Origin: an uncultured Spirochaetales bacterium
GTDB taxonomy: Bacteria; Spirochaetota; Spirochaetia; Sphaerochaetales; Sphaerochaetaceae
Direction: 5' to 3'
Assembly: GCA_944388965.1 (NCBI GenBank)
Contig: CALXKL010000010.1
Location: 1-64,000, forward strand
DNA: 64,000 bases
In this document: positions 1-64,000 of the stretch, piece after piece
How the letters are laid out: each line of letters opens with the position of its first letter
Numbering within the stretch: the stretch's first letter is position 1
The notes under the pieces: generated by a model
The model's database searches: none
What the model was told of the DNA's origin: nothing
The model's input: the letters and a program-made list of their open reading frames with translations, nothing else
Made by a program: the position numbers and the translations under genes

Positions 1-108
1 CCAGAGAGAGGTGGCTCCCACTCGTTCCCATCCCGAACACGAAAGTGAAACGCCTCTTCGCCGATGGTACTGCGGCTCGTCCGTGGGAGAGTAGGGCGTC
101 GCCAGGTT
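1..108 (+). rRNA. rrf: 5S ribosomal RNA, 3' part
   Basis: The sequence carries the conserved 5S core (CCCATCCCGAACACG followed by GATGGTACTGC) and the closing helix I strand near 95-107. The first roughly ten bases of the gene lie left of the window, so the gene is partial. It is followed directly by a run of T and then a clear hairpin terminator, which marks the end of an rRNA operon. Confidence 0.9.
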
Positions 109-159
109 TTTTTTTCATCCTTCCGCTCCCGGATTCCTCCGGGACGTGCACATACACCG

Positions 160-194
160 CAGGGAGCCACCATATGGCTCCCTGTCCGCTTTTT
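160..194 (+). terminator. rRNA operon terminator
   Basis: A perfect nine-base-pair stem (CAGGGAGCC with its complement GGCTCCCTG) around a short loop is followed by a T-rich tail ending in TTTTT. It sits about 50 bases after the 5S gene and should end that operon. Confidence 0.8.
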
Positions 195-231
195 CAAGGC
201 CGGTTCAATTGTTCCTTTGACCTTTCTGCTA

Positions 232-261
232 TTGACCGCCTATGGCGATTTTGAGCATACT
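232..261 (+). promoter_or_regulatory. Putative sigma-70 type promoter of mntP
   Basis: TTGACC at 232-237 and CATACT at 256-261 are separated by 18 bases. Transcription would begin near 268, just ahead of the conserved part of the manganese riboswitch. The match to consensus is moderate, so this is an inference supported by position. Confidence 0.4.
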
Positions 262-267
262 TTGAAG

Positions 268-412
268 GCAATATCTGACAAGGGAGTAGTCAGCTGCCAG
301 CTTCTTCTGGCAGATCCATGGTCAACATGCTGGGACATCGTCCCTGGCCTGGAATAGATGACGAGACTTGCCTGAAATCCTTTCGATTCCAGGTGGAGAG
401 TCTCGTCTTCTT
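268..412 (+). promoter_or_regulatory. Manganese-sensing yybP-ykoY riboswitch
   Basis: The leader contains the hallmark segments of this riboswitch in the right order: GGGAGTAGT at 282-290, GTCAACATGC at 321-330, and GAGACTTGCC at 363-372, the last two belonging to the four-way junction and the metal-binding L3 loop. A strong hairpin (CCTGAAATC with GATTCCAGG) follows inside a larger pairing of GACGAGACT with AGTCTCGTC. The gene immediately downstream is mntP, the classic target of this class. By analogy, Mn2+ binding should turn on export of excess manganese. The exact boundaries are approximate. Confidence 0.85.
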
Positions 413-446
413 ATATCTGGACAGCCTCTGCCGAAGGAGTGTTGAC

Positions 447-1016
447 ATGAGTCTTATCGAGTTGTTTTTGATTGCTGTGGGACTTAGCATGGATGCCTTT
501 GCCGTAGCCATATGCAAGGGGCTTGCTACCAGCAGGGTTAAGTTTTCCAATATGGTTGTCACTGGTTTGTGGTTCGGTCTCTTCCAGGCTCTCATGCCTC
601 TTTTAGGCTATATGCTAGGTGTGAATTTCAGTTCGATCATTCAGTCGGTCGACCACTGGATAGCATTCGTTCTTCTTTCCTTGATTGGATTGAATATGAT
701 AAGGGAAGCTGTTACCAGTGATGACGATGATGAAGGCAACTGCTCTTATGCGCCTTCTGTGATGTTCCCTCTTGCAATCGCGACGAGTATCGATGCACTT
801 GCAGTCGGTGTCTCGTTTGCCTTCCTCGCCGTCGATATCTTTCCTGCAGTATTGTTCATTGGAGTGTGTACATTCACTCTCAGCTGTGCAGGGGTGAAGA
901 TGGGTGCCGTCTTCGGCGACAGGTTCAAGAGCAAGGCGGAGATTGCAGGTGGAATCATTCTTGTGCTCATGGGACTTAAGATTCTTCTCGAGCACCTTGG
1001 TGTTGTTTCGTTCTGA
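447..1016 (+). CDS. mntP: Putative manganese efflux pump MntP
   Basis: This 189-residue membrane protein belongs to the MntP (formerly DUF204/YebN) family, which exports Mn2+ across the inner membrane. It shows the family's internal duplication: two related halves, one starting near [12 protein letters not shown] and the other near [13 protein letters not shown], each with an intramembrane Asp, and about six transmembrane segments in total. The ATG at 447 was chosen because GAAGGAGT lies at a proper distance upstream and the family begins this way; the open frame extends farther upstream but would run through the riboswitch. The manganese riboswitch in the leader strongly supports the function. 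Confidence 0.93.
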
Positions 1017-1227
1017 TAGGACAAAATCGCTGTTTTATAGCTGGAATGATTTGTTAATATGGTATTTTTTATTTGTTTAGATAGATATATTGTATTACTT
1101 ATATGAATAAATCATATAGAAAATTAATATCATATCTAAATTGTTCAAACCACGCTCCATGTGTTACATAATTACGTAAAACGAAAACATGTCTTTATTG
1201 ACATAATTTAATAATCTGTAATATAAG
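1017..1227. other. AT-rich spacer
   Basis: This 211-base spacer is very AT-rich, with many ATAT runs, and contains no convincing open reading frame, RNA gene or strong terminator. It probably holds the promoter for the following gene, but no confident -35/-10 pair can be singled out in so AT-rich a background. Confidence 0.5.
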
Positions 1228-1740
1228 ATGGTCATGAACAACAACATATCCATTCACAAGAAGATAAGCAATTCGATGAAGTCTCTTGTTGCAAGAATTG
1301 TTCTCTTCGTCCTTTATAGGGGAATAAAGGTCCTTGCCCGTGAGGACAGCCGGATCATGGGGGAATTCCAGTCATGGCCCGACGGACTTTCCGTCGTGCT
1401 TGAGACTTCATATAACGGTCCGTCGATCTCCCTCCAGAAGAAGGGGGATAGGCTTGTAAGAGTCTCGCATTCGGAGAATGCGAACATCAGGATCACTTTC
1501 CGTTCAATCGACGCAGCTTTCCTGGTACTGACTGGACAGATCGGTGTTGCAAGGGCCTATGCCGAGCATCGTTTCATGCTCAGCGGTGACATATGCCAGA
1601 CGATGAGCATAGTGCGCTGTATCGACATCGCCGAAAGCTATCTCTTCCCGCGTCTCATGACCAGGAGGATTCTTCGCAAGGTCGAGAAGAAGGAATTCTC
1701 GACAATCAGAGTATATAGAAAGATCTTTGTCGGAGTCTGA
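1228..1740 (+). CDS. SCP2-like (sterol carrier) domain protein
   Basis: The product is 170 residues. Its middle and C-terminal part (PSISLQKKGDRLVRVSHS through FRSIDAAFLVLTGQIGVARAYAEHRF) has the look of an SCP2-type lipid-binding fold, ending in a helix-rich, basic tail. Proteins like this are often found next to iron-containing alcohol dehydrogenases, and here the stop is two bases before such a gene, so they are almost certainly co-transcribed. A role in presenting a hydrophobic substrate to the dehydrogenase is only inference. The start is uncertain: ATG codons at 1228 and 1234 are both in frame and neither has a strong ribosome binding site. Confidence 0.6.
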   Translation: MVMNNNISIHKKISNSMKSLVARIVLFVLYRGIKVLAREDSRIMGEFQSWPDGLSVVLETSYNGPSISLQKKGDRLVRVSHSENANIRITFRSIDAAFLVLTGQIGVARAYAEHRFMLSGDICQTMSIVRCIDIAESYLFPRLMTRRILRKVEKKEFSTIRVYRKIFVGV

Positions 1741-1742
1741 AA

Positions 1743-2930
1743 ATGTTCGTACCCAGTTATTATGAATTCGTCAATCCCGGAAAGATCCTCAGCGGAAAGT
1801 ATGCTCTGGAGAACATCGCATCCGAATTCAAGCTTCTCGGCTCCAGCAGAGTGTTTGTTCTCTCAGACAAGGTCCTGAATGAGCTTGGCCAGGTCAAGGT
1901 TCTCTGCGATGCCCTCGTATCCGGTGGAGTACAGGTCGTAGGAACGTTCGTTGACATTCCTGCAGACAGTTCGATCGAAGTCGTGAACAGGATTGCCGAG
2001 ATATATAGACAGGCCAATGCGGATTCCATCGTGGCACTTGGTGGCGGTTCGGTAATCGATACGGCAAAGGGTGTCAGAATGCTGATAAGCCAGGGTGGAA
2101 ACGATATCATGAAGTTCGTCGGTGCCGAAGTGCTTCCATTTGCCCGCCATGTCCCATTCGCTGCAGTACCGACCACAAGCGGTACTGGAAGTGAAGCGAC
2201 TGCGGTTGCGGTCATAAAGGACGGAGCCAGGAAGCTGAAGATGGAGTTCATCAGCCAGTTCCTTCTTCCCGATCTTGCAGTCATCGACGAAAGGTTCACC
2301 GTGTCCATGCCTGCCCGAATAACGGCAATGACGGGACTTGATGCACTTACACACGCGATAGAGTCATATTCCTGTCTTCAGAAGAACCCTGTAAGCCAGT
2401 CCTATGCAAGATCTGCGATAATGATGATCATCGAGAACCTTGATAAGTGCATAAGCACGCCTTCCGACCGCAAGGCCCGTCTTGCGATGGCGAATGGTTC
2501 TCTGCTTGCAGGCAGTGCATTCTCCAACAGCATGGTCGGAATCGTACATGCCATTGGACACAGCCTTGGTGGAGTCTGTTCTCTTCCTCACGGACTTGCA
2601 ATGGCGATTCTGCTTCCTCATTGCATGCGCTTCAACCTCGAAAAATGCGATGAAGACTACGCAGAGATACTCTCGTTCTGCATATCGCCGGAGGAATACG
2701 CTGCGGTGCCTCGCAAGGAACGTGGACTCAAGTGCGTAGAGGTCGTGGAGACTTTTGCAAATGCCATTGCCCATGATGCAGGCCTTTCCCTGAAGCTGTC
2801 GGACAACAGGATCGACAAGGCAAGCTTTGAAGAGGTTGCAGCCAGAGCGATCAACGACGGAGCGATGATAGTCAATCCGAAAGCCGTATCGAAGGAGGAT
2901 GTCTTAGCCATCCTTGAAGCGGCATATTGA
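1743..2930 (+). CDS. Iron-containing alcohol dehydrogenase
   Basis: This 395-residue protein is a group III (iron-dependent) alcohol dehydrogenase, which interconverts alcohols and aldehydes or ketones with NAD(P)H. The N-terminal half has the nucleotide-binding GGGSVIDTAKG motif and the TTSGTGSEAT segment. The C-terminal half carries the metal site: the Asp in the GLDALTHAIE region and the histidines of GIVHAIGHSLGG and the downstream SLPHGLAMAILLPHC. Length is normal for the family. It follows the SCP2-like gene by two bases and is followed by a good terminator. The substrate cannot be read from sequence. Confidence 0.9.
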   Translation: MFVPSYYEFVNPGKILSGKYALENIASEFKLLGSSRVFVLSDKVLNELGQVKVLCDALVSGGVQVVGTFVDIPADSSIEVVNRIAEIYRQANADSIVALGGGSVIDTAKGVRMLISQGGNDIMKFVGAEVLPFARHVPFAAVPTTSGTGSEATAVAVIKDGARKLKMEFISQFLLPDLAVIDERFTVSMPARITAMTGLDALTHAIESYSCLQKNPVSQSYARSAIMMIIENLDKCISTPSDRKARLAMANGSLLAGSAFSNSMVGIVHAIGHSLGGVCSLPHGLAMAILLPHCMRFNLEKCDEDYAEILSFCISPEEYAAVPRKERGLKCVEVVETFANAIAHDAGLSLKLSDNRIDKASFEEVAARAINDGAMIVNPKAVSKEDVLAILEAAY

Positions 2931-2989
2931 AAAGGCCATTTCGAGTGAGAGATCACTCAGTGGATATTGTTCGTTGTTTTTTTTCTTTT

Positions 2990-3025
2990 CTTCGCCAGGA
3001 GCAGATCTCCTGGCGAAGTCTTTCT
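2990..3025 (+). terminator. Terminator after the alcohol dehydrogenase gene
   Basis: CTTCGCCAGGA and its complement TCCTGGCGAAG form a strong hairpin around a short loop, followed by TCTTTCT. A T-rich tract also precedes it, so it may act from both directions. Confidence 0.75.
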
Positions 3026-3407
3026 AAACATACGACAAGAAAAGCATTGAAGCCATAGAATAGCTAGACTTATTCAATGAAGAAGAAATTAGATAAATCC
3101 TATAAGATGTATCCAATATATAATGAATGACTTTAATTTCATTTAAAAACAAATTATATTTATAGAAAATATATTTAGTTAAATTAATTCTTTTATAATT
3201 ATCATATAATAAAATATAAGTTTAATAGAATCATATATGAATATGAATGTCATAGTAATATCACTGGATGTGTGTTGCCACTCTTCCTGATCCATGTCTG
3301 GAGAACCATGTTCTGGTCAATATGTATTAGGAGCTAATTTCTTTTTCCATATGGAGATAAGGTACTGGAAATAGAGTTTCCTTTGTGGTATTTTTGCTCT
3401 GGTTTCT
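3026..3407. other. AT-rich intergenic region before typA
   Basis: About 380 bases with long AT runs, particularly 3050-3260. No coding potential or RNA gene is evident. The typA promoter must lie here, but no unique candidate stands out. Confidence 0.5.
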
Positions 3408-5243
3408 ATGAAAAGACGTAATGAAAGAATAAGAAACATCGCCATCATCGCTCATGTCGACCATGGCAAGACTACGCTTGTCGATGCTCTGTTCCATCAG
3501 AGCGGTCTTGTCGGCAAGGACATGGACCAGGACAGGATCATGGATTCCGGTGCGATCGAGAGGGAGCGTGGCATAACTATCAGTGCTAAGAACTGTGCGA
3601 TTCACTGGAAGGGTGTGAAGATCAACATAATCGACACCCCGGGTCATGCTGACTTCGGTGGCGAGGTCGAGCGCGGCCTGAGCATGGTCGACGGTGTAGT
3701 CCTTCTTTGCGATGCAGCCGAGGGACCGCTGCCACAGACTCGATTCGTTCTTGAGAAGGCTCTTGCGAAGGATCTTCCTGTGATAGTCGTGATCAACAAG
3801 ATCGACAGGACGGATGCTCGCCCTTCCGAGGTCCTTAACGAGGTCTATGACCTTCTTCTTGAACTGTGTGCCGACGAGAAGATGCTTGAGGTTCCGGTCT
3901 TCTATGCCAATGGTAGGGCCGGTGTGTGCGGACGCGATCTCAAGCACATCGACGACAATCTTCATGAACTGCTTGATTGTATCGTCAGCTATGTTCCTGC
4001 GCCTGAATATGACGACGAGGAGCCTTTCCAGATGCTTGTCAGCGATCTGTCGTATTCCGATTTCCTGGGTCGTCTTGCTGTCGGCAAGGTGATTAACGGA
4101 AGCGTGAGCACCAACGATTCCCTCGTCTGCATGAAGGAGAATGGCGAGGAGAATCTTCGTGTCACCCGTCTCCAGGCATATGATGGCCCCGTGTTCAAGG
4201 AGGTGCAATCCGTCGAACCGGGTGACATCGTCGTACTGTCAGGTGTCAGCGACGTCTCGATCGGCGACACCATCTGCAACAGGGAGTACAAGAAGGCTCT
4301 GCCAAGAATCACTGTCGATGAGCCTACTGTCTCCATGATGTTCTGCAAGAACATTTCTCCTCTTGCAGGAAAGGAAGGCAAGGCTGTAACAAGCGCCAAG
4401 ATATGGGAGAGACTCCAGAAGGAGGCCTTGAGGAACGTTTCCATCCGTATCGAGAAGAATCCTGACGATACGTTCATAGTCAAAGGCCGAGGTGAATTCC
4501 AGATGGCGATCATTGCTGAGGAGATGCGCCGCGAGGGCTTCGAGTTCTGTGTAGGCAGGCCTCACATCATATTCAAGACCGATGAACAGGGAAGACGGAC
4601 AGAGCCGATCGAATATCTCCTGATTGACTGTCCTGAGGAATCCTCGGGCGTCGTGATGGAGAAGCTTGGCAAGCGCAAGGCGATAATGAGCGACATCACG
4701 TACACCGCTGGTGGACGGGTGAAGATACGTTTCGAGATCCCCTCAAGAGGATTGATCGGCTACAGGGACGAGTTCCTTACGGACACCAAGGGATTCGGCA
4801 TCATGAACAGCTATCTCAAGGGGTATGAGCCGTACAGGGGCGATTTCCCTGACAGATTCTCCGGGTCGCTTGTATGCGACAGGGCCGGTGTAGCCGTGGC
4901 CTATGGAATATGGGAGCTCGAGGATAGAGGTCGCATGTTCATCGTCCCGGGGGATGATGTCTATGAGGGCGAGGTCGTAGGAGAAAGAAACAGGGAAGGT
5001 GACCTTATGCTGAATCCGACCAGGACGAAGAAGCTCACGAACCTGAGGGCTGCAGGAAAGGATGAGGCCGTCGCTCTTACACCTGTGGTGAAACCTTCCC
5101 TCGAAAGCGCAATCCAGTTCATCAAGGATGACGAGCTTGTCGAGGTCACTCCTAAATCCATCAGGATGTGCAAGAAGATCCTTGATACGCAGAAGCGGAA
5201 GATCTTTGAGAGCAGAGGTGAGATTCCAGAGTACCTGAAGTGA
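3408..5243 (+). CDS. typA: Ribosome-associated GTPase TypA/BipA
   Basis: This 611-residue protein is a translational GTPase of the TypA/BipA family, which binds ribosomes and helps large-subunit assembly and adaptation to stress. The G domain at the N-terminus has [10 protein letters not shown] (G1, residues 15-24), RGITI (G2), [14 protein letters not shown] (G3 and the typical TypA extension) and NKIDR (G4). Domain II and the EF-G-like domains III and V follow, then the TypA-specific C-terminal domain with the [15 protein letters not shown] segment. Length is typical. It is a single-gene unit, with an AT-rich region upstream and a terminator downstream. Confidence 0.95.
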
Positions 5244-5267
5244 TTTCGGCAGGATTGCAAACTAATT

Positions 5268-5308
5268 ACAGCTCCTTGTGTTGCAATGAGATACAAGGAG
5301 CTGTTTTT
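5268..5308 (+). terminator. typA terminator
   Basis: ACAGCTCCTTGT at 5268-5279 pairs perfectly with ACAAGGAGCTGT at 5293-5304 and is followed by TTTTTG, a textbook intrinsic terminator 25 bases after the typA stop codon. Confidence 0.9.
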
Positions 5309-5518
5309 GTCCGTTTGCTTATTCGAGAGTAATTTAGTACGTCTGGCTGATGAATCGTTTCCAACTCGCGAATAATCCTATGGTGACTAAAGGAATGAAC
5401 ATCAGGAACCAATCCGATGCAATACCCTGGTTTAGAGGGGGAAGTGAAGTCATTAGTTCACTGTAGGTGAATCTTATTGTAGGACTGCATCCGGGAAAAT
5501 GGATGCAGCCTAGAAAAA

Positions 5519-6271
5519 TCAAAGGTCGATCTCTATCGAGACCGGACAGTGGTCGGAGCCGAAGACCTCATTATGGATTTCGGCGCTTTTCAGTCTGTCC
5601 TTAAGGTCATCGGATACTACGAAGTAGTCGATTCGCCATCCGATGTTCTTTTCTCTTGCCTTGAATCGATATGACCACCAGGAGTATTTGACTTCATCGG
5701 GATGGAGATATCTGAACGTGTCGATGAATCCCCTTGAAAGGAGTCGTGAGAAATCGTTTCTCTCCTCGATGGTGAAACCAGCGTTGCGGGTGTTCGTCTT
5801 CGGATTCCTGATATCGATCTCCTCATGTGCGACATTGAGGTCGCCACAGAAGATAACAGGTTTGCTTTCCTTAAGCCTGCTGACGAAATCCTCGAAGTCC
5901 TTGTCCCAGACCTGCCTGTAATCAAGTCGCCTTAGCTCGTCCTGCGAATTGGGAACATAGACGCTGATCAGATAGAAGCCTTCGAATTCTGCGATAAGAG
6001 TCCGGCCCTCCATGTCATGTTCAGCAACGCCTATTCCTTCCGTGACCGAGACAGGCTCGATTCTTGAGAATATCGCCGTTCCGCTGTATCCCTTCTTCTG
6101 TGCACATGAATAGTACTGATGATAACCGGGAAGCTCTATGCTGAAGTCCTTGTCGGAAAGCTTTGTCTCCTGCAGACACAGGATGTCCGGTTTGACTGAA
6201 TCGACCCAGGAAAGAAAATCCTTCTTCATTATCGCTCTCAGCCCGTTGACGTTGAAACTATAGATTTTCAT
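5519..6271 (-). CDS. xth: Exodeoxyribonuclease III (AP endonuclease)
   Basis: This 250-residue enzyme belongs to the exonuclease III family, which cuts DNA at abasic sites and removes 3' blocking groups in base excision repair. The diagnostic motifs are present in order: NVNGLRAI near the start, LCLQETK with the metal-binding Glu, GDLNVAHEEID with the catalytic Asp and Asn, and GSDHCPVSIEI with the catalytic His near the end. Length is normal. It stands alone on the minus strand, convergent with typA. Confidence 0.95.
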   Translation of the reverse strand: MKIYSFNVNGLRAIMKKDFLSWVDSVKPDILCLQETKLSDKDFSIELPGYHQYYSCAQKKGYSGTAIFSRIEPVSVTEGIGVAEHDMEGRTLIAEFEGFYLISVYVPNSQDELRRLDYRQVWDKDFEDFVSRLKESKPVIFCGDLNVAHEEIDIRNPKTNTRNAGFTIEERNDFSRLLSRGFIDTFRYLHPDEVKYSWWSYRFKAREKNIGWRIDYFVVSDDLKDRLKSAEIHNEVFGSDHCPVSIEIDL

Positions 6272-6593
6272 GCATCAATGATAGCAGAGTACTGAACAAG
6301 CGTGTAGTGATAATGTGGAAGAAATAGATATGAAATATATACACCGAAATAGGTATTTAAATTTCAAAATAAAATGATTCTTACATTTGATTTTTTTACA
6401 TGACAATAGGAAACTTCGATACAAAATCAAATTGATTTCAAAATATCAAATATGAGATAATAATATGTTAGATATATAATACTTATATAATATACGCATA
6501 AATAGTTTATAATCATCAATTGTTTCTATTTGTTCTTGATTTATTCTTCTTTCAAATCTATACTTTATAAATCTAATTGAGGGGGCATCATCA
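6272..6593. other. AT-rich region between xth and parA
   Basis: This 320-base divergent spacer is highly AT-rich. It contains two copies of ATTTCAAAAT (6361-6370 and 6435-6444) and the parA promoter at its right end. A partition-site role for this DNA is possible because parA-type cassettes often have their centromere upstream, but no regular iteron series is visible. Confidence 0.4.
6536..6564 (+). promoter_or_regulatory. Putative promoter of the parA operon
   Basis: TTGATT at 6536-6541 and TATACT at 6559-6564 are spaced by exactly 17 bases, and a purine-rich GAGGGGG ribosome binding site sits between the promoter and the parA ATG at 6594. The AT-rich surroundings weaken the call. Confidence 0.5.
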
Positions 6594-7358
6594 ATGACAA
6601 AGACCGTTGCTTTCCATCTGCAGAAAGGAGGTGTCGGCAAGACAACCATTTCCGGTACGCTTGCCTGCCAGTCTGCGCTCGATGGAAAGAAGACACTTAT
6701 TGTCGACTGTGATCCGCAGGGAAACGTGTCTTCATGGTTTTTGCAGGAAGCTCCCAGATACGAACTTGCAGATGTACTCCAGGGTAGATGCTTCGTCAAC
6801 GATGCGATCGTCGAGGCTCCGGGCATGGAGAACCTATATATTCTGCCGACTTTCGGAATCGGTGGGACATTGAAGACATATTCCGAGACAAAGCTCAGCG
6901 AGGAGCCTTTCGTGATTCAGGACCTGATCAAGGAGGTGGCAGAGAACTATGACCATGTCGTCATGGACCTCTCGCCTGGACTCGGAATGCTGGAACGATA
7001 TGCGCTCATCGCAAGCGACGAAGTGATCACACCCATGACAAGCGAGGTCTTCAGTCTCGACGGCCTTGAGATATTCATCCATGAGCTCCAGAAACTGAGG
7101 AAGAATCTACGTTCGAATGTCAGACATGACAAGATAATAATCAACTCGTTTGATACAAGGATAAGGCAGCATCGTGACATATATCAGGCGGCTCTTGATA
7201 GCGGAAACTACAAGGTCTATCTGATACCGGTGGATCCGATCTTCAGGAAAAGCCAGGAGGCAGGCAAGGCCCCGCAGCTTTTCAAGGTGCACGGCAGGGG
7301 GATGAAGGATTCCACTCAAATTGTCTTCGAGGAGCTTTACAAGGATATCTGGAAGTAG
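6594..7358 (+). CDS. parA: ParA/Soj family partition ATPase
   Basis: This 254-residue protein is a Walker-type ParA ATPase. The deviant Walker A motif KGGVGKTT with both lysines is at residues 11-18, the A' motif VDCDPQGN at about 39-46 and the Walker B region VVMDLSPGLG near 120. It lacks the N-terminal DNA-binding extension of long plasmid ParAs, so it is the short type. The next gene, 19 bases on, encodes a small ribbon-helix-helix-like protein, which suggests a ParA/RHH pair rather than ParA/ParB. Whether it segregates DNA or positions some other cargo cannot be told from sequence. Confidence 0.88.
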   Translation: MTKTVAFHLQKGGVGKTTISGTLACQSALDGKKTLIVDCDPQGNVSSWFLQEAPRYELADVLQGRCFVNDAIVEAPGMENLYILPTFGIGGTLKTYSETKLSEEPFVIQDLIKEVAENYDHVVMDLSPGLGMLERYALIASDEVITPMTSEVFSLDGLEIFIHELQKLRKNLRSNVRHDKIIINSFDTRIRQHRDIYQAALDSGNYKVYLIPVDPIFRKSQEAGKAPQLFKVHGRGMKDSTQIVFEELYKDIWK

Positions 7359-7377
7359 TATTGGAGGGAGAGATAAG

Positions 7378-7614
7378 ATGGCGCTCAAGAGAAATTCCGA
7401 AAGCATGATCAAGGAAGAGAGTCTCAGCGAGAAGAAGGCCAAGGAGGTCTTCTCCAGCAGGAAGGACGGGAAGGAGAAGAAAATCCTCACCACGTTCTCG
7501 ATCGAGCCTTCATTCAAGCGCGAACTCGAGGAGCTTTTCGACGACATGGGCCTCGGATGGGCTGGTGGAATCAGGTTCGCACTCAAGGAATTTGCAAAGA
7601 AGTATTCAAACTGA
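7378..7614 (+). CDS. Small ribbon-helix-helix-like partner of ParA
   Basis: The product is 78 residues: a highly charged, probably unstructured N-terminus of about 38 residues (rich in Lys, Glu and Ser) followed by LTTFSIEPSFKRELEELFD, a strand-helix pattern like the CopG/MetJ/ParG fold, and a final helix. Small ParG-type centromere binders have this layout, with a flexible basic tail that stimulates the ParA ATPase. The ATG at 7378 is preceded by GGAGGGAGA; an upstream in-frame ATG inside parA is less likely. The function is inferred from position and shape. Confidence 0.65.
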   Translation: MALKRNSESMIKEESLSEKKAKEVFSSRKDGKEKKILTTFSIEPSFKRELEELFDDMGLGWAGGIRFALKEFAKKYSN

Positions 7615-7627
7615 CTTGTTGTTGATG

Positions 7628-7665
7628 TGTATTCTGTAGCTTTTATTACAGAATACATATATTTT
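7628..7665 (+). terminator. parA operon terminator
   Basis: TGTATTCTGTA (7628-7638) pairs with TACAGAATACA (7647-7657), followed by TATATTTT. It lies 13 bases after the small partner gene. Confidence 0.75.
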
Positions 7666-7712
7666 CGATAGCTCACTTATATAATTCTTTAATCAAAACA
7701 GACAGGTTTGAA

Positions 7713-8192
7713 ATGAAATCGCCAAGGGATGTCATCGGAACAATATCGAACGGTTACAGAGGTGCTGGTATAGTGTTCATCTGTGGCGACGAGGTTCTGA
7801 TGCAGCTGAGAAGACATCCCCCTGTCTGGTCATTCGTCGGTGGTGGATTCGACAGGCGAAAGGACCATGATCTGCTTGATACCGCACTCAGGGAGTTTTA
7901 CGAAGAGACGGGAGTGCGGCTTTCACGTGAGAACGTCATCTCGAAACCCATCCATTCGCTTGGTTTCTGGCGTTTCAGATGGAATCTCTATCTCTATTTT
8001 TCCAATGTCAGGAGCTCTACATCCGATGCTCCTGCCAGGTACAGTCATGAGTATCAGAAATATCGTTATGTGAATCTGTATCGTTATAAGGATGAACTGA
8101 AATCAGAGGTGCATAATAAGACCTTTCTTTTTGTACCATATCAGATAAGACTCATACGTAAATACATAAGAAGAAATAATCTAAATATATGA
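7713..8192 (+). CDS. Nudix hydrolase
   Basis: This 159-residue protein has a recognisable Nudix signature. The core REFYEETGV, which binds the catalytic divalent metal, is intact, and a glycine-rich loop (VGGGFD) precedes it. The upstream half of the Nudix box is one residue longer than the strict consensus and has Asp in place of the usual Glu. Enzymes of this family cleave a nucleoside diphosphate linked to another group. The flanking sheets look normal for the fold. The substrate is unknown; a monocistronic unit between AT-rich spacers gives no clue. Confidence 0.8.
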   Translation: MKSPRDVIGTISNGYRGAGIVFICGDEVLMQLRRHPPVWSFVGGGFDRRKDHDLLDTALREFYEETGVRLSRENVISKPIHSLGFWRFRWNLYLYFSNVRSSTSDAPARYSHEYQKYRYVNLYRYKDELKSEVHNKTFLFVPYQIRLIRKYIRRNNLNI

Positions 8193-8462
8193 TTTTGTCT
8201 TCAATTAAATTATTTGAAATATCAAATAAAAATTAGAACATATTAAATTCATAGATTTTTATATGGAAATAAATCATATACATATGAATCAAAAAAATTA
8301 TTTATAAATAATTATATCATTATAATATATCTAATCCAACTATTCCCATTCGCTTGTTTTTCAGTTAGATTTAGCAACTGCCGGAGGCCTGTATCAGGGA
8401 GATGATCCTGATGCTGTCTGTTCGCCATCCGAATTTCCCACCACTTACATGGAGAGACCATC
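8193..8462. other. AT-rich spacer and leader before the EIIC-like gene
   Basis: The first 150 bases are AT-rich. From 8345 the composition changes and looks like a transcribed leader with a short hairpin (ATCAGG at 8393-8398 with CCTGAT at 8407-8412). It does not match a riboswitch class I can name. Confidence 0.35.
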
Positions 8463-9476
8463 ATGGATAGTCTCAACTCCAAAAGCTTCGCGGATGCCGT
8501 CGTAAAGGTCCTCAACGGAATGGCCCAGGGCCTGTTCGCTTCGCTTATCATCGGATTGATCATCAAGCAGATCGGTACATACGCCGGTCTTGACATCCTT
8601 GTCTCGATTGGTCAGATCGCCCAGTACATGACCGGGCCTGCAATCGGCATCGGCGTGGCGAATGCCGTCAACGCTCCTCCTCTTGCTCGATATTCGTCCT
8701 GCGTGACGGGAGCGGTCGGGGCAGGGACTCTTACATTGTCCACATACGCCCTGTCGACCGGCGAACCGCTTGGTGCGACCGTTGCCGCACTTGTAGGTGC
8801 CCTGTGCGGCCGATGGATCTCCGGCAGGACGAAGGTGGACATAATTCTCGTTCCTGTCTTCACGATTCTCTCCGGTTCCATCGTGGGTATCTTCCTTTCG
8901 CCTGTAGTTGCAGCCCTGATGAATGCGATAGGCGCCTTCATAAACCAGTTGACTCTGCTTTATCCGCTGCCGATGGGCGTTCTCGTCTCCACTGTCGTTG
9001 GAATGGTCCTGACACTGCCCATCTCCTCCGCGGCGATATGCATCTCGCTGGGCCTTGACGGACTGGCTGCCGGAGCCGCCTGCTGTGGCTGCTGCTGTCA
9101 GATGGTCGGCTTCGCCGTAGCTTCCTACAAGGAGAACAGGATAGGCGGCCTCATAAGCCAGGGACTAGGAACCAGCATGCTCCAGATTCCAAACATCTGG
9201 AGAAACTGGAGGATCTGGATTCCTCCTACGCTCACATCTGCGCTGCTCGGGCCTGTGTCGACCTGCATCTTCAGGATGACGAACAATGCATCAGGAGCGG
9301 GAATGGGGACATCCGGCCTGGTTGGACAGTTCAACGCAGTCGCGGTGATGGGTCCCGGATGCATATGGCAGATCGCGCTGCTCCATTTCCTGCTTCCGGC
9401 AGTCATCACCCTTGCCATCAGCACGTTCATGAGGCGTCGTGGCTGGATCCACGATGGAGACATGCTGCTGAGCTAG
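8463..9476 (+). CDS. EIIC-like membrane protein (PTS_EIIC_2 family)
   Basis: This 337-residue, strongly hydrophobic protein has about eight to ten transmembrane segments with many Gly, Ala and Ser. The opening segment (NGMAQGLFASLIIGLIIKQI) and the later PAIGIGVANAVNAPPLARYS match the family annotated as phosphotransferase-system EIIC-like (PTS_EIIC_2). No EIIA or EIIB partner is nearby, so sugar transport by phosphorylation is not demonstrated; it may be a stand-alone transporter. It contains an unusual cysteine cluster (CCGCCCQ) in the middle. Its last four bases overlap the convergent helicase gene. Confidence 0.75.
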   Translation: MDSLNSKSFADAVVKVLNGMAQGLFASLIIGLIIKQIGTYAGLDILVSIGQIAQYMTGPAIGIGVANAVNAPPLARYSSCVTGAVGAGTLTLSTYALSTGEPLGATVAALVGALCGRWISGRTKVDIILVPVFTILSGSIVGIFLSPVVAALMNAIGAFINQLTLLYPLPMGVLVSTVVGMVLTLPISSAAICISLGLDGLAAGAACCGCCCQMVGFAVASYKENRIGGLISQGLGTSMLQIPNIWRNWRIWIPPTLTSALLGPVSTCIFRMTNNASGAGMGTSGLVGQFNAVAVMGPGCIWQIALLHFLLPAVITLAISTFMRRRGWIHDGDMLLS

Positions 9477-11467
9477 GATCTGAACTTCCCTATGAGGGCG
9501 TTGAGCATGTCGATCCTGTCCTCGTCGCTTGAGGCATACATCTCCTCGTCCTCGCTGAACAGAGAGGAGGGTATCTCCTCAAGAAAGCGCGAGGGCAGGG
9601 CCATGTGGCGTTCGCCCATGCGGTCCTTCCTGTATCCGCAGTGGCTGATCGTCAGCATCCTGCGCGCCCTTGTTATCGCGACATAGAACAGCCGCCGCTC
9701 CTCGTCGATGTTCTTCGCATCCTCCTCCAGGGCCCTGGAGGAGGGGATGATGTTGTCCTCGACGCCTGCGAGGTAGACGGTGTCGAATTCCAGCCCCTTT
9801 GAGGCATGCATGGTCATCAGGTTGACCTTCTCGTCCTCCCTGTCGCTGTTCTCCTTTCCGTCAAGGCTCATCAGGTTCAGATAATCCCGCAGGGAGGAGT
9901 CGGGGTTGTTCTTTTCGAAACGGGAGATGCGCGAGACCAGGAATTCCAGACTTTTCATCTTGAAGTCTATGAGCTTGGGCTTGTCCGGATACTCTTCGTA
10001 CAGCATCTCGCGGTAGCCGATTGCCTCGATGACGTTTGAGACCAGGGATGCAAGCCTTCCATCCTCAAGCGCCTTCTGCCAGTCGAGGACAAGTCTGCTG
10101 AACGTCTTGAGGTTTTCCTGGCTTCGACCCTTGACAGGGGAGTCTGCAGCATAGGCGAACTCCGTCAGGGCATCGAACAGCGAGATTCTGCGCTCCTCTG
10201 CAAATTTTCTGAGCTTCTCGACGCTTATGCGTCCGATTCCACGTCTTGGCGTGTTTATTATCCTCAGCAGACTTGCATCGTCATCGCTGTTGACGATGAG
10301 CTTGAGGTAGCACAGGATGTCACGCACCTCCTTGCGGTCGAAGAAGCTCGTGCCGCCCGATACGGCACACATGATGCCGTTCTCCATCAGCGCGTTCTCA
10401 AGCGTTGCAATCAGGGAGTTCGTGCGCACCAGGATGCCGAACTCGCCATATGGGACACCGGACTCGTTGTGACGCTTTCTGATGCCCTCGGCTATCATGA
10501 AGGCCTCCTCGTCCTCATCCTCCGGCGAGATGACGAATATGCTGCTTCCCTTCTCACCGCTTGTCCACAGCTTCTTGCTCTTGCGTTCGCTGTTGTGGAC
10601 TATGAGGTTGTTCGCCGCCTCGAGTATGTTGCCGGTGGAGCGGTAGTTGCGTTCAAGCTTGTATTCCCTGCGTTCCGGGAAATCCTCCTCGAACATGACT
10701 ATGTTCCTGTAGTTCGCACCACGCCAGGAGTAGATGCTCTGGTCATCATCGCCGACGACGCAGATGTTGCGCTCCTTTCTGGCGATCATGGAGACCATGC
10801 GGTACTGGAGAAGCGATGTGTCCTGGAACTCGTCCACCATGATGTATCTGAAGCGATCCTGGACCTTCTCCAGAACATCCGGCCGTTTCTCGAATATGCG
10901 GATGGGAAGGATGATCAGGTCGTCGAAGTCGACGACGTTGTATGCCTTCTGGCTCAGCAGCCATTCGTCGTAGATTCTTCCGACGGCGCTGTCCTTGTTC
11001 TGGATCTCCTTCACCCGACCGGTCTTGAGATCGGAGAAGAGGGAAAGAAGCGAATAAATGTTGTAGTCGTCTGCCTGCAGGTCCAGGCCCGCTATCACCT
11101 GGCGGATCAGCGACATGTTGTCGTTTGTGTCGTATATGGTGAAGTTGTTCCTGTAGCCGAGATGCTGGATGTACTGCTTGAGAAGACCGAGACCGAAGGA
11201 GTGGAAGGTCGTGGCCGTCAGCTTCTTCAGGGGTTTTCCGGTAAGCGACCTGATGCGTTCGCTCATCTCCTTCGCCGCCTTGTTTGTGAAGGTAAGGGCG
11301 AGGATCTGGTCTTCCGTTATACCTTCGTCAAGCATGTGGGCTATGCGGTAGGTCATCATCCTGGTCTTGCCGCTCCCGGCTCCGGCGATGATGAGGCTTG
11401 GGCCATGGATGTTCCTGGCGGCAGCGGCCTGCTCGCTGTTCAGTTCCCTGTCAAGATCGAATCCCAT
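9473..11467 (-). CDS. UvrD/PcrA-type superfamily 1 DNA helicase
   Basis: This 664-residue protein is a 3'-5' SF1A helicase acting in repair and replication. Motifs run in order: Q motif at LNSEQAAAA, Walker A AGAGSGKTRMM near residue 30, LTFTNKAAKEM (Ia), VDEFQDTS (II), GDDDQSIYSWRGA (III), NYRST (IV), VNLMTMHASKGLEF (V) and YVAITRARRM (VI). It is somewhat shorter than the usual 720-750 residues because the C-terminal tail that often binds RNA polymerase is short. The family fits PcrA, UvrD or Rep equally well, so no symbol is assigned. It is followed by only four overlapping bases with the convergent EIIC-like gene. Confidence 0.92.
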   Translation of the reverse strand: MGFDLDRELNSEQAAAARNIHGPSLIIAGAGSGKTRMMTYRIAHMLDEGITEDQILALTFTNKAAKEMSERIRSLTGKPLKKLTATTFHSFGLGLLKQYIQHLGYRNNFTIYDTNDNMSLIRQVIAGLDLQADDYNIYSLLSLFSDLKTGRVKEIQNKDSAVGRIYDEWLLSQKAYNVVDFDDLIILPIRIFEKRPDVLEKVQDRFRYIMVDEFQDTSLLQYRMVSMIARKERNICVVGDDDQSIYSWRGANYRNIVMFEEDFPERREYKLERNYRSTGNILEAANNLIVHNSERKSKKLWTSGEKGSSIFVISPEDEDEEAFMIAEGIRKRHNESGVPYGEFGILVRTNSLIATLENALMENGIMCAVSGGTSFFDRKEVRDILCYLKLIVNSDDDASLLRIINTPRRGIGRISVEKLRKFAEERRISLFDALTEFAYAADSPVKGRSQENLKTFSRLVLDWQKALEDGRLASLVSNVIEAIGYREMLYEEYPDKPKLIDFKMKSLEFLVSRISRFEKNNPDSSLRDYLNLMSLDGKENSDREDEKVNLMTMHASKGLEFDTVYLAGVEDNIIPSSRALEEDAKNIDEERRLFYVAITRARRMLTISHCGYRKDRMGERHMALPSRFLEEIPSSLFSEDEEMYASSDEDRIDMLNALIGKFRS

Positions 11468-11485
11468 GGCAAAAGAAACTAACCC

Positions 11486-12322
11486 CTAGCCGCCAAGCTG
11501 GTCAAGATACCGCTCAAGCTGGCTGGCGGCCTCGTGATAGAACACCCCGAGCTGGCCGCTGTAGCGATCCTTCCACGGCTTGTTCCGTCCACAGTAGTGG
11601 ATGAGCGCGCACTCTCTTCTTACATCATCGAGCGAGAGATGCCTCCTGTCCGGATCGAGGTTGTTCAGCACCAGCATCCTGTCGGAGAGGTTGTATCTCA
11701 TATGGTCGACGAGTCTGATGCGCTGTCCGTACAGCGCCATGACTATGTCCTGGTCGGGAAGGACGAAGGCCTGTCCCTTGTCCCTTATGAAGGAGAACAG
11801 CCTGTCGGGGTTCCAGCCGCTCCTTAGCTTTGCCAGGTTCATGAGCATGACCCCTGTGTTGATGTAGCATGCCCTGCTGTCGCTGCCCATGCCGAGTCTG
11901 ATGGCGTTTATCCTGGTCAGCATGCGTTTCGTATGAGTACACCCTGCAATATAATAATTTTCTATATCAGTATTATATAATTCAACCAGACTGTTTATAC
12001 AGATTATATCAACATCCAGGTAAAGAATCCTATCGATATCATCTGGAAGAAGTACAGGAGCGAAAAGTCTGAAATAGATCTCGACCGGATAGCGGGACGT
12101 GGTGGGGGAGCCATCGAGAAGACCTGCGTCGAAGCGGATGAATGAAATGCAAAGCGAGTCGTCCTCAAGCCGGCGTATCCTGTCCATGTCCTCCTGTGTG
12201 AGGTCCCTGTGGATGATATGCACGTGCAGGTCATCGAATCCCGCGCTTCTCTTCAGCGTGAAGAGGTTCGTCATCAGCAGTCCCGTGTACGAATGGTTGA
12301 TGCAGTAGAGAATGTCCGCCAT
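11486..12322 (-). CDS. Glycosyltransferase family 8 protein
   Basis: This 278-residue enzyme is a retaining GT8 glycosyltransferase (GT-A fold). It has the DxD metal and sugar-nucleotide site in LYLDVDIICINSL, the later YINTGVMLMNL and DQDIVMALYG segments, and a C-terminal IHYCGRNKPWKD, which corresponds to the family's conserved HF-x-G-x-KPW ending. Such enzymes usually add galactose or glucose to lipopolysaccharide or related glycans. It lies 19 bases upstream of the helicase gene. The IscB element ends 20 bases before its start codon, and no good ribosome binding site or promoter is visible in that short gap, so expression may depend on readthrough. Confidence 0.9.
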   Translation of the reverse strand: MADILYCINHSYTGLLMTNLFTLKRSAGFDDLHVHIIHRDLTQEDMDRIRRLEDDSLCISFIRFDAGLLDGSPTTSRYPVEIYFRLFAPVLLPDDIDRILYLDVDIICINSLVELYNTDIENYYIAGCTHTKRMLTRINAIRLGMGSDSRACYINTGVMLMNLAKLRSGWNPDRLFSFIRDKGQAFVLPDQDIVMALYGQRIRLVDHMRYNLSDRMLVLNNLDPDRRHLSLDDVRRECALIHYCGRNKPWKDRYSGQLGVFYHEAASQLERYLDQLGG

Positions 12323-12342
12323 GAAATCGCCGCAGGGTACTC

Positions 12343-13599
12343 CTATGCTTGCATAGGGAATGAATGCGGCACCCTCCTTGTATAGATTCTTGTCTTTGCA
12401 TGCTCAACGAGCACGGTCTTTCTCATTAAGACGTATTTCGCAACCGTTCCATCAGCGTATCTGAGGTTCACCCTTCCGTCGGACTTCCTCGCAGTCACCA
12501 GTGCCTCCTTCCCGTCATGAAGACAGATGTCGTATCGCTGGTATCCTCTGATGTATCTTGGACCCTGCTGGCTCTGCCTTCTCCCTCCCTTCTTCAAGTT
12601 GTCCTTACAGAGTTTCCTGTTGTGGCAGCGTACCTTCAGGATGTCGTAGATATCGTCACATCTTGAAGCGTGAAGGTTCCCTGCGATGCAGAAGGCGTCG
12701 GCCGCATGGTTCTTCCCGAGGCCGAGGCTGTTCCTCACATGGTTCGTGATGTAGCCGTAGGTCTGCGTTACGGGGATATCGGGATGTGCGGCCCTGACCT
12801 TGTCAAGGAGGAACCATCGCATCGTCGACATCTCTGTCGCGCCTTTGAAGCCTTTGTTTTCAGGGAAGGGGATGTCCAATGGACTCTTTCCATTGTGGTG
12901 GTTCGTGTGGCATTTTTCGCACAGCGTGATGAGGTTGGCCGGCCGGTCGGAGCCTCCATCCTTGCGCTGGACGATGTGGTGGACTTCCAGGTGCTCATGG
13001 CTGCCACAGTTCCAACAGGTGAAATTGTCCCTTGCCTTCACATATGCCTTGACGTTTTCATAACCGAGCTGCTCTCCTTCCTGGTAGCGCCTGCCCTCGA
13101 TATCCTCGTCCGTGATCTTCTGTATATCGAAGGATGCCGTCTCGATGACGATTCTGGAGACGGGGAGGATGGTGCATACGTCATCGATCACGTTCTCATG
13201 TGCCCTGACCTTCGCCTCCATCGTGGGGGTGAGCCAGCCATCAGGACGGCGCCTGTTGTCGAAGCGTGGCTTCCTGTATCTCAGGCGTGAACGCCTTGTG
13301 CCTCTCGACTGGCTCCTTGCGGTCATCAGCTGCGGGATGTCGTCCCTCAGTGTCATTTCAGCGCTGAAGAGCTCTTCCTTCTCCGTCGATGCCGAGAGCC
13401 CGACATGCTTCGAGCCTGCATCCACGCCGAGCGTCACAGGCTGTGTGCAATGGGTCTGCGGCTCGTAGAGGAGCTGGATTGTGAAGGGCGAGCGCTTTAC
13501 GACCTTCGCCTGTTTGCGTCTCAGAAGCCACTTAACCTTGCCGTACCTCTTTGTAGGCATCAGCGGCCTTCCTTCCTTGTCGATGATGTAGACCATCAT
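12343..13599 (-). CDS. iscB: RNA-guided HNH/RuvC endonuclease IscB
   Basis: The product is 418 residues and matches IscB, the OMEGA nuclease ancestor of Cas9. From the N-terminus it has the PLMP domain (PLMP at 12-15), RuvC-I (GVDAGSKHVGL, Asp60), an arginine-rich bridge helix (about 97-120), RuvC-II (RIVIETASFD, Glu153), a full HNH domain with a CxxC zinc knuckle (CWNC and CEKC), the catalytic EVHHIV and Asn222, then RuvC-III (NHAADAF, His298 and Asp301) and a C-terminal target-adjacent-motif domain. All expected catalytic residues are present. The start is ATG at 13599 or 13596, right after AAGGAGG. The open frame continues to 13830, but that part runs through the structured omega-RNA and is not protein-like. 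Confidence 0.93.
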   Translation of the reverse strand: MMVYIIDKEGRPLMPTKRYGKVKWLLRRKQAKVVKRSPFTIQLLYEPQTHCTQPVTLGVDAGSKHVGLSASTEKEELFSAEMTLRDDIPQLMTARSQSRGTRRSRLRYRKPRFDNRRRPDGWLTPTMEAKVRAHENVIDDVCTILPVSRIVIETASFDIQKITDEDIEGRRYQEGEQLGYENVKAYVKARDNFTCWNCGSHEHLEVHHIVQRKDGGSDRPANLITLCEKCHTNHHNGKSPLDIPFPENKGFKGATEMSTMRWFLLDKVRAAHPDIPVTQTYGYITNHVRNSLGLGKNHAADAFCIAGNLHASRCDDIYDILKVRCHNRKLCKDNLKKGGRRQSQQGPRYIRGYQRYDICLHDGKEALVTARKSDGRVNLRYADGTVAKYVLMRKTVLVEHAKTRIYTRRVPHSFPMQA

Positions 13600-13872
13600 T
13601 CCTCCTTGACCTCGATTGAGGTAATGCCGGATTCCTCCGGTCGCCGGGCCTCTCTCCCGGCTGTCCCACGCCGATGTTGTCCCGGGGTTTGCTGCCAGCC
13701 GCACGGCCCCCTCCCGTGAGGGCGTTTGACGGCAGGCCGTAGGGCAGGGGGCTGGGACGCGCCTTGCGGCTTGCACCCCCTGGTGCCTATATATTCCCGG
13801 ACAACGTAGTTCAGGACGGATGTCCTTCACTCCGGCTGATCACCTTGAGCACAAGCCCCTATCCTTGGATAG
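13600..13872 (-). ncRNA. Omega-RNA (HEARO) scaffold upstream of iscB
   Basis: HEARO RNAs lie directly upstream of iscB and guide the nuclease. Here the minus-strand RNA can form many consistent helices: a long-range pairing of GTTGTCCGGG (13805-13796) with CCCGGGACAAC (13686-13676) with one bulge; CAGGGGG with CCCCCTG; GCC-GCAA-GGC with a GNRA loop; ACGGCC with GGCCGT enclosing CCCTCACGGGAGGG; and CCGGG-AGAGAGG-CCCGG just before the gene. The guide is expected at the 5' end, beyond the left-end hairpin near 13873-13895, inside the tail of the DUF362 gene. Ends are approximate. Confidence 0.75.
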
Positions 13873-13884
13873 CGGGTCGGTGAC

Positions 13885-14982
13885 TCACTTCTCCTCGACT
13901 CTTATGGCATCGGCCGGGCACATCTCGGCGCAGCAGTAGCAGCGGATGCATCTGCTGGTGTCGATTTCGATTCTGCCATCAATTGCCAGCGCCTTTGCAG
14001 GACAGATCTGCACGCATCTGGTACACCTGAGGCACCGTTCAAGGTCGAAGACGGGAGCAGGTCTTGCCTGTGCCCGGCGTCTGTCGCGACCTCGGGTGAA
14101 GAAGGGCAGCACCAGAGACGAGAACAGTCCCTTGGGCCTCTCGACCTCTATCCTCCTGAAATCGTCGATGACAAGATCACCGGCATCCAGAAGCGGGTAG
14201 GAGATCTCTGATGTGCCGAGCCCGGCCTTGCGTCCCGCTTCGAGAATCGGGATGTCGGCAGGATCGTGTCCCATTACAATGGCCTGCGCCCTGTCGACCA
14301 GGAATGCGTCGGCGCCTCCCATCATGAGGCCGACGTACCGCAGCGTCCCGTTGGCAGGTCCGGGGCCTTCCATGCCGATGACCGAGTCGATGAGGGCCCA
14401 GGCGACCCTGGCCTTCCTGAAGAGCCGTGTGATGAAGTCTGCGAACCCGTCCCGCGAGGGATGACGCAGGTGCATCGGACTCTTGTTGAGGCCCGGCATG
14501 ATGCCGAACATGTTCTTGACCGCTCCGGTCGTGTACATGAGCTGATGCGTCTTGAACTTCGCAACTGATATCGTGAAGTCGACCTTGTCGATGATGGAGG
14601 CGACGGTTACCTTCTCACCTCCATCCAGAACGGTCTGCACAGGGTCCCTGCTGAAGTCCACCCATGTGGCGCCGGTACGGCTGCACACTTCGGCGATTCC
14701 ACACACCTGGCCATGGAAGGACGGTGTATGCAGGCCGGGGGAGTCCCCGACATAGACCTGCGCGGCACCCCGCTCCTGACATATGCGGATGACGGCTTCG
14801 ACGACAAGGGGATTGGTCGTGATGCCGGCTTCGGCCCTGCTGTCTGACAGGATGTTCGGCTTCACCAGCACTCTTCTTCCCATGCAGTCGGGAAACGATG
14901 TCGAGTCGGCCACCTGGCGTACCGCCTCGTATACGTCCTTCTCCTCATATCGCGTGCATCGCGCAATGGCAACCCTGTTCAT
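13885..14982 (-). CDS. DUF362 domain protein with two 4Fe-4S clusters
   Basis: This 365-residue protein has an N-terminal DUF362 domain (residues about 1-290) with the VLVKPNIL, YVGDSPG and KFKTHQLMYTTGAVKNMFG segments, followed by a bacterial ferredoxin-like tail with two cluster motifs, CLRCTRCVQICP and CIRCYCCAEMCP. Proteins of this type are common in anaerobes and are presumed redox proteins, but the reaction is not known. The start overlaps the stop of the methyltransferase gene by four bases, indicating translational coupling. The IscB element begins within about 12 bases of its stop. Confidence 0.85.
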   Translation of the reverse strand: MNRVAIARCTRYEEKDVYEAVRQVADSTSFPDCMGRRVLVKPNILSDSRAEAGITTNPLVVEAVIRICQERGAAQVYVGDSPGLHTPSFHGQVCGIAEVCSRTGATWVDFSRDPVQTVLDGGEKVTVASIIDKVDFTISVAKFKTHQLMYTTGAVKNMFGIMPGLNKSPMHLRHPSRDGFADFITRLFRKARVAWALIDSVIGMEGPGPANGTLRYVGLMMGGADAFLVDRAQAIVMGHDPADIPILEAGRKAGLGTSEISYPLLDAGDLVIDDFRRIEVERPKGLFSSLVLPFFTRGRDRRRAQARPAPVFDLERCLRCTRCVQICPAKALAIDGRIEIDTSRCIRCYCCAEMCPADAIRVEEK

Positions 14983-15785
14983 TCGGCTTTCCTCAGCAGG
15001 CAGAAGTACATCGGTCCAAGACCGGAGGACGTGTCCGGGACTATCATCGCCCCGTAAGTCCGCCTCTCGGCCATGGCGACCTCCACAGGAACCTCTTCGA
15101 CCAGGCCCTTTCTCCTCTCGAACAGCCTGGCGACGACCATCTCGTCCTCACGCGGGTTGAGGGAGCAGGTGGAGTAGAGTATGAATCCACCCGGTCTTGT
15201 GGTCATGAAGGCGGACGACAGCAGTGCGTACTGCTCGATTGCAAGCCTCTTCGGCCGTCCGGGCGACCACATGGCCATGTGCTCGTCGCTTGCGATCACA
15301 TGGCGTTCGCTGGAGCATGGAGCATCCAGCAGGACGGCGTCGTATGCGTCCTTCTCGTGCAGCCCCCAGCGCGATGCGTCGTGGCATGTGGTCCTGACAC
15401 TGGAGTGCAGCCTGTCGTCCAGATGCTCCCTGAGCACCTTGTCCAGCCGAGCCCTGCGGTCCTTCGACCGGTCGTTGGCGACGATCTGTCCACGGCCGTC
15501 CAGCCGGCTTGCGAGCACGAGGGTCTTCCCCCCTGGCGCGGCGCACATGTCCAGCACTCTGTCCCCGTCGGCCAGAGGCAGCAGACGAGCCGTACAGATA
15601 CTTGCTTCGTCCATGTAGTACGGCTGGACGAGGTTGTCGGAGTATGCGACGGGTCGCCTCTCCTCGAGCAGCGAGGAGCGGATCGAGGCCCAGCGCCCGC
15701 CCCAGATCGCCGAGTAGTAGCCGTCGAAGTCCGCCGTGCGCCTTTCGAGTTCGCCGGCAAGTCTTTCCCTGTCCTTTCTGCCCAT
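14979..15785 (-). CDS. RsmB/RsmF-type RNA cytosine-5 methyltransferase
   Basis: This 268-residue protein belongs to the NOL1/NOP2/Sun family, which makes 5-methylcytosine in rRNA using S-adenosylmethionine. It has the SAM-binding DMCAAPGGKT motif, the first catalytic cysteine in LLDAPCSSER and the second in LYSTCSLNPREDE. It lacks the N-terminal NusB-like domain of RsmB and the long C-terminal region of RsmF, so it is a compact member and the exact target base is uncertain. It is co-transcribed with the DUF362 gene through an ATGA overlap. Confidence 0.85.
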   Translation of the reverse strand: MGRKDRERLAGELERRTADFDGYYSAIWGGRWASIRSSLLEERRPVAYSDNLVQPYYMDEASICTARLLPLADGDRVLDMCAAPGGKTLVLASRLDGRGQIVANDRSKDRRARLDKVLREHLDDRLHSSVRTTCHDASRWGLHEKDAYDAVLLDAPCSSERHVIASDEHMAMWSPGRPKRLAIEQYALLSSAFMTTRPGGFILYSTCSLNPREDEMVVARLFERRKGLVEEVPVEVAMAERRTYGAMIVPDTSSGLGPMYFCLLRKAE

Positions 15786-15806
15786 GTCTAGGAATATAGC
15801 AGAACG

Positions 15807-16463
15807 TCACAGGACATGACCATATATTCCGACATAGAACCAGATGGAGCCTGCCAGCACGAACATGTGCCAGATCGCATGGTAGTGCGGAAGCCTCTTC
15901 ATCGCGTAGAAGAGCACGCCTATGGAATACGTTACGCCTCCACCTATGAGGTACGGGATGATCCCGTGGGGAAGGTATGGCACGACATCGCCCCAGAAGA
16001 AGACGATCACCCAGCCCATGAGAAGGTAGAGTATGGGGTGCAGAGGCTTCAGCCGTCCCCAGAAGAACAGCGTGAACGCGACTCCCATCAGCGCCACGGC
16101 CCACATGAATATGGTCAGTCTGAAGGCCGTCGGCGTTCCGACGTACAGCAGAAGCGGTGTATACGTGCCTGCGATCAGGAAATATATGTTGCTGTGGTCG
16201 AGTATGCGGCAGATCCTCTTCGCATTGCCGGGTCTGAGGAAGTGGTAAAGGCCGCTTGCGCTGTACAGCAGCACGTTCGTCAGGGCGAAGACGACCATGC
16301 CGGCGCGCACCGCATCGTCCTTCGCCCCATCCAGATGGAGAAGCACAAGTACAAGGCCGATGATGGACAGGAGGGATCCGGCGAAGTGCGTGATGGCGTT
16401 CTCCATTTCAGCTTTCCGGTCGTCATAGACCTGGAGCGTTATGTGTCTTTCAAGCCAGTTCAT
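15807..16463 (-). CDS. Hemolysin III / PAQR-family membrane protein
   Basis: This 218-residue protein with seven predicted transmembrane segments belongs to the HlyIII (YqfA, PAQR-like) family. The conserved histidines and acidic residues believed to hold zinc are visible: ITHFAGS in the first helix, SASGLYHFLRP, DHSNIYFLIAGTYTP, and HAIWHMFVLAGS near the end. Despite the name, most bacterial members are not proven toxins and are better seen as membrane hydrolase-like proteins of unknown substrate. It is placed 21 bases upstream of the methyltransferase gene. Confidence 0.88.
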   Translation of the reverse strand: MNWLERHITLQVYDDRKAEMENAITHFAGSLLSIIGLVLVLLHLDGAKDDAVRAGMVVFALTNVLLYSASGLYHFLRPGNAKRICRILDHSNIYFLIAGTYTPLLLYVGTPTAFRLTIFMWAVALMGVAFTLFFWGRLKPLHPILYLLMGWVIVFFWGDVVPYLPHGIIPYLIGGGVTYSIGVLFYAMKRLPHYHAIWHMFVLAGSIWFYVGIYGHVL

Positions 16464-16545
16464 GTAGATGAATGATGGTCATGTACGATAAAAAGGAAAA
16501 GAGGCGTTTTCGTACTATCGAAGGCGAAGCGGTGGTCAGAAATCA

Positions 16546-17007
16546 TCACACGGGGATGAACGACGTCACCACGAGACCGACGACGAGGCCTAGGAAGATG
16601 CCTGCAAGGACCTGCGAGAAGGAATGCCCGAGCATGGTCTTGAGGTGCTCCTGCTTGAACAGTCCGTCCTTGTGTATTTCGGACAGTATCCTCGACCATT
16701 CGTTTATGATGTCGGCCTGTCTGCCGGCCTCGAGCCTGATGTTCATCGAGTCATGGATGACGATCAGAGAGAACACGACGCAGATGGCGAACGAGTAGCT
16801 CTGAAGCCCCCGTGTCATGCCGACGGATGTGGAGAGGGCGACGACCGTCGCCGTATGGGAGCTGGGCATTCCCCCTGTCGTCAGGAACATGTGCGGATTG
16901 AAGCCATGGCCCATCGCCTTGGCTATGAACGGCTTGAGGAACTGTGCCACCAGCCAGGCCAGGAACGCTGACACCAGCGGGGCGTTGAGCAGTATGTTGT
17001 TCTCCAC
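16546..17007 (-). CDS. Divergent PAP2 family protein (DUF212, YuiD-like)
   Basis: This 153-residue membrane protein has about four transmembrane helices and the family's conserved GGMPSSHTATVVAL segment, a shortened version of the phosphatase motif of PAP2 and haloperoxidase enzymes, plus a later LGHSFSQVLAGIFLG that supplies the second histidine. A lipid phosphatase activity is plausible but unproven for this family. The ATG at 17007 follows a divergent spacer shared with the aconitase gene. Confidence 0.85.
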   Translation of the reverse strand: MENNILLNAPLVSAFLAWLVAQFLKPFIAKAMGHGFNPHMFLTTGGMPSSHTATVVALSTSVGMTRGLQSYSFAICVVFSLIVIHDSMNIRLEAGRQADIINEWSRILSEIHKDGLFKQEHLKTMLGHSFSQVLAGIFLGLVVGLVVTSFIPV

Positions 17008-17134
17008 ATCGAAGATTCTAGATTACGCGATGATTAATATCAACCATTCCTGATGCCGTGGTGAATCTTTATCAAATGCGCCTTGTGGGCTAGAATCTCA
17101 CCATCACAGGCGGCTCTGCCGCCCAGGAGGACAT

Positions 17135-19087
17135 ATGCCCCGGAACATCACATACAAGGTGCTTGCCGCCCATCTCGTGGAAGGATGCATGAAGACGGGC
17201 TCTCCCATCGGAATCAGGATAGACCAGACGCTTACGCAGGACGCCACGGGAACGATGGCGTATCTCCAGTTCGAATCGATCGGACTTGAGCGGGTGCGCA
17301 ACGAGCTTGCGGTCAGCTATGTGGACCACAACACCGTCCAGGTCGGTTTCGAGAATGCGGACGACCATCGCTATCTGCAGTCCGTCGCCGCCTCGAAGGG
17401 CGTCGTGTTCTCGCGTGCCGGCAACGGGATATGCCATCAGGTGCATCTCGAGCGCTTCGGCGAGTGCGGCAAGACGCTTCTGGGCTCCGACAGCCATACC
17501 CCCACAGGAGGCGGACTGGGCATGGTGGCGATCGGCGCAGGAGGCCTGGATGTCGCCCTGGCGATGGCAGGCGTGCCGTTCTCTCTGATCTGCCCACGCG
17601 TGGTCGAGATCAGACTCCATGGAAGACTGAGACCGTTCGTCACGGCCAAGGACGTCATCCTGACCGTGCTGGAACGCTTCGGTGTCAAGGGGAACGTCAA
17701 CACGGTCTTCGAGTACACCGGCGATGGCGTGGCCACCCTGTCGGTGCCGGAGCGTGCCACGATCTGCAACATGGGCGCCGAGTGCGGCGTCACCTTCTCC
17801 ATCTTCCCCTGTGACGAGGTGACCAGGGCCTTCCTGGCCGCGCAGGGCAGGGCGGATGCCTATCATGAGCTGAGCGCCGACGACGGTGCTTCCTATGACG
17901 ACCTTTTCGAGATCGACCTGTCAACACTCGAACCGATGGCCGCATGTCCCCATTCCCCCGGCAACGTGAAGAGGGTCGCTGAGCTTGCAGGCATGAAGGT
18001 GGACCAGGTCCTGATCGGATCGTGCACCAACTCCTCCTATGCCGACATGGTCAAGGTCGGCAGGATCCTCGAAGGACGGCAGGTTCCGCCGAGCGTATCG
18101 TTCGCTGTCGCTCCTGGCAGCAGACAGGTGCTGATGATGATCACCCGCGACGGCACGCTGGAGAAGATGGAGAGGGCGGGTGCGAGGGTCCTGGAGTGTG
18201 CCTGCGGCTTCTGCATCGGCAACCACCAGAGCCCCGCCACGGATGCGGTGTCCCTCAGGACGAACAACCGCAACTTCGAAGGAAGAAGCGGCACGAAGTC
18301 GGCACAGGTCTATCTGGTAAGCCCGGAGGTCGCGGCGCTGAGTGCGCTTGCGGGAATGATAGTCGACCCTCTTGCCCAGCATGAGGTCGAGGCGCCTGGA
18401 GACGTGGCCGTCGACAGGTTCCTGTGCGACGACGGGATGCTCGTCTTCCCGCCGGAGGACGGATCGGGGGTGGAGATTCTCCGTGGTCCAAACATCGGCC
18501 AGCCGCCACGCTGCAAGGCGATGGAGGATACTGTGCGCGGCCTGGTGTCGATCAAGGTCGGTGACAAGATCACGACAGACCACATCATGCCAGCCGGCGC
18601 AAGACTGAAGTACCGGTCCAACATCCCTGTGTACTCCACTTTCGTCTTCGAGAACGTCGATCCCGACTTCCATGTGCGCTCTGCCGCGCTCAGGGACGAG
18701 GGAAGGGCCTCTTTCATAGTCGCAGGCTGGAGCTACGGCCAGGGATCTTCAAGGGAGCATGCGGCGATCTGTCCGATGTATCTTGGAGTGAAGGCTGTGA
18801 TGGCACTGTCGATCGAGCGCATCCACCAGGCCAACCTGTGCAACTTCGGAATAATGCCGCTGACCATCGTGCGCCAGGAGGACTACGATGAGATCGCCCA
18901 GGGACACGAGCTGGTCATCGATGATGCTCCCGGCCAGGTCCGAGCCGCACTGGAAGGCCGCCTCGTCGAGGTCAGGGACCTGACGAACGGCAGGACGTAT
19001 GGAATGAGGCTCGATGTGACGGCCCGCCAGGCCGACATGCTCATCGACGGCGGCCGGCTGAACCAGATGAGGAGGGAGATGGCATGA
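17135..19087 (+). CDS. Aconitate hydratase
   Basis: This 650-residue enzyme converts citrate to isocitrate with a 4Fe-4S cluster. It resembles the shorter, mitochondrial-like aconitases and the related homoaconitase/isopropylmalate isomerase group. Cluster cysteines occur in [11 protein letters not shown] and [25 protein letters not shown] carries the substrate-binding Asp, Ser and His; [14 protein letters not shown] is the swivel-domain substrate motif. A good AGGAGG lies ahead of the ATG. Its stop overlaps the start of the isocitrate dehydrogenase gene by four bases, so the pair forms a citrate-to-oxoglutarate operon, which favours aconitase over isopropylmalate isomerase. Confidence 0.93.
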
Positions 19088-20262
19088 GAAGGATTCCAGT
19101 GCTCTACATCGAAGGGGATGGCGTCGGCAGCGAAATAACCCCTGTCATGATCGACGTCCTTTCCTGTGCCGTGGACAGATCGTACGGAGGAGATGTCGTG
19201 CTCGATTTCGAGGAGGTGCTTGCCGGAGGAAAGGCGGAGAGGCTGACGGGCGACAGCCTCCCGGCTTCCACGCTCGAGCGCATCAGACAGGTCGGTCTCG
19301 CGATCAAGGGGCCGCTGATGACTCCGGTTGGAAAGGGCAGGAGGAGCCTCAACGTCGCCCTCAGGCAGGAGCTCGACCTGTACGTATGTCAGCGCCCCGT
19401 TCGCCATTTCACCGGTGTTCCTTCACCCGTGAAGCATCCAGAGCTCGTCGACATGGTCGTCTTCCGCGAGAACACCGAGGACATATACGCGGGAATAGAG
19501 TGGGCCAGCGGCAGCGAGGACGTGAAGAAGGTGATCGGCTTCCTGACGGACGAGATGGGCGTGCATGCCATCCGCTTCCCCCACACGAGCGCCATCGGCG
19601 TCAAGCCCGTGAGCATCGAAGGTTCGAAGCGTCTGATCCGCGCCGCAATCGACTACGCGATTGCCAACGGGCGCAAGGTCGTCACCCTCGTGCACAAGGG
19701 CAACATCATGAAGTTCACCGAAGGCGGATTCCGTTCATGGGGCTACGAGCTTGCCAGAGAGGAATACGGAGCATACGAGAAGGAGGGCAGGACATACATC
19801 CCGTGCGAAGGCGGCGACCTGCTTCTGGACGACTGCATCTGCGACGCCTTCCTCCAGAACATCCTGCTCAAGCCGCAGAACTACAGCGTGGTCGCCACGC
19901 TCAATCTCAACGGCGACTACGTCTCTGATGCGCTTGCCGCCGAAGTGGGAGGAATCGGGATAGCACCGGGGGCCAACATCAACTACGAAACCGGCATGGC
20001 GGTCTTCGAGGCCACGCACGGTATCGCACCGGACATCGCTGGGCAGGACATCGTCAATCCCCTGTCGCTGGTGCTCTCCGGAGAGATGCTGCTTCGTCAC
20101 ATCGGCCTCGTGGAGGCGGCGGACAGGGTCCTGTCGTCCGTCGAGAGGACCATCGCCTGCGGATGCGTCACAAGGGATTTCTACAATCTGCTGGACGACA
20201 GGGAAGGTGCCCGCTGTCTGGGCACGAAGGCGTTCGGTGCGCTTCTTGTGGAGAACCTGTGA
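19084..20262 (+). CDS. icd: Isocitrate dehydrogenase, probably NAD-dependent
   Basis: This 392-residue enzyme oxidatively decarboxylates isocitrate to 2-oxoglutarate. Substrate residues are clear in [14 protein letters not shown] (with the Ser and Arg that bind isocitrate), [14 protein letters not shown] and [15 protein letters not shown]. In the cofactor loop it reads [10 protein letters not shown], whereas E. coli NADP-dependent Icd has Lys344-Tyr345 at the D-I positions; Asp-Ile there is the NAD-specific pattern, so NAD is the inferred cofactor. It is translationally coupled to aconitase at its start and to the DUF6506 gene at its end. Confidence 0.93.
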
Positions 20263-20549
20263 TGACACGCTGCGCCTTTCTCATAATGCATCCCGATTTC
20301 AGGGCGGACAGGGACAGGGCCTCGATCCACGGCGCCGATGCCTCGATCATCGGCGTCTCGTCGCTCGAGGAGGCGTGCACTGTTGCCGCAGGACTCGAGA
20401 AGGAGGGAATCGGGTGCATAGAGCTGTGCGGGGCCTTCACGCAGGCCGGAGCCGGAGCTGTCATCGAGGCGACCGGCGGCAGAATCCCCGTAGGCTTCGT
20501 CACGCATCTAGCACAGCAGGACGAGCTGTTCGCCAAGGCCTTCGGTTGA
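20262..20549 (+). CDS. DUF6506-like small protein
   Basis: This 95-residue protein has an alternating strand-helix pattern and a conserved-looking IGCIELCGAF segment followed by GGRIPVGFVTHL, which resembles the small DUF6506 family. The function of that family is unknown. Its ATG overlaps the icd stop codon (TGATG), so it is made together with the two TCA enzymes. The hairpin after it ends the operon. I infer a link with central metabolism only from this position. Confidence 0.65.
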   Translation: MTRCAFLIMHPDFRADRDRASIHGADASIIGVSSLEEACTVAAGLEKEGIGCIELCGAFTQAGAGAVIEATGGRIPVGFVTHLAQQDELFAKAFG

Positions 20550-20579
20550 TAGATAGGACTCTCCACACTTCGTGATGCA

Positions 20580-20610
20580 GATGAAGGCAGAACCATAATC
20601 TGCCTTCATC
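20580..20610. terminator. Bidirectional hairpin between convergent operons
   Basis: GATGAAGGCAGA (20580-20591) pairs perfectly with TCTGCCTTCATC (20599-20610) in the gap between the convergent DUF6506 and CoA-binding genes. The T-tract is weak on both sides, but position and stem strength support a two-way terminator. Confidence 0.6.
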
Positions 20611-20613
20611 CGT

Positions 20614-20985
20614 TCACAGCACTTCATGACCTCTGGCCTGGAGACCCTTGAGTGCGCATCCATCAAGCCATGGGATGCCCTTCTGGTCGAGCAGAGACCT
20701 GATCGCGTCGCTTCCGGCACCCGGCTGGATCAGCACGGCGCCGATCGGCTTGTGGCATTCCCTTATGAGGGCTTCGCCCTTTGCAGGGTTGATGCACAGG
20801 TCAAGCACCTCGATCGAGTCCTCGGGCACGTCATCCAGCGACACAAGCTCCTTGCCCACGCAGTGTACAATGTAGCCTGCATCGGAAAGGGCATGCTTGA
20901 TCCGGTATGCATACTTGTCGCTGTTCAGCGTGTCGCCTGCGACAGTGAACGTCCTCTTGTCCATGAGCTGTTCCAGTGTGATCAT
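20614..20985 (-). CDS. CoA-binding domain protein
   Basis: This 123-residue protein has a Rossmann-like fold of the small CoA-binding type (CoA_binding_2). The strand VAGDTLNSDKYAYRIKHAL replaces the usual VGAS-x-NP-x-K-xx-y motif, and the segment EVLDLCINPAKGEALIREC followed by GAVLIQPGAGSD matches the family's middle. Such proteins bind CoA or related nucleotides; no enzymatic activity is established. It is downstream of the citrate synthase gene on the same strand with 12 bases between, so they are likely co-transcribed. Confidence 0.75.
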   Translation of the reverse strand: MITLEQLMDKRTFTVAGDTLNSDKYAYRIKHALSDAGYIVHCVGKELVSLDDVPEDSIEVLDLCINPAKGEALIRECHKPIGAVLIQPGAGSDAIRSLLDQKGIPWLDGCALKGLQARGHEVL

Positions 20986-20997
20986 AATGCTCTCCCT

Positions 20998-22296
20998 TCA
21001 CCGCTCTGATATGGGGACGACCTTCTTCAGCTCGGGGCCGCTGTACACCTGGCGCGGCCGTCCTATCTTCTGGTAGGGGTCATGCCTCCATTCCAGGTAG
21101 TGTGCAATCCAGCCGGGCAGACGGCCCATGGCGAAGAGCACAGTGAACATGGACTGGGGGATGCCCATCAGATGGAATATGATGCCGGTGTAGAAGTCGA
21201 CGTTGGGGTAGAGGTTCCTCTGGACAAAGTATTCGTCGTTCAGCGCCGCCTCCTCGAGCTGCATTGCGACTTCGAGCAGACGGTCCTCCCTGTGCTGGGC
21301 GGCAAGCACCTCCTGGCACATCCTCTTGGCGATCCTGGCCCTCGGGTCGAACGTCTTGTATACCCTGTGACCGAAGCCCGAGAGTCTGAAGGAAGACGAC
21401 TTGTCCTTGGCCATGGCCACGACGTCCTGTACGGAGAGCCCCTCGCTGATTATTCTGGAGAGCATTTCCATCACCGCCTGGTTCGCACCACCGTGCCTGG
21501 GCCCCCAGAGGGCGCAGCATCCGGCTGCGACCGAGGCGTATAGATTGGCCTCGGAGGAGCCGACGAGACGGACGGCGGAGGTCGAGCAGTTCTGCTCATG
21601 GTCGGCATGCAGGATCAGCAGCTGGTTGAGGGCCTTGACGTGCACGGGATCAGGTCTGTAGTCGATCACGGGCGAGCTGAAGAGCATGTTCAGGAAGTTC
21701 TCGCAGTAGGAATAGTCGTAGCGTGGCTCGACGAAGTCGTATCCCCTGTCCTGGCGGTATGTGAAGGCCGCTATGGTCCTCATCTTGGACAGCAGCCTTG
21801 TGACGGTGAGGTCTATGTTCTCCTCGGGGTCCCTCTCCTCCATCTCGGGGTAGAAGGCCGAAAGGGATGCGACCATGCTTGCCAGAATCGCCATCGGATG
21901 CGCCCCATGAGGATAGGAGCGGAAGAAGTTCCTCATGTCCACATGCAGCAGTGAGTGCTTGTTCAGCAGCTGCGTGTACTCCTGCCTCTCCTTGACGTTG
22001 GGCAGCATCCCCTTGACCAGCAGGTATGCGACCTCGATGAAGTCGCAGTTCTGCACGAGGTCCTCGATGTCGTAGCCTCGGTAGCGGAGGATCCCCTTCT
22101 CGCCGTCGATGTAGCAGATGGACGACATGCAGCTGCCGGTGTTCATGTATCCCGGATCGTAGGTGATGTAGCCCGTGTCCTTGCGCAGACTGGAGATGTC
22201 TATGCTGTGGGCTCCCATGTTGTCGGTTATCACGCCCAGCTCGCAGGTCCTTCCGTCAGGAAGCGTCAGCAACGCCTTCCTGTCCTCTTTGATCAT
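20998..22296 (-). CDS. gltA: Citrate synthase
   Basis: This 432-residue enzyme condenses acetyl-CoA with oxaloacetate. The catalytic residues are present: ILHADHEQNCSTSAVRLVGS (first His), LWGPRHGGANQAV (second His), GFGHRVYKTFDPRA (substrate-binding His and Arg) and a downstream NVDFYTGI with the catalytic Asp. Length and the N-terminal strand domain match the large (type II, E. coli-like) citrate synthases. The start at 22296 was chosen because AGGAGGAAGG lies just upstream; the open frame runs farther but without family similarity. With aconitase and isocitrate dehydrogenase on the opposite strand it completes the oxidative branch. Confidence 0.95.
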   Translation of the reverse strand: MIKEDRKALLTLPDGRTCELGVITDNMGAHSIDISSLRKDTGYITYDPGYMNTGSCMSSICYIDGEKGILRYRGYDIEDLVQNCDFIEVAYLLVKGMLPNVKERQEYTQLLNKHSLLHVDMRNFFRSYPHGAHPMAILASMVASLSAFYPEMEERDPEENIDLTVTRLLSKMRTIAAFTYRQDRGYDFVEPRYDYSYCENFLNMLFSSPVIDYRPDPVHVKALNQLLILHADHEQNCSTSAVRLVGSSEANLYASVAAGCCALWGPRHGGANQAVMEMLSRIISEGLSVQDVVAMAKDKSSSFRLSGFGHRVYKTFDPRARIAKRMCQEVLAAQHREDRLLEVAMQLEEAALNDEYFVQRNLYPNVDFYTGIIFHLMGIPQSMFTVLFAMGRLPGWIAHYLEWRHDPYQKIGRPRQVYSGPELKKVVPISER

Positions 22297-22309
22297 GTGT
22301 CCTTCCTCC

Positions 22310-23200
22310 TCACTTGAAGAGCCGGCATCCGGCCAGAGACTCCAGAGCCCTGACAAGGGCCTGTGTCCCGTCACATCCCATCCCCTGGGCCTGGATGGCG
22401 GCATACAGCTGCTTGACCAGCGCAAGTGTCGGCATGCTCAGCCTCATGCGCTCCGCCTCCTCCAGGGCGATACCCATGTCCTTGATGAAGTGGTCGACCA
22501 TGAAGCCGGGCGCCCAGTCGCCCCGGATCACCCGTGGGGCCAGGTTGTCGAGCGTCCAGCATCCTGCGGCGCCGGGCCTTATGGTCTGCACCATCCTCTC
22601 GAGGTCGAGACCGCACCGGGCTGCGTAGACCAGGGCCTCGCTGACGCCTGCCATGGTTCCGGCGATGACGATCTGGTTGCACATCTTGGTCTGCTGGCCC
22701 ATGGACACCCCACCGCAGTGGTTGATGCTGCGTCCCATCGTTTCGAGGTATGGCCTGATGGCTTCGAAGGTGGCCTCGTCGGCGCCGACCATGAAGGTGA
22801 GCGTCGCCTCTCGTGCACCCCTGTCTCCGCCCGATACCGGAGCGTCGGCGAAGGATGCGCCTCTGGCTGCAAGCCTTCCTGCAATGGTCTTCATCAGGTC
22901 GGGCCTTGTCGTCGTCATGTCCACCGCGATGCATCCGCTCCTGATGGACCTGGCGATCCCATCCTGTCCCAGATACACCTCTTCGACGTCTGCAGGGTAG
23001 CCGACGATCGTGAATACGATGTCGGCCTGTGATGCGACGGCGGCAGGCGAGGGGCACCAGTGGGCTCCTCTGGAGACGAGCTCGTCGGCCTTGCTCCTGG
23101 TACGGTTGTATACGTACAGCTCATGTCCGGCGTCCAGCAGGTGGCCCGCCATCGGGCGTCCCATGACACCCAGTCCTATGAAACCCAGTCTTCCTTTCAT
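22310..23200 (-). CDS. 3-hydroxyisobutyrate dehydrogenase family oxidoreductase
   Basis: This 296-residue protein is a beta-hydroxyacid dehydrogenase. It begins with the Rossmann motif LGFIGLGVMGRPMAGHL, has NRTRSKADELV (the Arg after Asn suggests NADP use), the substrate loop DAPVSGGDRGAREATL, and the catalytic Lys in GQQTKMCNQ. Members reduce or oxidise tartronate semialdehyde, 3-hydroxyisobutyrate, succinic semialdehyde and similar compounds, so the substrate is unknown. The ATG at 23200 starts the fold exactly where the family starts; the longer open frame is discarded. It lies 13 bases upstream of gltA. Confidence 0.88.
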   Translation of the reverse strand: MKGRLGFIGLGVMGRPMAGHLLDAGHELYVYNRTRSKADELVSRGAHWCPSPAAVASQADIVFTIVGYPADVEEVYLGQDGIARSIRSGCIAVDMTTTRPDLMKTIAGRLAARGASFADAPVSGGDRGAREATLTFMVGADEATFEAIRPYLETMGRSINHCGGVSMGQQTKMCNQIVIAGTMAGVSEALVYAARCGLDLERMVQTIRPGAAGCWTLDNLAPRVIRGDWAPGFMVDHFIKDMGIALEEAERMRLSMPTLALVKQLYAAIQAQGMGCDGTQALVRALESLAGCRLFK

Positions 23201-23266
23201 GGCCAAAGGATACACGAAAAGGCGACCTCTTGTCACAGTCGCGTGGAAAGTTGTAAATCGACAGAT

Positions 23267-23956
23267 GTGAAGGAAGAACTTGCAGGAACGCTGGCCGGCA
23301 TTGACAGGCTGTCCTATGTGGACATGATCTGCATGCTCGGCATGGATGGCTCCAGCGTCCCCTATGCGGGAGACGACGGAGCGTATGTAAAGATGGACGA
23401 CCACCTGGTCTCCATCGCATCCTTCTCGGGAGGGGACGGGATCCTGAGCCATCTGGAGGACGGCTTTCCTCTGGTGTGCGTGCATGACGAGAATCTGAGG
23501 AACATCCTCGTGAACGACCTGGGATACGAGAACGAGGAAGGCTGCTGGAGCTGTTCCTGGTGGGGCGGTCCGACAGGGGAGTGCGGCCACGATATGCGCA
23601 CTCTGGACACCTCCTACCTCGAGCGGATCCATGAGGTGTATTCGCTCAGCGACAGACAGGAGCTGGAGAGGGACCTGGAGAAGGGCATGGTGACGGGTCT
23701 CTTCGTCGAGGATTCCCTCGTGGGCTTCATAGGATTCCATAGAGAGGGGAGCATGGGCATGCTCCACGTGTTCGAGCCATACCGAAGACGCGGCTATGCC
23801 GAAGTGCTCGAAAGACATGACATCGACAGGGCGCTTGCCATGGGGCTGATCCCGTACTGCCATGTCTTCTTCTCGAACAGGGCGAGCCTGGCATTGCAGG
23901 CCAAGCTGGGACTGGAGAGGGGCTCCAGACCGATATGGTGGCTGTGGCGCGGGTGA
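23267..23956 (+). CDS. GNAT family N-acetyltransferase
   Basis: This 229-residue protein has an unassigned N-terminal half (about 1-120) and a C-terminal GNAT acetyltransferase domain. In the latter, GLFVEDSLVGFIGFHREGSMGMLHVF gives strands 3 and 4 and YRRRGYAEVLERHDI is the acetyl-CoA-binding loop and helix (R-x-x-G-Y/A). The final HVFFSNRASLALQAKLGLE matches the family's NxxxxxxYxxLGF ending. The substrate is unknown. The start is uncertain: GTG at 23267 is the first plausible codon, with a downstream ATG as an alternative. Confidence 0.78.
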   Translation: MKEELAGTLAGIDRLSYVDMICMLGMDGSSVPYAGDDGAYVKMDDHLVSIASFSGGDGILSHLEDGFPLVCVHDENLRNILVNDLGYENEEGCWSCSWWGGPTGECGHDMRTLDTSYLERIHEVYSLSDRQELERDLEKGMVTGLFVEDSLVGFIGFHREGSMGMLHVFEPYRRRGYAEVLERHDIDRALAMGLIPYCHVFFSNRASLALQAKLGLERGSRPIWWLWRG

Positions 23957-23992
23957 TCGCCCGTCCGATGGCCTGATGCAGGAGGTGGTGTG

Positions 23993-24307
23993 ATGAAGAC
24001 GGAAGACGATACTCTCATGACGCAGGAGGAGCTCGTGGACCTTGCGGACTTCTTCAAGGTGTTCGCCGATCCTACCAGACTGAGGATACTCTTCCTCCTC
24101 GAGGAGGGGGAGCAGAGCGTCAGCCGGATCTCATCGCGTCTGGCGATGGGGCAGAGCGCGATCAGCCAGCAGCTGAAGACGCTCAGGAGCTCGAGGCTCG
24201 TGAGGGCCAGGAAGGAGGGAAGGAGCGTCTACTACCGTCTGTGCGACGACCACATCAGCCGCATACTCAAGACGGGCAGGGAACATAACGACGAGCTGTA
24301 TCAGTGA
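23993..24307 (+). CDS. ArsR-family winged-helix regulator
   Basis: This 104-residue protein is a typical ArsR/SmtB repressor: ADFFKVFADPTRLRILFLL, then the recognition helix region SAISQQLKTLRSSRLVRARKEGRSVYYRL. The classic CxC metal-sensing motif in helix 3 is absent and there are few cysteines, so metal sensing at that site is unlikely. The ATG at 23993 has GGAGG seven bases upstream. It follows the GNAT gene by 36 bases and may be co-transcribed. Its last seven bases overlap the convergent maf gene. Confidence 0.88.
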   Translation: MKTEDDTLMTQEELVDLADFFKVFADPTRLRILFLLEEGEQSVSRISSRLAMGQSAISQQLKTLRSSRLVRARKEGRSVYYRLCDDHISRILKTGREHNDELYQ

Positions 24308-24939
24308 CCGGCTCTCCAGCCAAGATCCGAAAGGGCGGCGACGATGGACTCCAGCGGGATGCCGATCACATTCGACCAGCTTCCCTCAATCGATTCGACC
24401 AGTCTCCAGCCGTTCCTCTGTATTCTGTAGCCTCCGGCCGCACCCTGCCATTCACCGCCATCCAGATACCTCTCGACATCATCTTCCCCGAGTCTTCTGA
24501 AACGCACCCTTGACCGGTCGCTCGAGCAGAAAGTCCCGAGCAGGGGCACGTACAGCACATAGCCCGTGACGACGTCCTGCACTCTGCCGCTGAAGGATGT
24601 GAGCATTTCCTTCGCCTCCTGTCTGGAGCCGGGCTTTCCCAGCATGCGTCCGTCGAACGAGACCATGGTGTCCAGCGCTATGGCCAGCGTGTCCTCATCA
24701 TGGGCGATGTTCGAGAGGTACGAGTCCATCTTCAGCTTCGAGATGTGTCTGACTATCTGCCCGGGATCGGAGAGCGGGCCGTAGTCCTCACAGGTATCCT
24801 GCGGACATGCCCTTACGTCGATGCCGCACTGCCTGAGCGTCTCCAGCCTGTTGGGTGAGGCCGAGGCGAGCACGAGCGGATCCATCAGACGTCTGACCTC
24901 ATCGATGAGCCGTGAATCCAGTTCAGGCGCCCTGTCCAT
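24301..24939 (-). CDS. maf: Maf-like nucleoside triphosphate pyrophosphatase
   Basis: This 212-residue protein belongs to the Maf/YhdE family, which hydrolyses non-canonical or pyrimidine nucleoside triphosphates to limit misincorporation. Signature segments are LVLASASPNRLETLRQCG, ALDTMVSFDGRMLGKP, EWQGAAGGYRIQ and GSWSNVIGIPLE. The first motif has Asn instead of the usual Arg/Pro context (SPRR-like), a small deviation. Its start overlaps the end of the ABC-F gene by 17 bases, so the two are translated together. Confidence 0.88.
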   Translation of the reverse strand: MDRAPELDSRLIDEVRRLMDPLVLASASPNRLETLRQCGIDVRACPQDTCEDYGPLSDPGQIVRHISKLKMDSYLSNIAHDEDTLAIALDTMVSFDGRMLGKPGSRQEAKEMLTSFSGRVQDVVTGYVLYVPLLGTFCSSDRSRVRFRRLGEDDVERYLDGGEWQGAAGGYRIQRNGWRLVESIEGSWSNVIGIPLESIVAALSDLGWRAGH

Positions 24940-26866
24940 CCCTGAGCTCCTCCAGCCTCGTCGACACCTCGAACCAGCTTTCGTTCATCTGTTCGATCCT
25001 TGTGACCAGATCCTCCTTCTCGCGGACGATGGCGCTCATCCTGGAGGCGTCCGTATACACCGCCTCCTGTCCCATCTCGTCATCCAGGGCCTTCGCCTTC
25101 GCCTCGCATGAGGAGATCTCCTCCATCAGCCTGTCGGCCTCACGTTCCAGCTTCTGGATGAGGTTGCGCCTCTCCTTCTGCATCCTGTGGTCCTGGGCGC
25201 TCAGGCTCTGCGGTGCAGGTGCACCTTTGCGTCTCTCGTCCTCCTTCCTGTCCAGGAAGGCCTTCTCCTTCTCCTCGAGCTTGTAGGAGAAGTAGTCGTA
25301 GTCCCCTTCGAAGAAGGTGGGTTCGGCGTCGTCCGAAAGATAGAGTATCCTGGTGGCGAGGTTCTTGATGAAGTGGGTGTCGTGGCTGACGAAGACGACG
25401 GTGCCGTTGTATGCCTTGATGGCGTCCAGAAGCATGTCCTTGGAGTTGATGTCCAGATGGTTTGTCGGCTCGTCCAGAAGCAGAAGGTTGGCGGGCTGGA
25501 GAAGTATCTTTAGAAGGGCCAGCCGGCTCTTCTCCCCTCCGGAGAGCACCGAGACGCTCTTGTGCACATCGTCACCCTGGAAGAGGAACGAGCCCAGGAG
25601 GTTCCTCAGCCGGGGGATGTCGCGCGTGTCGGCCACCGACTCGACCTCCTCGAGGACTGTGTTGCCGCCATCCAGAGTCTTCTCGCTCTCCTGTGCGTAG
25701 TAGCCGATCCTGACACCCGCGCCGTCCCTCAGCAGCCCGTCATGGGAGGAATCCTGGTGGGCCATGATCCTCAGCAGCGTCGACTTTCCGGTTCCGTTGC
25801 GCCCCGCGATGGCGAGCCGCTCTCCCTTCCTGACGACGAAGGAGAGGTCGCGGAAGATGACATGCTCCCCGTATGCCTTGCCCAGATGTTCTGCGATCAT
25901 GACGTCGTTGCCGCAGTGAGGGGCAGGGGGGAAGGAGAAGCTCATCCTCTTCAGATGGTCTGGTATCTCGACGATGTCCATCTTCTCCAGCGCGGTTATC
26001 CTGGACTGGACCTGGCGGCTCTTCGTCGCCTTGTACCGGAAGCGCTCGATGAAGCGCTCCGTCTTCTCCATCTCCTGCCTCTGGGCCTCGTGGCGCTTGA
26101 TGGCATCGGCGATCTCCGCCTCGCGCTGATGCATGTATGAGGTGTAGTTGCCGCTGTAGCGGGTCAGCCTGCCCTTGAATAGTTCGTACACCGTGTCGAC
26201 GGTATCGTCCAGGAAGTCCACGTCGTGGCTGACGAGCATCAGCCCTCCGTCGAAGGACTTCAGATAGCCCTTGAGCCAGACGATGGCCTCGATGTCCAGG
26301 TAGTTCGTCGGCTCATCCAGAAGGAGTATGTCCGGGTCCTCGGCAAGGATGCGGGCAAGGGCGATGCGCATCTGGTAGCCGCCTGAGAACTCCCTGGCGG
26401 GACGCTCGAAGTCGGTACGTCTGAACCCGAGACCATGCAGTATCTGCTCGATCCTGCCGCGTCTCCTGTCGTAGGCGACCTCCTCCAGCCTGTCCTCGAT
26501 CAAACCGATGCGCTCCAGTCTGGACTCGTAGTTCGTCTCGTCCAGCTGACCTCTCAGCTGCTGGGCCTCCTCGTACATCAGCCTGAAGCGTTCGTATCCT
26601 TCCTCGGCTATGTCGTAGACGCACTTGTCAGGCAGGACGATGTCGCTCTGCGGCAGGTAGGACACGACCATGCCCTTTGTCCCGGTGATGGTCATGTCGT
26701 CACAGGGCGTCTGGCCTGTCACCACCTTGAGAAGCGTCGTCTTGCCGCAGCCGTTTGCGCCCGTGAGCGCCGCACGGCTGTGTCCGTCGAGTGTGAATGA
26801 TACGTTCTTCAGAACGTCCCTGTCGCCGAACGACAGGCACAGGTTCCTGACCTGGAGTGTGACCAT
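24923..26866 (-). CDS. ABC-F family ATPase
   Basis: This 647-residue soluble protein has two ABC ATPase domains and no membrane segment, the ABC-F layout. Domain 1 has GANGCGKTTL, FSGGYQMRIALA and LLLDEPTNYLD; domain 2 has GRNGTGKSTL, LSGGEKSRLALL and LLLDEPTNHLD. Between them is the charged helical linker (roughly 230-310) that reaches into the ribosome, and a coiled-coil tail (about 550-640) closes the protein. Members act on translating ribosomes, and some protect from antibiotics; the Uup or YdiF-like C-terminal coil points to a housekeeping role. ATG 26866 matches the family start; a longer GTG start is possible. Confidence 0.9.
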   Translation of the reverse strand: MVTLQVRNLCLSFGDRDVLKNVSFTLDGHSRAALTGANGCGKTTLLKVVTGQTPCDDMTITGTKGMVVSYLPQSDIVLPDKCVYDIAEEGYERFRLMYEEAQQLRGQLDETNYESRLERIGLIEDRLEEVAYDRRRGRIEQILHGLGFRRTDFERPAREFSGGYQMRIALARILAEDPDILLLDEPTNYLDIEAIVWLKGYLKSFDGGLMLVSHDVDFLDDTVDTVYELFKGRLTRYSGNYTSYMHQREAEIADAIKRHEAQRQEMEKTERFIERFRYKATKSRQVQSRITALEKMDIVEIPDHLKRMSFSFPPAPHCGNDVMIAEHLGKAYGEHVIFRDLSFVVRKGERLAIAGRNGTGKSTLLRIMAHQDSSHDGLLRDGAGVRIGYYAQESEKTLDGGNTVLEEVESVADTRDIPRLRNLLGSFLFQGDDVHKSVSVLSGGEKSRLALLKILLQPANLLLLDEPTNHLDINSKDMLLDAIKAYNGTVVFVSHDTHFIKNLATRILYLSDDAEPTFFEGDYDYFSYKLEEKEKAFLDRKEDERRKGAPAPQSLSAQDHRMQKERRNLIQKLEREADRLMEEISSCEAKAKALDDEMGQEAVYTDASRMSAIVREKEDLVTRIEQMNESWFEVSTRLEELRDGQGA

Positions 26867-26950
26867 GGTGACAACATTAGCAATTGTGAGCGCATGTATG
26901 CAATGACCTGCCACCGCACCTGTCCGGCATGGATGGAGAGTTGTGCAACG

Positions 26951-27000
26951 GTGAATAGATATTCACTCAACTTGCATTTTTCTGCATGAGAATATATAGT
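26951..27000 (+). promoter_or_regulatory. aroDE promoter with upstream palindrome
   Basis: GTGAATAGATATTCAC at 26951-26966 is a perfect inverted repeat. Just after it, TTGCAT (26972-26977) and TATAGT (26995-27000) form a promoter with a 17-base spacer, which would start transcription near 27006. The palindrome covers the region upstream of the -35 box and could be a regulator site. Confidence 0.45.
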
Positions 27001-27024
27001 GGTTGCGATGAGGAGACGAACGTC

Positions 27025-28464
27025 TTGATCTGTCTTACATTATCCGAGAGCACGATCGAAGCCGCGGTGGAGAAGGTGAGAAGCCAGCGGCAGTACATAG
27101 ATATGGCCGAACTGCGTCTGGACTTCCTCAGGAAGGAGGAATGCGCCAAGGCGCATCTGTTTCCGTCCATGGTCGACCTTCCATGCATCGTGACCAACAG
27201 GAGGCGTCAGGACGGCGGCATGTGCGACCTTTCGGAGAAGGCGCGCCGGGCACAGCTTCTGGCGGCAATGGACGGAGACTTCAGCTACGTCGACATCGAG
27301 GAGGACCTCAAGAGGGGGGAGCTGGACGAGAAGGCCGAGAGGCGCGGGATCAGGATAATCCGCTCCCTGCACGACTTCGAGAAGGTGCCTGACGACATCT
27401 TCAGCCGCATCCAGCAGCTGAAGAGGCGCGGCGATGTCGCCAAGGTCGCCGTGACTCCGCGTTCGGTTGCCGACCTGATGACGCTTTTCAATGCACAGCA
27501 CGAACTCGAAGGCACCGACAAGATCATCATAGGCATGGGGCCGTACGGGGTTCCAACCAGAATACTCTACAAGCGGATGGGCTCGATGCTGACCTTCTGC
27601 TCGGACAACGAGACGGCTCCGGGCCAGCTGTCCGGACGCGAACTCAGGCTGCTGTACCGCGCCGACAGGGTCGACGACCGGACAGCCATCTACGGCATCA
27701 TCGGCAACAACGTGATGAACTCCCTTTCGCCGCGCATACACAACCCGGGCTTCGTCGGCATCAAGTACAACGCCATCTACGTGCCCTTCCTCGTGGACTC
27801 TGTCAGGTCGTTCTTCTCCCTGGCCGAGGCTCTCCACATGAGAGGCTTCAGCGTGACGGTGCCATTCAAGGTCGACTGCCTGTCCTATGTGGGCAACATA
27901 ACCCGCGAGGTCAAGCAGATCGGAGCCTGCAACACCGTCGTGCGCACACCCGGAATGTGGAAGGCCATCAACACCGACTACTACGGCTTCCTGGTCCCGA
28001 TCGAGCGCGACATCGAGGAGGGCAGGATCAGAAGCGCCCTGGTCATCGGAGCCGGCGGTGCGTCAAACGCGATCGTCTGGGCGCTGCGCAACCGCGGGGT
28101 CAGGGTCACGATTCTCAACAGGACGCTTTCCCGGGCCGAGAAGATCGCCCAGGTCAACATCTGCCAGTACGACCGCCTCGACAACTACAAGGCCTACGAA
28201 GGCCAGGTCGACCTCATCGTCCAGACCACGACTGTCGGCTACGACAGCTGGGTCAACCCGATCGAGGGCTTTTCCTTTACGGGCCGCGAGATCTGCTACG
28301 ACATCATCACGAAGCCGAAGATGACCAAGTTCCTCAGCGACGCACAGGCTGCGGGATGCACGCTGCACTTCGGCCAGGAGATGCTGATCGCCCAGGGCCG
28401 TCTCCAGTTCGAGGCCTTCACGGGCTACCACTATCCACGCTCGGTCGAGATCGACCTCAGCTGA
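27025..28464 (+). CDS. aroDE: Bifunctional 3-dehydroquinate dehydratase / shikimate dehydrogenase
   Basis: The protein fuses two consecutive shikimate pathway steps. The N-terminal part (about 1-215) is a type I dehydroquinase with the catalytic His in IRSLHDFE and the Schiff-base Lys in DVAKVAVTPRS. The C-terminal part (about 225-479) is shikimate dehydrogenase: GIIGNNVMNSLSPRIHN, the catalytic Lys in VTVPFKVDCLSY, GACNTVV, INTDYYG and the NADP loop GAGGASNAIV. TTG at 27025 was chosen because GAGGAG lies nine bases upstream and the inferred transcript starts near 27006; an ATG at 26986 is the alternative and lacks a ribosome binding site. It is convergent with the helicase partner gene and overlaps it by eight bases. 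Confidence 0.93.
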   Translation: MICLTLSESTIEAAVEKVRSQRQYIDMAELRLDFLRKEECAKAHLFPSMVDLPCIVTNRRRQDGGMCDLSEKARRAQLLAAMDGDFSYVDIEEDLKRGELDEKAERRGIRIIRSLHDFEKVPDDIFSRIQQLKRRGDVAKVAVTPRSVADLMTLFNAQHELEGTDKIIIGMGPYGVPTRILYKRMGSMLTFCSDNETAPGQLSGRELRLLYRADRVDDRTAIYGIIGNNVMNSLSPRIHNPGFVGIKYNAIYVPFLVDSVRSFFSLAEALHMRGFSVTVPFKVDCLSYVGNITREVKQIGACNTVVRTPGMWKAINTDYYGFLVPIERDIEEGRIRSALVIGAGGASNAIVWALRNRGVRVTILNRTLSRAEKIAQVNICQYDRLDNYKAYEGQVDLIVQTTTVGYDSWVNPIEGFSFTGREICYDIITKPKMTKFLSDAQAAGCTLHFGQEMLIAQGRLQFEAFTGYHYPRSVEIDLS

Positions 28465-30256
28465 GCACCTCCTTCAGCGCGAACATCCTGTCCACGGGGA
28501 TGACATGTTCATCCCCGTCTTCGTCGACGAGTCTTGCGCTCTTCGTCCTCCCCCTGGTCTCGACCATGGTGACGAAGGCGCGCATCGTGCCATCCGGCGT
28601 CGAGATCTCAAGCAGTCCATGCTCGCTTATCGCACTTGAAAGCAGGTTCAGCTTCGCCTGGTGGTCGAAGCCCGAAGCCCTGCGCATCCTGGCCAGGGTC
28701 CGCCCGGGCACGATCTGGCCTTCGTCCAGTATGTACCCGGCATCCAGCATGTCCATGTATGCCTGCCTGTCGTCGCTGTCGATGCGCTGGGCTATCACAT
28801 CGGCAAGAGCGGATGTGAACGATCTGTCTCCACATGGAGCCTTTGCGGCAAGAGAGGAAAGCGGAACTTCGACCGCATCGGCACAGGCATCGGGAGCACG
28901 CCCATCGCCATGCGCCTCATCATCCGCCGCATCATCCTCGCCGACGGTACGCGGCAACATGTCGAATCCGCTGTATACCAGGATCCGTCGCCACTGCTCC
29001 TCGCTGGAGGCCTTCATCAGAAAGCCCCTGGACGAGATCTGCCGTAGTATGTGTATCCTCAGCAGAGGGAGCTGCGCGATGAGCTTCGCGTTGCGCTCGC
29101 TCGTCTCCAGATATATGCCGCGGGTGAAGCTGAATTCGTCGTAGCGTTCCCGCCACATCGCGATCCTGTCGTGCACGAGAGGCGAGGCGGTGCCGAGCGC
29201 CTCCTCCATCTCCTTTCCGTCGATGCCGAGGTCGAAGCCCGCCTCGACCGCCTCGCGGGACACCTGGTATGTCACGATCCTGTCGACGAGGGTCGCGCTC
29301 ATGAACAGGGCAGGCGTCACGGACCTGCCACTGGCAGGTATGCGTACGACGAGGTCGTCCGTCACCAGGGCCTCGGAGGCCTCCGTATCCTCTTCGTCGT
29401 CCCCCATGATGAACCTCAGCTCCATGAAGCGGGCGACCAGGTCGTCAACGCCGTCGCCATGCCTCGATGCCCAAAGCAGTGAGCAGGCGCTCCCGTCGTC
29501 GAGCAGCAGGGCAAGGCGTGCAAGCCTGATGCCGTCCTCATGTGCGGTGCCGCCGCACAGCAGACAGGCCTTGATCGTCACCAGCGGAAGCGAGAAGAAC
29601 GCCTCGGCCTCGGCCCTGTCGATGACGATCCTCCCCGCCACATCCTTCATCAGACCGCGTGAGAGCGCCGCCTGCGTGAAGGCTTCGAACAGAGTCACGA
29701 CCTCTTCCTGGGAAAGAAGGGGGAAGACGTATGCAGAGCTTCGTGCAAGGCGTCTGATCGACGAGGACGTGTTCCTCGTCCTGGATGCGGATACGATCGA
29801 CATCATCGCCTTGAGCGTCTCGACAAGGCGTATCCTCCGACCGTCCGTCCTCATGCGTCCGTTGAAGACGTCCAGCGAGACGACGCCGGAGTAGTCAAGC
29901 GACGAGGACAGGGTCAGCAGTCCGTCCTCGTCGAGGAGCAGAACCGTCCTTTTGAGAAGCCTGTCGATGTCCCTGTCCACGACAAGATGGGCTTTCGGAG
30001 CGAAGAAGGCGGCGATGCCTTCGCGTGATGCGCTGCCAAGCACGTAGACCAGAGTGACGATTCCCGCCTCGTTCCTGTCGAGACCCTCCATCAGCCGTGA
30101 GCGTATGGTCGATGATGAGAAGAAGCCTACCAGCCGCTGGACGACCTTCTGCCTGTTGAAGGGCATGTCGGGACGCACAAGCCACAGCGAGGCAAGCGAT
30201 AGCAGTTCGTCCTCCGGTATTCTCTCCAGATGGCTCCTGAGGTCGGTCATCGTCAC
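28457..30256 (-). CDS. Helicase-associated partner of XPB (winged-helix/helicase C-like protein)
   Basis: This 599-residue protein resembles the bacterial partner encoded with XPB-type helicases (helicase C-terminal domain 3 family). The N-terminus (SHLERIPEDELLSLASLW, then RQKVVQRLVGFFSS) is helical, followed by repeated winged-helix-like segments; a later DDLVVRIPASGR and the C-terminal LLEISTPDGTMRAFVTMVE region give strand-rich domains. It has no Walker motifs of its own. Its start overlaps the XPB stop by four bases, so the pair is translationally coupled. A role as a cofactor that positions XPB on DNA is an inference from this linkage. Confidence 0.72.
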   Translation of the reverse strand: MTMTDLRSHLERIPEDELLSLASLWLVRPDMPFNRQKVVQRLVGFFSSSTIRSRLMEGLDRNEAGIVTLVYVLGSASREGIAAFFAPKAHLVVDRDIDRLLKRTVLLLDEDGLLTLSSSLDYSGVVSLDVFNGRMRTDGRRIRLVETLKAMMSIVSASRTRNTSSSIRRLARSSAYVFPLLSQEEVVTLFEAFTQAALSRGLMKDVAGRIVIDRAEAEAFFSLPLVTIKACLLCGGTAHEDGIRLARLALLLDDGSACSLLWASRHGDGVDDLVARFMELRFIMGDDEEDTEASEALVTDDLVVRIPASGRSVTPALFMSATLVDRIVTYQVSREAVEAGFDLGIDGKEMEEALGTASPLVHDRIAMWRERYDEFSFTRGIYLETSERNAKLIAQLPLLRIHILRQISSRGFLMKASSEEQWRRILVYSGFDMLPRTVGEDDAADDEAHGDGRAPDACADAVEVPLSSLAAKAPCGDRSFTSALADVIAQRIDSDDRQAYMDMLDAGYILDEGQIVPGRTLARMRRASGFDHQAKLNLLSSAISEHGLLEISTPDGTMRAFVTMVETRGRTKSARLVDEDGDEHVIPVDRMFALKEVLS

Positions 30257-31899
30257 ACGTCCTCCACGCTGTATGCATAGCCCTGCTCGATGAGGAACTT
30301 CTGCCTGTTCAGACTGAAGTCCTCCTCCCTGGAATGCCTTGTGACCAGAGTGTAGAAGTTGCTGTCGCGCATTTTCGGGCGCAGTATCCTGCCCAGCCGC
30401 TGAGCCTCCTCCTGCCGGCTGCCGAACGTGCCCGAGACCTGGATGGCCACGCTTGCATCGGGCAGGTCTATGGCGAAGTTTGCCACCTTGGAGACGACGA
30501 GGATGCGGATCCTCCCGTCGCGGAAGTCCTGGTAGAGCCTGTCGCGCGTCGCATTGGGCATGCTGCCGGTGATCAGGGGAAGATCGAAGTGTCCGGCGAT
30601 GCGCCTGAGCTGGTCGAGGTACTGTCCGATGATGAGGATCTGCTCGCCTTCATGACGCTCGAGGAGCCGTGCCACGACATCCAGCTTGCGCCCGTTCTTC
30701 GCCGCGATGGCGATTTTCGTCTGGAGCGGAGCCATGGCGTACGCCAGTTCGTCCTCCTCGCTCATCGCGATGCGCAGCTCATGGCAGTAGGCGCGGGCGA
30801 TGAAGCCGCGCTTCTCGAGCTGCGACCAAGGAACGTCGTACCGCTTCGGCCCCACCAGGGAGAAGACGTCCTTCTCGCGTCCGTCCTCGCGCACAAGGGT
30901 GGCGGTGAGCCCGAGCCTGTAGATGGCCTGAAGGGACGAGGAGAGCTTGAAGACAGGGGCGGGGAGCATGTGCACCTCGTCGTAGATGACGAAGCCCCAT
31001 TCATGCGCCGAGATCGTGTCGAAGTTGTGGAACTCCTCGTCCGTGGAGCTTCTCCAGATGAGCATGCTGTATGTCGCGATCGTGACCGGACGTATGTCGC
31101 GCCGCTCGCTGGTGAATTCGCCAACGTCATCCTGCTCCAGCGTAGTCTTGTCCAGAATCTCGCGTCTCCACTGGTGCACCGATGCGACGTTTGGCGCCAG
31201 TATAAGAGTGCTTGTCTTCAGCCGTGCCATGGCGACGAGCCCCACTATGGTCTTGCCGCTTCCGCATGGAAGGACGACGGTGCCGTATCCCGCTCCGGGC
31301 GCACCTCCCGCCCACAGGGCGTCGAAGGCCTCCCTCTGGTAGTCCCTGACCAGGAAGGGGGCGCCGGAGGCGCACACCTTCCTCAGGGCGATCTCCAGAG
31401 GTCTTCCCTTCTTCAGCGGAATGAGGTCCTGCACAGGGAAGTCGTGGTCGATGAGGATGACCTTCATGTCCCCACGTTTGTTCATGGGGACGCGGATGTC
31501 GCCGTCGTCGATGATGATGTCGCGTAAAGCAGGAATCGAGAGCACCTGCCTACGGTAGAGCTCCGAGGTGCATTCAAGGAGGAAGAACCTGTCGTCGAGG
31601 GGAGTGAACCTGACGACTCCGTAGCGTCTGCACGTGTCCCGGATGAAGTACTCCACGGTCTCGGGGATCTCGTAGCGCGAGAAGCGGGCAAGGGCGGACA
31701 TGACGTCGTCCTCGCCAAAACCGGCCGAGCATGCGTTCCACAGGCTGATCCTGGTGATCTGGTAGGTGTGCAGATGCTCGGGGCTCTTCACAAGCTCGCT
31801 GAAAGGCACGATTGTATCGCGGCACTGCGACGAAGCCGGGTCGTGGACATCCATGAGCATCGTTCTGTCGGACTGCACCACCAGAGGTCTAGATTCCAT
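30253..31899 (-). CDS. XPB/Ssl2-type superfamily 2 DNA helicase
   Basis: This 548-residue protein is a bacterial XPB-like 3'-5' helicase. After an N-terminal damage-recognition-like domain (about 1-170) come the Q-like motif RDYQREAF, Walker A VVLPCGSGKT, the DEVH box in VIYDEVHMLP, the GLTATLVREDGRE segment containing the RED motif that marks XPB, and motif VI QRLGRILRP. It is close in size to archaeal XPB. It sits between aroC and its own partner gene, with short overlaps on both sides. Bacterial XPB is thought to act in nucleotide excision repair or transcription-linked repair. Confidence 0.9.
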   Translation of the reverse strand: MESRPLVVQSDRTMLMDVHDPASSQCRDTIVPFSELVKSPEHLHTYQITRISLWNACSAGFGEDDVMSALARFSRYEIPETVEYFIRDTCRRYGVVRFTPLDDRFFLLECTSELYRRQVLSIPALRDIIIDDGDIRVPMNKRGDMKVILIDHDFPVQDLIPLKKGRPLEIALRKVCASGAPFLVRDYQREAFDALWAGGAPGAGYGTVVLPCGSGKTIVGLVAMARLKTSTLILAPNVASVHQWRREILDKTTLEQDDVGEFTSERRDIRPVTIATYSMLIWRSSTDEEFHNFDTISAHEWGFVIYDEVHMLPAPVFKLSSSLQAIYRLGLTATLVREDGREKDVFSLVGPKRYDVPWSQLEKRGFIARAYCHELRIAMSEEDELAYAMAPLQTKIAIAAKNGRKLDVVARLLERHEGEQILIIGQYLDQLRRIAGHFDLPLITGSMPNATRDRLYQDFRDGRIRILVVSKVANFAIDLPDASVAIQVSGTFGSRQEEAQRLGRILRPKMRDSNFYTLVTRHSREEDFSLNRQKFLIEQGYAYSVEDV

Positions 31900-32956
31900 A
31901 GGCCCTGGCCCTCAGCAGACTGTCGGCGATCACGAGAGCCGTCATGGCCTCGACCACGACGACGGCCCTGGGGACTATGCAGGGGTCATGACGGCCTCCG
32001 ATGCGTATGGTCCTGTCCTCCATTGTCCTTGTCACCGTATGCTGTTCCAGTCCGATCGACGGAGTCGGCTTGAACGCGGCGCGCAGGACTATTGGCTGAC
32101 CGTTGCTGATGCCGCCCTGTATCCCGCCGCTCCTGTTGGACTCGAAGACGGGACGCCCGGCTTCGATGTGCATCTGGTCGTTGTACCTGCTGCCTCTCAT
32201 CGATGCGGCCTCGAAGCCTGAACCGATCTCGACGCCCTTGCAGGCTCCGATCGACATGATTGCGGCTGCGAGTGCCGCGTCCAGCTTGTCGAACACGGGC
32301 TCTCCAAGACCGCAGGGGACTCCGGTCACCTGGCATTCGATGATTCCGCCGACGCTGTCCTGCTCCATCCGCGCCCTGTCGATCTCCTGCTCGAAGAGGG
32401 GGACCATGGCGGGGTCGACGGCCTGGATGCCGTTGTCGAAGGGCGGTTCGAATGGTGCACCGCCGTCCGTGACGGTCCCTATGGAGCGCACCCCAGCATG
32501 CACCTGGATCCCCTCCTGCCTGAGATACAGCTTGGCGAAGGCTCCACCGGCGACCCGCATGCTGGTCTCGCGTCCGGAGCTCCGTCCGCCTCCGCGGTGG
32601 TCGACATGGCCGTATCTGGTCCAGTAGGCGTAGTCCGCATGGCTGGGACGGAAGACGTCCTTCATCTCGTCGTAGTCGCGACTGCGCTGGTCCGTGTTGA
32701 CGATGGCCATGCCTATCGCGGTGCCGGTGGACACGCCTTCGAAGACCCCAGAGAGAATCTGCAGCCTGTCCGGCTCCCTGCGCTGCGTCGAGAAGCGGTC
32801 GCGTCCGGGACTGCGACGGTCCATCTCGCCCTGTATGAAGTACTCGTCCACGGCAATGCCGGATGGAAAGCCCGACAGGACGGCACCGAGGGCGCGTCCG
32901 TGGGATTCGCCGAATGTCGTGAGCTGGAGTGTGTGTCCGAAGGTGTCACCTGCCAT
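31889..32956 (-). CDS. aroC: Chorismate synthase
   Basis: This 355-residue enzyme performs the last step of the shikimate pathway, making chorismate from EPSP with reduced FMN. The family signatures are plain: GESHGRALGAVLSGFPSG with the catalytic His, the YGHVDHRGGGRSSGRET segment, and SNRSGGIQGGISNGQPI with RAAFKPTPSI. Length is normal. Its start overlaps the aroK end by 11 bases and its end overlaps the XPB gene by 11 bases. The ATG at 32956 matches the family start (MAGDTFGHTLQL). Confidence 0.95.
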   Translation of the reverse strand: MAGDTFGHTLQLTTFGESHGRALGAVLSGFPSGIAVDEYFIQGEMDRRSPGRDRFSTQRREPDRLQILSGVFEGVSTGTAIGMAIVNTDQRSRDYDEMKDVFRPSHADYAYWTRYGHVDHRGGGRSSGRETSMRVAGGAFAKLYLRQEGIQVHAGVRSIGTVTDGGAPFEPPFDNGIQAVDPAMVPLFEQEIDRARMEQDSVGGIIECQVTGVPCGLGEPVFDKLDAALAAAIMSIGACKGVEIGSGFEAASMRGSRYNDQMHIEAGRPVFESNRSGGIQGGISNGQPIVLRAAFKPTPSIGLEQHTVTRTMEDRTIRIGGRHDPCIVPRAVVVVEAMTALVIADSLLRARAYGI

Positions 32957-33476
32957 GTTTCTCGTGCTCCATGATCGTGGAAAGTATGTGTTCGGCCGTG
33001 GCGGTCTTGTCTCCGTAGCCGCCCAGGTCGATGACGATGTCGGCCATTTGGGAATAGATGCCGTCACGTCTGATGTAGATGGGGTGGAAGCTGCCGCGCG
33101 GGTCGGCAGGGTCGAGAAAGGCCGGCATGCCCTTGGAAAGTATGCGCTGGATGAGGACCTCCTCGTCCCGTCTGAGATAGACGATCGTGCCGTTATGCTT
33201 CATGTACTGCATCAGCTGCGTGTTGTCGGCGGCACCACCGCCGAGAGAGAGGACGAACGACTCATGTGTCGACACGAATCCCCGTACGGCCTCCAGCTCC
33301 TTCTCCATGAAGGCTCCGGCTCCGTTCTCCCTGTAATACTGTCTGACCGATGTGCTTTCGACGAGAGAGAGCACCAGGTCGTCGCTGTCCGCCACGGCGC
33401 ATCCGATGCGCCCTGCAATCAGTGGAGCCGCGGTGCTCTTGCCGCAATGCTTGAGTCCGGTGATGAACAATCTCAA
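32946..33476 (-). CDS. aroK: Shikimate kinase
   Basis: This 176-residue kinase phosphorylates shikimate at O3. It begins with a Walker A loop, ITGLKHCGKSTAA, in which the usual GxxGxGKS becomes GLKHCGKS; DSDDLV supplies the Asp pair for Mg2+ and shikimate; LSLGGGAADN is the shikimate-binding glycine loop; and YLRRDEE is the following strand. The lid sequence is short and contains RGSFHPIY. It heads the aroK-aroC-XPB-partner operon. Confidence 0.9.
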   Translation of the reverse strand: MRLFITGLKHCGKSTAAPLIAGRIGCAVADSDDLVLSLVESTSVRQYYRENGAGAFMEKELEAVRGFVSTHESFVLSLGGGAADNTQLMQYMKHNGTIVYLRRDEEVLIQRILSKGMPAFLDPADPRGSFHPIYIRRDGIYSQMADIVIDLGGYGDKTATAEHILSTIMEHEKHGR

Positions 33477-33527
33477 GACGAATCCCCCTTTGAAGGAGAC
33501 ATTATATTACCGGCAAGCCCACGTGGT

Positions 33528-33983
33528 CTAGCAGTCGAATGCGTCCAGGTCGTATCCGTGGAAGGACGATTCGTCGGGTGTGACGTATGAGTTGACGGCC
33601 TGTCTGCGTCTTCTCCTGCTGCGTTTCGAGAAGGCGCGCCGCTCGTTCTTCTCCAGGAAGCGGGCCTCGGTGTAGTTCTTGATCATGTCGCTCCTGAAAC
33701 GGTTGCGGTCGACCTTCCTCTTGAGGGCATAGTGGAACGTGATGACCATCAGATACCAGAAGAAGGAGAGGGCGAGCAGGAAGAACTCCGTCATCCTAGA
33801 CGAGAAGACAGCCACTCCTGCCGGCGACACCAGCGGGATGAGGTTGTTCACGTCAAGAAGAAGCGACAGTACGAGTGGTACGATCCAGAACAGCCCCTGC
33901 CTCGAGAACAGGAAGCGCAGACATGCCATGGTGGCCAGGAATGTCAGAAGCAGTGATGCCAGGGGCAGAACGTATCGGACCAT
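33528..33983 (-). CDS. Small membrane protein of unknown function
   Basis: This 151-residue protein has three predicted transmembrane segments (about 1-26, 32-60 and 66-88) followed by a basic cytoplasmic tail with a strongly charged run (SKRSRRRRRQ, about 122-131). I do not recognise the family. The start at 33983 was chosen because the hydrophobic N-terminus begins there; the longer open frame adds sequence antisense to the dgt gene. It is 52 bases upstream of aroK on the same strand and divergent from dgt. Confidence 0.5.
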   Translation of the reverse strand: MVRYVLPLASLLLTFLATMACLRFLFSRQGLFWIVPLVLSLLLDVNNLIPLVSPAGVAVFSSRMTEFFLLALSFFWYLMVITFHYALKRKVDRNRFRSDMIKNYTEARFLEKNERRAFSKRSRRRRRQAVNSYVTPDESSFHGYDLDAFDC

Positions 33984-34043
33984 GTGCAAAATATAACGTA
34001 AAAAGGCTATCTTGCACAGGCTGAAACGTGGTAAGTTCGAACC

Positions 34044-35198
34044 ATGGAAAGACTCATCGACAGAATGCCGGAATCGGCCATGACAGCCCGCGAGAGGCCC
34101 AGGACGGAGGACATCCGCGGAGCCTACTACCGCGACACCACCGCAATAATCCATTCATCTCCGTTCTCCCGGCTCAAGCACAAGACGCAGGTCTTCTTCG
34201 CTCCCGCCAACGACCACATCTGCACCAGGATGGAGCACGTGCTTCATGTTGCATCCATCGCCTCGACGATCTGCCGTCCCTTCGGCCTGGACAGCGAGCT
34301 GGCCTGGGCCATAGGCATGGGGCACGACCTCGGACACACTCCGTTCGGCCATGTGGGGGAGAGGATCATCGACTCACTCTACCAGGAACGTGGGCTCGGG
34401 CGCTTCGAGCACGAGGTCAACTCGCTGCGTGTGGTCAGGATGCTGGCGAACCACGGCAGGGGGCTGAACCTGACCTATGCGGTGCAGGACGGCATCGTGT
34501 CGCACTGCGGAGAGCACTTCCAGCAGCGCATCACTCCGGTCTTCGAGGTCAAGGACCTTGACGCGATCACCACACGAAGCGGCCTCGTCCCTTCGACATG
34601 GGAGGCCGTGGCAGTCAGGCTGTCCGACTCGATCGCCTATCTGGGACGCGACTGGGAGGATGCCAGGAGGCTGGGGCTTCTCGAGGACTGTCCTCCGGTG
34701 TCTGGGGAGGTCACCAGGCTGCTGGGCACCTCGAACGGCTCGATCATCAACAACCTTGTCATGGACATAATCATGAGCTCGGACGAAGAGCATGGCATGG
34801 GCTTTTCCGACGAGATGTTCCAGGCGGTGCTGGAGATGAAGGACTACAACTACCGATACATCTACCGCAGCGAGATCCTCGAGGGCTACACCCGCTACTT
34901 CACACGTCTGATCCGGCTTGTCGTGGACTATCTGGACGACCTGATGGCCAAGTACGGCTTCGACAAGAAGGGCTATGACGACGAGAAGAACATGCTGGCC
35001 GCGGGCTTCTACGCCCATCTTGTGGAGCTGAAGGACAGATACATGGAGAGGGAGGGGTCGCTGGACCGTCTGGTGCTGGACTATGTCGCCGGCATGAGCG
35101 ACAACTTCGCCCTGGACTGCGCAAGCGAGATCCTGACACCCCAGCATCTGAACGACAGGATCGAGCAGAGCCAGAGAGGCAAGTGGTTCGACGTCTAG
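34044..35198 (+). CDS. dgt: Deoxyguanosinetriphosphate triphosphohydrolase-like protein
   Basis: This 384-residue HD-domain enzyme removes triphosphate from dNTPs, chiefly dGTP. The metal ligands of the HD fold are seen in RMEHVLHVASIA, AIGMGHDLGHTPFGHVGE (the HD pair) and the later VRLSDSIAYLGRD (final Asp). RLKHKTQVF matches the nucleotide-binding start of the family. Length fits the short type II dGTPases. The gene ends four bases into the convergent nrdR gene, a pleasing link because both control deoxynucleotide supply, though convergent genes need not be co-regulated. Confidence 0.9.
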   Translation: MERLIDRMPESAMTARERPRTEDIRGAYYRDTTAIIHSSPFSRLKHKTQVFFAPANDHICTRMEHVLHVASIASTICRPFGLDSELAWAIGMGHDLGHTPFGHVGERIIDSLYQERGLGRFEHEVNSLRVVRMLANHGRGLNLTYAVQDGIVSHCGEHFQQRITPVFEVKDLDAITTRSGLVPSTWEAVAVRLSDSIAYLGRDWEDARRLGLLEDCPPVSGEVTRLLGTSNGSIINNLVMDIIMSSDEEHGMGFSDEMFQAVLEMKDYNYRYIYRSEILEGYTRYFTRLIRLVVDYLDDLMAKYGFDKKGYDDEKNMLAAGFYAHLVELKDRYMEREGSLDRLVLDYVAGMSDNFALDCASEILTPQHLNDRIEQSQRGKWFDV

Positions 35199-35662
35199 GC
35201 GTCGACGCTCGAGGCTATGTTCTCTATCTCGGCGATGAACTTGTCCAGGTCGTTGAACTCCCTGTATACCGAGGCGAAGCGCACATAGGCGACCTTCGAG
35301 ACCTTGTACAGCTGTCTCAGCGTGGCCTCTCCGATGTCGGTGCTGGTGATGCGCCTGTCATGGCCGGCCTTCTCGACGACCTCGTCCTCGATCGCATCCA
35401 GCAGCTTCTCGATCGTGCCCTGGGTCAGACGGAGCTTGTCCGTGCTGGTACGCACACCGCGCTCCACCTTGCGTATGTCGAAAGGCTGCTCGCTTCCGTC
35501 CTTCTTGATGACGATGATCGGCTTCTCCTCGATCTTCTCGTAGCTCGTGAAGCGGTAGCCGCACTCGAGGCACTGGCGACGGCGCCTGATGGACGAGCCG
35601 TCCTTGTTCTGGCGCGATTCGAGCACCTTGTCTTCCAAAGATGAACAGCGTGGACATTTCAT
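35195..35662 (-). CDS. nrdR: Transcriptional repressor NrdR
   Basis: This 155-residue protein is the zinc-ribbon/ATP-cone repressor of ribonucleotide reductase genes. The zinc ribbon is at the N-terminus (CPRCSS, then CLECGYRFTSYE), followed by the ATP-cone (IIVIKKDGSEQPFDIRKVERG) that senses ATP and dATP. The C-terminal helical part (ASVYREFNDLDKFIAEIE) matches the family. The N-terminal ribbon reads QNKDGSSIRRRRQC, which is the typical hinge. No ribonucleotide reductase gene is in the window, so its targets lie elsewhere. Confidence 0.96.
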   Translation of the reverse strand: MKCPRCSSLEDKVLESRQNKDGSSIRRRRQCLECGYRFTSYEKIEEKPIIVIKKDGSEQPFDIRKVERGVRTSTDKLRLTQGTIEKLLDAIEDEVVEKAGHDRRITSTDIGEATLRQLYKVSKVAYVRFASVYREFNDLDKFIAEIENIASSVDA

Positions 35663-35710
35663 GATGTCTTGATTGTACCCGATTGCAGGCGGTAAGCAAG
35701 AGGCATGTTG

Positions 35711-35738
35711 TTGATAATCGTCACAAAGTGTGAATAAT
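35711..35738 (+). promoter_or_regulatory. Promoter with internal operator, TCACAAAGTGTGA
   Basis: TTGATA at 35711-35716 and AATAAT at 35733-35738, spaced by 16 bases, form a good promoter. Between them lies TCACAAAGTGTGA (35721-35733), a perfect inverted repeat with a three-base centre, ideally placed for a repressor. The predicted transcript start near 35745 is right at the ATG of the next gene. Confidence 0.5.
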
Positions 35739-35745
35739 GTAACAC

Positions 35746-36408
35746 ATGCCAGCGACTATTTCACAATGTGTCAAGCAGGTGATCAGCCGTTCACCCTTCG
35801 TCGACGAGATGATCCTGAAAGGAATCATAAGCTATTCGAACCTGTCCAGGTTCATCCAGCCGAAGGTGGAGCAGCTGTACGGATCCCCGGTCAAGCTGTC
35901 CGCGATCGTGATGGCCACGAGACGCCATGCGGACGAGCTGACCGCCCAGCAGGGCGGACGGGAGAGGCGCAGGATAGACTACGAGATCGGAATGAAGACA
36001 AACATCCATGATGTGAACCTGGTGAGAAGCGACAGGTTCGTCAGCCGGCTCTCGTCGCTGTACGACAAGGTCAAGCCCCAGAAGGGGGACTTCCTGAACG
36101 TGACGATCGGGTCCCATGAGATATCTCTATGCGTGTCCGACCGCTTCCGGGATGCACTTGACGAAATGCTCGATGGCGAGGAGATCCTCAACCGCAAAGA
36201 GAACATGGTCGCCCTGACCATCCTGTTCAAGTCCGACTTCCTCCAGACGCCCGGAATACTCTACATGGCCACGCGCCGTCTCGCCTGGGAGGACATAAAC
36301 CTCACCGAGATCATCTCGACGATGAACGAGCTGACCTTCGTCATCGACCGCGAGGACAGCATGAAGGCATACGACGTGCTGGAGAGCTTCTTCGATGAGG
36401 AGCTGTGA
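35746..36408 (+). CDS. Conserved hypothetical protein with ACT-like C-terminal part
   Basis: This 220-residue protein has a helical N-terminus (about 1-60) with a possible helix-turn-helix (GIISYSNLSRFIQPKVEQLYG), a variable middle, and a C-terminal region from about 105 whose strand-helix-strand order and the ending ISTMNELTFVIDREDSMKAYDVLE resemble paired ACT domains. It may sense a small molecule. No ribosome binding site precedes the ATG at 35746, and the promoter would start transcription at about that base, so a leaderless transcript is possible. I cannot name the function. Confidence 0.5.
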   Translation: MPATISQCVKQVISRSPFVDEMILKGIISYSNLSRFIQPKVEQLYGSPVKLSAIVMATRRHADELTAQQGGRERRRIDYEIGMKTNIHDVNLVRSDRFVSRLSSLYDKVKPQKGDFLNVTIGSHEISLCVSDRFRDALDEMLDGEEILNRKENMVALTILFKSDFLQTPGILYMATRRLAWEDINLTEIISTMNELTFVIDREDSMKAYDVLESFFDEEL

Positions 36409-36465
36409 CGAACGCGGGGTTCCGTATTCCTCCTTCCTGGATTACCATCGAGGAGAGAGGAAGGA

Positions 36466-36900
36466 ATGAGTCCACAGTCCCGGATCACGATAGTCACGGC
36501 CCCATCCGGCGGGGGCAAGACCAGCTACATCTGCAGGAATTACGATGGCTGCCGCGGCTTTGCCACACTCAAGAGCGACAGGGAAGGGCGGAAGCTGTTC
36601 TTGAGGAATCTTGAAACCGGACAGAAGCGTGTGCTGATGTATCGCGGAGTGGAGTGGACATACATCGTCGACGATTCCGTATTCCGCGATGCCAATGCCT
36701 ATCTATGCACTCTCGACAGCGGTCTGGTCGTGCTCGACGAGTGCGGCTGGATGGAGTGCGAGGGACGGGGCTTCCGTCCCTCCCTGGAGCACTTCAGACA
36801 ATGCATGGAACTCGAATGCGTCCTCTCCGTCAGGCTTGACCGGCTGCAGTGGTACCTGGACTTCTTCAGTGGAAGAGACGTTGAGGTGGTCAGCCTCTGA
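36466..36900 (+). CDS. Small P-loop NTPase (THEP1/NTPase_1-like)
   Basis: This 144-residue protein has a Walker A motif at its start (TAPSGGGKTSYI), a hydrophobic strand with a Walker B-like acidic pair (SGLVVLDECGWME) near residue 88, and the compact alpha-beta layout of nucleoside-triphosphatase NTPase_1/THEP1 proteins. That family hydrolyses NTPs and may phosphorylate small molecules. Its ATG has GGAGAGAGGAAGG upstream. It follows the ACT-like gene after 57 bases and probably shares its transcript. Its end overlaps the convergent phosphatase gene by 11 bases. Confidence 0.65.
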   Translation: MSPQSRITIVTAPSGGGKTSYICRNYDGCRGFATLKSDREGRKLFLRNLETGQKRVLMYRGVEWTYIVDDSVFRDANAYLCTLDSGLVVLDECGWMECEGRGFRPSLEHFRQCMELECVLSVRLDRLQWYLDFFSGRDVEVVSL

Positions 36901-37693
36901 CCGGCAGGGTGGTCATCATCTCCTGTATCCCATTCGGCGTACCGGCGTAGATGTCCATCCTGTATTTCCGCTTTTCATACAGGAAGTCGTCCGTGTACTC
37001 GAACGCGCTTCCGTCGCAGTAGCGTATGTCCATGCCCTGGCTGAGAAGCACGGCATGGCTTGCGGCGATGTCCCATACGTAGCACGGCTGGTTGACACAG
37101 CCCTGCATCGAGGAGAAGACCACCGGAGCGACGAGATGTATGATGCTGCTTCCGAAGGTGCGCACCTTGCCGGTGAAGCGGGAGAAGTCGACTCTTGCCT
37201 GGTCTGTCGAGCCCATCGTCACCTGGCTCACCCTGTCCTTGTCGGGTGATGAGGTGAACACCTCTCCATCCACGTGCAGCGCACCTCCCGGACACAGGGA
37301 TATGAAAAGGTCCTCCCGTCCGATTCCGAAGCGCGGGGCGGCTATGATGGCTCCAACGGGTCTCCTGTCTCTGTCCAGGATGCCGAGTGCGACCGCGTAG
37401 CTCGGGAGCCCCTGCGAATAGACGTCCGTGCCGTCTATGGGGTCGAGGACGAACGTGTATTCGGATTCATCCCTCCTAACGATCGGCGTCTCTTCGCAGA
37501 TGAACGTGTCGTGTGGAAAGAGCTGTGCTATACGCTGCCCGACCTGCGCCGATATCTCGAGGTCGGTCTCGGTCAGCACCGAGCCGTCGCTTTTGTAGAA
37601 GCGGTGTATGCGCCTCTGGTTGTCGCGTGCGAAGGCCGCGCATTGCCTGATGGTCTCCTCCAGCTGTGCAAATCTCCCGGCGAACGTGTTCAC
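36890..37693 (-). CDS. Inositol monophosphatase family phosphatase (CysQ-like)
   Basis: This 267-residue protein belongs to the Mg2+-dependent, lithium-sensitive phosphatase family. Metal and catalytic motifs are KSDGSVLTETD, ICEETP (Glu-Glu), FVLDPIDGTDVY (DPIDGT) and YVWDIAASHAV (WD-x-x-A). Substrates in this family include inositol phosphates, 3'-phosphoadenosine-5'-phosphate and fructose bisphosphate; I cannot choose among them. GTG at 37693 was chosen because it begins the conserved region and leaves 39 bases to the divergent mfd gene; a longer frame would collide with mfd. Confidence 0.85.
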   Translation of the reverse strand: MNTFAGRFAQLEETIRQCAAFARDNQRRIHRFYKSDGSVLTETDLEISAQVGQRIAQLFPHDTFICEETPIVRRDESEYTFVLDPIDGTDVYSQGLPSYAVALGILDRDRRPVGAIIAAPRFGIGREDLFISLCPGGALHVDGEVFTSSPDKDRVSQVTMGSTDQARVDFSRFTGKVRTFGSSIIHLVAPVVFSSMQGCVNQPCYVWDIAASHAVLLSQGMDIRYCDGSAFEYTDDFLYEKRKYRMDIYAGTPNGIQEMMTTLPVRG

Positions 37694-37732
37694 AATTGTG
37701 TTTTTCCCTTTTTTGCTATATCTTGGTTGCCC

Positions 37733-40700
37733 GTGGACAAGGCGATCTCGGACATTGTTGAATCTTATCTCAAGGCGAGCGAGGTCTACAAGCATCTCAA
37801 AGGCCATGAGACGACGAAGGTCGACACCCTTGAGGGCTTCCCCCTTTCAAGGGCCGTCCTGCTGTGGTGGCGCCGCGTGAAGGGCAGACTGCTCGTCATC
37901 CTTCCCACCGAGGAGGCCGCCCGGTCACTCATGCAGGACCTGGGTGACGAGGAGAGCGGACGCATCATCCATTTCCCCGTCTCAGGCAAGCAGCTCTACG
38001 CACCATACAGCGCCACGGCCGCAGAGGCTGTCCAGTCGAAGACCATCGATGCAATGGATGATCTCAAGGAAGGCATCATCGTCACCAGCATCCGGGCCTT
38101 TGCATCACCCGTGATAGCCAGATCGTCCCTCGAACGTTTCACGCGTCGCATCAGACTGCACGACAGATTCGAACCCACCGCCCTGGCCGAAGAGCTCAGC
38201 AGGGCAGGCTATTACAAGTCGTCCAGCTGCTATGAGGTGGGTACGTTCGCCCTCAAGGGCGAGATCATGGAGATCTTCCCGTTTTCCGGCGAGGAGCCGG
38301 TGAGGATACAGGCCGACTGGGATGAGATCGTCAGGATATCCTATTACGATCCCCAGACACAGCAGGCAGGGCGCACCGTGTCGAACATCACGCTGTCGCT
38401 CGTGGACGAGTCCAGCCAGGTGGAGACGAGCTCCTTCCTGTCATACATGAAAGGTGACGAGTACCTCTTCTTCGTCGGCCACGAACGCAGCCAGACCAGC
38501 TGGAAGGCACTTTGCAGCGAGGCGCGTGAGCTTTTCAAGAAGGCCTATGCCGAAAAGGACGACGTGCCGGTTCCCGAGAGACTTCTCACAGACCCCTTCG
38601 CATACCTCGAGTCCAGAAGCGCGAAGACGATCGTATACGACATAAGGAGCGACCAGAGCCATCACTTCGACATCGGGGCGGGACGCAGCTTCTTCGGCAA
38701 CGTCACGCTTTTCAAGGAGGACCTGGAGGGCATGCTGGAGAACGGATGGTCGGTGCATGTCGTCGTGCCGAGCCTCGTCCAGCAGCAGAGGATGGAGAAC
38801 ATACTCGTCGACTATCCCGGAGTGGACATAACGATCGGCGACATGTCGCACGGCTTCTCCATCGACGACAGGAAGCTCTTCGTGGTCCTTGACCAGGAGA
38901 TCTTCAACCGGCGCACTGTACGTCGCCAGGCACTCGTCAAGGTCGAGAGCCAGGCGATAGACAGCTTCGTCGACCTGAAGGAAGGCGACTACGTCGTGCA
39001 TGTCAACTACGGCATCGGGCAGTTCGTCAGGATAGAGAGGGCGAAGACCAGCCGTGCGGAGCGCGACTACATCAAGATACGCTACGCCAACGACGAATAC
39101 CTTTACGTCCCCATCGAGCAGGCGGACCTCGTCCAGCGCTACATAGGAAACGATGGAAGGGCCCCGAAGCTTGACAGCATGGGAGGATCCGGCTGGACGA
39201 AGAAGAAGGAGAGGGCCGTGAAGAAGGCGCAGGAGCTTGCAGGCCAGCTCATCAGGCTGTATGCACAGCGCCAGAACTCCTTCGGCTTCCCCTTCGAACC
39301 CGACAACGACTGGCAGATCCAGTTCGAGGCCTCGTTCCCATTCACCGAGACGCCCGACCAGCTCAAGTGCGTAGACGACATCAAGCACGACATGGAGAGC
39401 GACAAGGTCATGGACCGCCTCGTGTGCGGCGATGTGGGCTACGGCAAGACGGAGATCGCCTTCCGCGCGGCCTTCAAGGCCGTCATGAGCGGCAGACAGG
39501 TGGCATTCCTGGCACCTACCACGATTCTCGCCGAGCAGCACTGGAGGAAGTTCGTGGAGAGGCTGGGCACATTCCCGGTCCACGCCGAGCAGCTGTCGCG
39601 CATCGTGCCGGCCGCCAGACAGAGGAAGATACTTGCAGCCCTCAAGGACGGCAAGGTGGATGTCCTTTTCGGAACGCACAGGATCCTTCAGAAGAACGTG
39701 GTCTTCAAGAATCTCGGCCTGCTGATAGTGGACGAGGAGCAGCGCTTTGGCGTCAAGGACAAGGAGAGGATCAAGCAGATGAAGGTCAACGTCGACTCCC
39801 TGGCGCTGTCCGCGACTCCGATCCCCCGCACGCTCTACATGTCGCTTCTCAAGGTACGCGACATGTCGCTGCTGACGACGGCCCCGCGCGAGAGGCTTCC
39901 GATAAGGACCGTGATCGACCAGTTCGACATGTCCAGGGTGGTTCAGGCCATAGAGAACGAGCTGTCCAGAGGTGGGCAGGTATTCTACCTCCACAACAGG
40001 ATAGACGACCTCGACGACATCGCCTACCGGATACACGCCCTCGTGCCCCATGCCATAGTCGAGGCGGCGCATGGCCAGATGGACAGCGACGAACTGGAGG
40101 ACATCATGCACCGCTTCGTCTACGGCGGGATCCAGGTGCTGGTGTCCACCACGATCATCGAGAACGGAATCGACATACCGAACGTGAACACGATCATCAT
40201 AGACGAGGCCCAGCGGTTCGGCCTGGCCCAGCTGTACCAGCTCAGGGGCAGGGTGGGCAGGAGCGACAGGCAGGCCTACTGCTATCTGATGTATCCGGAC
40301 GAGACGAGCCTTGGCGACGATGCCATCAAGCGGCTGAAGGTCCTGAGCGAGCACACCGACCTGGGCAGCGGCTTCAAGGTCGCCATGAAGGACATGGAGA
40401 TCAGAGGAGCCGGCAACATACTCGGCCAGGAGCAGTCCGGACAGCTGGATGCCGTGGGACTGGACATGTACATGAAGATACTGGACGAGGAGATAGACCG
40501 CCAGATCCATGGCGGAAGAAGCGGTCTGGACAGGGAAGTGTACCTGGAGCTGGACTACTCCGGCTTCATACCCGACGACTACATCCAGGATCCGTCCGTC
40601 AAGTTCGAGATGTACAAGAAGATATCCTCCGTAAGGACGGACTACGAGCTTGATGCGCTCAAGGCGGAGATAGAGGACCGTTTCGGAGCGATTCCGCAGG

Positions 40701-40972
40701 AGGTCGAGAACCTCTTCTGCATCGCCCAGATCAAGATCATATGCCGCCGTCTGGAGATCTACCACCTGTCGGAGAGCAGGGGCATCGTGCAGCTTGAGTT
40801 CAGCCACTTCAGCGCGATCAATCCGGACAAGATAATAAACCTGCTGAAGATATCGAAGGGAAGGGTGAAGATGGATGCGGCCAGGCCGAACTACATGAAG
40901 ATGACCACGGACGCCGTGAGTCTTCGCGACAAGGCGTTCTTCATCCTGGAGACGCTCAGGAGACTGGAGTAG
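37733..40972 (+). CDS. mfd: Transcription-repair coupling factor Mfd
   Basis: This 1,079-residue DNA translocase dislodges stalled RNA polymerase and recruits UvrA. It has the UvrB-like N-terminal module (IVTSIRAFASPVI through SLVDESSQVET), the RNA polymerase-interacting domain around YVVHVNYGIGQF, and RecG-like motor motifs: Walker A CGDVGYGKTE, LAPTTILAEQH, DEEQRFGV, LSATPIPRTL, VSTTIIENGIDIPN and the TRG region GAGNILGQEQSGQ. Full length is near the usual 1,100-1,150. The start is uncertain: GTG at 37733 or TTG at 37727 are the first suitable codons. TrmB follows three bases later. Confidence 0.95.
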   Translation: MDKAISDIVESYLKASEVYKHLKGHETTKVDTLEGFPLSRAVLLWWRRVKGRLLVILPTEEAARSLMQDLGDEESGRIIHFPVSGKQLYAPYSATAAEAVQSKTIDAMDDLKEGIIVTSIRAFASPVIARSSLERFTRRIRLHDRFEPTALAEELSRAGYYKSSSCYEVGTFALKGEIMEIFPFSGEEPVRIQADWDEIVRISYYDPQTQQAGRTVSNITLSLVDESSQVETSSFLSYMKGDEYLFFVGHERSQTSWKALCSEARELFKKAYAEKDDVPVPERLLTDPFAYLESRSAKTIVYDIRSDQSHHFDIGAGRSFFGNVTLFKEDLEGMLENGWSVHVVVPSLVQQQRMENILVDYPGVDITIGDMSHGFSIDDRKLFVVLDQEIFNRRTVRRQALVKVESQAIDSFVDLKEGDYVVHVNYGIGQFVRIERAKTSRAERDYIKIRYANDEYLYVPIEQADLVQRYIGNDGRAPKLDSMGGSGWTKKKERAVKKAQELAGQLIRLYAQRQNSFGFPFEPDNDWQIQFEASFPFTETPDQLKCVDDIKHDMESDKVMDRLVCGDVGYGKTEIAFRAAFKAVMSGRQVAFLAPTTILAEQHWRKFVERLGTFPVHAEQLSRIVPAARQRKILAALKDGKVDVLFGTHRILQKNVVFKNLGLLIVDEEQRFGVKDKERIKQMKVNVDSLALSATPIPRTLYMSLLKVRDMSLLTTAPRERLPIRTVIDQFDMSRVVQAIENELSRGGQVFYLHNRIDDLDDIAYRIHALVPHAIVEAAHGQMDSDELEDIMHRFVYGGIQVLVSTTIIENGIDIPNVNTIIIDEAQRFGLAQLYQLRGRVGRSDRQAYCYLMYPDETSLGDDAIKRLKVLSEHTDLGSGFKVAMKDMEIRGAGNILGQEQSGQLDAVGLDMYMKILDEEIDRQIHGGRSGLDREVYLELDYSGFIPDDYIQDPSVKFEMYKKISSVRTDYELDALKAEIEDRFGAIPQEVENLFCIAQIKIICRRLEIYHLSESRGIVQLEFSHFSAINPDKIINLLKISKGRVKMDAARPNYMKMTTDAVSLRDKAFFILETLRRLE

Positions 40973-40975
40973 ACG

Positions 40976-41704
40976 ATGACAGAGGAACAGATACTCGAGG
41001 CAATCGGCAAGGTGGAGGTCCGCGAGGGCATCCAGAGGACCATCAAGAGCTATGCGCTCAGGAGCAACGTGATGGACGATGCCCAGCGACGGATTGTGCT
41101 TGACAACTACGAGAGGTACTGCACGACGTTCAGCGAAGGGCTGATCGATCCCCGTACTCTGTTCAAGGACCCGGCGAAGCCCGTCATCGTGGAGATCGGC
41201 TTCGGCATGGGCTCCTCCACACAGGTCATCGCAAAGGAGCGCGACGGGTTCAACTACCTCTGTCTCGAGGTGTATCTGGTCGGATTCGTCAAGCTTCTGA
41301 GGGACGTCTCGAAGCTGGAGCTGGACAACATCAGGCTGATGAGGTTCAACGCCGTCGATGTCCTTCAGCGCATGATCGCCGACTCAAGCGTACAGGGCTT
41401 CCACATATTCTTTCCCGATCCCTGGCCCAAGAAGAAGCATCACAAGAGAAGGCTGATCCAGCCTGACTTCGTCTCTCTGCTTTCAAGAAAGCTCGTCAAG
41501 GGCGGCTACATATACATGGTGACCGACTGGAGGGAGTACGCCGAGTGGAGCATGGAGATATTCTCGCAGGAACCTCTGCTGAGCGATCCTTATGGAAAGG
41601 GCGTCTACGCGCCTCCTGTCCCCTGGAGGCCGACTACGAAGTTCGAGAAAAAGGGCCTGGAGAAGGACTACGAGATAAGCGAGCTGTGGTTCGAGCGGGT
41701 ATAG
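40976..41704 (+). CDS. trmB: tRNA (guanine-N7-)-methyltransferase TrmB
   Basis: This 242-residue SAM-dependent enzyme makes 7-methylguanosine at position 46 of tRNA. Motifs are VEIGFGMGSSTQ (SAM loop), FHIFFPDPWPKKKHHKRRL (the family's distinctive catalytic PDPWPK segment) and MVTDWREYAEW (TDW). It has a helical N-terminal extension of about 65 residues. It starts three bases after mfd ends, so it is part of the same transcript. Confidence 0.95.
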   Translation: MTEEQILEAIGKVEVREGIQRTIKSYALRSNVMDDAQRRIVLDNYERYCTTFSEGLIDPRTLFKDPAKPVIVEIGFGMGSSTQVIAKERDGFNYLCLEVYLVGFVKLLRDVSKLELDNIRLMRFNAVDVLQRMIADSSVQGFHIFFPDPWPKKKHHKRRLIQPDFVSLLSRKLVKGGYIYMVTDWREYAEWSMEIFSQEPLLSDPYGKGVYAPPVPWRPTTKFEKKGLEKDYEISELWFERV

Positions 41705-41779
41705 ACTCCATGGTGTGTACGTCACCATCGCATCGGACTGGGAGTGCACGATGCAATGCACTTTGGAGATGACGCATCG

Positions 41780-42619
41780 ATGAACATAGGCTTTTCCGTC
41801 TTTTCCGGAACCGGCAACACGTTGAAGGTCTGCATCCATCTTGCCGACAGGCTTGAAGCACTTGGACATAGGTGCTCCGTCAGCCCCATAGTGAAAGGTG
41901 AAGCAAACCCGACGGTCGACTGCGACTGTCTGGTCATCGGCTACCCGGTTCATGCATTCAACTGTCCCAGGCCGGTGATCGACTTCATCAAGGATATACC
42001 TGCGACAGAAGCCAGGATTCCGGTCTACCTGGTGCAGACATCCGGAGAACCCCTGTCGCTGAACAAGGCTGCAGCGGCAAGGCCGGAGCGCCTCCTACGT
42101 GCAAAGGGGTACGACGTGAATGGATGCTTGTGGTACGTGATGCCCTACAACATCATCTTCCGTCACAGCGATGCGATGGCATCCAGGATGTGGAGGGTGG
42201 TGCAGGTGCGCGCTGGTTCTGATGCCATGATGATCTCGTCGCTTTCAGCCTCACGTCTGGAATGCTCTCCTGTTGCAGGGCTGGTGTCGCGGCTTCTTTC
42301 GATAGAGCATCCTGGAATACGGCTCATAGGCCGTGGCTTCAGGGCTGACGACAGGTGCATCGGCTGCGGGCTATGCGAAAGGCGCTGTCCTCAGGGAAAC
42401 ATCCGCCTGGTGGATGGACATGCCGTCTTCGGCCATGATTGTGCGGGGTGCATGGGCTGTGCCTTCTTCTGTCCTGTCGACGCCATACACATATCCATAC
42501 TCGATTCCTGGCGCGTCAACGGACGGTACGACTTCGAAGCCGCAAGTGCAGGTGATGAGGACGTTTGCCGCTACTGCCGAGGCTCGTATCTCGAGTATTT
42601 CCACAGGTACGAGAGCTGA
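41780..42619 (+). CDS. EFR1-type flavodoxin-ferredoxin fusion protein
   Basis: This 279-residue protein joins an N-terminal flavodoxin-like domain, whose phosphate-binding loop FSGTGNTLKV is clear, to a C-terminal ferredoxin with two 4Fe-4S motifs (CIGCGLCERRCPQ and CAGCMGCAFFCP). This is the EFR1-family layout, common in anaerobes and thought to move electrons between flavin and iron-sulphur carriers. The final CRYCRGSYLEYF may be an extra metal site. ATG at 41780 was chosen because the flavodoxin fold begins there; a longer frame starts at 41744. Confidence 0.85.
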   Translation: MNIGFSVFSGTGNTLKVCIHLADRLEALGHRCSVSPIVKGEANPTVDCDCLVIGYPVHAFNCPRPVIDFIKDIPATEARIPVYLVQTSGEPLSLNKAAAARPERLLRAKGYDVNGCLWYVMPYNIIFRHSDAMASRMWRVVQVRAGSDAMMISSLSASRLECSPVAGLVSRLLSIEHPGIRLIGRGFRADDRCIGCGLCERRCPQGNIRLVDGHAVFGHDCAGCMGCAFFCPVDAIHISILDSWRVNGRYDFEAASAGDEDVCRYCRGSYLEYFHRYES

Positions 42620-42624
42620 AAGCA

Positions 42625-42654
42625 GGACGGGCCGGAATCGCTTCCAGCCCGTCC
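42625..42654. terminator. Hairpin between convergent genes
   Basis: GGACGGGC (42625-42632) pairs with GCCCGTCC (42647-42654) in the gap between the EFR1-type gene and the convergent EF-G-like gene. No clear T-tract follows, so termination strength is uncertain. Confidence 0.5.
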
Positions 42655-42674
42655 ATCCGCAGCCATGACTCGGA

Positions 42675-44759
42675 TCACTTCGCCTCGGCTTCTCTTCTCG
42701 CCTTGGCCTCTGCGATGACATCGTCGGCAAGCTTGCCGGTGAGCATCTCGTAGTGGTCGAATTCGAGCTCGAAGCTTCCGGTGCCGCTGGTCATCGACTT
42801 CAGGTCGATGGCATAGGTCCTGAGCTCCGCCATCGGGACTTCGGCCTGGACCGCCGTGACATGTCCCTTCTCCTCCTGTCCGAGGACACGTCCTCTCTTT
42901 GAGGACAGGTCGGAGAGGATCGATCCGAGATACTGGTTGTCGATGAAGACCTCGAGCTTCATGATCGGCTCCAGAAGCACGCATCCGGCCTTCGACAGGG
43001 CGATCTCCATCGCTCCCTTGGCGGCGAGCTTGAACGCCATTTCAGAAGAGTCGACGGGATGCTCCTTTCCATCGATGAGCGTCACTCCGATGTCGACCAG
43101 GGGATAGCCTGCAAGATAGCCTTCGCTCATCGATTCTTGGATGCCCTTCTCGATGCCGGGGATGTATCCCTTGGAGATCGAGCCGCCCTTGATGGCGTTG
43201 GTGAACTCGTAGTACTTGCCTCTCTCGATCGGCTCGATCTCGATGAGGACACGTCCGAACTGTCCATGTCCGCCGGACTGCTTCTTGTGGGAGTACTCGG
43301 CGATGCCAGACTTCTTCGTGATCGTCTCGCGGTAGGCGATGCGCGGGATGCTGGTGTTGATCTTGACCTTCTGCTTCTCGCGGATGCGGTCGAGGATCAT
43401 GTTGATCTGCAGCTCGCCCATGCCTCCGATGACCGTCTCCTTCGTCTCGACGTTCTGGTTGATCTGGAAGGTGAGGTCCTCTTCGGCGACCTTGTGCAGC
43501 GCCTCGTTCATCTTGTCCTCGCTCTTCTTGTCCTCCGCGCTGATGGCCAGCTGGTATACAGGCTGGGGAAGGCGCATCGGCATGAAGGTGAACTTCATGT
43601 CGGCGTTGGCAAGCAGAGTGCAGTTGGTGCTCGTGATGTTGCTCTTGGTGATGACGCCGATGTCTCCGGCTTCGAGCGACTGATGCTCGCTGAGCTTCTT
43701 GCCGAGTGCGCTGAAGACCTTGCCGGGCTTCTCCTTCTTCTTCAGCTCGGGGTTGTAGAGCTCGGTGTCGCCTGTGATGCGACCCTGGATGACCTTGATG
43801 AAGCTGAGCTTTCCGGAGAACTGGTCGATGGTCGTCTTGAAGCAGTAGGCGGCTACCGGTGCCTCTGGATCGATAGCGATCTGGCGGACCTCTCCGTCCT
43901 CGTCCTTGACGTAGTCATGGCCGTCGAGCGGGTTGGGGAAGTTGTTCGTGATGAAGTTGAGCAGCGAAGTGATTCCGGCTCCCTTGTCGGTCGCACCGCA
44001 GAACACGGGAACGACCCTGTTCTCCCTCAGACCTTCCCTGAGTCCGCGCCTGATGTCGTCGGATGAGAGCGTGCCCTCCTCGAAGTACTTCTCGATCAGG
44101 TCGTCCGCACCCTCTGCGGCGTTCTCGATCAGACGGTTCCTGAAGTCCTCTACGACCGCGGCATACTTCTCGGGAATCGGGATGGCCACCTCCTTGCCAC
44201 CCTCCTTGAGCTGGTAGGCCTGGTTCTCGATGAGGTTGATGACTCCCTGGAACTCCTCAGCCTCTCCAAGCGCCATCACGACCGGCACGAAGTGCGAATT
44301 GAACTCGGTCGTGAGATTGTCTATGACATGACGGTAGCTGGCACGCTCCTTGTCCATCTTGTTGATGAACACGGCACGCGGCTTGTTCCTGTCGTCCAGT
44401 CTTCTCCAGAGCTTGATCGTCTCGATCTGTGCGCCCTCGCGTCCGTCGACGACGACGAGTGCAGCCTCGCAGCTGCGGAATGCGCATATGGTCTCGCCGA
44501 TGAAGTCGGCGGTACCCGGTGTGTCGAGGATGTTTATCTGCCTGTCGCTCCACTTGAACGACTGCAGAGAAGCGTGAACGGAAATCTTCCTCGAGATCTC
44601 CTCTTCCGTGTAGTCTGATGTGGTCTTCCCGCTTTCGACCGTCTCGGCCTTGTCCAGGACTCCTGCATAGTAGAGCATCTGCTCAACGAGGTTCGTCTTG
44701 CCTGTGCCGTTATGGCCTACGAGCGCCACATTTCTGAGGTCTTTCGTCTCTACGCTCAT
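42675..44759 (-). CDS. EF-G-like translational GTPase, divergent paralogue
   Basis: This 694-residue protein has all five EF-G domains. The G1 loop reads GHNGTGKTNL instead of the AHIDAGKTT of canonical EF-G, G3 is DTPGTADFIGE and G4 is NKMDKE. Domain IV (VLIEIEPIERGKYYEF onwards) and domain V are present. This is the EF-G II-like subfamily found alongside normal EF-G in several phyla; its role is not well settled, and it is not a tetracycline ribosomal protection protein by these motifs. ATG at 44759 follows a perfect AAAGGAGG. The upstream region carries the 20-22 base repeats described separately. Confidence 0.88.
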   Translation of the reverse strand: MSVETKDLRNVALVGHNGTGKTNLVEQMLYYAGVLDKAETVESGKTTSDYTEEEISRKISVHASLQSFKWSDRQINILDTPGTADFIGETICAFRSCEAALVVVDGREGAQIETIKLWRRLDDRNKPRAVFINKMDKERASYRHVIDNLTTEFNSHFVPVVMALGEAEEFQGVINLIENQAYQLKEGGKEVAIPIPEKYAAVVEDFRNRLIENAAEGADDLIEKYFEEGTLSSDDIRRGLREGLRENRVVPVFCGATDKGAGITSLLNFITNNFPNPLDGHDYVKDEDGEVRQIAIDPEAPVAAYCFKTTIDQFSGKLSFIKVIQGRITGDTELYNPELKKKEKPGKVFSALGKKLSEHQSLEAGDIGVITKSNITSTNCTLLANADMKFTFMPMRLPQPVYQLAISAEDKKSEDKMNEALHKVAEEDLTFQINQNVETKETVIGGMGELQINMILDRIREKQKVKINTSIPRIAYRETITKKSGIAEYSHKKQSGGHGQFGRVLIEIEPIERGKYYEFTNAIKGGSISKGYIPGIEKGIQESMSEGYLAGYPLVDIGVTLIDGKEHPVDSSEMAFKLAAKGAMEIALSKAGCVLLEPIMKLEVFIDNQYLGSILSDLSSKRGRVLGQEEKGHVTAVQAEVPMAELRTYAIDLKSMTSGTGSFELEFDHYEMLTGKLADDVIAEAKARREAEAK

Positions 44760-44879
44760 ATTTCCTCCTTTTTTACATGAAGACGTATGGGAAAATGTTA
44801 AAGCCAAAGAGGGCAGAAGTCAAAAAAAATGTGATAAAGAACCTTCACCCGGGTTGTCGGGTGTACAATCCAACTTTTT

Positions 44880-44970
44880 TTGACAATGAATTCAAACTTT
44901 TTGACAAGAAAAACTACGCATTTTGACATTTTTTTCCGTGCTTAGCCTTGTTTTTCCGTGTTTTACCTTG
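44880..44970. repeat. Tandem 20-22 base repeats upstream of the EF-G-like gene
   Basis: TTGACA, each preceded by T, occurs at 44880, 44901 and 44923, that is every 21-22 bases or two helical turns. It continues into two adjoining 20-base units, TTTTTCCGTGCTTAGCCTTG (44931-44950) and TTTTTCCGTGTTTTACCTTG (44951-44970), which match at 17 of 20 positions. Confidence 0.7.
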
Positions 44971-45089
44971 CGATTCCGGCCGGTTTCACCCTTGTTGAGG
45001 CTCTGTTTCCAGGATTGCGAACCTTTTCCCTTTGAGTCTGGTTTGAAGATTGGTTTCGGCCGTTTTCAGCCCCGGTTTCAAAATCCCTC

Positions 45090-45127
45090 GTAAACTCCTG
45101 TAAACGCTGTAAACCGGGTTTATAAAC
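45090..45127. repeat. Three GTAAAC repeats and a palindrome
   Basis: GTAAAC is found at 45090, 45100 and 45109, about one helical turn apart, followed by the perfect palindrome GTTTATAAAC at 45118-45127. It looks like a cluster of protein-binding sites in an otherwise non-coding region. Confidence 0.55.
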
Positions 45128-45211
45128 TCGACGGCTTGACTTGGATAGGTTAAGAAATTAGCCTATTAAGTGTCTGAAGGTTGACTGCGGAAAACGTGGT
45201 ACAATATCAGA

Positions 45212-45297
45212 TAGAAAGGCGTTGCCGGTAGACGGCTGGCCAACTAGAATTTACGGAATGCCCGTGTCAATCTTTGGTCAGATGACGGGCATTTTCC
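45212..45297 (+). ncRNA. Putative small RNA, antisense to the end of the small peptide gene
   Basis: A TACAAT box at 45200-45205 (with TTGACT at 45181, spacing short at 13) is followed by a stretch ending in a hairpin with a T-tail (AATGCCCGT 45257-45265 with ACGGGCATT 45285-45293, then TT). The predicted 85-base RNA overlaps the 3' end of the 34-residue peptide gene on the other strand. Its beginning, GGCGTTGCCGGTAGACGG, also closely resembles the minus-strand leader of that gene. This is inferred from layout only. Confidence 0.4.
45257..45297 (+). terminator. Hairpin terminator of the putative small RNA
   Basis: AATGCCCGT and ACGGGCATT pair perfectly over a 19-base loop and are followed by TTTTCC. 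The A-rich opposite side could also allow termination on the minus strand, as in convergent toxin-antitoxin RNAs. Confidence 0.6.
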
Positions 45298-45371
45298 TTA
45301 TCCTTGAACAAGGCCAGAAGCTCTCGTAAGATCTTCAGGGAGATTTGAAGAAACTCTAACCATACTTTCAT
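45267..45371 (-). CDS. Small hydrophobic/amphipathic peptide, possible type I toxin
   Basis: The peptide is 34 residues: about 21 mostly hydrophobic residues (MKVWLEFLQISLKILRELLA is the opening) and then a charged tail with Lys, Glu, Asp and His. A strong GGGGGTG ribosome binding site precedes ATG 45371 by eight bases; a second ATG two codons upstream is also possible. Just upstream, GGGGGT and GCCCCC can form a hairpin near the ribosome binding site. The size, hydrophobicity, structured leader and the convergent putative RNA over its 3' end resemble type I toxins, but I recognise no known family. Confidence 0.45.
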   Translation of the reverse strand: MKVWLEFLQISLKILRELLALFKDKENARHLTKD

Positions 45372-45679
45372 ATGCATCACCCCCTTTCCTACGCAGGATT
45401 TGGGGGCTCTTTGACCCCCAACGCAGGGAGCCAACCGCCTACCGTTACTGGCAACGCCGGGCACCAAACTACCATATGTAGGATGTTTTGGACAGTACAG
45501 ATGGAAAAATCTCAGATATGGTGTGATAGACAAATACCACCCATCCTGATCAAAGAACCGGGATGGACCATGTGGCCACCAGGTAGGGAATGGGGATTCA
45601 GGTCAGATGTGATCAGAAAAAAAGATTGAAGACAGCGCACGAACCCCTGTCGTGGTTCTTCACGCGCCTTATGGACGCC

Positions 45680-46006
45680 TCATCTCTCGTCCATCGTCTT
45701 GTCGATTGCAGAACACACGCTCTGCTTTAGACGGTAGCGCAGGACCTCGAGGCTTGTCATGTCGTCGTCCCTGATCTCGGATCCACCTTCGCAGAAATAG
45801 GACCAGACCGGGGCGTGGGTCTCTTCGGCGATCTTCTCGATGGTTGCGAAGGAAGGAGCCTTCCTTCCCTTTTCGATCTCGGTGACGAACGACGTCGACA
45901 CGCCGATGCGTCTTGCCATCTCGCCTTGGGTGAAACCCATTCTCTTGCGTCGCTCCTTAAGGTTGCGACCGAAGATCTCCTGTAACAGGCCGTTGCTCTT
46001 TTCCAC
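45680..46006 (-). CDS. XRE-family helix-turn-helix regulator
   Basis: This 108-residue protein has an N-terminal HTH_3 domain: LKERRKRMGFTQGEMARRIGV with recognition helix STSFVTEIEKGRKAPSFATI. The C-terminal half is short and contains VWSYFCEGGSEIRDDD and a helix, with no recognised sensor domain. GTG at 46006 was chosen because GGGGAG lies eight bases upstream; an upstream GTG at 46024 is possible. It is on the same strand as, and downstream of, the EF-G gene, across that gene's terminator. Confidence 0.85.
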   Translation of the reverse strand: MEKSNGLLQEIFGRNLKERRKRMGFTQGEMARRIGVSTSFVTEIEKGRKAPSFATIEKIAEETHAPVWSYFCEGGSEIRDDDMTSLEVLRYRLKQSVCSAIDKTMDER

Positions 46007-46144
46007 TAGTCGTACTCCCCGCACTGTTGTCTTTGGTTAAGTATACAATGGATTTCTCTGCATGAGCAAGTTTCGTTTTCTCTGCGGTTTACACGCTGTA
46101 TTCCAGCGAATATTTTACAATTCCATTGTTTTCGGACTGATGGA

Positions 46145-46180
46145 AAACGGAGGGTGCTTTCCTGAAGTCACCCTCCGTTT
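46145..46180 (-). terminator. Terminator after the EF-G gene
   Basis: On the minus strand AAACGGAGGGTG pairs perfectly with CACCCTCCGTTT over a 12-base loop and is followed by T residues. It ends the EF-G transcript. Confidence 0.8.
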
Positions 46181-46193
46181 GAAAATTCCCCCG

Positions 46194-48224
46194 TCAGCCG
46201 TTCTTGACCGCGTAATGGCTGAACTCCATGCTGAACGTCCCTCGTCCCTGGGTAGAGGAGCGGAGCACGGTGGTGTAGCCGAACATCTTGGCCAGGGCGC
46301 ATTCGCAGGTGATCATGTCCGATGAGGTGCGCGACTCCATGGACTGGACGATCCCCCCTCTCGATGTGATCGTCGAGATCACGTCTCCGATGTACTGGCT
46401 GGGGGCTGCGACCTTGACGCTCATTACGGGTTCCATGAGTACGGGATCGGCCTTCTGGCAGACCTGGTCGAAGGCGAGGGCGGCACAGCTTTCCGCCGCG
46501 ACCGGCGTGGTGGTGAGCTCGTCGTAGCCGATCCGTTTCACATCGACCAGGATGTCGGTGCACTCGTAGCCGTACTTTATTCCGCTTCTGAGAGCCCCTT
46601 CGATTCCGCTTGTGACCGCATCGACGATCTCCTGTGGAATCGCGGACGTGTCGGCGCTGATGTGGAGCCTGTTTCCGCTTCTGGCCTCGAGCGGGCTGAC
46701 GGCGAGCGTGATGGAGGCGGTGTTCTCCTTGCCTGCGATGGTACGCTCGAATGTGTAGGTGTCCTCGCATGAGGTCCTGATGCATTCCCTATAGGAGACC
46801 TGGGGGGAGCCGACACGGCAGTCGATCTTCATGTCGTCCTTGAGACGGGTCACAAGCACATCCAGATGAAGCTCTCCCATGCCCGAGATCACCAGCTGGC
46901 CGGTCTCGGCATCGTCCTTCCATGTGAAGGTCGGATCCTCCTGGCTGAGCATCTCGAGCCCCTTCCTGAGCTTGTCCTGGTCGCTGGTGCTCTTCGCCTC
47001 GATGGCGACCGAGATGACCGGATTGGGGAAATGCATCCTCTCCAGGAGGTATGGCGCACCTTCGCTTCCGATCGTGTCGCCTGTCTGGGCGAACTTGAAG
47101 CCGATGATGACGCCGATGTCTCCGGCCTTGAGCTCGGACAGCTCCTCCGGACGGTCTGCATGCATTCTAAGCAGCCTGTTCACACGGTCCTTCTTCTGCT
47201 TCGAAATGTTGTAGATGGAAAGACCCTTCTTCAGGACGCCGGAATAGATTCTCACGAAGCACATGGGTCCGGCCTGTGCATCCACCTGGATTTTGAAGAT
47301 TAGGCCGAGAAGGGGACCCTTCACATCGTGAAGGATCTCTATCTCCTTGTCCTTCTTCTCCCAGTATCCTCTGATCGGGGGTACCTCGTCCGGAGCCGGA
47401 AGAAGGTCTACGACACCGTCCAGCACCGTCTGCACTCCGATGTTCTTAAGGGACGATCCTACGAAGACCGGAAGGATCTGGCGTGAGATCGTGCACTTCC
47501 TGAGCGTGGAAAGGAGCATCTCGGACGGAATGTCCTCACCTGCGAAGTACAGTTCCATGATCTCGTCGCTGAAGGATGCGCATTCGTCGATGAGCTTCTC
47601 CCTCCATTCGGCGGCCTTGTCGAGCATGTCGGAGGGGATGTCGCATCTGGTGATGGTGGTTCCCTTGTCCTCCTGGCTGAAGGTGAGCATCTTCATCTCC
47701 AGCAGGGATATCACACCGCTGAACGAGCTTTCGCTTCCAACCGGGATGAACAGGGGCACGGGACGCTCGCCCAACTTGCTCTTCATCTGGTCGAGGACCG
47801 CATAGAAGTCGGCCCCCATCCTGTCCATCTTGTTGACGAATGCTATTCTCGGGACCTTGTATGTGTTCGCCTGGGCCCAGACGGTCTCGGTCTGGGGCTC
47901 GACGCCTCCCACAGCGCAGAAGACGCCGACGGCACCGTCCAGCACGCGCAGCGAACGCTCGACCTCGGCGGTGAAGTCCACATGGCCCGGCGTGTCGATT
48001 ATGTTGATCTGGTGGTCACGCCAGTAGCAGGTCGTGGCTGCACTGGTGATGGTGATGCCCCTGTCCTGCTCCTGCTTCATCCAGTCCATGGTGGCCTCGC
48101 CGTTGTCGACCTCGCCGATCTTGTGGTTCTCGCCTGTATAGTAGAGGATCCTCTCCGTAGTGGTCGTCTTGCCGGCATCGATGTGGGCCATGATGCCTAT
48201 GTTGCGTATTTCCTTTTCGCTCAT
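46194..48224 (-). CDS. fusA: Elongation factor G
   Basis: This 676-residue GTPase drives translocation or, with RRF, ribosome recycling. G domain motifs are canonical: [39 protein letters not shown] and FVNKMDRMG. Domains II to V follow, including [14 protein letters not shown] and the domain IV/V segments. Spirochaetes are known to carry two EF-Gs, one of which is specialised; this one may be either the main or the recycling form. It has no str operon neighbours (rpsL, rpsG, tuf), which supports a separate paralogue. A terminator follows. Confidence 0.93.
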
Positions 48225-48272
48225 GGGTGTGAAAATATCAAATCGGTGGCTTTGTGAAAAGACTTCCCGCCC

Positions 48273-48611
48273 TCAGGCCAGGAAGTCCTTGCGCTCGGGT
48301 GTGAACACGTCCACCATGACGCCTTCCTCTAGACAGACGCAGCCGTGGACCACGTTAGGCTGCTTGTATGTCGTGTCGCCTGGACCCACGATGAACTTCC
48401 TTCCGTCGATGGTGAACTCGAAACGTCCGCTGACTATGTATGTGATCTGCTCGTGCGGATGGCTGTGAAGTGCTCCGATTGCACCCTTCTCATAGTGCAG
48501 CTCGCAGACCATGAGGTTCTCGCTGTGGGCAAGGACCTTCCTTGTCACGCCTTCACCTGCCGCCGTGGCAGGGGAGTCTGCATTGTAGTAGGCATTGATC
48601 GTCTTATCCAT
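48273..48611 (-). CDS. Cupin domain protein (KdgF-like)
   Basis: This 112-residue protein is a single-domain cupin. Metal-binding motif 1 is ALHSHPHEQITYIVSG and motif 2 is GDTTYKQPNVVHG; both sets of histidines and the glutamate-equivalent Gln/Glu are visible. It resembles KdgF-type proteins acting on uronates from pectin or alginate, though cupins are diverse and the reaction is unproven. The start at 48611 has GGAGG eleven bases upstream; two earlier ATGs are possible. It stands between the EF-G gene and the CLC gene on the same strand. Confidence 0.82.
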   Translation of the reverse strand: MDKTINAYYNADSPATAAGEGVTRKVLAHSENLMVCELHYEKGAIGALHSHPHEQITYIVSGRFEFTIDGRKFIVGPGDTTYKQPNVVHGCVCLEEGVMVDVFTPERKDFLA

Positions 48612-48686
48612 GATATCCATATCCTCCATATACTTATTATTACGATATATCAAAAGAGGCAGGGCTTGGGCAGCTTCGCCCCCTGC

Positions 48687-49970
48687 TCATCTGTATGGCA
48701 GCTTCTGATGTGCGTATATCCCGCTTCGTCCCGAGGCGAGGAATGAGACCGTGACCATCAGGAAGAGCATCGTGGGCTCCCTGTATCCGTACAGCTCCAT
48801 GCCAAGCGCGAAGCATACCAGCGGCAGGTTCGTGCCGCCTGACAGCATCCCCACGGAGCCCAAGACGGCGAACGGGGACAGCGGCATGTCGAACAGATAC
48901 GACATCGACATGCCGAATCCGGCTCCGACAATCATCAGTGGAACGACCTCGCCTCCGACGAAGCCGGCGGCGAAGGTGAGGGCGACCATGACCAGTTTGA
49001 TCAGGTCGTCCAGCTGTGTCGCCCTTCCGATTATTATGTCGTACAGCAGATCGCCGCCCAGTCCGTTGTAGCGGAACGTGTCGAATATCGGGAAGGTGAT
49101 GAACGAGAAGAGCAGGAGAAGCAGTGCAGGCCAGGCTACGACCCAGTATGTGTTTCTCAGCCTCTTCCTGAAGAAGTCCCTTATCGTGTGCAGGACGAAG
49201 CAGAACAGTCTGGAGTAGAGGCCGGTGAGGACGGCGAAGACGACCACTATGGCGAGGTTTGAATAGGTCAGGTCCAGAGGACCGAACATGGGGATCTCCA
49301 GCACATGGCAGTGCAGGAGGTCAGCGACGACCCATGCCGAGAACGAAGCTGTTATGCAAGGCAGGTAGGCATCCAGCCTCGTCGCCTTGGGGCTCGCCAG
49401 CTGTGTGCCGAAAAGGACGCCGGCGATTGGTGCATCGAATAGGGCACTGAACGCGGCGGCCGCACCGCACATCAGGTAGTAGTCGCTCCTGTTGTCGTGC
49501 TCGCGGCTGAGCATGTGGTTGATGCGGGCCTCGCACTTCTCGACGACGGATGAGCAGGCAAGGCCGATCTGGACTCCGGCTCCCTCCTTGCCGCCGCTGG
49601 CTCCGCATATGTGGGTGATCGTCGCTCCAAGGAAGGCGAGGATGCCCATCTGGGGGGTGATGTTGTCCGGAACCTGGCTCTGTGCCCAGTTCTTGTGGGC
49701 GTCCTTGTGGTGGTTGATGTCGTCGATCGCGCTTGCAGTCGAGGTCCTGTAGCGTTCGCCGAAGAACTTGAAGAGGTACTGCGTGAGCACGGCGCCGAAG
49801 GGAATCGCGATTATGAGCCAGGGGTTCATCTTGTTCACGTCTGTTACAAGGAAGATGACCTCTGCGTACAGTGATATGGCAAGACCGGTCAGAAGACCCG
49901 TGAACAGTCCTCTTGCTATCTGGCCGGGCCAGAACTGGTGTGAGATGTGAAGTCTGTCGCTCATGCTCAT
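48687..49970 (-). CDS. CLC-family chloride (anion) channel or exchanger
   Basis: This 427-residue membrane protein has about eleven hydrophobic helices and is a CLC-type anion transporter. The family's selectivity motifs appear in modified form: GGKEGAGVQIG stands for GK/REGP, with Ala in place of Pro, and MLSGGTNLPLVC stands near the GxFxP region. The glutamate that gates protons in CLC exchangers is kept in the first motif. Whether it carries chloride or fluoride and whether it is a channel or exchanger cannot be told. It is preceded by the minisatellite region on its upstream side. Confidence 0.88.
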   Translation of the reverse strand: MSMSDRLHISHQFWPGQIARGLFTGLLTGLAISLYAEVIFLVTDVNKMNPWLIIAIPFGAVLTQYLFKFFGERYRTSTASAIDDINHHKDAHKNWAQSQVPDNITPQMGILAFLGATITHICGASGGKEGAGVQIGLACSSVVEKCEARINHMLSREHDNRSDYYLMCGAAAAFSALFDAPIAGVLFGTQLASPKATRLDAYLPCITASFSAWVVADLLHCHVLEIPMFGPLDLTYSNLAIVVVFAVLTGLYSRLFCFVLHTIRDFFRKRLRNTYWVVAWPALLLLLFSFITFPIFDTFRYNGLGGDLLYDIIIGRATQLDDLIKLVMVALTFAAGFVGGEVVPLMIVGAGFGMSMSYLFDMPLSPFAVLGSVGMLSGGTNLPLVCFALGMELYGYREPTMLFLMVTVSFLASGRSGIYAHQKLPYR

Positions 49971-50075
49971 GCCAAGTATGAATCATCGCACAAACATGCG
50001 CTCTTGTTGAATAAGACAGGACAGGGGAATTGAGGTTAAAACGGAGGAAATCAGGCTGTCACCATGCTGTTCTTC

Positions 50076-50204
50076 TGGTGTAGCACTGGTGTAGCACTGG
50101 TGTAGCACTGGTGTAGCATCTGGTGTAGCATCTGGTGTAGCATCTGGTGTAGCATCTGGTGTAGCATCTGGTGTAGCATCTGGTGTAGCATCTGGTGTAG
50201 CATC
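50076..50204. repeat. Minisatellite of 11- and 12-base units
   Basis: Three perfect 11-base copies of TGGTGTAGCAC (50076-50108) are followed by eight perfect 12-base copies of TGGTGTAGCATC (50109-50204). The two unit types differ by one inserted base and one substitution. The array lies 106 bases upstream of the CLC gene, between it and the TPR-like gene. Confidence 0.95.
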
Positions 50205-50242
50205 GCTCATTTCCCTCTGATGTTCCGCATTTTTCCATTGAT

Positions 50243-50281
50243 CATGAAAAGGCAAGGGACCCTGTTCCCAAGGCCCCTTGC
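50243..50281 (-). terminator. Terminator after the TPR-like gene
   Basis: GCAAGGG (50252-50258) and CCCTTGC (50275-50281) form a stem; on the minus strand it is followed by CCTTTTC. It lies 28 bases after the stop of the TPR-like gene. Confidence 0.7.
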
Positions 50282-50308
50282 AGTATTCCATCCATTATTC
50301 CAGGTCGA

Positions 50309-51205
50309 TCACGTGATGCTGTTGTAGAACTCCACGATCTCGTTGTATTTCTCCGTGTCGGAGGGAAGCGGATTGCTTCTGGAAGCGTAGACCGCCATGG
50401 CGTACTGGCAGATCATCGCCGCCTCCTGTCCGTCGGACATCTGGCCGATCGAGACGGTGGAGTAGAAGGGCTTCGTGTCGCGTCCCTCGCGTCCTTCGTA
50501 GTACTTCATCTTCTCTGTCGGAACGGTCTCCTTTGCGTACTTGGCCTCCATCTTGTCCGCCTCCTTGGCCCGCTTGCTTGCGCTCCAGTCGCGCTCGTAC
50601 AGCTGCTGGGCGAGCTCGAGGTAGTTTGTCAGGTTCATCCTGTTCACGTTGTCCTGCGTGTCGATGCAGCGCCTCATATAGCTTATGGCGTAGTCGTCGT
50701 TTCCGAAGCTGATGACACCGGGAAGCTGGTTGTACAGCAGACCCAGGACATACCAGGAGTCGGACATGTCCGCATTGAAGTCGTTCTGGACGATCTCGAT
50801 CAGGTCCCTCATCGGTTCGGCCTTGTTAAGGGAGTTGAGAGGGCCGTTGACCTGACCGATCCTTCCGATGGCCGAGCTGAGCCAGTGGTAGCCGTCGGGT
50901 GTGGAGACGAGGTCTACCGACTGCTGGGCGAGGTCCTGTGCCTGTCCGTATCCGGCAAGGCGGGCATCCTTGTCCTCCTCGTCGATCTCGTCGGTCATCG
51001 TCAGCACGTCACGTGCCTGGCGCCAGAGAATGGCCGCCTTCTCCTCGTCGCTGGATGCACTGGCAAGCGCATCCTCGAGGTAGGCCATGTCCGTGTCGAA
51101 GTCCTGCAGGTTGTAGAACTGGTAGTCGCTGTACTCCGGGTTGAATGCGGCGAACACGTTCAGAGTGACGAGCAGTGCCGCAAGAATCGAAAACGCTTTC
51201 TTCAT
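50309..51205 (-). CDS. Secreted TPR-like helical protein of unknown function
   Basis: The 298-residue product begins with a clear signal peptide (MKKAFSILAALLVTLNVFA, cleaved after NVFA or just after). The mature part is helical with TPR-like spacing (EEKAAILWRQARDVL, ARLAGYGQAQDLAQQSV, DSWYVLGLLYNQLPG, YLELAQQLYERDW). It contains no catalytic motif that I can see. A ribosome binding site (AAGGAGA) precedes the ATG. Spirochaetes have many such periplasmic TPR proteins, often with binding roles, but I cannot name a partner. It is followed by a terminator. Confidence 0.65.
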   Translation of the reverse strand: MKKAFSILAALLVTLNVFAAFNPEYSDYQFYNLQDFDTDMAYLEDALASASSDEEKAAILWRQARDVLTMTDEIDEEDKDARLAGYGQAQDLAQQSVDLVSTPDGYHWLSSAIGRIGQVNGPLNSLNKAEPMRDLIEIVQNDFNADMSDSWYVLGLLYNQLPGVISFGNDDYAISYMRRCIDTQDNVNRMNLTNYLELAQQLYERDWSASKRAKEADKMEAKYAKETVPTEKMKYYEGREGRDTKPFYSTVSIGQMSDGQEAAMICQYAMAVYASRSNPLPSDTEKYNEIVEFYNSIT

Positions 51206-51223
51206 AATGAATCTCCTTGATGT

Positions 51224-52597
51224 CTATCTGAGCAGCATCTTGAGCAGTGCCACAAGTCTGCCGTCATACGGTGCGTATCTGACCGGAAGGTCCAGCCAGA
51301 GCGCCTTCCTGAGAGTGCTCTTCTCATGCGTAAAGGTGTCGAATCCCTGCTTGGCATGGTAGCTTCCCATGCCGGACGAGCCGACTCCACCGAAGGGCAT
51401 GGACGGGTTTGACAGATGCACGACCGTGTCGTTCACGCATCCTCCGCCGTAGGTGAGCTTCGTCTGAACTGCCTTCACGTGTGCCTTGTCCTTGCTGAAG
51501 ATGTACAGCGCAAGCGGCTTCTCTCGTCCACGCACGAAGTCGATGACCTCGTCGAAATCATCGTATGCGATCATCGGCAACACCGGTCCGAAGATCTCCT
51601 CCTGCATGATGGGGCTTGCAGGGTCGACGTCCTCCAGAAGGGTGGGTGCGATTTTGAGCGAGGCTTCGTCGCATTCTCCACCGAAGACGACCTTCTGGTT
51701 CTCCAGAAGACCCTTCAGACGGTCGAAGTGCTTCCTGTTTATGATCTTGCCAAGGTCCTTGTTTGCCGTACCACCGGGATACATCCTGTCCACCGCAGCC
51801 CTGTACTCCTTCTTGAAGGATTCGACGCAGTCCTTATGGATAAGCAGGTAGTCGGGTGCCACGCAGGTCTGTCCTGCGTTGAGCAGCTTGCCCCATGCCA
51901 GACGAGTGGCCGCAAGCTTCATGTTCACCGTGCCGTCTATGATGCACGGGCTCTTTCCACCGAGCTCGAGCGTGACGGGAGTCAGATGGCGGCTTGCAGC
52001 CTCCATGACAATATGTCCCACGTTAGGGCTGCCGGTGAAGAATATGTGGTCCCAGCGGATCTGCAGAAGGTCGGTGTTCGCCTGGTGTCCTCCCTCTACG
52101 ACCTTAACAAGACGGGGGTCGAACTCCTGGTCGAACATCTGCTTGAGCGTCCTGCTCGTCGCCTCGCTGTAGCGCGAGGGCTTGAGGACGACGCAGCAGC
52201 CTGCGGCAAGAGCCGCGGCAAGCGGCACCAGTGCAAGCATGACAGGATAGTTCCATGGGCTCATGACGAGCACGACGCCCTTGGGCTGCTTGAGTATGTA
52301 TGACTTCGAAGGGAAGTGGGCAAGGGGAGTGGAGACCCTCTTCGGCTTCATCCACGACCTGAGATGCTTCAGCGTATGGCTGATTTCGGCCTGGGTGAGT
52401 CCGATCTCCGTCTCGTAGGATTCGAACGGGCTCTTGCCAAGGTCCGTCATCATGGCCTTGGACAGCCTGTCCTCCCAGGCGCTGATGACCGCCTTGAGCT
52501 TCTTCAGCGTCCTTACCCTTGTCGGGTAGTCCAGCGTGAGACAGGAATCGTAGTATTTCTGCATCCTTTTGCGGAAGGACATGTATTCTTCGTTCAT
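51224..52597 (-). CDS. Aldehyde dehydrogenase
   Basis: This 457-residue NAD(P)-dependent enzyme oxidises aldehydes to acids. The cofactor region MSPWNYPVMLALVPL, the FFTGSPNVGHIV loop, catalytic Glu in TLELGGKSPCI and catalytic Cys in NAGQTCVAPDYLL are all present, as is the EEIFGPVLPM segment. The short length and the C-terminal NHS/MPFGG-like (SNPSMPFGGVGSSG) ending fit the class 3/AlkH-like fatty or aromatic aldehyde group. It is 18 bases upstream of the TPR-like gene on the same strand. Confidence 0.92.
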   Translation of the reverse strand: MNEEYMSFRKRMQKYYDSCLTLDYPTRVRTLKKLKAVISAWEDRLSKAMMTDLGKSPFESYETEIGLTQAEISHTLKHLRSWMKPKRVSTPLAHFPSKSYILKQPKGVVLVMSPWNYPVMLALVPLAAALAAGCCVVLKPSRYSEATSRTLKQMFDQEFDPRLVKVVEGGHQANTDLLQIRWDHIFFTGSPNVGHIVMEAASRHLTPVTLELGGKSPCIIDGTVNMKLAATRLAWGKLLNAGQTCVAPDYLLIHKDCVESFKKEYRAAVDRMYPGGTANKDLGKIINRKHFDRLKGLLENQKVVFGGECDEASLKIAPTLLEDVDPASPIMQEEIFGPVLPMIAYDDFDEVIDFVRGREKPLALYIFSKDKAHVKAVQTKLTYGGGCVNDTVVHLSNPSMPFGGVGSSGMGSYHAKQGFDTFTHEKSTLRKALWLDLPVRYAPYDGRLVALLKMLLR

Positions 52598-52880
52598 GGC
52601 CCGTTATTCTTACAGAAAGAGTGAAAAGTGTCAAGAAAAAGAATATTGAAAGATGTACATGGTTAGACTAGACTTCTGGCACACGAAAGCGATGCCAGGC
52701 TTTCGCAGTACCTGGTTTGCGGCTGAATGTAGGAAAAGATGGCTGAAAAGGTAGAAGCTTGGCATAAGTGGAATTCTGGAAAACCCTTAAATCACGTCCG
52801 GTTTGTGTAACAAATTAGCATAACCCGGCTTTTGTATACTCACGTGCGATGAATCATGTATGAAGTTTGTCAAAAGTTAC
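52598..52880. other. Intergenic region before the chaperone-usher promoter
   Basis: About 280 bases of divergent spacer between the aldehyde dehydrogenase gene and the fimbrial operon. It holds a few short palindromic stretches, but no coding sequence or RNA gene that I can support. Confidence 0.45.
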
Positions 52881-52909
52881 TTTACTTGGGAAAAAACTCT
52901 ACATACAAT
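52881..52909 (+). promoter_or_regulatory. Putative promoter of the chaperone-usher operon
   Basis: TTTACT (52881-52886) and TACAAT (52904-52909) are separated by exactly 17 bases. It would begin transcription near 52916, giving a leader of about 185 bases before the first gene. Confidence 0.5.
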
Positions 52910-52929
52910 GTCGGCAGAAGAGAAGGTAA

Positions 52930-53095
52930 GGTGTCGTCCGCCAATGGCGGTCCGAGGCACCGGATCATATAAATTCCTCCCTCCCCTTCTGCTTCCGCCC
53001 CGTTTCGATCTACGGGGCATGGGAAAAAGATGCGGGGGGGGGTGACCCTTCGGGACAATACCGTGAGGGGTCTGGCGATACGCCGTAAGGGAGGA
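52930..53095 (+). promoter_or_regulatory. Structured leader with a nine-G tract
   Basis: The leader contains a hairpin at 52930-52962 with an inner CCGCC-AAT-GGCGG stem, a second hairpin GCCCCGT/ACGGGGC at 52997-53018, a homopolymer of nine G (53034-53042), and further short stems up to a good GGGAGG ribosome binding site ahead of the ATG at 53100. It matches no riboswitch I can name. The G run is a candidate for slippage-based variation in expression. Confidence 0.45.
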
Positions 53096-53099
53096 ATGC

Positions 53100-53831
53100 A
53101 TGAGACGTGCACTTGCGTCTGTTCTTGTTCTGCTTTTCATTTCGTCCGCGCTGATGGCATACCAGCTGTCGCCCCTGAACGTGACCTACGCACCGACGGG
53201 TGCCGACAGCGCCAAGGTGTACACGATCACCAACGACTCCGACTCGCCGATCGCCATCGAGGTCACAGCCGAACAGAGGATAATCGACCTTGACGGCAAC
53301 GAGGTCAACCAGGACGGCTCCGCGTATTTCTCGATCCAGCCGTCAAGGATGATCATCCCCGCAGACACCACCCAGCTTGTGAGGGTGCAGTACCGCGGCC
53401 CTTCGACCGTGACCCGCGAACTCTCGTTCAGAATCGTCGCGGAGCAGATCCCGATGCCGCGTGGTGCGCAGGAGGCCGAGTCCGGGCAGATGATCAGCTT
53501 CCTCTTCGTGTATTCGACAAGCGCATACGTCAAGCCTTCCAGAATCGTCGAGAGCGTGTCGACATCCGTCTCGAGGAATGATGAAGGAAAGCTCGAGGTC
53601 ATCCTGGAGAACACCGGAAGCGTCCATCAGATGCTCAACAGCCTGTCCATCACGTTGCATGGCGATGACGGCAGTTCCTATGTGCTCACCGAGGACGAGC
53701 TTGCTCCGGTCTCCGGCAAGAACCTGCTCACCAACAGCCGTCTGAGGACCGTGATCGGGATTCCTGCATCGCTTAGAGGGGCATCCGTCATCACGGCGGA
53801 TGTCAGCTACGACTTCTCGTACTCGAACTGA
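53100..53831 (+). CDS. Periplasmic pilus-assembly chaperone (PapD-like)
   Basis: The 243-residue product has a signal peptide (MRRALASVLVLLFISSALMA) and two immunoglobulin-like domains. The first ends with the family's RVQYRGPSTVTRELSFRIV and AEQIPMPRG segments, which correspond to the chaperone G1 strand and the YRL-x-x-x-E-x-P linker of fimbrial chaperones. The second domain (about 125-243) is beta-rich. It should stabilise pilin subunits in the periplasm by donor-strand complementation and hand them to the usher encoded next. It is the first gene of the operon. Confidence 0.82.
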   Translation: MRRALASVLVLLFISSALMAYQLSPLNVTYAPTGADSAKVYTITNDSDSPIAIEVTAEQRIIDLDGNEVNQDGSAYFSIQPSRMIIPADTTQLVRVQYRGPSTVTRELSFRIVAEQIPMPRGAQEAESGQMISFLFVYSTSAYVKPSRIVESVSTSVSRNDEGKLEVILENTGSVHQMLNSLSITLHGDDGSSYVLTEDELAPVSGKNLLTNSRLRTVIGIPASLRGASVITADVSYDFSYSN

Positions 53832-53860
53832 CAAAGGGTCGCGATTGAGGGAAGCCGACC

Positions 53861-56800
53861 ATGTCAGGGAAGGGAAGTAGGAGCAGGACTCCTGAGATTC
53901 TCATACTTATCTCATCTGCCGCGGCGTTCGTGCTGACCGTCGTGGCCTGTCTGTGTGCAGACGAAGTCGGCAGAGCGGGTACCGCCGTCATGGCCATATC
54001 GGCCCTGGCCTGTGCGCTGGTGTCGGCGAACATGATGGTACATGCTGGAGGATCTGCTGCCGGAGGACTGCTGGTCACTGTCCTGCTGATCTGCATGCTG
54101 GCATTCGCCTTCTCATACATACTCCATTATCTCTTTACCCGACCAGGCGAGGAAGCCATCCCTGCAGTGGAAGAATCGAAGGTTGCGGAAGATGCCGTAC
54201 CTGCGGATGCACAGCGGGAGCAGGAATCCACTGCATTGGATACCCGTGAAGAAGAGAGTATCTCCACTGCAACGGAGGACATGACAGAGGAAACGTCAAC
54301 GGAACAGGAGACGATTTTGCAGGACATGGATGGAGAAGACATACATGTCCTGGCAGAGTCCGGAGAAATCGATACGCTCCCTGGTTACGGAGAAGACGCA
54401 CAAGAGACATCCGGGCAGGAGCCTCAAGCCGGACTCTGTGAAGATGCCGTTCCTCCAACCAAGTCTGAAGACGAAGAACAGCCCGGCGCAATCGTCGCCG
54501 ATGTTCCCGATGCACCATCAGGACTCTTTGCCACTACCATGGTTGAAGGCGAAGAAGATGAAGAACAGCCAACGGCTTTGGAAGAAGATGATGTCGAGGA
54601 CTTCGGCATATACGTCGACCCATATGCCGACGATGATTTCTGGGCGAGCTTCTATATCGCAGGCCAGGATGAACTCGTGCTGGAGGACGGCATCTATTAC
54701 ATGTCGCTCTACATAAACGACGTCAACACAGGAGTCATATCCACTCTGATGGAGGGTGGAATCGCATCGCTGTCCACCTCCGAGCTTGAAGACCACACCT
54801 ATGGCACCCTTACGGACGAGGCCAGAAGCCGTCTTTTCAACGAGAGGGGAAGCTACATAACGCTTGACGAGCTGGAGCAGGTCGGTGTCCAGACCAGACT
54901 CGACAGCACTGCATACGAGGTGTATCTGACCTTCGACCCACATGACATGCCGGTTCAGATCCTCAGCATCAGGGGCAGCTCCAGAAGGATGGTCAACAGG
55001 CCGATCTCCGGTGGAATCGAGGTCGATCCGGCCGTATTCACGTTGATATCCCGCCACAGCCTGTCAATGGGATTCGACGACCTCAGACGGGATGACGTGA
55101 TGTCCGGATTCTGGGGCTACTTCTCCTCTACCAACAGTGGACGGTTGTACAATGTCGACTTCGACTTCTCCTTCGGCTTCCACTTCACGGCGGACTCGTT
55201 CGACTTCTCGAATCTTACATACAGCTTCCATCGCGACTTCCCGGATGCCATGATGCGTCTGCAGTGGGGCATGGTCGGCACATCGCTCCTGTCCCCGTCG
55301 GGAACGGGAATCGGAATACGATTCGACAAGAGCCTGTCCTATTCCAACGACAGGACGTCCAACCGCAGCCATACGGAGCAGCTCGTCGTTGTCGAGAAGA
55401 CATCCGATGTCGAGGTGTTCAACGAAGGACGCTCGATTTTCAAGAGGACGCTGTCTGCCGGAATGTACAGACTGCAGGACTTCGTTCTCTATTCCGGTGC
55501 AAACAGAATCCTAATCCGCATCTCGCCTCTTGACGGCTCGCCTGTCAGGGAGATCGAGTTCGATGTCCTCTATTCCTCCTCCCTGCTTGCACCTGGAGAG
55601 GCGTATTACGGCGCCTCCCTTGCCTTCAGCAGAAGACTGACGGACAACAGGGTGGAAAAGTCAGATTCCGCATTCTCGCTTCCGCTGTGGAACGACAGGA
55701 GAATAGACTACGACTTCGCAGACGTCGTCCTGAGCGCATACGTCCGAGCCGGTCTTACGGAGAGGACGACGATGAATGCGACAATTGCATTGCAGAACAG
55801 GCCAACAGAGCTTTCCCTGTGGGGTCCGAACGCCTCTCTTGCAATGGAGTTCACAAACGTGAACATCCTTGGCAATTCACGTCTCTCGCTCACTCTCGCC
55901 GAGAGAAGCGACGAGAGTGGCGACTTCACGTTGCCCACGCTGAATGCGAACATCGGCCATCAGGTATCCACGGACATGAGATGGCTTAGTTCGCTCAGCT
56001 TCGGAGCATCCTGGACCAACCCGTCCAACTGGAACTTCGAGAACTCGAACTTCATCTCGTTCAACGCCGGAGTCGGAGGCGGTTTCGGTATCGTCGGCTG
56101 GAGTCTTTCGGCCTTCGGCGGCTTCGATATAAGCGATCCTACGATCTGGTCATGGAGTACATCTGCAAGTGTCAGTGTGAATCTGGGCAGACATGTCTAT
56201 GTGTCCGGCTCTCTCAATGCAAGCGGTACGAACGACATCAGACCTGAGATCTCCGGAAGAGTCAGCGCCAGCCTGAGATTCGGAGGTGTTAGTACAAGCG
56301 CCAGTACTGATTTTGAGAACGTTTCGCTTAGGTTCTCCGCCGGTGGAGGACGTCATTCGCTGTCAGGCAGCATCAATGGTTCCAACATTCTCGATGTGGA
56401 TACCTGGAACATGAACGCATCCTATTCCTATGGTGGAAGGAGAATCGCGGCAGGTGTGAACATGAACTCGTCCCAGCTCTTCGACAGAGTGGGGCTCTCT
56501 GCGAATCTGTCGACCTCCACGGTCTTTGCCGACGGTCTGTTCGCAATCGCATCCAGCATCCCGTCCAATTTCCTGCTGGTCAGCCAGAAGGGGGCGCTCA
56601 AAGGCAATGACCTGTCCATAGGCACTCCCGGAACCTCTTCGTTCGCCGAGACGCCGACCACGTTCGGTACGGCCTTGTACACGGGACTGCCGAGCTATGG
56701 AAACACGAGTCTCATGGTATACAGCTCCGGAAGCGACCAGTTCTCGGTGGCCCAGTCGCTTGCCGTCAATCTCACAGCCTCGGATATGAAGGGATATGTT

Positions 56801-57235
56801 CTCAGGATGGAGGCGGAGGACAGCTTCTCCGCTTCAGGCATGGTGTACCTGCCTGATGGAAGCCTGTGGCTCAATGGATCTTCTCCACTCTATTCGGTCA
56901 TGAATGATGGCAATGGGAATGTGACGACGACAGCGACCGATTCATATATCTTCACGGACAGCGATGGTCGTTTCGTCGTCTCCCAGCTGCCTGCCGGAAC
57001 ATATGGATTCGATGTCCCGTATGAAGGCGGATGGCTGCTATACATCTTCCCGGTCAGTGATGATCCGGATGCCTTCTCCATGCTCCAGATGATGGGAGAG
57101 CCGGCAGAATCCGATTCATCGACATCGCTTCCCGAACCCTACATGGAATCCTACGTCTATGAAATGGACGAGATCATATCCTCCCAGCAGTTCTTCGAGC
57201 TGCTTTATCCCGAAGCGATGGAGGTGGCCGTATGA
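53861..57235 (+). CDS. Usher-like outer-membrane protein with N-terminal membrane domain
   Basis: The product is 1,124 residues. Residues 264-380 resemble the usher N-domain (GIYYMSLYINDVNTG, RMVNRPISGGIEVDP); then comes a long beta-barrel region with the usher plug-like segment DVEVFNEGRSIFKRTL, RLQDFVLYSGANRILI and LLAPGEAYYGASLAFSRRL, and a C-terminal FTDSDGRFVVSQLPAGTYGF typical of usher ends. What is odd is the start: instead of a signal peptide it has three transmembrane helices (about 12-33, 40-62, 64-92) and an acidic, low-complexity linker (about 96-258). A fused frame is unbroken, so this is a real fusion. It overlaps the next gene by four bases. Confidence 0.78.
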   Translation: MSGKGSRSRTPEILILISSAAAFVLTVVACLCADEVGRAGTAVMAISALACALVSANMMVHAGGSAAGGLLVTVLLICMLAFAFSYILHYLFTRPGEEAIPAVEESKVAEDAVPADAQREQESTALDTREEESISTATEDMTEETSTEQETILQDMDGEDIHVLAESGEIDTLPGYGEDAQETSGQEPQAGLCEDAVPPTKSEDEEQPGAIVADVPDAPSGLFATTMVEGEEDEEQPTALEEDDVEDFGIYVDPYADDDFWASFYIAGQDELVLEDGIYYMSLYINDVNTGVISTLMEGGIASLSTSELEDHTYGTLTDEARSRLFNERGSYITLDELEQVGVQTRLDSTAYEVYLTFDPHDMPVQILSIRGSSRRMVNRPISGGIEVDPAVFTLISRHSLSMGFDDLRRDDVMSGFWGYFSSTNSGRLYNVDFDFSFGFHFTADSFDFSNLTYSFHRDFPDAMMRLQWGMVGTSLLSPSGTGIGIRFDKSLSYSNDRTSNRSHTEQLVVVEKTSDVEVFNEGRSIFKRTLSAGMYRLQDFVLYSGANRILIRISPLDGSPVREIEFDVLYSSSLLAPGEAYYGASLAFSRRLTDNRVEKSDSAFSLPLWNDRRIDYDFADVVLSAYVRAGLTERTTMNATIALQNRPTELSLWGPNASLAMEFTNVNILGNSRLSLTLAERSDESGDFTLPTLNANIGHQVSTDMRWLSSLSFGASWTNPSNWNFENSNFISFNAGVGGGFGIVGWSLSAFGGFDISDPTIWSWSTSASVSVNLGRHVYVSGSLNASGTNDIRPEISGRVSASLRFGGVSTSASTDFENVSLRFSAGGGRHSLSGSINGSNILDVDTWNMNASYSYGGRRIAAGVNMNSSQLFDRVGLSANLSTSTVFADGLFAIASSIPSNFLLVSQKGALKGNDLSIGTPGTSSFAETPTTFGTALYTGLPSYGNTSLMVYSSGSDQFSVAQSLAVNLTASDMKGYVLRMEAEDSFSASGMVYLPDGSLWLNGSSPLYSVMNDGNGNVTTTATDSYIFTDSDGRFVVSQLPAGTYGFDVPYEGGWLLYIFPVSDDPDAFSMLQMMGEPAESDSSTSLPEPYMESYVYEMDEIISSQQFFELLYPEAMEVAV

Positions 57236-57942
57236 AGCTTAAGCAGAAAGTCATCAGCCTTTCCATTCTTTTTACCTGCATGTTCATGACCGGAGTTTCC
57301 GCTGCTGACAGTCAGGAGCTGGTGATCAAGGCATATAAGATTGCTAGAAGCGATCAAAAAGGCATCACGGAATTCGTCGTCACGGATGCCCTTGCTGATT
57401 TCGATGACCTGGACAAGATTTCGGATACCAGGAATGAAATTATCCTGGACAGGCATATCGGTACATATCTTGGTCGTATCGAGAAGCTTGATGACAAGGC
57501 GTTTTCCGAGCATATCGTGTTCTCTGTCAGAATAGCAGGAGCTGGAACTTCTTCGTATACTGGTACTTCCTCTTTGGAGGAAGATGATACTGACCAATAT
57601 CAGGTGACAATGACCTTTTCACCTTTTGTCTATGGAGATAATGGTGTGACATCTACCTTGGATGCATGCTATCAGCTTGGAAACATCACAGGCATATTCG
57701 AAGCAAACAGCTCTTCGACCCATGGTTCTGAAACGATTACTATGACCGAAGGAACTGATTATGTTGCCAATTCAGGCTCCTTGTCATTCAACTGGCAAGT
57801 CACTACGAATTCCGGTTCCTTATCACAATGGACGGTGCGTGCTGCTGTCGCCATGACAATCGGTGAAGATAGTTACAACAACTGTACCCAATACGGCAAA
57901 CATTCCGCGACCGTTACTGTCAAGTTGGAGGCCGTCAGATGA
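57232..57942 (+). CDS. Secreted pilin-like subunit 1
   Basis: The 236-residue product begins with a signal peptide (MKLKQKVISLSILFTCMFMT, cleaved near VSAA). It is beta-rich with many Ser, Thr and Gly and ends in HSATVTVKLEAVR, like a pilin's final strand. It has two cysteines (ACYQLG and YNNCTQ) that could form a disulphide. Its start overlaps the usher stop (ATGA) and its end overlaps the next gene, so assembly with the usher is implied. It does not share the Trp core motif of the later subunits. Confidence 0.6.
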   Translation: MKLKQKVISLSILFTCMFMTGVSAADSQELVIKAYKIARSDQKGITEFVVTDALADFDDLDKISDTRNEIILDRHIGTYLGRIEKLDDKAFSEHIVFSVRIAGAGTSSYTGTSSLEEDDTDQYQVTMTFSPFVYGDNGVTSTLDACYQLGNITGIFEANSSSTHGSETITMTEGTDYVANSGSLSFNWQVTTNSGSLSQWTVRAAVAMTIGEDSYNNCTQYGKHSATVTVKLEAVR

Positions 57943-58595
57943 GAAAAATCCATCTGATCATTCTTCTTATCTTTGTCCTTGCAAATGTCAATGCAGCGTA
58001 CGTGCATGAGACCACCAGGCATTTTGACCTCCAGGCAGGATATGGCGCAACCTCGTCAATCAACATCACTCCGATTCCGGCCCAGAGCCAGTCATATGTC
58101 GTCGGAATGCCTTTCAGTATCGAAGATCCGATGGTCACCGACTCAACGGGATTTGGGCGCCAGATTGCTACATTCACTTTGCTAAGCAATGTCGATTTCA
58201 ACATAATTATCGAACCTGCTGCGTCATACGATGGGAAAATGCGTCATGTGGATGCGAAAGGAGAGCCTGTAATGAATGAAGATGGCTCATACGAGCATGA
58301 AGGTCTGGATTACATCCTTGAATTCCGGTATCTGCTTGGCTACGTGGGTGAAGGCAATACGCAAGATTCTCGTGAAGGTGAATTTACATATGAATCCAGA
58401 ATTGTAACTAAAACTATTTCGGATTTGACCATGGGATACACCGGAGAGGGAAACGCTTTCATCGGTACGGCCAATGGAGCCATCTTCTTCAGATTTGACG
58501 ATAAAAGCTCAGGCATGATCGAAAACCCAAATAACACGCTTCCAGCTGGTGACTACATGGCTCATGTGAAGATAACTCTGGAGGACAAGAAATGA
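57939..58595 (+). CDS. Secreted pilin-like subunit 2
   Basis: The 218-residue product has a signal peptide (MRKIHLIILLIFVLANVNA) and a beta-rich mature part. It ends with TLPAGDYMAHVKITLEDKK, the G-x-Y-x-A-x-[VL] strand ending seen across this gene cluster. A VTDSTG segment and two long charged loops lie in the middle. Both ends overlap neighbouring genes by four bases. The role within the fibre is unknown. Confidence 0.6.
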   Translation: MRKIHLIILLIFVLANVNAAYVHETTRHFDLQAGYGATSSINITPIPAQSQSYVVGMPFSIEDPMVTDSTGFGRQIATFTLLSNVDFNIIIEPAASYDGKMRHVDAKGEPVMNEDGSYEHEGLDYILEFRYLLGYVGEGNTQDSREGEFTYESRIVTKTISDLTMGYTGEGNAFIGTANGAIFFRFDDKSSGMIENPNNTLPAGDYMAHVKITLEDKK

Positions 58596-59863
58596 CCAGA
58601 AGAACCATATTCGTTTTCCTCCTTCTCCTGTTCATCTGCTTCAATTTGATGGCGGTCGCCCATGTCGCCATAGCTCCGGAAACCGGTGCCTATGGAGTCA
58701 ATATGGCCAGCTCTAAATATCGTGGAAACGAACACAGCGGAAACAATTTCTCGTGGATCAAAGGTACGGGTGAACCTGATAATCCGACATTCGATCAGCT
58801 TACTGGTGTACAAAGCAAACAATGGTATCTTGACCAGCATATCATCGGTCTTGGTGGTGTTTATGATCTCGAGTCGTCTCAGAAAAACTCGAATACGAGA
58901 TATACGGTCACGGCATACTGTGCCAATGGATTCAACTTCAAGTCTCAGAGCAATCCGAACATCGTAAGACCTTTCGAAATACTGATTGTCGCAAGATATG
59001 GAGAAGAGAAAACGGACCGTGTAGAAGCACTCAAGTCTTCCGGACAGTCTGAGACATTCTATTATAAGGGTGCTAAGGACTATCTCTGGTTCGACCTTGT
59101 GCTTGCTCTGCCCCTTGATGAAGATCCGGTACCTGGCTCGAATTACATCAAGGCAGACGGTCAGACTTACTCCCTCGTACAGACAAATGATTATACCGCT
59201 CTGGTGACCATCAACGTGACGGCTTGGGATGAGAATGGAGTCATCGGCACGGATTCGATCAGCATACCGTTTTCCGGGTATTTCAATGGGCAAACCGAAG
59301 GAAAGGGTGATGACAGACTGAGCCTGATGTTCACTCCTAATGCGAATGCCGGCAATCTTAATATCCAGACCCAGCATTCTCTTCCGATTCCGGTTGGCAA
59401 CATCGACTTCATGCTCGATGCCGAATATACGGAAAGGAAAGACGGTTGGGGAAACGATATCTCCGATAGATATGATCCTGGCTATGTGAAGATATTCTTC
59501 TCGTCCAGAAATGAACCCGATGATGCAAATACCCAGCCTTTCCGGTTCGTCCATAGTTCAGTAGGTGATTCTGATCCACTGACGAATTACAATTCCATCG
59601 GATACGAGATAGTCGTTAGCGGTTCGAATTCAAGTACTTCCTTTTCCGGAGACGATCATCTGGTCAATGGTGATGTCGAGAATGCAATCATTCCGGAAAA
59701 GGTGACAAGTAATACTTCGCATCAAGGCGCACGTGAATTCTTCGAGTATTCCGGGACAATCAACGTCATCATCGATGAACCGACGACGATTATGCAAGAA
59801 GGAGATTATCACGACACAGTATATGTCCATGTCGTTACGGATCATGACAAGGCGGGAAAATGA
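58592..59863 (+). CDS. Large secreted pilin-like protein, possible tip adhesin
   Basis: At 423 residues it is the largest protein of the subunit cluster. It has a signal peptide (MTRRTIFVFLLLLFICFNLM) and a long mature region rich in Asn, Ser, Gly and Thr, with the closing IMQEGDYHDTVYVHVV matching the terminal strand of the others. Tip adhesins in chaperone-usher fibres are two-domain and larger than the shaft pilins, so an adhesin role is a reasonable guess, not shown. It overlaps its neighbours by four bases at each end. Confidence 0.55.
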   Translation: MTRRTIFVFLLLLFICFNLMAVAHVAIAPETGAYGVNMASSKYRGNEHSGNNFSWIKGTGEPDNPTFDQLTGVQSKQWYLDQHIIGLGGVYDLESSQKNSNTRYTVTAYCANGFNFKSQSNPNIVRPFEILIVARYGEEKTDRVEALKSSGQSETFYYKGAKDYLWFDLVLALPLDEDPVPGSNYIKADGQTYSLVQTNDYTALVTINVTAWDENGVIGTDSISIPFSGYFNGQTEGKGDDRLSLMFTPNANAGNLNIQTQHSLPIPVGNIDFMLDAEYTERKDGWGNDISDRYDPGYVKIFFSSRNEPDDANTQPFRFVHSSVGDSDPLTNYNSIGYEIVVSGSNSSTSFSGDDHLVNGDVENAIIPEKVTSNTSHQGAREFFEYSGTINVIIDEPTTIMQEGDYHDTVYVHVVTDHDKAGK

Positions 59864-59874
59864 GGAGGCAAGGA

Positions 59875-60450
59875 ATGAGAAAAAGCATAATGGCAGTCAT
59901 TATTATCCTACTCTTTATTTCGAATGCCTACGCTGCCGAGGAAACGAAGTCTCTAGCCGTATCAACCATTGTACCGGTTGACTATGGAGTTGTGTTCCCT
60001 GCAGACGGACTGAGACTGGACCGGCTGTATCTTGCATTGGAGGCTGCTGGTGGAGACAGGAACTATCTAACGACAGACGATACGACAATCCATACCGGTC
60101 TCATAACGGATCATCCGGATGGAATGGTGTTCCACTTCCTCTTCTACGGGAACCTGGCAACAACATATCAGGTGATGATAACTGCGGATGCTGGAAGCGG
60201 ACTTGTTCTCCAGAGTGGGGACGACACGTTCACCATACCTGTGGATGTCTCCTTCCAGGAGCCGGAGGAGGAGAACGACAACGTCGTCCTGGAGATTCTC
60301 GATGGGAACACGGCGATGCTCCAGGTGGATACGGCCGGAGCCGTGAGCGCACTTGACGTGCTTGAGCTGAGAGTGAAGTGGGAGGATTCTCCTGAAATCA
60401 TAGCGGGAGATTACATGGCGGATCTGAGTCTTGAACTCACGACGATGTGA
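59875..60450 (+). CDS. Secreted pilin-like subunit 4
   Basis: The 191-residue product has a signal peptide (MRKSIMAVIIILLFISNAYA) and a beta-rich mature part ending in IIAGDYMADLSLELTTM, the cluster's common final strand. It has FHFLFYGNLATTYQVMI where other members have the Trp motif. ATG 59875 was chosen because GAGGAGG lies just upstream, whereas the ATG at 59860 has none. Confidence 0.6.
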   Translation: MRKSIMAVIIILLFISNAYAAEETKSLAVSTIVPVDYGVVFPADGLRLDRLYLALEAAGGDRNYLTTDDTTIHTGLITDHPDGMVFHFLFYGNLATTYQVMITADAGSGLVLQSGDDTFTIPVDVSFQEPEEENDNVVLEILDGNTAMLQVDTAGAVSALDVLELRVKWEDSPEIIAGDYMADLSLELTTM

Positions 60451-60469
60451 CGAGGAGGAGCTGGTGATT

Positions 60470-61051
60470 ATGAAAAGACTTGTCTTCTCTATGATTGTGA
60501 TGACAGTAGGCCTGCTTGCCTGTTGGGCTTCAGAACCTCTGGAGTCCAAGACTTTAGAGGTGGCGCTGGATCTGAGTTCTGAGTCGACGATCACATGGTA
60601 TGATTTCGGCTTCTCGTCAACTCAGGTCGGCAGCGGGAAGGAGGAGACTCCTGTCGCTTATGAGCCGACGGAAATCGATCATATAGCGCTTGTCCTGGAA
60701 TCAGGTGCAGATGCTGACAGAATTGCCGAGAACACTGACGGCTCCCTATGGGTGTATTGGCATATCACATCAGGATCCGGGCTGGAGATTTCCATTGCTG
60801 GTGATGGTGATATGAAGAAGGAGGTTCCAGAATCCGAGGGGGAGAAAATCGGTTGGAACATCGCAATCGATTCTGCAGATGGAAAGGGCAGTGGGGAAAC
60901 GCAAGTCGTATTCACACATGACCCTTCTGAAAACAGTGTAGGTGCAGATGGATCCAAAAAAATTCTTCTGGCTACAGAAGATCTCACCGGGCTGACTCTT
61001 TCGCCTGGTGAGTATACTGCGAATCTAAAACTTTCAATTGTCAAAAAATGA
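60470..61051 (+). CDS. Secreted pilin-like subunit 5
   Basis: The 193-residue product has a signal peptide (MKRLVFSMIVMTVGLLACWA). The mature part contains the shared core WVYWHITSGSGLEISI and ends with LSPGEYTANLKLSIVKK. The signal region contains a Cys at residue 18, which could be a lipidation site, but the context (LLACWA) is not a perfect lipobox. The ATG at 60470 has GAGGAGGAG upstream. It begins the series of clearly related paralogues. Confidence 0.65.
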   Translation: MKRLVFSMIVMTVGLLACWASEPLESKTLEVALDLSSESTITWYDFGFSSTQVGSGKEETPVAYEPTEIDHIALVLESGADADRIAENTDGSLWVYWHITSGSGLEISIAGDGDMKKEVPESEGEKIGWNIAIDSADGKGSGETQVVFTHDPSENSVGADGSKKILLATEDLTGLTLSPGEYTANLKLSIVKK

Positions 61052-61062
61052 GGAGAAATGAT

Positions 61063-61746
61063 ATGAAGAGAACTCTTTGTCTAATGGCTCTCGTCTTGCT
61101 GATCGTTTCGGCATTGTCTGCAGGTGAGGAAACCACAAGCCCTTCCTATAGCGGTGGTATAGATAATGCCAATGCCAAAGCTACTACTCAGGTTTCGTTG
61201 AATATCGGAGGCGGAGATGCAAGTGCTTCTAAGATCGAACTGTACTTCTTGAAGGCTCAGGATGAGAACCAGAGTGCTACGTCTCAAGCTCCAGACAATA
61301 CGAAATTGCAACCTTCTGTTGCTCTTGCCTTCAATTCCACCCCGAATGTTGCCGATAATACGGCTGACGGCTCTGGCGTCTATGCGTGGTGGAGAGTGCT
61401 GTATGGTGGAAATCTCTATATCAAGCTTGAGATTGATAAAGCGCTTTCGAAAGATGAAGAGACCGAGACTATCGACTGGGAAGCTGCAGCGACGGTTTTA
61501 TCTCCCGCTACGGATGCCTCTGAGGGGGATGGTCTGAGCACCACTACTGTTAAGAAGACAGTCTATTCAAAGGTAGGAAGTGGAAATAAGATTGAAACCT
61601 TCGCTACTCATGTTGGAACGAAAGGCGTTCTGTCGTTTGGGCAGGCCAGGATCGATATCAAGACGGATGCAAACGAGGATTTTTCCAAGATTCCTGCCGG
61701 TACATATTCTGCGAATCTTACCCTGATTTGCACAACAGAAAACTGA
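61063..61746 (+). CDS. Secreted pilin-like subunit 6
   Basis: The 227-residue product has a signal peptide (MKRTLCLMALVLLIVSALSA), the core motif YAWWRVLYGGNLYIKLEI, and the ending KIPAGTYSANLTLICTTEN. A middle loop is long and rich in Ser and Thr. The start at 61063 has AGGAGA six bases upstream. It is related to the flanking subunits. Confidence 0.68.
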   Translation: MKRTLCLMALVLLIVSALSAGEETTSPSYSGGIDNANAKATTQVSLNIGGGDASASKIELYFLKAQDENQSATSQAPDNTKLQPSVALAFNSTPNVADNTADGSGVYAWWRVLYGGNLYIKLEIDKALSKDEETETIDWEAAATVLSPATDASEGDGLSTTTVKKTVYSKVGSGNKIETFATHVGTKGVLSFGQARIDIKTDANEDFSKIPAGTYSANLTLICTTEN

Positions 61747-61779
61747 ACAATGGAAGATAGAAAATAGGAGAAAAAGAAA

Positions 61780-62376
61780 ATGAAGAAGTTGATTATTGTT
61801 GTTTTGATTGCGGCGGTTTCTGTCGTAAGCATTTTTGCTGCTACACAGGGTAGTGCTTCAGGTACAGTCGGGGATAATCCGGAAGCTTATACTGTCGTAA
61901 CACTTGACTTGACTGATGGTGGTAAGTCGTATGTTGAACTGTGGTTTGACAAAGAAGCGTCTACCAGTATCCCAGATACTCCTAAGGCTACGGTCAATCT
62001 TGGATTTTCTGACGACGCCACTAGTGCAAGCAATTCTGGAGATCCTCTTTACGCTTGCTGGAATATAGTCTCTGGAGATTCAATTGACGTTGAGCTTTAT
62101 CTGACAGGTCCGCTTACAGCGAATGGTAAAGATATCGAATGGACTGCAACCTGGAAAAATGATAGTAGTGCAAATGTCACGATTTCATCTAATGAAGTTA
62201 CTGGTGATTCTCTAGAAGGTTCGGATGTACTTAAATCATATACTGATACAACAGGTAATCCACTTAAGAAGACTGATAGCAAACAGATAACAATTTCTAC
62301 TACCACTATTGATTATACGGATATCGTGCCCGGTACATATACGGCCAATCTGTATCTGAGATGTAAGACTAACTGA
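61780..62376 (+). CDS. Secreted pilin-like subunit 7
   Basis: The 198-residue product has a signal peptide (MKKLIIVVLIAAVSVVSIFA), the core YACWNIVSGDSIDVELYLTG and the ending IVPGTYTANLYLRCKTN. It contains two cysteines, one in the core motif (YACW) and one at the final strand (RCKT), which may pair. Low-complexity Ser-Asp-Gly stretches and a more AT-rich codon choice set this gene apart from the housekeeping genes earlier in the window. Confidence 0.68.
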   Translation: MKKLIIVVLIAAVSVVSIFAATQGSASGTVGDNPEAYTVVTLDLTDGGKSYVELWFDKEASTSIPDTPKATVNLGFSDDATSASNSGDPLYACWNIVSGDSIDVELYLTGPLTANGKDIEWTATWKNDSSANVTISSNEVTGDSLEGSDVLKSYTDTTGNPLKKTDSKQITISTTTIDYTDIVPGTYTANLYLRCKTN

Positions 62377-62408
62377 TTTTCCTCAAAGGTTTTCTGGAGG
62401 CTGAAGTC

Positions 62409-62996
62409 ATGAAGAGGTTTATGATCCTGTTACTTCTCGTATTTCCGGTGTGTCTTGTATCTGGTGAAGTGTCGTTTTCGACTACTGATTCCTCTGATTC
62501 TGAGGCAATCAAGGCCGCCGATGCATCGGTGGATACGGTACTGGACCTCTCTGGCTTCAGCTTTGTCAGCCTTGGGATCTATGACGAGTCTGATTCCACC
62601 GATCCTATCGAAGAGGTTCCGCTGGAACTGATTCGGGATGCCGAGGGGGCAATCAAGGCGATTGAAGACGTAGTGATCAGATATGCTGTCAAATATTCCG
62701 GGACCTTTGATCTCATGTTGCAGGCTGGAAATCCAGTGGAAGGAAATACTGGGGATGTGATTCACTGGAGAGCCTGTGTACAAGATGTAAACGGGAATAT
62801 GAAATGGACTGGGGAAGGCCAGGTTGGAGGCGAAGAGTATTCGGCAATTGTCATACACAGCCATGAGAAAACAGCTGGGAACTATGACGATGGGACAGTC
62901 TCCGTCAGCCTGGAGACCGTTGCTCTTTCCAGTCCAGACCAGAAGCCTGCAAAGCTTGAAGAGCCGCTTAAGGTGTACATCTTTCCGCGGGGGTAG
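62409..62996 (+). CDS. Secreted pilin-like subunit 8 (divergent)
   Basis: The 195-residue product has a signal peptide (MKRFMILLLLVFPVCLVSGE) and a beta-rich mature part. Its core reads IRYAVKYSGTFDLMLQAGNP, in which the Trp of the paralogues is missing, and its ending KLEEPLKVYIFPRG lacks the Tyr-x-Ala pattern. It is therefore a more distant relative or a specialised subunit. A good ribosome binding site (CTGGAGG) precedes the ATG. Confidence 0.6.
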   Translation: MKRFMILLLLVFPVCLVSGEVSFSTTDSSDSEAIKAADASVDTVLDLSGFSFVSLGIYDESDSTDPIEEVPLELIRDAEGAIKAIEDVVIRYAVKYSGTFDLMLQAGNPVEGNTGDVIHWRACVQDVNGNMKWTGEGQVGGEEYSAIVIHSHEKTAGNYDDGTVSVSLETVALSSPDQKPAKLEEPLKVYIFPRG

Positions 62997-63002
62997 TGAT
63001 TC

Positions 63003-63563
63003 ATGAAAAGACGTTTCTGCCTCATCTTCATTCTTGTGTCTGTCTTGATGACTTCGTTTGCAGTTGATTCGGAGAAGAACTATGAAGTCAAGTTCGACAC
63101 GCGACAGTATGCTCCGTTTTATCTCGACTTCGGATTTCGCAAAAGTGGATCAGAGGCAATTGAAAACGGTGAGGTCGACTTTTCTAGCATGACACTGGGG
63201 GAGGATCAGGCATCTGCCGTGCTGCAGCTTGAGGCTTACTGGAATATCATCTCCGATAAAAAGATTGAACTCTCATTGGAGATCGGTGCTCTTGTAAATG
63301 GAGAAGGTGAGTCCCGCAAGGAACTGGACTGGACACTTGAGTGGACTGAAGGAAGCGGAAGAATAGTACTGGACAGCTCAGTTGATGATAAGAAAACAGC
63401 TGTGATTCACACCCATCAAGGTCAGCAATACGACTATGATCAAGATTCAGTAGCCCTCAGAGGGTATGTGAATGTAGAGTATGGATCGGATGATTTCAAG
63501 AATATGGCTCTCGATACATATCGCGGTACGTTGACCTTGAAGGTGACTTCTTACGGAGGGTGA
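63003..63563 (+). CDS. Secreted pilin-like subunit 9
   Basis: The 186-residue product has a signal peptide (MKRRFCLIFILVSVLMTSFA), the core EAYWNIISDKKIELSLEIGA followed by LDWTLEW, and the ending ALDTYRGTLTLKVTSYGG. It lacks cysteine in the mature part. It is followed after one base by the next related gene. Confidence 0.65.
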   Translation: MKRRFCLIFILVSVLMTSFAVDSEKNYEVKFDTRQYAPFYLDFGFRKSGSEAIENGEVDFSSMTLGEDQASAVLQLEAYWNIISDKKIELSLEIGALVNGEGESRKELDWTLEWTEGSGRIVLDSSVDDKKTAVIHTHQGQQYDYDQDSVALRGYVNVEYGSDDFKNMALDTYRGTLTLKVTSYGG

Positions 63564-63564
63564 T

Positions 63565-64000
63565 ATGAAACGGACGGTCCTAGTGCTTATCATCATTATT
63601 TCTATTGTCCACCTGATTCCTGCTTCGGTAGTCATCAATTCGGATGAAAGTTGTGGGCAGGCAACGGCGAATCTGCTTCTTGTCATGGATGAGGTCAAGA
63701 AGGAGAACTTCGGCTTATCCTCTGAACCTGTTGATATCAACAACTCTCCAGTCCCGATAACGGCAGTAGAACTTGAAGGCCAGCTTTCTTCTAATGGTCA
63801 GACCCTGATCGGCTCGAAAACCGTATATGCCTATTGGGATATCGCTTCAGTGGACAAGGTGAGGCTTTCCGTCTCGATTAATAGCCCTATGAGTGGAGAA
63901 ACAGGAAAGGTGAATCTTCACTGGTGCTGTTATTCCGACGATATAGATGATGTGAGACATTATGTCGGGTATGCGAATAATGGCGACTATCTTGTCGATC
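63565..64000 (+). CDS. Secreted pilin-like subunit 10, cut by the window end
   Basis: The reading frame opens with an ATG at 63565 preceded by CGGAGGG and gives at least 145 residues without a stop. It begins with a signal peptide (MKRTVLVLIIIISIVHLIPA) and contains the family core VYAYWDIASVDKVRLSVSIN. The 3' end lies beyond the window, so the gene is partial and the cluster continues. Confidence 0.65.
   Translation, partial: MKRTVLVLIIIISIVHLIPASVVINSDESCGQATANLLLVMDEVKKENFGLSSEPVDINNSPVPITAVELEGQLSSNGQTLIGSKTVYAYWDIASVDKVRLSVSINSPMSGETGKVNLHWCCYSDDIDDVRHYVGYANNGDYLVD

What the first reader, a model, noticed from the sequence alone, without database searches (positions are those of the whole stretch)
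12343..13872. Compact IscB / omega-RNA element with all catalytic residues intact
The 418-residue protein shows the PLMP domain, RuvC I-III (Asp60, Glu153, His298, Asp301), bridge helix and complete HNH (His207/His208, Asn222) of IscB. Directly upstream is an RNA region with five mutually consistent helices including a long-range pairing. Few IscB loci are described in spirochaetes to my knowledge, and the small size makes a clean natural example.
Basis: partly seen in the sequence, partly recalled or inferred. Interest (0 to 1): 0.75.

Follow-up and report, generated by a model that had tools for sequence, protein, structure and literature searches.

The report
IscB transposon docked at start codons
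This is a complete, ordinary IscB (an ancestor of Cas9) mobile element with its guide RNA; the less ordinary part is that it and its relatives land exactly between a host gene's ribosome-binding site and its start codon, so the start codon doubles as the enzyme's likely recognition motif.

Summary
The window holds an intact IscB gene (12343-13599, minus strand, 418 aa; NCBIfam guided_IscB 329.9 bits, cut-off 175) with a full-length HEARO/omega RNA directly upstream (13884-13660, 85.8 bits, gathering score 83). All the named catalytic residues are present. An empty site in a sister species shows the whole element is 12323-13884 (1562 bp). A 93% identical copy sits at a different locus in another species, with dN/dS 0.18, so the family is mobile and its protein is under constraint. 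As a kind it is known, and size and anatomy are typical. It is rare in spirochaetes (10 of 392 genomes, 2 of 167 genera). New to me is the insertion rule. Of 24 elements with both ends mapped, 23 are followed by ATG[A/G] and 20 sit at the start of a co-directional gene, including ligA, recR, recG and rsfS. The left flank, which is the guide, often carries the Shine-Dalgarno sequence. Some subfamilies end IscB in a stop codon overlapping the host ATG (TGATG); others end in a new Shine-Dalgarno sequence. I infer that this spares the host gene, drives the omega RNA from the host promoter, and makes the empty start-codon site the cleavage target.

The parts
12323..13884 (-). whole IscB/HEARO mobile element, 1562 bp
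   Evidence: empty site in sister species G002 joins the upstream gene's TGA directly to the downstream gene's ATG; 93.3% identical element in G008 with unrelated flanks begins at the same base; coordinates read back
13660..13884 (-). omega RNA scaffold (HEARO), left end of element
   Evidence: RF02033, 85.8 bits, full length; covariation in the family
13885..13900 (-). inferred 16-nt native guide AGTCGAGGAGAAGTGA: last codons and stop of the upstream gene, containing the Shine-Dalgarno-like GAGGAG
   Evidence: position immediately 5' of the HEARO as in known IscB systems; a 17-nt version is unique in the genome, next best matches have 3 mismatches; sequence
12343..13599 (-). iscB, 418 aa (possibly 417), PLMP-RuvC-bridge helix-HNH
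13601..13606 (-). AGGAGG ribosome-binding site of iscB
   Evidence: sequence directly
12328..12371 (-). right-end bulged hairpin: inner stem CCTATG-CAAG-CATAGG (12342-12357), outer stem GCCGCA/TGCGGC
   Evidence: pairing kept while sequence differs between subfamilies; coordinates
12317..12322 (-). ATGGCG: right-flank target motif (inferred TAM), which is the start codon of the downstream gene
   Evidence: present in the empty site; ATG[AG] follows 23 of 24 mapped elements
11486..12322 (-). host gene at whose start codon the element sits: family 8 glycosyltransferase
   Evidence: PF01501 119 bits; 10 of 16 genomes of the genus carry it
13885..14982 (-). upstream host gene: DUF362 / 4Fe-4S protein whose stop codon abuts the left end
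   Evidence: PF04015 157 bits; found in 15 of 16 genomes of the genus

Best explanation
It is an intact, recently mobile IS200/IS605-like element that carries IscB and its omega RNA but no transposase. It inserted exactly between the Shine-Dalgarno region and the start codon of a glycosyltransferase gene, in the gene's own direction. Shown by sequence: the ends, the empty site, the intact protein and RNA, the family-wide ATG[AG] right flank, and the location at start codons. Inferred: the omega RNA is transcribed from the host operon and takes the last ~16 nt of the upstream flank as guide; IscB then cuts any copy of the locus that has lost the element, because there the guide match meets the motif ATGR, while the filled site is spared because the element separates guide match from motif. 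Repair by recombination restores the element. Family members re-supply translation of the host gene either by an IscB stop codon that overlaps the host ATG (TGATG/ATGA) or by a new Shine-Dalgarno at the right end; in this window the stop lies 20 nt upstream, so weaker re-initiation is the guess here. A Y1 transposase acting in trans is assumed.
For: IscB and HEARO profile hits. Catalytic residues. Empty site. A 93.3% identical copy at another locus in G008, whose own DUF362-GT8 locus is empty. dN/dS 0.18 between the two copies. Right flank ATG[AG] in 23 of 24 full elements; 20 of 24 at the start of an ORF of 77-777 codons, many of known family aligned from near the first residue (LigA, RecR, RecG, RsfS, PNP, MATE, TctB, Xer-type integrase). 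The ligA start codon is conserved in all 16 genomes of the genus; recR starts at the same position in all 16 (ATG in 14, GTG in 2), and upstream neighbours match in those compared. Shine-Dalgarno in the left flank in 15 of 25 against 11-15% at random positions and 71% at called starts (P about 3e-7). IscB stop overlaps the ATG in 5 spirochaete elements (+1) and one at +4, and independently in annotated Shewanella, Pseudoalteromonas and Campylobacter plasmids. Right-flank ATGR fits the IscB TAM distribution NWRRN reported in PMC13180657.
Against: No expression, cleavage or transposition data. The genome's only Y1 transposase gene lies beside a tnpB, and no element end was found near it beyond chance-length matches. 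Exceptions exist: two intragenic insertions (L068, L082), one intergenic (L060), one with ATAA (L093). Right-end rescue is not evident in the window's own element. The null for start-codon preference comes from rough gene calls in one 64-kb window. In about 40% of the non-spirochaete loci examined the next annotated start is too far away to support the rule.
Confidence: 0.85

Rival explanations
1. The start-codon pattern is a by-product: the element inserts at any ATGR, and insertions inside genes are purged by selection, leaving those at start codons and in intergenic DNA. No special design.
For: Intragenic and intergenic insertions do occur (L060, L068, L082), and one intragenic copy has a truncated IscB, as expected if such copies are short-lived. 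ATG[AG] is by itself a sufficient motif.
Against: 20 of 24 at starts is more than expected even if 40% of harmless ATGR sites were starts (P about 2e-5; about 2e-12 at 17%). Purging does not explain IscB stop codons overlapping the host ATG or Shine-Dalgarno sequences at the right end.
Confidence: 0.35
2. The locus is a domesticated host gene rather than a mobile element.
For: No transposase in the element; the coding sequence is under constraint.
Against: The two flanking genes are adjacent, with no element between them, in all 9 other genomes of the genus where both were found; the close copy lies at another site with unrelated flanks; copy number varies and ORF-less derivatives share both ends.
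Confidence: 0.03
3. Inactive remnant with a decayed guide RNA or protein.
For: HEARO score only just above gathering (85.8 vs 83).
Against: Full-length HEARO with kept pairing, intact ORF and residues, dN/dS 0.18.
Confidence: 0.1

Closest known systems
IscB / HEARO (omega RNA) elements, e.g. OgeuIscB and MG35-1 (PMC13180657, PMC9755519)
   Same: protein domains, catalytic residues, HEARO RNA directly upstream, guide position 5' of the RNA, right-flank motif compatible with NWRRN
   Different: host phylum; shorter bridge-helix region than OgeuIscB; the start-codon insertion site is not described in the papers I could read
TnpB-carrying IS200/IS605 elements
   Same: subterminal hairpin ends, no target duplication at the one resolved site, nuclease thought to retain the element by cutting the empty site (PMC11870625)
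   Different: IscB with its RNA upstream and guide from the left flank, motif on the right; no transposase gene in the element
IStrons and group I introns (PMC4227781)
   Same: mobile elements that limit harm to the gene they enter
   Different: they splice out of RNA; here harm would be limited by position and translation re-initiation, with no splicing

Membership tests
IscB RNA-guided nuclease | match to curated IscB model over its cut-off | tested here: met
   NF040563 329.9 bits vs 175
IscB RNA-guided nuclease | RuvC and HNH catalytic residues intact | tested here: met
   D60, E153, H207, H208, N222, H298, D301, aligned with IscB structures
IscB RNA-guided nuclease | HEARO/omega RNA directly upstream | tested here: met
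   RF02033 at 13884-13660, 85.8 bits
IscB RNA-guided nuclease | right-flank motif compatible with known IscB TAMs | tested here: met
   ATGGCG here, ATG[AG] in 23 of 24; NWRRN in PMC13180657
IscB RNA-guided nuclease | RNA-guided DNA cleavage | not testable with these tools
   needs biochemistry
IS200/IS605-type transposon | subterminal hairpins at both ends | tested here: met
   left and right hairpins in most family members, with compensatory differences
IS200/IS605-type transposon | precise insertion without target duplication | tested here: met
   G002 empty site joins the two flanks exactly; recR site in G005 consistent with the intact neighbourhood in G015
IS200/IS605-type transposon | own Y1 transposase (tnpA) | tested here: not met
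   none in the element; the genome's single Y1 gene is next to a tnpB elsewhere. Hence called IS200/IS605-like and non-autonomous

The most novel reading that the evidence does not exclude
IscB/HEARO transposons across several phyla have evolved to occupy translation start sites: their motif is the start codon, their guide is the host gene's 5' leader, they are driven by the host promoter, and their right end (overlapping stop codon or new Shine-Dalgarno) restores translation of the gene, so they can sit harmlessly in front of essential genes.
Probability: 0.4. Interest if true: 0.7.

Novelty: new member of a known kind. Interest (0 to 1): 0.45.

Why it matters
The element itself adds a rare, intact spirochaete IscB with a mapped empty site and a defined native guide, so the retention model (cut the empty allele) can be tested on a natural pair. 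If the start-codon rule is general, it explains how these transposons persist in front of essential genes, predicts the TAM of a new IscB from genomic sequence alone, and gives a simple way to find element ends and empty targets.

Tried and rejected
Domesticated gene: rejected, since the locus is empty in relatives and the close copy is elsewhere. Transposase in cis: none; the Y1 genes of the genus share no clear ends with the IscB elements (only 14-18 nt matches). Viral spread: no IscB like this in the viral collection with the peptide patterns used; distant IscBs occur in some phage records. L081 was treated as a truncated remnant and left out of the counts of 24. Literature: no held paper was found that links IscB with start-codon insertion or translational coupling. 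The 2009 HEARO paper, the 2015 ISC paper, Altae-Tran 2021 and Meers 2023 are not held. From memory, unverified, the HEARO paper reports integration at ATGA or GTGA; if so the motif is known and only its reading as start codon plus Shine-Dalgarno would be new. No structure prediction was run, because the profile and structure-sequence matches already settle the family.

Full report
What is there. On the minus strand, an ORF at 12343-13599 encodes 418 aa. It matches RRXRR (202 bits) and HNH in Pfam, NCBIfam 'RNA-guided endonuclease IscB' at 329.9 bits against a cut-off of 175, and the solved IscB structures. Directly upstream, 13884-13660 is a full-length HEARO RNA (RF02033, 85.8 bits, gathering 83). 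In an alignment of 18 family members, 51 pairs are predicted and 25 show compensatory changes.

Ends and mobility. In the sister species G002 the DUF362 gene's TGA is followed immediately by the ATG of the glycosyltransferase; in the window 1562 bp separate them. The element is therefore 12323-13884. G008 has a 93.3% identical element beginning at the same base but in front of a different gene (an MFS-type transporter), while its own DUF362-GT8 locus is empty. Between these two IscB genes dN is 0.042, dS 0.233, ratio 0.18. The right end carries a bulged hairpin whose pairing is kept while its sequence changes between subfamilies. No transposase lies in the element, and the only Y1 gene in the genome is next to a tnpB elsewhere. 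Mobilisation in trans is assumed.

Distribution. The genome has one IscB. Eight of the 16 genomes of the genus have HEARO, and the same eight have a strong IscB match. In the phylum 10 of 392 sampled genomes and 2 of 167 genera have HEARO, all in one family. Several short ORF-less elements share both ends (L062, L074, L092).

The insertion rule. I mapped both ends of 25 elements by pairwise alignment and set aside one truncated remnant (L081, apparently inside a LysR-like gene). Of 24, 23 are followed by ATG[AG]. Twenty are followed by an ORF of 77-777 codons that starts at that ATG, among them LigA, RecR, RecG, RsfS, PNP, MATE, TctB, a Xer-type integrase and GT8, whose family profiles align from near residue 1. 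For ligA the start codon is conserved in all 16 genomes; for recR the start position is conserved, with GTG in two. The four exceptions are L060 (intergenic), L068 and L082 (inside genes, judged from the reading frames across the junction) and L093 (ATAA). Fifteen of 25 left flanks carry a Shine-Dalgarno-like motif 4-18 nt from the junction, against 15% of random positions, 11% of random intergenic positions and 71% of called gene starts. In a rough gene call of the window, 28 of 1408 ATGR sites are gene starts and 445 others are intergenic; even taking 17% or 40% as the chance of a start, 20 of 24 has P of 2e-12 or 2e-5. That gene call is incomplete, so these are guides rather than exact figures.

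Right-end rescue. In subfamily B (L060, L061, L084, L085, L091) the IscB stop codon TGA is completed by the A of the target ATG, giving TGATG. The same one-base overlap is annotated independently in plasmids of Shewanella, two Pseudoalteromonas and Campylobacter fetus. In the ORF-less elements L062, L074 and L092 and in subfamily F (L066, L067, L082) the right end instead finishes with GGAG/GAGG about 4-7 nt before the ATG. In the window's own element neither is present: the stop is 20 nt before the ATG. In other phyla a start codon, usually ATGA, lies 14-107 nt after the IscB stop in many but not all loci, and the next gene is co-directional in nearly all.

How it most likely works. Shown: intact parts, ends, empty site, motif and position. 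Inferred: transcription from the host operon makes an omega RNA whose 5' guide is the last ~16 nt of the flank, here AGTCGAGGAGAAGTGA; a 17-nt version is unique in the genome, with the next matches at 3 mismatches. On the empty allele this guide match is followed by ATGGCG, which fits the IscB TAM distribution NWRRN (PMC13180657), so IscB would cut it; on the filled allele it is followed by GTCACC and is spared. This is the retention scheme described for TnpB (PMC11870625).

Known or new. The element is a member of the known IscB/HEARO kind and meets its sequence criteria; it fails only the 'own transposase' criterion of an autonomous IS200/IS605 element. The start-codon reading was not found in the held literature, but the key papers are not held, and from memory the HEARO paper already names ATGA/GTGA as integration sites, so I rate novelty conservatively.

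Noticed in passing
L062, L074, L092, L093, L079, L076: HEARO elements of about 355-720 bp without a complete IscB ORF that keep both ends; likely non-autonomous derivatives that could use IscB and transposase in trans.
   Followed up: partly
L202:1247-1323, L210:1357-1434: Group II intron matches just upstream of IscB, next to or in place of part of the HEARO RNA, in a Pseudoalteromonas and an Oscillatoria plasmid.
   Followed up: no
L162-L169, upstream of ligA: In many species of the genus a TATACT-like box lies about 6-8 nt before the ligA ATG, suggesting a leaderless transcript.
   Followed up: no
L078 / L102 (G005 ligA): About 48 nt between the upstream gene and the ligA ATG of relatives are missing in the species with the insertion, so that insertion may have come with a deletion.
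   Followed up: no
L134, L135: IscB elements lie between parA and parB on plasmids of Trichormus and Deinococcus, at the parB start codon.
   Followed up: no
G000:C8 (L059): The genome's only Y1 transposase gene lies divergent from a TnpB-like gene, an ordinary IS605-like pair.
   Followed up: partly
window 1-107: 5S rRNA cut by the window edge.
   Followed up: no

Follow-up and report, generated by a model that had tools for sequence, protein, structure and literature searches.

A divergent chaperone-usher operon with a predicted membrane-anchored usher in a gut spirochaete of the family Sphaerochaetaceae

The operon analyzed in this study almost certainly encodes a divergent chaperone-usher pathway of the Sphaerochaetaceae by which a surface fibre of many subunits is built. 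The DNA examined (hereafter the window) covers bases 1 to 64,000 of a contig of 68,710 bases, from a genome of 2.1 Mb. The first-pass annotation of the window had guessed a spirochaete, and the host is indeed a gut spirochaete of this family. The chaperone, the usher fold, the pilin-like fold of one subunit, and the helices and linker of the usher were recognized in the sequence or in models. Our full explanation, which joins this pathway with a tethered usher, is quite probable. Most knowledge of chaperone-usher machines comes from Proteobacteria, and the annotation had regarded a spirochaetal one with so many subunits as unusual. It is no rarity within its own family, where this usher is present in 104 of 139 genomes; the most unusual feature is the predicted transmembrane domain at the N-terminus of the usher, which had passed unremarked.

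Operon layout, chaperone and subunits

The operon begins at position 53100 with a PapD-like chaperone gene, followed by the usher gene and, inside the window, ten subunit genes, nine of them complete and the tenth cut at the window end (Table 1). It extends beyond the window: the tenth subunit gene stops at contig position 64206, and two more follow, bringing the total to 12. The annotated series of at least ten secreted products placed head to tail was thus confirmed. A GntR-type regulator gene lies directly after the last subunit gene, and a convergent MATE transporter lies beyond it. Gene order and content recur in operons of related genomes; the close relatives in which this operon type turned up are draft or metagenome sequences. 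An orthologue of the GntR-type regulator closes the other operon of the same genus (L039); none was found in the other operon loci compared. Elsewhere in the window, a minus-strand ORF at 49983-50291 consists mostly of an Asp-Ala-Thr-Pro repeat, that is, a short in-frame tandem repeat.

Two details of the annotated layout were not upheld. The genes had been described as mostly overlapping, but only three of the 11 junctions overlap, by 4 nt each, and the remaining ones are gapped by 1-33 nt. A single promoter and the lack of a terminator had also been claimed; consensus scans gave 15 promoter-like sites (11.3 expected) and 9 terminator-like sites (7.6 expected), both at chance level, and so lend this no support. 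Most operon genes are preceded by a Shine-Dalgarno-like stretch. Judged by the layout only, the whole operon is likely transcribed as one unit.

Table 1. Positions of the operon features. Coordinates refer to the window unless the contig is named.
Feature	Position	Strand	Evidence or remark
Periplasmic PapD-like chaperone, 243 aa	53100..53831	+	PapD_N match; relatives; invariant residues
Outer-membrane usher with N-terminal membrane anchor (predicted), 1124 aa	53861..57235	+	AF2 model, Foldseek, Pfam in relatives
Codons for three predicted inner-membrane helices, usher residues 10-92	53888..54136	+	AF2 helices, hydropathy/charge, purifying selection
Acidic disordered linker, usher residues 93-260	54137..54640	+	pLDDT, composition
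Subunit s1	57232..57942	+	orthologues at same position in related operons
Subunit s2	57939..58595	+	orthologues
Subunit s3, long, 423 aa	58592..59863	+	orthologues of 420-485 aa
Subunit s4	59875..60450	+	orthologues
Subunit s5, paralogous	60470..61051	+	A3 family
Subunit s6, paralogous	61063..61746	+	A3 family
Subunit s7, paralogous, modelled	61780..62376	+	model pLDDT 84; CfaB, Caf1, PapG pilin domain matches
Subunit s8, paralogous	62409..62996	+	A3 family
Subunit s9, paralogous	63003..63563	+	A3 family
Subunit s10, paralogous, cut at window end	63565..64000	+	A3 family
Subunit s11	contig 64217-64813		past window end
Subunit s12	contig 64810-65475		past window end
GntR-type regulator	contig 65476-66261 (= L003 2477-3262)		directly after last subunit

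The annotated chaperone proved to be a PapD-like two-domain chaperone: Pfam PapD_N matched it with 29.8 bits (cut-off 23) and also matched 13 of 15 relatives. P81 and R111 are invariant among the 15 chaperones aligned. The sole PDB sequence match of the chaperone was EcpB of the alternative pathway, in which R111 aligns with the Arg of the motif YYRIV; the chaperone profile, searched against the PDB, gave no match. Archaic and alternative chaperones are marked by a conserved Arg in strand F1 (PMC4654587). The chaperone analyzed here has this Arg and a family-wide Pro, the latter assigned by position only. Since the conserved R111 aligns with the EcpB Arg, the chaperone would be placed with the non-classical (archaic or alternative) pathways. 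These pathways have been described for Proteobacteria, Cyanobacteria and Deinococcus-Thermus (PMC4654587), not for spirochaetes.

Each of the ten subunit ORFs in the window starts with a signal-peptide-like N-terminus. Orthologues of s1 to s4 and of the last two subunits occur in order in related operons, and the number of paralogues between them varies. The paralogous A3 family has six members in the window operon and leader-like matches only elsewhere in the genome. Size and position alone make the long subunit s3 a candidate tip adhesin. Pfam searches with the subunits gave no match, and spore-coat-U type subunits (archaic sigma pathway) were absent from Pfam results for 28 subunits. The G+C content of the subunit genes is 46.6%, against 58.2% in most of the remaining window; that of related operon loci is 39-49%.

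In the model of s7, a low-confidence N-terminal coil (residues 21-48) is followed by a beta-sandwich (49-198). The top seven Foldseek matches were chaperone-usher pilins (E 2e-3). Most chains listed by VIA were also chaperone-usher pilins (Z 5.6-7.2), with unrelated beta-sandwiches scoring nearly as high. The aligned range finishes at the C-terminus of the pilins, that is, at the same last strand. The annotation had suggested looking for incomplete Ig folds among the subunits; the one subunit modelled came out in its favor, showing, at moderate scores, a pilin-like Ig-fold behind an N-terminal extension. Taken by themselves the fold scores of s7 are weak; the pilin reading is strong because of the gene context. 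In addition, a C-terminal motif of the pilin last-strand type was found in 65 of 83 operon subunits; none of the 38 other genes in the window had it, nor did more than 5 of 292 control genes. Eight of the 12 subunits of the window operon carry it.

Comparison with the archaic and alternative pathways (Csu, ECP, CFA/I; PMC4654587, PMC9452303) showed that the chaperone Arg is shared and that the s7 fold is closest to CfaB, EcpA, CsuE and CsuA/B, among others. The operon differs in the helices and linker added to the usher, in subunits without a Pfam match, and in subunit number (12, versus four in Csu and two in ECP).

The usher fold and its N-terminal helices

The AlphaFold (AF2) model of the usher was built from 37 sequences (pLDDT 74.7). 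It contains an N-terminal domain (about 260-370), a plug (about 506-571), strands up to 890 and C-terminal domains up to about 1106. By our own count from the DSSP string, with borders of our own, the barrel has 24 strands, six before the plug and eighteen after it. The first 19 Foldseek matches in the PDB were all ushers (FimD/PapC; best E 2e-31). In VIA, ushers reached Z values of 18-21 across as many as 673 residues, and the highest-scoring barrel of any other kind did not exceed 15.7. The annotation had staked its usher on a barrel and plug, and both are present in the model.

Pfam Usher (PF00577) matched 13 of 37 usher relatives (best 6e-8) and PapC_N matched one relative weakly; the window usher alone scored below the Pfam Usher threshold. 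Pfam and PDB sequence searches with the single usher or the usher profile retrieved no usher, the matches from one such search being low-complexity ones from the helices and linker, and the profile gave no useful match to the single K-12 EcpC sequence. The usher core profile did match the compact ushers of other spirochaete families (probability 100, E 3e-45, 709 columns), and its plug region matched E. coli K-12 FimD (E 2e-4). On the strength of the model and its fold matches, the identification of the large protein as an usher is firm. Its barrel, its plug and its domains at both termini are common to classical FimD and PapC, with which it shares 11-14% identity; the N-terminal anchor and linker are not in FimD or PapC.

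In place of the short cleaved signal peptide found just before the N-terminal domain of an ordinary usher, there are helices and a linker of about 170 residues. The helices in the AF2 model span residues 10-31, 33-61 and 66-92. The linker contains 54 D+E against 5 K+R, and its pLDDT is mostly below 40. Among operon-type ushers, the hydrophobic segments before the usher domain mostly number three, otherwise five or seven; three of these ushers reach just two at the threshold used. An odd number is what is needed to place the usher in the periplasm. Three-segment ushers have on average 3.3 K+R before the first segment and 0.75 and 2.8 in the loops, followed by a strongly acidic stretch, a positive-inside pattern expected for a cytoplasmic N-terminus and an exported usher. 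Pair-type ushers (described below) have one long hydrophobic segment, and compact ushers of other spirochaete families have an ordinary leader without the helix-linker part. Two separate ORFs (G054:C5:143096-143947 and G035:C9:17007-17513) match solely the helix-plus-linker part of the usher profile; they could be anchor paralogues that stand alone, or an artefact of composition.

We favor the prediction that the usher of this operon stays in the inner membrane and is not released. It is rather unlikely, though it deserves serious consideration, that the pathway is an ordinary one in which signal peptidase frees the usher, the helices and linker being an over-long discarded leader of no mechanical role. 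The linker evolves fast, and most members have possible -3/-1 sites near the last helix, in a test that separated ushers poorly from secreted controls. Polytopic leaders of three to seven helices, in odd numbers and with a conserved charge pattern, are however not signal peptides. The hydrophobic stretches measure 21-23 residues; those of chaperones, subunits and compact ushers measure 14-17. The helix segment is also mostly better conserved than the linker: in four close pairs its dN/dS is about 0.16-0.23, compared with about 0.2-0.7 for the linker, although in the pair L116/L109 it is as variable as the linker. The low values indicate that the helices are translated and constrained, and a Shine-Dalgarno-like stretch is present at the upstream start of the usher.

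The nearest precedent found for such a tether is PelB of Pseudomonas aeruginosa, in which an uncleaved N-terminal inner-membrane helix and an outer-membrane barrel in one chain are proposed to bridge both membranes (PMC12141448). PelB differs in exporting a polysaccharide, in having one helix and a TPR scaffold rather than a disordered linker, and in its unrelated barrel. A non-exhaustive literature search on inner-membrane-anchored ushers, ushers in Sphaerochaeta and chaperone-usher systems in spirochaetes found nothing relevant, which is weak evidence. The idea that a tether is needed because the peptidoglycan cross-linking apparatus is missing was dropped, since the genome encodes a penicillin-binding transpeptidase.

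Distribution and the chaperone-usher pair

Pfam Usher passed its cut-off in two of 393 spirochaete genomes, neither of them Sphaerochaetaceae, whereas the profile built here detected the Sphaerochaetaceae usher in 29 of the same genomes. Annotation pipelines therefore probably overlook the usher of this family. In the sampled genomes of the phylum outside the family, the profile matched in three only, weakly and through compact ushers. The compact operons of other Spirochaetia families (L077-L081) are alike in having chaperone, usher and subunits, with usher homology over the full length; they differ in that their ushers are 790-840 aa long and begin with an ordinary short leader, and in having one to a few subunits. 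These compact ushers mostly fall under the Pfam Usher cut-off. The contigs of relatives were scanned with the chaperone as query, the usher alignment being too diverged; the named relatives are Ca. Ornithospirochaeta, Ca. Aphodenecus, Sphaerochaeta and Pleomorphochaeta.

Two locus types occur in the family: the many-subunit operon, and a chaperone-usher pair whose usher has a single N-terminal helix. Most usher-carrying genomes of the family hold the pair. The window genome carries both, its pair being on a separate contig (C11; L004 11712-15827) beside a V-ATPase operon, an arrangement that many genera of the Sphaerochaetaceae share. In a quick tree, the operon type formed one clade (SH-aLRT 100) nested in the pair type. 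We concluded that the pair is the older form, from which the many-subunit operon arose once. The window usher grouped with operons of another genus (99), not with the other own-genus operon, L099. This grouping and the G+C contrast fit a transfer, and the many-subunit operon has probably moved between genera.

A pair without substrates was considered and rejected, as pilin-like genes are located elsewhere in the same genomes. A subunit-profile search of pair-type genomes gave unlinked clusters of secreted pilin-like genes, with at least one cluster in all eight near-finished genomes tested of the Sphaerochaeta-like genus g16, and 23 of 24 such unlinked genes carry the C-terminal motif. The pair is thus probably complete as a pathway, its subunits being encoded in trans. 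Four secreted pilin-like genes on contig C17 of the window genome (L192 6521-9186) are likely trans-encoded substrates of its pair; the flank of this cluster resembles that of a larger cluster in L186. In four Sphaerochaeta-like loci (L187, L189, L193, L194), pilin-like genes adjoin a conserved cluster resembling ExbB, ExbD, a TonB-like protein and a secreted protein of about 640 aa.

The pair lies directly upstream of V-ATPase genes in about 30 named loci of many genera, which raises the question of whether it works with the adjoining V-ATPase, for instance through an ion gradient or in assembly, the window operon deriving from such an energised system. We consider this improbable. Such adjacency may be a chance inheritance, in several genera the pair comes without the ATPase (L082, L085, L089, L092, L139; the remaining loci stop at a contig end), and in the window genome the operon and the ATPase sit on different contigs. 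In two many-subunit operons (L126 and L130), V-ATPase genes were observed upstream of the chaperone.

Proposed assembly and significance

A secreted beta-protein system of another kind, such as an outer-membrane export barrel for soluble proteins without a fibre, would agree with the facts that no fibre is known and that the subunits have no Pfam match, but it is most improbable, as a barrel, plug, N- and C-terminal domains, a PapD-like chaperone and pilin-like subunits are the exact chaperone-usher set.

For the chaperone-usher pathway that we prefer, the assembly steps are taken from established knowledge of such pathways; donor-strand exchange, the fibre, the uncleaved tether and a role in adhesion are what we infer for this operon. 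The subunits would reach the periplasm via Sec, where the chaperone would cap every incompletely folded pilin. The usher N-terminal domain would receive the chaperone-subunit complexes, and the usher would join the subunits by donor-strand exchange through its outer-membrane pore. Its three N-terminal helices (up to seven in relatives) would remain in the inner membrane and the flexible acidic linker would cross the periplasm, so that one chain would bridge both membranes. Such a tether would fasten the base of the fibre to the inner membrane, with the usher kept near the site of subunit emergence. We lean, with some reserve, toward an usher that is one chain through both membranes, its fibre base fixed to the inner membrane and possibly regulated from there, and its ancestral form tied to a V-type ATPase operon.

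The new elements of this system would be an usher with a predicted tether, an ancestral pair linked to the V-ATPase, and a family-wide distribution among spirochaetes. Ushers are generally regarded as free outer-membrane pores. A tethered usher, if true, would alter this picture, and it provides a natural setting in which to ask whether cells can hold or sense fibre gates from the inner membrane. A search of eight Sphaerochaetaceae genomes found no flagellin gene, so that attachment by fibres is plausible. The present analysis extends chaperone-usher fibres to a spirochaete family, for which they may be a main means of attachment.

Follow-up and report, generated by a model that had tools for sequence, protein, structure and literature searches.

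Ushers are, in the textbook picture, outer-membrane machines that make no contact with the inner membrane, and known ushers begin with a signal peptide that is cleaved. One paper describes them as outer-membrane proteins that operate without external energy (PMC3960871), and another reports that TAM aids their assembly (PMC11014939). The closest architectural precedent for the protein described here is found in the Dma anti-sigma factors of Bacteroidota, in which an N-terminal anti-sigma domain that signals to a sigma factor is followed by a transmembrane helix, then by an extended, disordered segment that resembles a tether and, at the C-terminus, by a barrel (PMC13088901). In the titles and abstract openings of the open-access papers returned by our searches we find no description of an inner-membrane-anchored usher, and "Sphaerochaeta" and "usher" never occur together in one open-access paper.

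We analyze here a chaperone-usher locus of an uncultured member of the Sphaerochaetaceae, contained in a stretch of 64,000 nucleotides that we call the window. The usher resembles FimD and PapC in its 24-strand barrel, whose plug falls between strands 6 and 7, in having both N- and C-terminal domains, and in its pairing with a PapD-like chaperone gene. Unlike FimD and PapC, ushers of this family have one to seven helices and a disordered linker of 98 to 388 residues in place of the signal peptide, and the sequence of the window protein is too distant for Pfam to recognize. With the Dma proteins it shares the combination, within a single chain, of a helix, a lengthy disordered segment like a tether and a beta-barrel at the C-terminus (PMC13088901). 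It differs from them in its short cytoplasmic tail, in having an usher for a barrel and in lacking the anti-sigma domain, and the protein family is a different one. We consider it probable that the signal peptide of these ushers became a permanent inner-membrane anchor, and that the usher spans both membranes by way of a disordered leash. The features of the locus are collected in Table 1.

Table 1. Features of the usher locus in window coordinates; residue numbers are those of the usher protein.
Feature	Position	Strand	Basis
PapD-like periplasmic chaperone gene with signal peptide	53100..53831	+	PF00345 PapD_N, E 6.4e-7, exceeds the cut-off
Usher ORF with N-terminal membrane anchor and linker	53861..57235	+	1124 aa, single open frame
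Helix 1 (residues 10-31), preceded by a basic N-terminal tail predicted to face the cytoplasm	53888..53953	+	AlphaFold; hydrophobicity/charge scan
Helix 2 (residues 33-62)	53957..54046	+	AlphaFold; hydrophobicity scan
Helix 3 (residues 66-92)	54056..54136	+	AlphaFold; matches the single anchor helix of relatives by eye
Disordered acidic linker (residues 93-256)	54137..54628	+	pLDDT under 50; composition
Linker motif VPDAP (residues 215-219)	54503..54517	+	lies 43 residues ahead of the boundary with the usher
Conserved usher N-terminal tail DDDFWASFYI (residues 257-266)	54629..54658	+	F264 invariant in 46 sequences
Usher N-terminal domain (~268-371)	54662..54973	+	AlphaFold; PapC 7lhg_C alignment from model residue 268
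24-strand barrel (~393-890), plug (~507-571) between strands 6 and 7	55037..56530	+	AlphaFold; FimD/PapC pore match
C-terminal domains (~905-1065)	56573..57055	+	AlphaFold model, structural alignment
C-terminal tail with FFELLYP motif	57140..57229	+	F[WF]xx[LMF][YFH]P in 31/78 full-length family ushers
Seven putative pilus-subunit genes, most of which overlap or lie close together	57232..62376	+	ORFs; all acidic

The initial annotation, made from the sequence of the window, called this protein an usher, and the call is borne out by fold, by Pfam matches in relatives and by gene context. In the AlphaFold model of the window protein, built on 46 family sequences, the folded usher is confident from about residue 272 to 1115, and its best Foldseek match is FimD (3rfz_B, E 4.2e-30). 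A VIA-align comparison gives Z 19.3 over 624 residues for the FimD chain 9fw9_D, and nothing other than FimD and PapC chains scores above Z 13. Model residues 268-1090 align with residues 25-808 of PapC 7lhg_C (Z 17.7), and the barrel matches the PapC and FimD pores with Z 14-15. By our own count of the strands in the model, six precede the plug and eighteen follow it, which is also the arrangement in FimD.

At the sequence level there is much less to be seen. A Pfam scan of the window protein gives no match to PF00577; that model matches 8 of 34 relatives, with a best E of 2.3e-6, and across 392 genomes of the phylum the Pfam usher model has 8 matches. A profile of the usher part searched by sequence against the PDB found no usher, and it was fold comparison alone that found ushers. 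Because the fold matches FimD and PapC we regard the identity as settled, and the modeled structure identifies the protein as a true usher of the FimD/PapC type. We know of no motif like F[WF]xxLYP at the C-terminus of FimD.

The reading frame of the usher opens just four codons 5′ of the ATG, which rules out a longer start. The chaperone gene lies directly 5′ and ends 29 bases before the usher ATG, and this order, chaperone then usher, is found in 81 of the 84 in-family loci whose upstream DNA is long enough to show it. On the 3′ side lie seven ORFs for small, acidic, secreted-looking proteins, six of which (all except 60431-61051) were included in a Pfam scan and gave nothing above cut-off; we take these ORFs for putative pilus subunits from their position and a C-terminal pattern. 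The genome of the window has a second chaperone-usher gene pair (L002, G000:C11), whose usher has a single-helix anchor and an acidic linker.

The N-terminal part of the protein had been described as three hydrophobic helices followed by a stretch rich in Glu and Asp, and AlphaFold helices, disorder and composition agree with that description. The helices are modeled with low confidence (pLDDT about 50-63), and the linker (pLDDT 23-42 for residues 93-255) is unstructured. Counted over the 169 residues that follow the last helix by our boundary, the linker has 31% D+E and 3% K+R, with a net charge of -47. To the eye, helix 3 looks like the lone helix found in relatives from the genus (...LSYIhYLF...). 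The usher part was located correctly but placed a few residues late, near residue 264; the conserved tail DDDFWASFY starts at 257. By position, this tail corresponds to the mature N-terminus of ordinary ushers. In the linker, P216 of the VPDAP motif is nearly invariant in the alignment of the 46 sequences (A4). There are no known domains above cut-off in the N-terminal 260 residues of the window protein or in nine N-terminal regions scanned, and N-terminal regions have no sequence match in the PDB. We also considered that the first 92 residues might be a mobile module; in their own genome they match this gene itself and nothing else, which rejects the idea. Against 30 relatives the same 92 residues give weak matches only, the best with E 0.017.

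Is this architecture a peculiarity of one genome? Homologs are present in 71 of 150 related genomes (the window's own included), 67 of them belonging to the family and 4 lying outside. A further scan, over named genome contigs, gave 58 loci, the titles of which name Spirochaetales, Spirochaetaceae, Spirochaetia and Sphaerochaetaceae, including Sphaerochaeta, Pleomorphochaeta and Candidatus Aphodenecus, with one exception. The exception, L079 (JAHLFB010000141.1), is labeled Candidatus Phocaeicola faecipullorum (Bacteroidota) and has an usher of the Sphaerochaetaceae type with a similar linker; it is probably a mis-binned contig. A search of viral contigs gave nothing useful. For the comparison of N-termini we use a set of 86 distinct sequences from within the family, which leaves out the 5′-incomplete loci L018, L027, L028, L068, L079, L093, L104 and L123-L125, the duplicates between two locus sets, and the out-of-family L064-L067.

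All 86 have the same order of one or more helices, linker and usher, and we have seen no complete in-family usher that is missing the helix and linker. The initial annotation had proposed looking for the same fusion in related genomes and had named relatives lacking the N-terminal part as evidence against it; what we find is that the helix and linker are present throughout the family. It had also raised the prospect of a frameshift or sequencing error separating two genes. The window has one open frame, and an artefact of that kind, or one of mis-assembly, is excluded by a continuous ORF in many separate assemblies, among them the one-contig genomes G017, G037, G061 and G066 and that of Sphaerochaeta halotolerans 4-11 (L118). 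Some ushers (L106 / L028 and L068) are broken into two frames, in Sphaerochaeta sp. STF1_7 (351 + 763 aa) and in the one-contig genome G069. Such two-frame ushers are either sequencing errors or pseudogenes.

While the sequence of the linker is unconserved, its composition is conserved, with medians of 23% D+E, 4% K+R and 13% P. The median linker is 142 residues long, and the net charge is negative in every one of the 86. Proline reaches 28% of the linker, and some proline-rich Sphaerochaeta linkers have a net charge of just about -4 to -10. Of the 86 linkers, 55 contain the motif [IVA]P.[APEK]P, where 200 shuffles gave 23 on average and 32 at most; it is typically found 23-50 residues ahead of the usher. 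At L098 (CALXLI010000096.1) the N-terminal region is far larger: four or more helices are predicted, the linker has about 349 residues, and the usher begins at about residue 488. As an example of the simpler form in a named genome, the usher of S. halotolerans 4-11 has a single helix, modeled confidently at residues 2-31 (pLDDT blocks 58, 85, 80), then disorder over residues 33-145, and then the usher. With such a form in a named genome, work on these proteins need not depend on metagenome-assembled genomes.

As controls we use ushers from outside the family. A family profile run over the 392 phylum genomes matched 38, of which 28 are in-family and 10 outside, one of the latter (G109, L178) not being an usher. 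The helix and long linker are absent from the other families: 13 ushers from other spirochaete families (in 12 genomes) have 13-41 residues between the hydrophobic core and the first strand of the domain, and their starts are signal-peptide-like. In L174 and L176, a tail resembling DDFWASFY comes immediately after the signal peptide. Since the tail directly follows the signal peptide there, the linker of the Sphaerochaetaceae ushers sits between what was the signal peptide and the N-terminal tail of the usher. The idea that all outer-membrane proteins are tethered in these bacteria was rejected, as BamA, the one such protein checked, has an ordinary signal-peptide-like start.

The question is then whether the helix stays in the membrane. 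AlphaFold does not distinguish anchors from signal peptides. Ahead of the first helix, the tail (median 7 residues) is net positive in 82 of the 86 ushers, consistent with an N-terminus on the inside. An unlikely, but not negligible, reading is that the last (or single) helix is a long cleavable signal sequence, and that the linker is a free disordered tail or pro-region of an otherwise ordinary usher. Possible signal-peptidase sites can indeed be found in 28 to 49 of the 86 ushers by a crude rule, LSA|FLWT of Sphaerochaeta being an example. But the same rule finds such sites far more often in chaperones of the same loci: with Ala at -1, 28/86 usher helices vs. 72/83 chaperones; with Ala, Gly or Ser, 49/86 vs. 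74/83; and a stricter signal-peptidase rule gives 33/86 vs. 68/93. Moreover, many candidate sites in the ushers lie within the hydrophobic core. In the window protein the crude rule finds none, and the stricter rule flags an AFA inside helix 3. Cleavage after helix 1 would not free it, because helices 2 and 3 stay in the membrane, and throughout the multi-helix ushers only a cut after the last helix would release the protein. Finally, a free tail would have no need of a 98-residue floor, or of an odd number of helices between three and seven. Linkers that never fall below 98 residues have enough contour for crossing the periplasm.

A membrane attachment of another kind, in which a cysteine at the helix end would receive a lipid through the lipoprotein pathway and so keep the linker at the membrane, strikes us as very improbable. 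In 40 of 86 ushers a Cys does lie close to the outer end of the last helix (as in WTCF or YTCS), but a relaxed lipobox is present in only 4 of the 86 and absent from the region scanned around the last helix of the window protein, and lipidation leaves the multi-helix forms unexplained. We infer that the helices of the Sphaerochaetaceae ushers are not removed, which would give the protein a two-membrane topology.

The three helices of the window protein are real, but they are not the usual form. A simple predictor finds one helix in 60 of the 86 ushers and more than one in 26, and in a FastTree tree of 85 rows the 24 multi-helix rows form one clade (support 100) nested within single-helix members. 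The window usher falls inside this clade, and its same-genome paralog L002 is single-helix. On this tree, the single-helix form is ancestral, and extra helices arose once, usually in pairs. The word "fusion" in the initial annotation is misleading: helix and linker are native to the usher throughout the family, and the three-helix architecture is a later elaboration of one clade. Counted from hydrophobicity alone, with thresholds of at least 3.5, the helices are odd in number in 25 of the 26 multi-helix members (15 have three, 8 have five and 2 have seven); this result depends on the threshold, ranging from 12 to 25 of 26 over a parameter grid, and the exception, L074, has two helices at every setting. 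An odd number keeps the topology with the N-terminus inside and the linker outside, and additions in pairs leave the linker outside. We lean, by a little, towards a single-chain pilus platform spanning two membranes across the Sphaerochaetaceae, to which helix pairs (3, 5, 7) were repeatedly added in one lineage. If so, the added pairs suggest that selection acts on the membrane part, whether because it gives a mechanically stronger anchor or because a partner in the inner membrane docks there.

How could such a protein work? The Sec machinery would insert the helices while the basic N-terminus stays in the cytoplasm. Linker and usher would be exported, and BAM, perhaps with TAM, would fold the barrel into the outer membrane; the genome of the window has matches to both BamA and TamB. 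With its N-terminus remaining in the inner membrane, one polypeptide would then run across both membranes, its disordered leash of 98-388 residues running up to precisely the tail with which the usher N-terminal domain docks chaperones. The architecture has a parallel in TamB and TamA, where an inner-membrane signal anchor reaches an outer-membrane partner; unlike the usher, TAM consists of two proteins, and TamB is structured. The anchor as a substitute for a missing TAM is ruled out by the TamB match in the same genome. That match and the one to BamA are about 2 kb apart (G000:C5:149824-153215).

As for the leash itself, its most likely role would be to hold the platform, and hence the base of the pilus, to the inner membrane, and to keep the docking domain near the emerging subunits; we put forward this holding and placing role tentatively. 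Force would pass along so flexible a leash only once it is pulled taut. One alternative is a transducer like TonB, in which the helix contacts ExbB/ExbD and the acidic, proline-rich linker relays proton-motive energy to the usher. The basic tail, the one helix and the long Pro/Glu-rich periplasmic linker, with its proline of up to 28%, do resemble the layout of TonB, but the usher has no separate TonB C-terminal domain. ExbD (PF02472) is found neither in the genome of the window nor in 15 other genomes searched in the genus; it is present in 12 other genomes of the family. Furthermore, published fimbrial ushers need no external energy (PMC3960871), and we give this alternative next to no credence. 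Scarcely better is electrostatic fly-casting, in which the acidic linker would catch chaperone-subunit complexes and hand them to the N-terminal domain that its end adjoins at the docking tail: the would-be cargo is acidic too, at net -10 for the chaperone and -11 to -28 for each of the seven putative subunits, the median net charge over 80 chaperones of the set is -1.7 per 100 residues, and the weakly charged proline-rich linkers of some Sphaerochaeta would have little to cast with.

If the anchored usher holds up, proteins built as a helix, a disordered leash and a barrel would exist in a second kind besides the anti-sigma factors of Bacteroidota, and a pilus machine thought to belong to the outer membrane only would be physically coupled to the inner membrane. 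To our knowledge, it would be the first such case in a secretion or assembly machine. It would also raise new questions. How does BAM fold a barrel that is tied to the inner membrane by its N-terminus? Does tethering limit the number or placement of pili, and does it help in holding the spirochaete envelope together?

Elsewhere in the window, a 12-bp tandem repeat at 50074-50204 (eleven copies, 98% matches) encodes ATPD repeats in a small ORF on the minus strand (49983-50291).

Follow-up and report, generated by a model that had tools for sequence, protein, structure and literature searches.

The window, the whole 64,000-nucleotide stretch analyzed here, belongs to contig 10 of a 2.1-Mb spirochaete genome and contains, toward its end, the start of a tightly packed operon of 14 genes on the + strand (53100-65475), in the order chaperone, usher, S1, S2, S3, S4, six array pilins, S11, and S12. 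Chaperone-usher pili are best known from Proteobacteria. Twelve of the genes encode pilin-like subunits, including the two-domain, tip-like S3, and each array gene product has a signal-peptide-like N-terminus. The operon comprises the following features, the last of which lie beyond the window:

53100..53831, + strand: periplasmic chaperone of the PapD type (Pfam PapD_N; G1 donor strand and F1 arginine motifs)
53861..57235, + strand: divergent outer-membrane usher, 1124 aa (family-profile match to other spirochaete ushers)
53897..54112, + strand: N-terminal part of the usher, with three transmembrane helices predicted within aa 13-84 (Kyte-Doolittle scan)
54113..54613, + strand: acidic linker of the usher, 167 aa (30% D/E, 3% K/R)
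57232..57942, + strand: S1, pilin-like subunit at a fixed position (orthologue in every complete operon compared)
57939..58595, + strand: S2, pilin-like subunit at a fixed position (operon comparison; alternating N-terminal strand)
58592..59863, + strand: S3, two-domain tip-like protein (AlphaFold model, Foldseek matches)
59875..60450, + strand: S4, pilin-like subunit (in 19 of 23 comparison operons; alternating N-terminal strand)
60470..61051, + strand: array pilin 1 (independent family profile, 103 bits)
61063..61746 (alternative start 61048), + strand: array pilin 2 (independent family profile, 80 bits)
61780..62376, + strand: array pilin 3, the one modeled with AlphaFold (independent family profile, 100 bits)
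62409..62996, + strand: array pilin 4, with a diverged C-terminus lacking the terminal G-T-Y (50 bits)
63003..63563, + strand: array pilin 5 (independent family profile, 74 bits)
63565..64000, continuing on the contig to 64206, + strand: array pilin 6 (77 bits for the full protein)
64217-64813, beyond the window, + strand: S11, a more distant relative (21 bits to the array profile)
64810-65475, beyond the window, + strand: S12 (contig open reading frame)

An earlier note on this DNA had placed a family of tandem paralogues at 60470-64000, a span that was right for the first five genes but too short for the sixth, which ends at 64206. The gene 3' of S12 encodes what we read as a putative GntR-like regulator. 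Promoter and terminator scans of the locus gave no signal above the shuffled level. GC content was 41-52% in the subunit genes (57232-64000), 55-59% in the chaperone and usher genes, and 57% in the rest of the window. We also observed about 11 tandem copies of the 12-base unit TCTGGTGTAGCA at 50074-50204 and, outside the window, about two tandem copies of a tRNA-gene-like 84-base unit (L002 16856-17013).

The array genes form one paralogous family

The six tandem genes at 60470-64206 were confirmed as one paralogous family. An alignment of 125 family members revealed a core of the form [VL]-Y-[VA]-[YF]-[WY]-x-I, with Trp at the core aromatic position in 84 rows and Tyr in 36, a second Trp 27 residues past the core in 97 rows, and a terminal strand, G-[TS]-Y-x-[GA]-x-[LI]-x-L-x-V, whose Tyr was present in 116 of the 125. 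An independent profile, for which 26 proteins from four other operons and no window sequences were used, scored the six window proteins at 103, 80, 100, 50, 74, and 77 bits (E 1e-29 to 2e-13). As controls, 11,000 shuffles (1,000 for each of 11 operon proteins) gave at best 16.6 bits, and reversed sequences gave at best 19.6 bits; given the scores of the independent profile relative to shuffles, we rejected a chance motif. The window array proteins also matched one another pairwise (E 1e-7 to 3e-3), with identities of about 15-30%, and searches of Pfam, NCBIfam, PHROGs, and PDB sequences returned no consistent family for the array pilins.

The alignment showed the earlier description of a shared aromatic-x-Trp core, a second Trp, and a common C-terminal strand to be accurate. 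The gene that had been called degenerate (62409-62996) does lack the terminal G-T-Y but is an intact family member.

Predicted subunit fold and secretion machinery

The AlphaFold model of array pilin 3, made with 125 sequences, had a pLDDT of 85.8 and was confident in its core, which begins at residue 31 and runs to the C-terminus. Foldseek searches of the PDB placed CfaB, the PapG pilin domain, Caf1, and FimA among its best matches, at E values of 1.2e-3 and weaker. A second structural aligner returned CS17, the CFA/I adhesin, EcpA, Csu, FimG, and PapA at Z scores of 5.5-7.0, with chaperone-usher pilins making up 37 of 50 rows and matched from about residue 30 to the C-terminus. A best Z of 7.0 can stem from a common arrangement, so that the consistency of the hits and the operon context have to decide; on these grounds, the array subunits are predicted, with moderate scores, to have the incomplete Ig fold of chaperone-usher pilins. 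The predicted fold, the genomic context, and the PapD/usher pair all support the previous suggestion of a pilin-like family.

Large hydrophobics occupy residues 18, 20, 22, and 24 of the array family at frequencies of 0.69, 0.91, 0.99, and 0.82, and the positions in between at 0.28 or less. In array pilin 3, this alternating segment (residues 16-24, mature numbering) is unpaired in the monomer model, which fits a donor strand needing a partner, and we consider it the candidate donor strand. Similar N-terminal alternation follows the signal peptide in S1, S2, S4, S11, and S12; the same pattern scan found no N-terminal alternating donor segment in S3. The terminal GTYxAxL strand, which had been put forward as a possible donor strand, was not supported in that role by the model, as structural alignments placed it on the pilin's own last strand, F. 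We found no conserved cysteine pair in the subunits.

The AlphaFold model of S3 (pLDDT 88.3) contains two tandem pilin-like domains. Its Foldseek matches were led by a CfaB-CfaB fusion (5.8e-6), with FimH and CfaE also listed; the first domain matched the CfaE pilin domain and self-complemented CsuA/B (Z 9.4 and 9.0), and the second matched the FimH pilin domain (Z 6.2). These matches fit S3 as a tip protein whose first domain would be closed and whose second domain would await the next subunit.

The chaperone matched Pfam PapD_N (PF00345) at 29.8 bits, above the cut-off of 23. Its G1 donor strand is I132-x-F134-x-F136-x-Y138-S139 and its F1 arginine is R111; R111, Y138, S139, and the G1 pattern were invariant across 14 aligned relatives. 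Non-classical and archaic chaperones are marked by an F1 arginine (Arg89 of CsuC) and a Tyr-Ser at the end of the donor strand, which in CsuC is Val110-Phe112-Met114-Tyr116-Ser117 (PMC4654587). Both of these archaic-subfamily marks are present in the window chaperone, whose I-x-F-x-F-x-Y-S pattern matches the CsuC strand and whose invariant F1 arginine compares with Arg89, as in archaic (sigma) pili such as Csu of Acinetobacter baumannii. When the chaperone profile was compared with PDB sequences, EcpB was the sole match (E 0.016), with R111 aligned to the arginine of the EcpB segment YYRIV.

The window usher scored 13.2 bits against Pfam Usher (PF00577), below the cut-off of 27.1, and its profile had no sequence match among solved ushers. 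A single-sequence scan of genome collections with this usher gave no matches; relatives were recovered by an alignment-based scan. The profile of its family matched ushers of other spirochaete families (E 4e-13 and 1e-21), which themselves exceed the Pfam Usher cut-off, with 52 and 45 bits, and have SCPU-type subunits alongside. These operons thus tie the window system to the archaic group; on these sequence comparisons, it is related to archaic (SCPU-type) chaperone-usher systems but has diverged from them.

In the window usher, the predicted helices and the acidic linker (53897-54613) precede the usual usher N-domain, a feature kept across related operons. A hydropathy scan predicted one to seven N-terminal helices in each complete array-operon usher, three being the commonest number, followed, where the N-domain motif was located, by a linker about 120-240 residues long and 20-31% D/E. 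As the helix numbers are mostly odd, the linker would be periplasmic. Among six closer pairs, codon position 3 of the helix region changes 2.3-12 times as often as position 2, indicating protein-level constraint rather than a wrong start. The simplest reading of the hydropathy scan is that the usher may stay tied to the inner membrane, which, if true, would be an unusual build for a chaperone-usher machine; a narrow search of the open-licence literature found no similar usher.

Like archaic pili, the window system has a two-domain tip-like protein, and SCPU subunits are encoded in the homologous operons of other spirochaete families. In contrast to archaic pili, it has twelve subunits rather than about four, an N-terminal membrane domain and acidic linker on the usher, and subunits without a conserved cysteine pair. 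SCPU (PF05229) was absent from the families listed for 125 array pilins (to E of about 0.07) and from the matches of window S1-S4. The EcpB match of the chaperone profile and the presence of CfaB, CS17, and EcpA among the top structural matches of the array pilin recall alternative (alpha) pili such as ECP and CFA/I, from which the operon layout, the array, and the predicted membrane-anchored usher differ. A search of the open-licence literature found no description of such a chaperone-usher system in spirochaetes, which is weak evidence of novelty.

Related operons and the order of array genes

A chaperone of this kind occurs in 80 of 297 genomes of the spirochaete class, and the elaborate version of the system in animal-gut species. 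The relatives recovered by the usher scan are gut spirochaete assemblies, including Candidatus Ornithospirochaeta. Across the 297 genomes, the window's genus had two with multi-copy arrays, and one further genus also had such arrays. With open reading frames classed by profiles, the 24 array-bearing operons of gut Spirochaetaceae, the window's included, share one layout, chaperone-usher-S1-S2-S3-(S4)-array-S11-S12 with an array of 2-9 genes, apart from one that is rearranged (L074) and whose chaperone match is short. L071 has no recognized S11, and L065 begins within the usher; L067, L077, and L079 are fragmentary and contain no array. The L065 contig, filed under Candidatus Phocaeicola faecipullorum, carries a spirochaete operon and is probably misbinned.

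Other usher-bearing genomes of the family mostly have a chaperone-usher pair, which often adjoins V-ATPase genes. Several of these genomes have unlinked pilin-S1-S2-S3 cassettes, sometimes several per genome. The window genome carries the array operon together with this subunit-less pair and cassette version:

L034 11712-15827 (G000:C11): second chaperone-usher pair, adjoining V-type ATPase genes, without subunits
L089 6661-10097 (G000:C1): unlinked cassette in which S1-, S2-, and S3-like genes are joined by one for a fourth secreted protein, without chaperone or usher

The V-ATPase-linked usher is 25-33% identical to the array-operon usher over most of its length, and the cassettes hold homologues of S1, S2, and S3. 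Unlike the array operon, the V-ATPase-linked pair has no array, a single predicted N-terminal helix on its usher, and substrates encoded elsewhere. GC content is 43% in the L089 cassette and 60% in the stretch after it.

Among the best matches of 127 array pilins, 111 were in another species' operon and 16 in the protein's own operon (4.9 by chance). Reciprocal best matches between species were concordant in gene order at 71-80%, compared with an expected 50% and a maximum of 66.5% in 500 permutations. In a tree of the 127 proteins, array pilins of close operon pairs paired copy by copy, end branches were long (median 1.04), and deep support was weak; lineage-specific expansions were seen for L071 copies 1-5 and L068 copies 3-6. 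The small number of own-operon best matches and the kept order indicate that most duplications predate the species. Expansion by local duplication, as the earlier note had it, therefore holds for the paralogy and for a few local expansions, but most duplications are old and collinear. The pressure for surface variation that it had suggested was not borne out: kept positional orthology suggests distinct structural roles, and no short tandem repeats, a sign of phase variation, were found within the subunit genes.

A proposed many-subunit pilus and its alternatives

We consider it probable (roughly 80%) that the array proteins serve as pilins in a divergent chaperone-usher pilus, built from many different subunits, of a gut spirochaete. 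Computation showed paralogues kept in order, a predicted pilin fold, homology of the chaperone and usher, and a conserved layout; from these we infer a polymer assembled by donor strand exchange, with S3 at its tip and one role per gene. After secretion, each subunit would be capped in the periplasm by the G1 strand that the PapD-like chaperone lends it and then handed to the usher; its N-terminal alternating segment (A-x-V-x-V-x-L-D-L) would fill the groove of the previous subunit, joining it to its neighbor. In the incomplete Ig fold, the aromatic-x-Trp strand common to the family would be a core strand and the terminal GTYxAxL strand the F strand. With its two domains and no N-terminal donor, S3 would most likely sit at the tip; behind it, array members, S1, S2, S4, S11, and S12 would make up a mixed fiber in which each array gene has its own place or role. 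Counting against this pilus are the weak Foldseek E values of the array pilin, the usher score below the Pfam cut-off, and the poorly resolved deep tree.

The array genes could instead encode alternative major pilins for different surfaces, exported by one usher as separate homopolymers with no shared fiber. The one-pilin cassettes with S1-S2-S3 elsewhere in the family would share one chaperone-usher pair, so one usher could serve several substrate sets; however, the array is flanked by the fixed S1-S4 and S11-S12 within a single packed operon that has only one tip-like S3, and its paralogue order is kept, which makes separate homopolymers unlikely. We regard as less likely still a reservoir for surface or antigenic variation, with recently duplicated major pilins diverging under selection or switched singly. 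The range of array sizes among species, the expansions in L071 and L068, and the excess of own-operon best matches over chance are in its favor, but the predominance of best matches in other species' operons, the lack of short tandem repeats, and the packing of the genes like one transcription unit argue against it, and no sign of a variation system was found at the array operon. The paralogue order kept between species also fits a many-subunit pilus better than a reservoir of surface variants. That the proteins share a motif by chance, or are unrelated Ig-like proteins that are secreted but have no part in a pilus, is very improbable: low pairwise identity and the absence of a consistent Pfam family would allow it, but the independent profile scores relative to shuffles, the predicted pilin fold, and the usher linkage in all 24 array operons speak strongly the other way.

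More tentatively, and rather less likely than not, the many-subunit pilus may contain about a dozen subunits whose order is fixed by one gene per position, secreted by a single-polypeptide usher tied to both membranes. Such an usher would comprise an N-terminal inner-membrane bundle, an acidic linker across the spirochaete periplasm, and an outer-membrane barrel. A many-subunit ordered array, if true, would make usher control of subunit order testable.

The ushers of L055 (9164-12589) and L060 (9155-12634) are 89% identical in the membrane region and 57% in the first 700 residues, a contrast possibly due to recombination.
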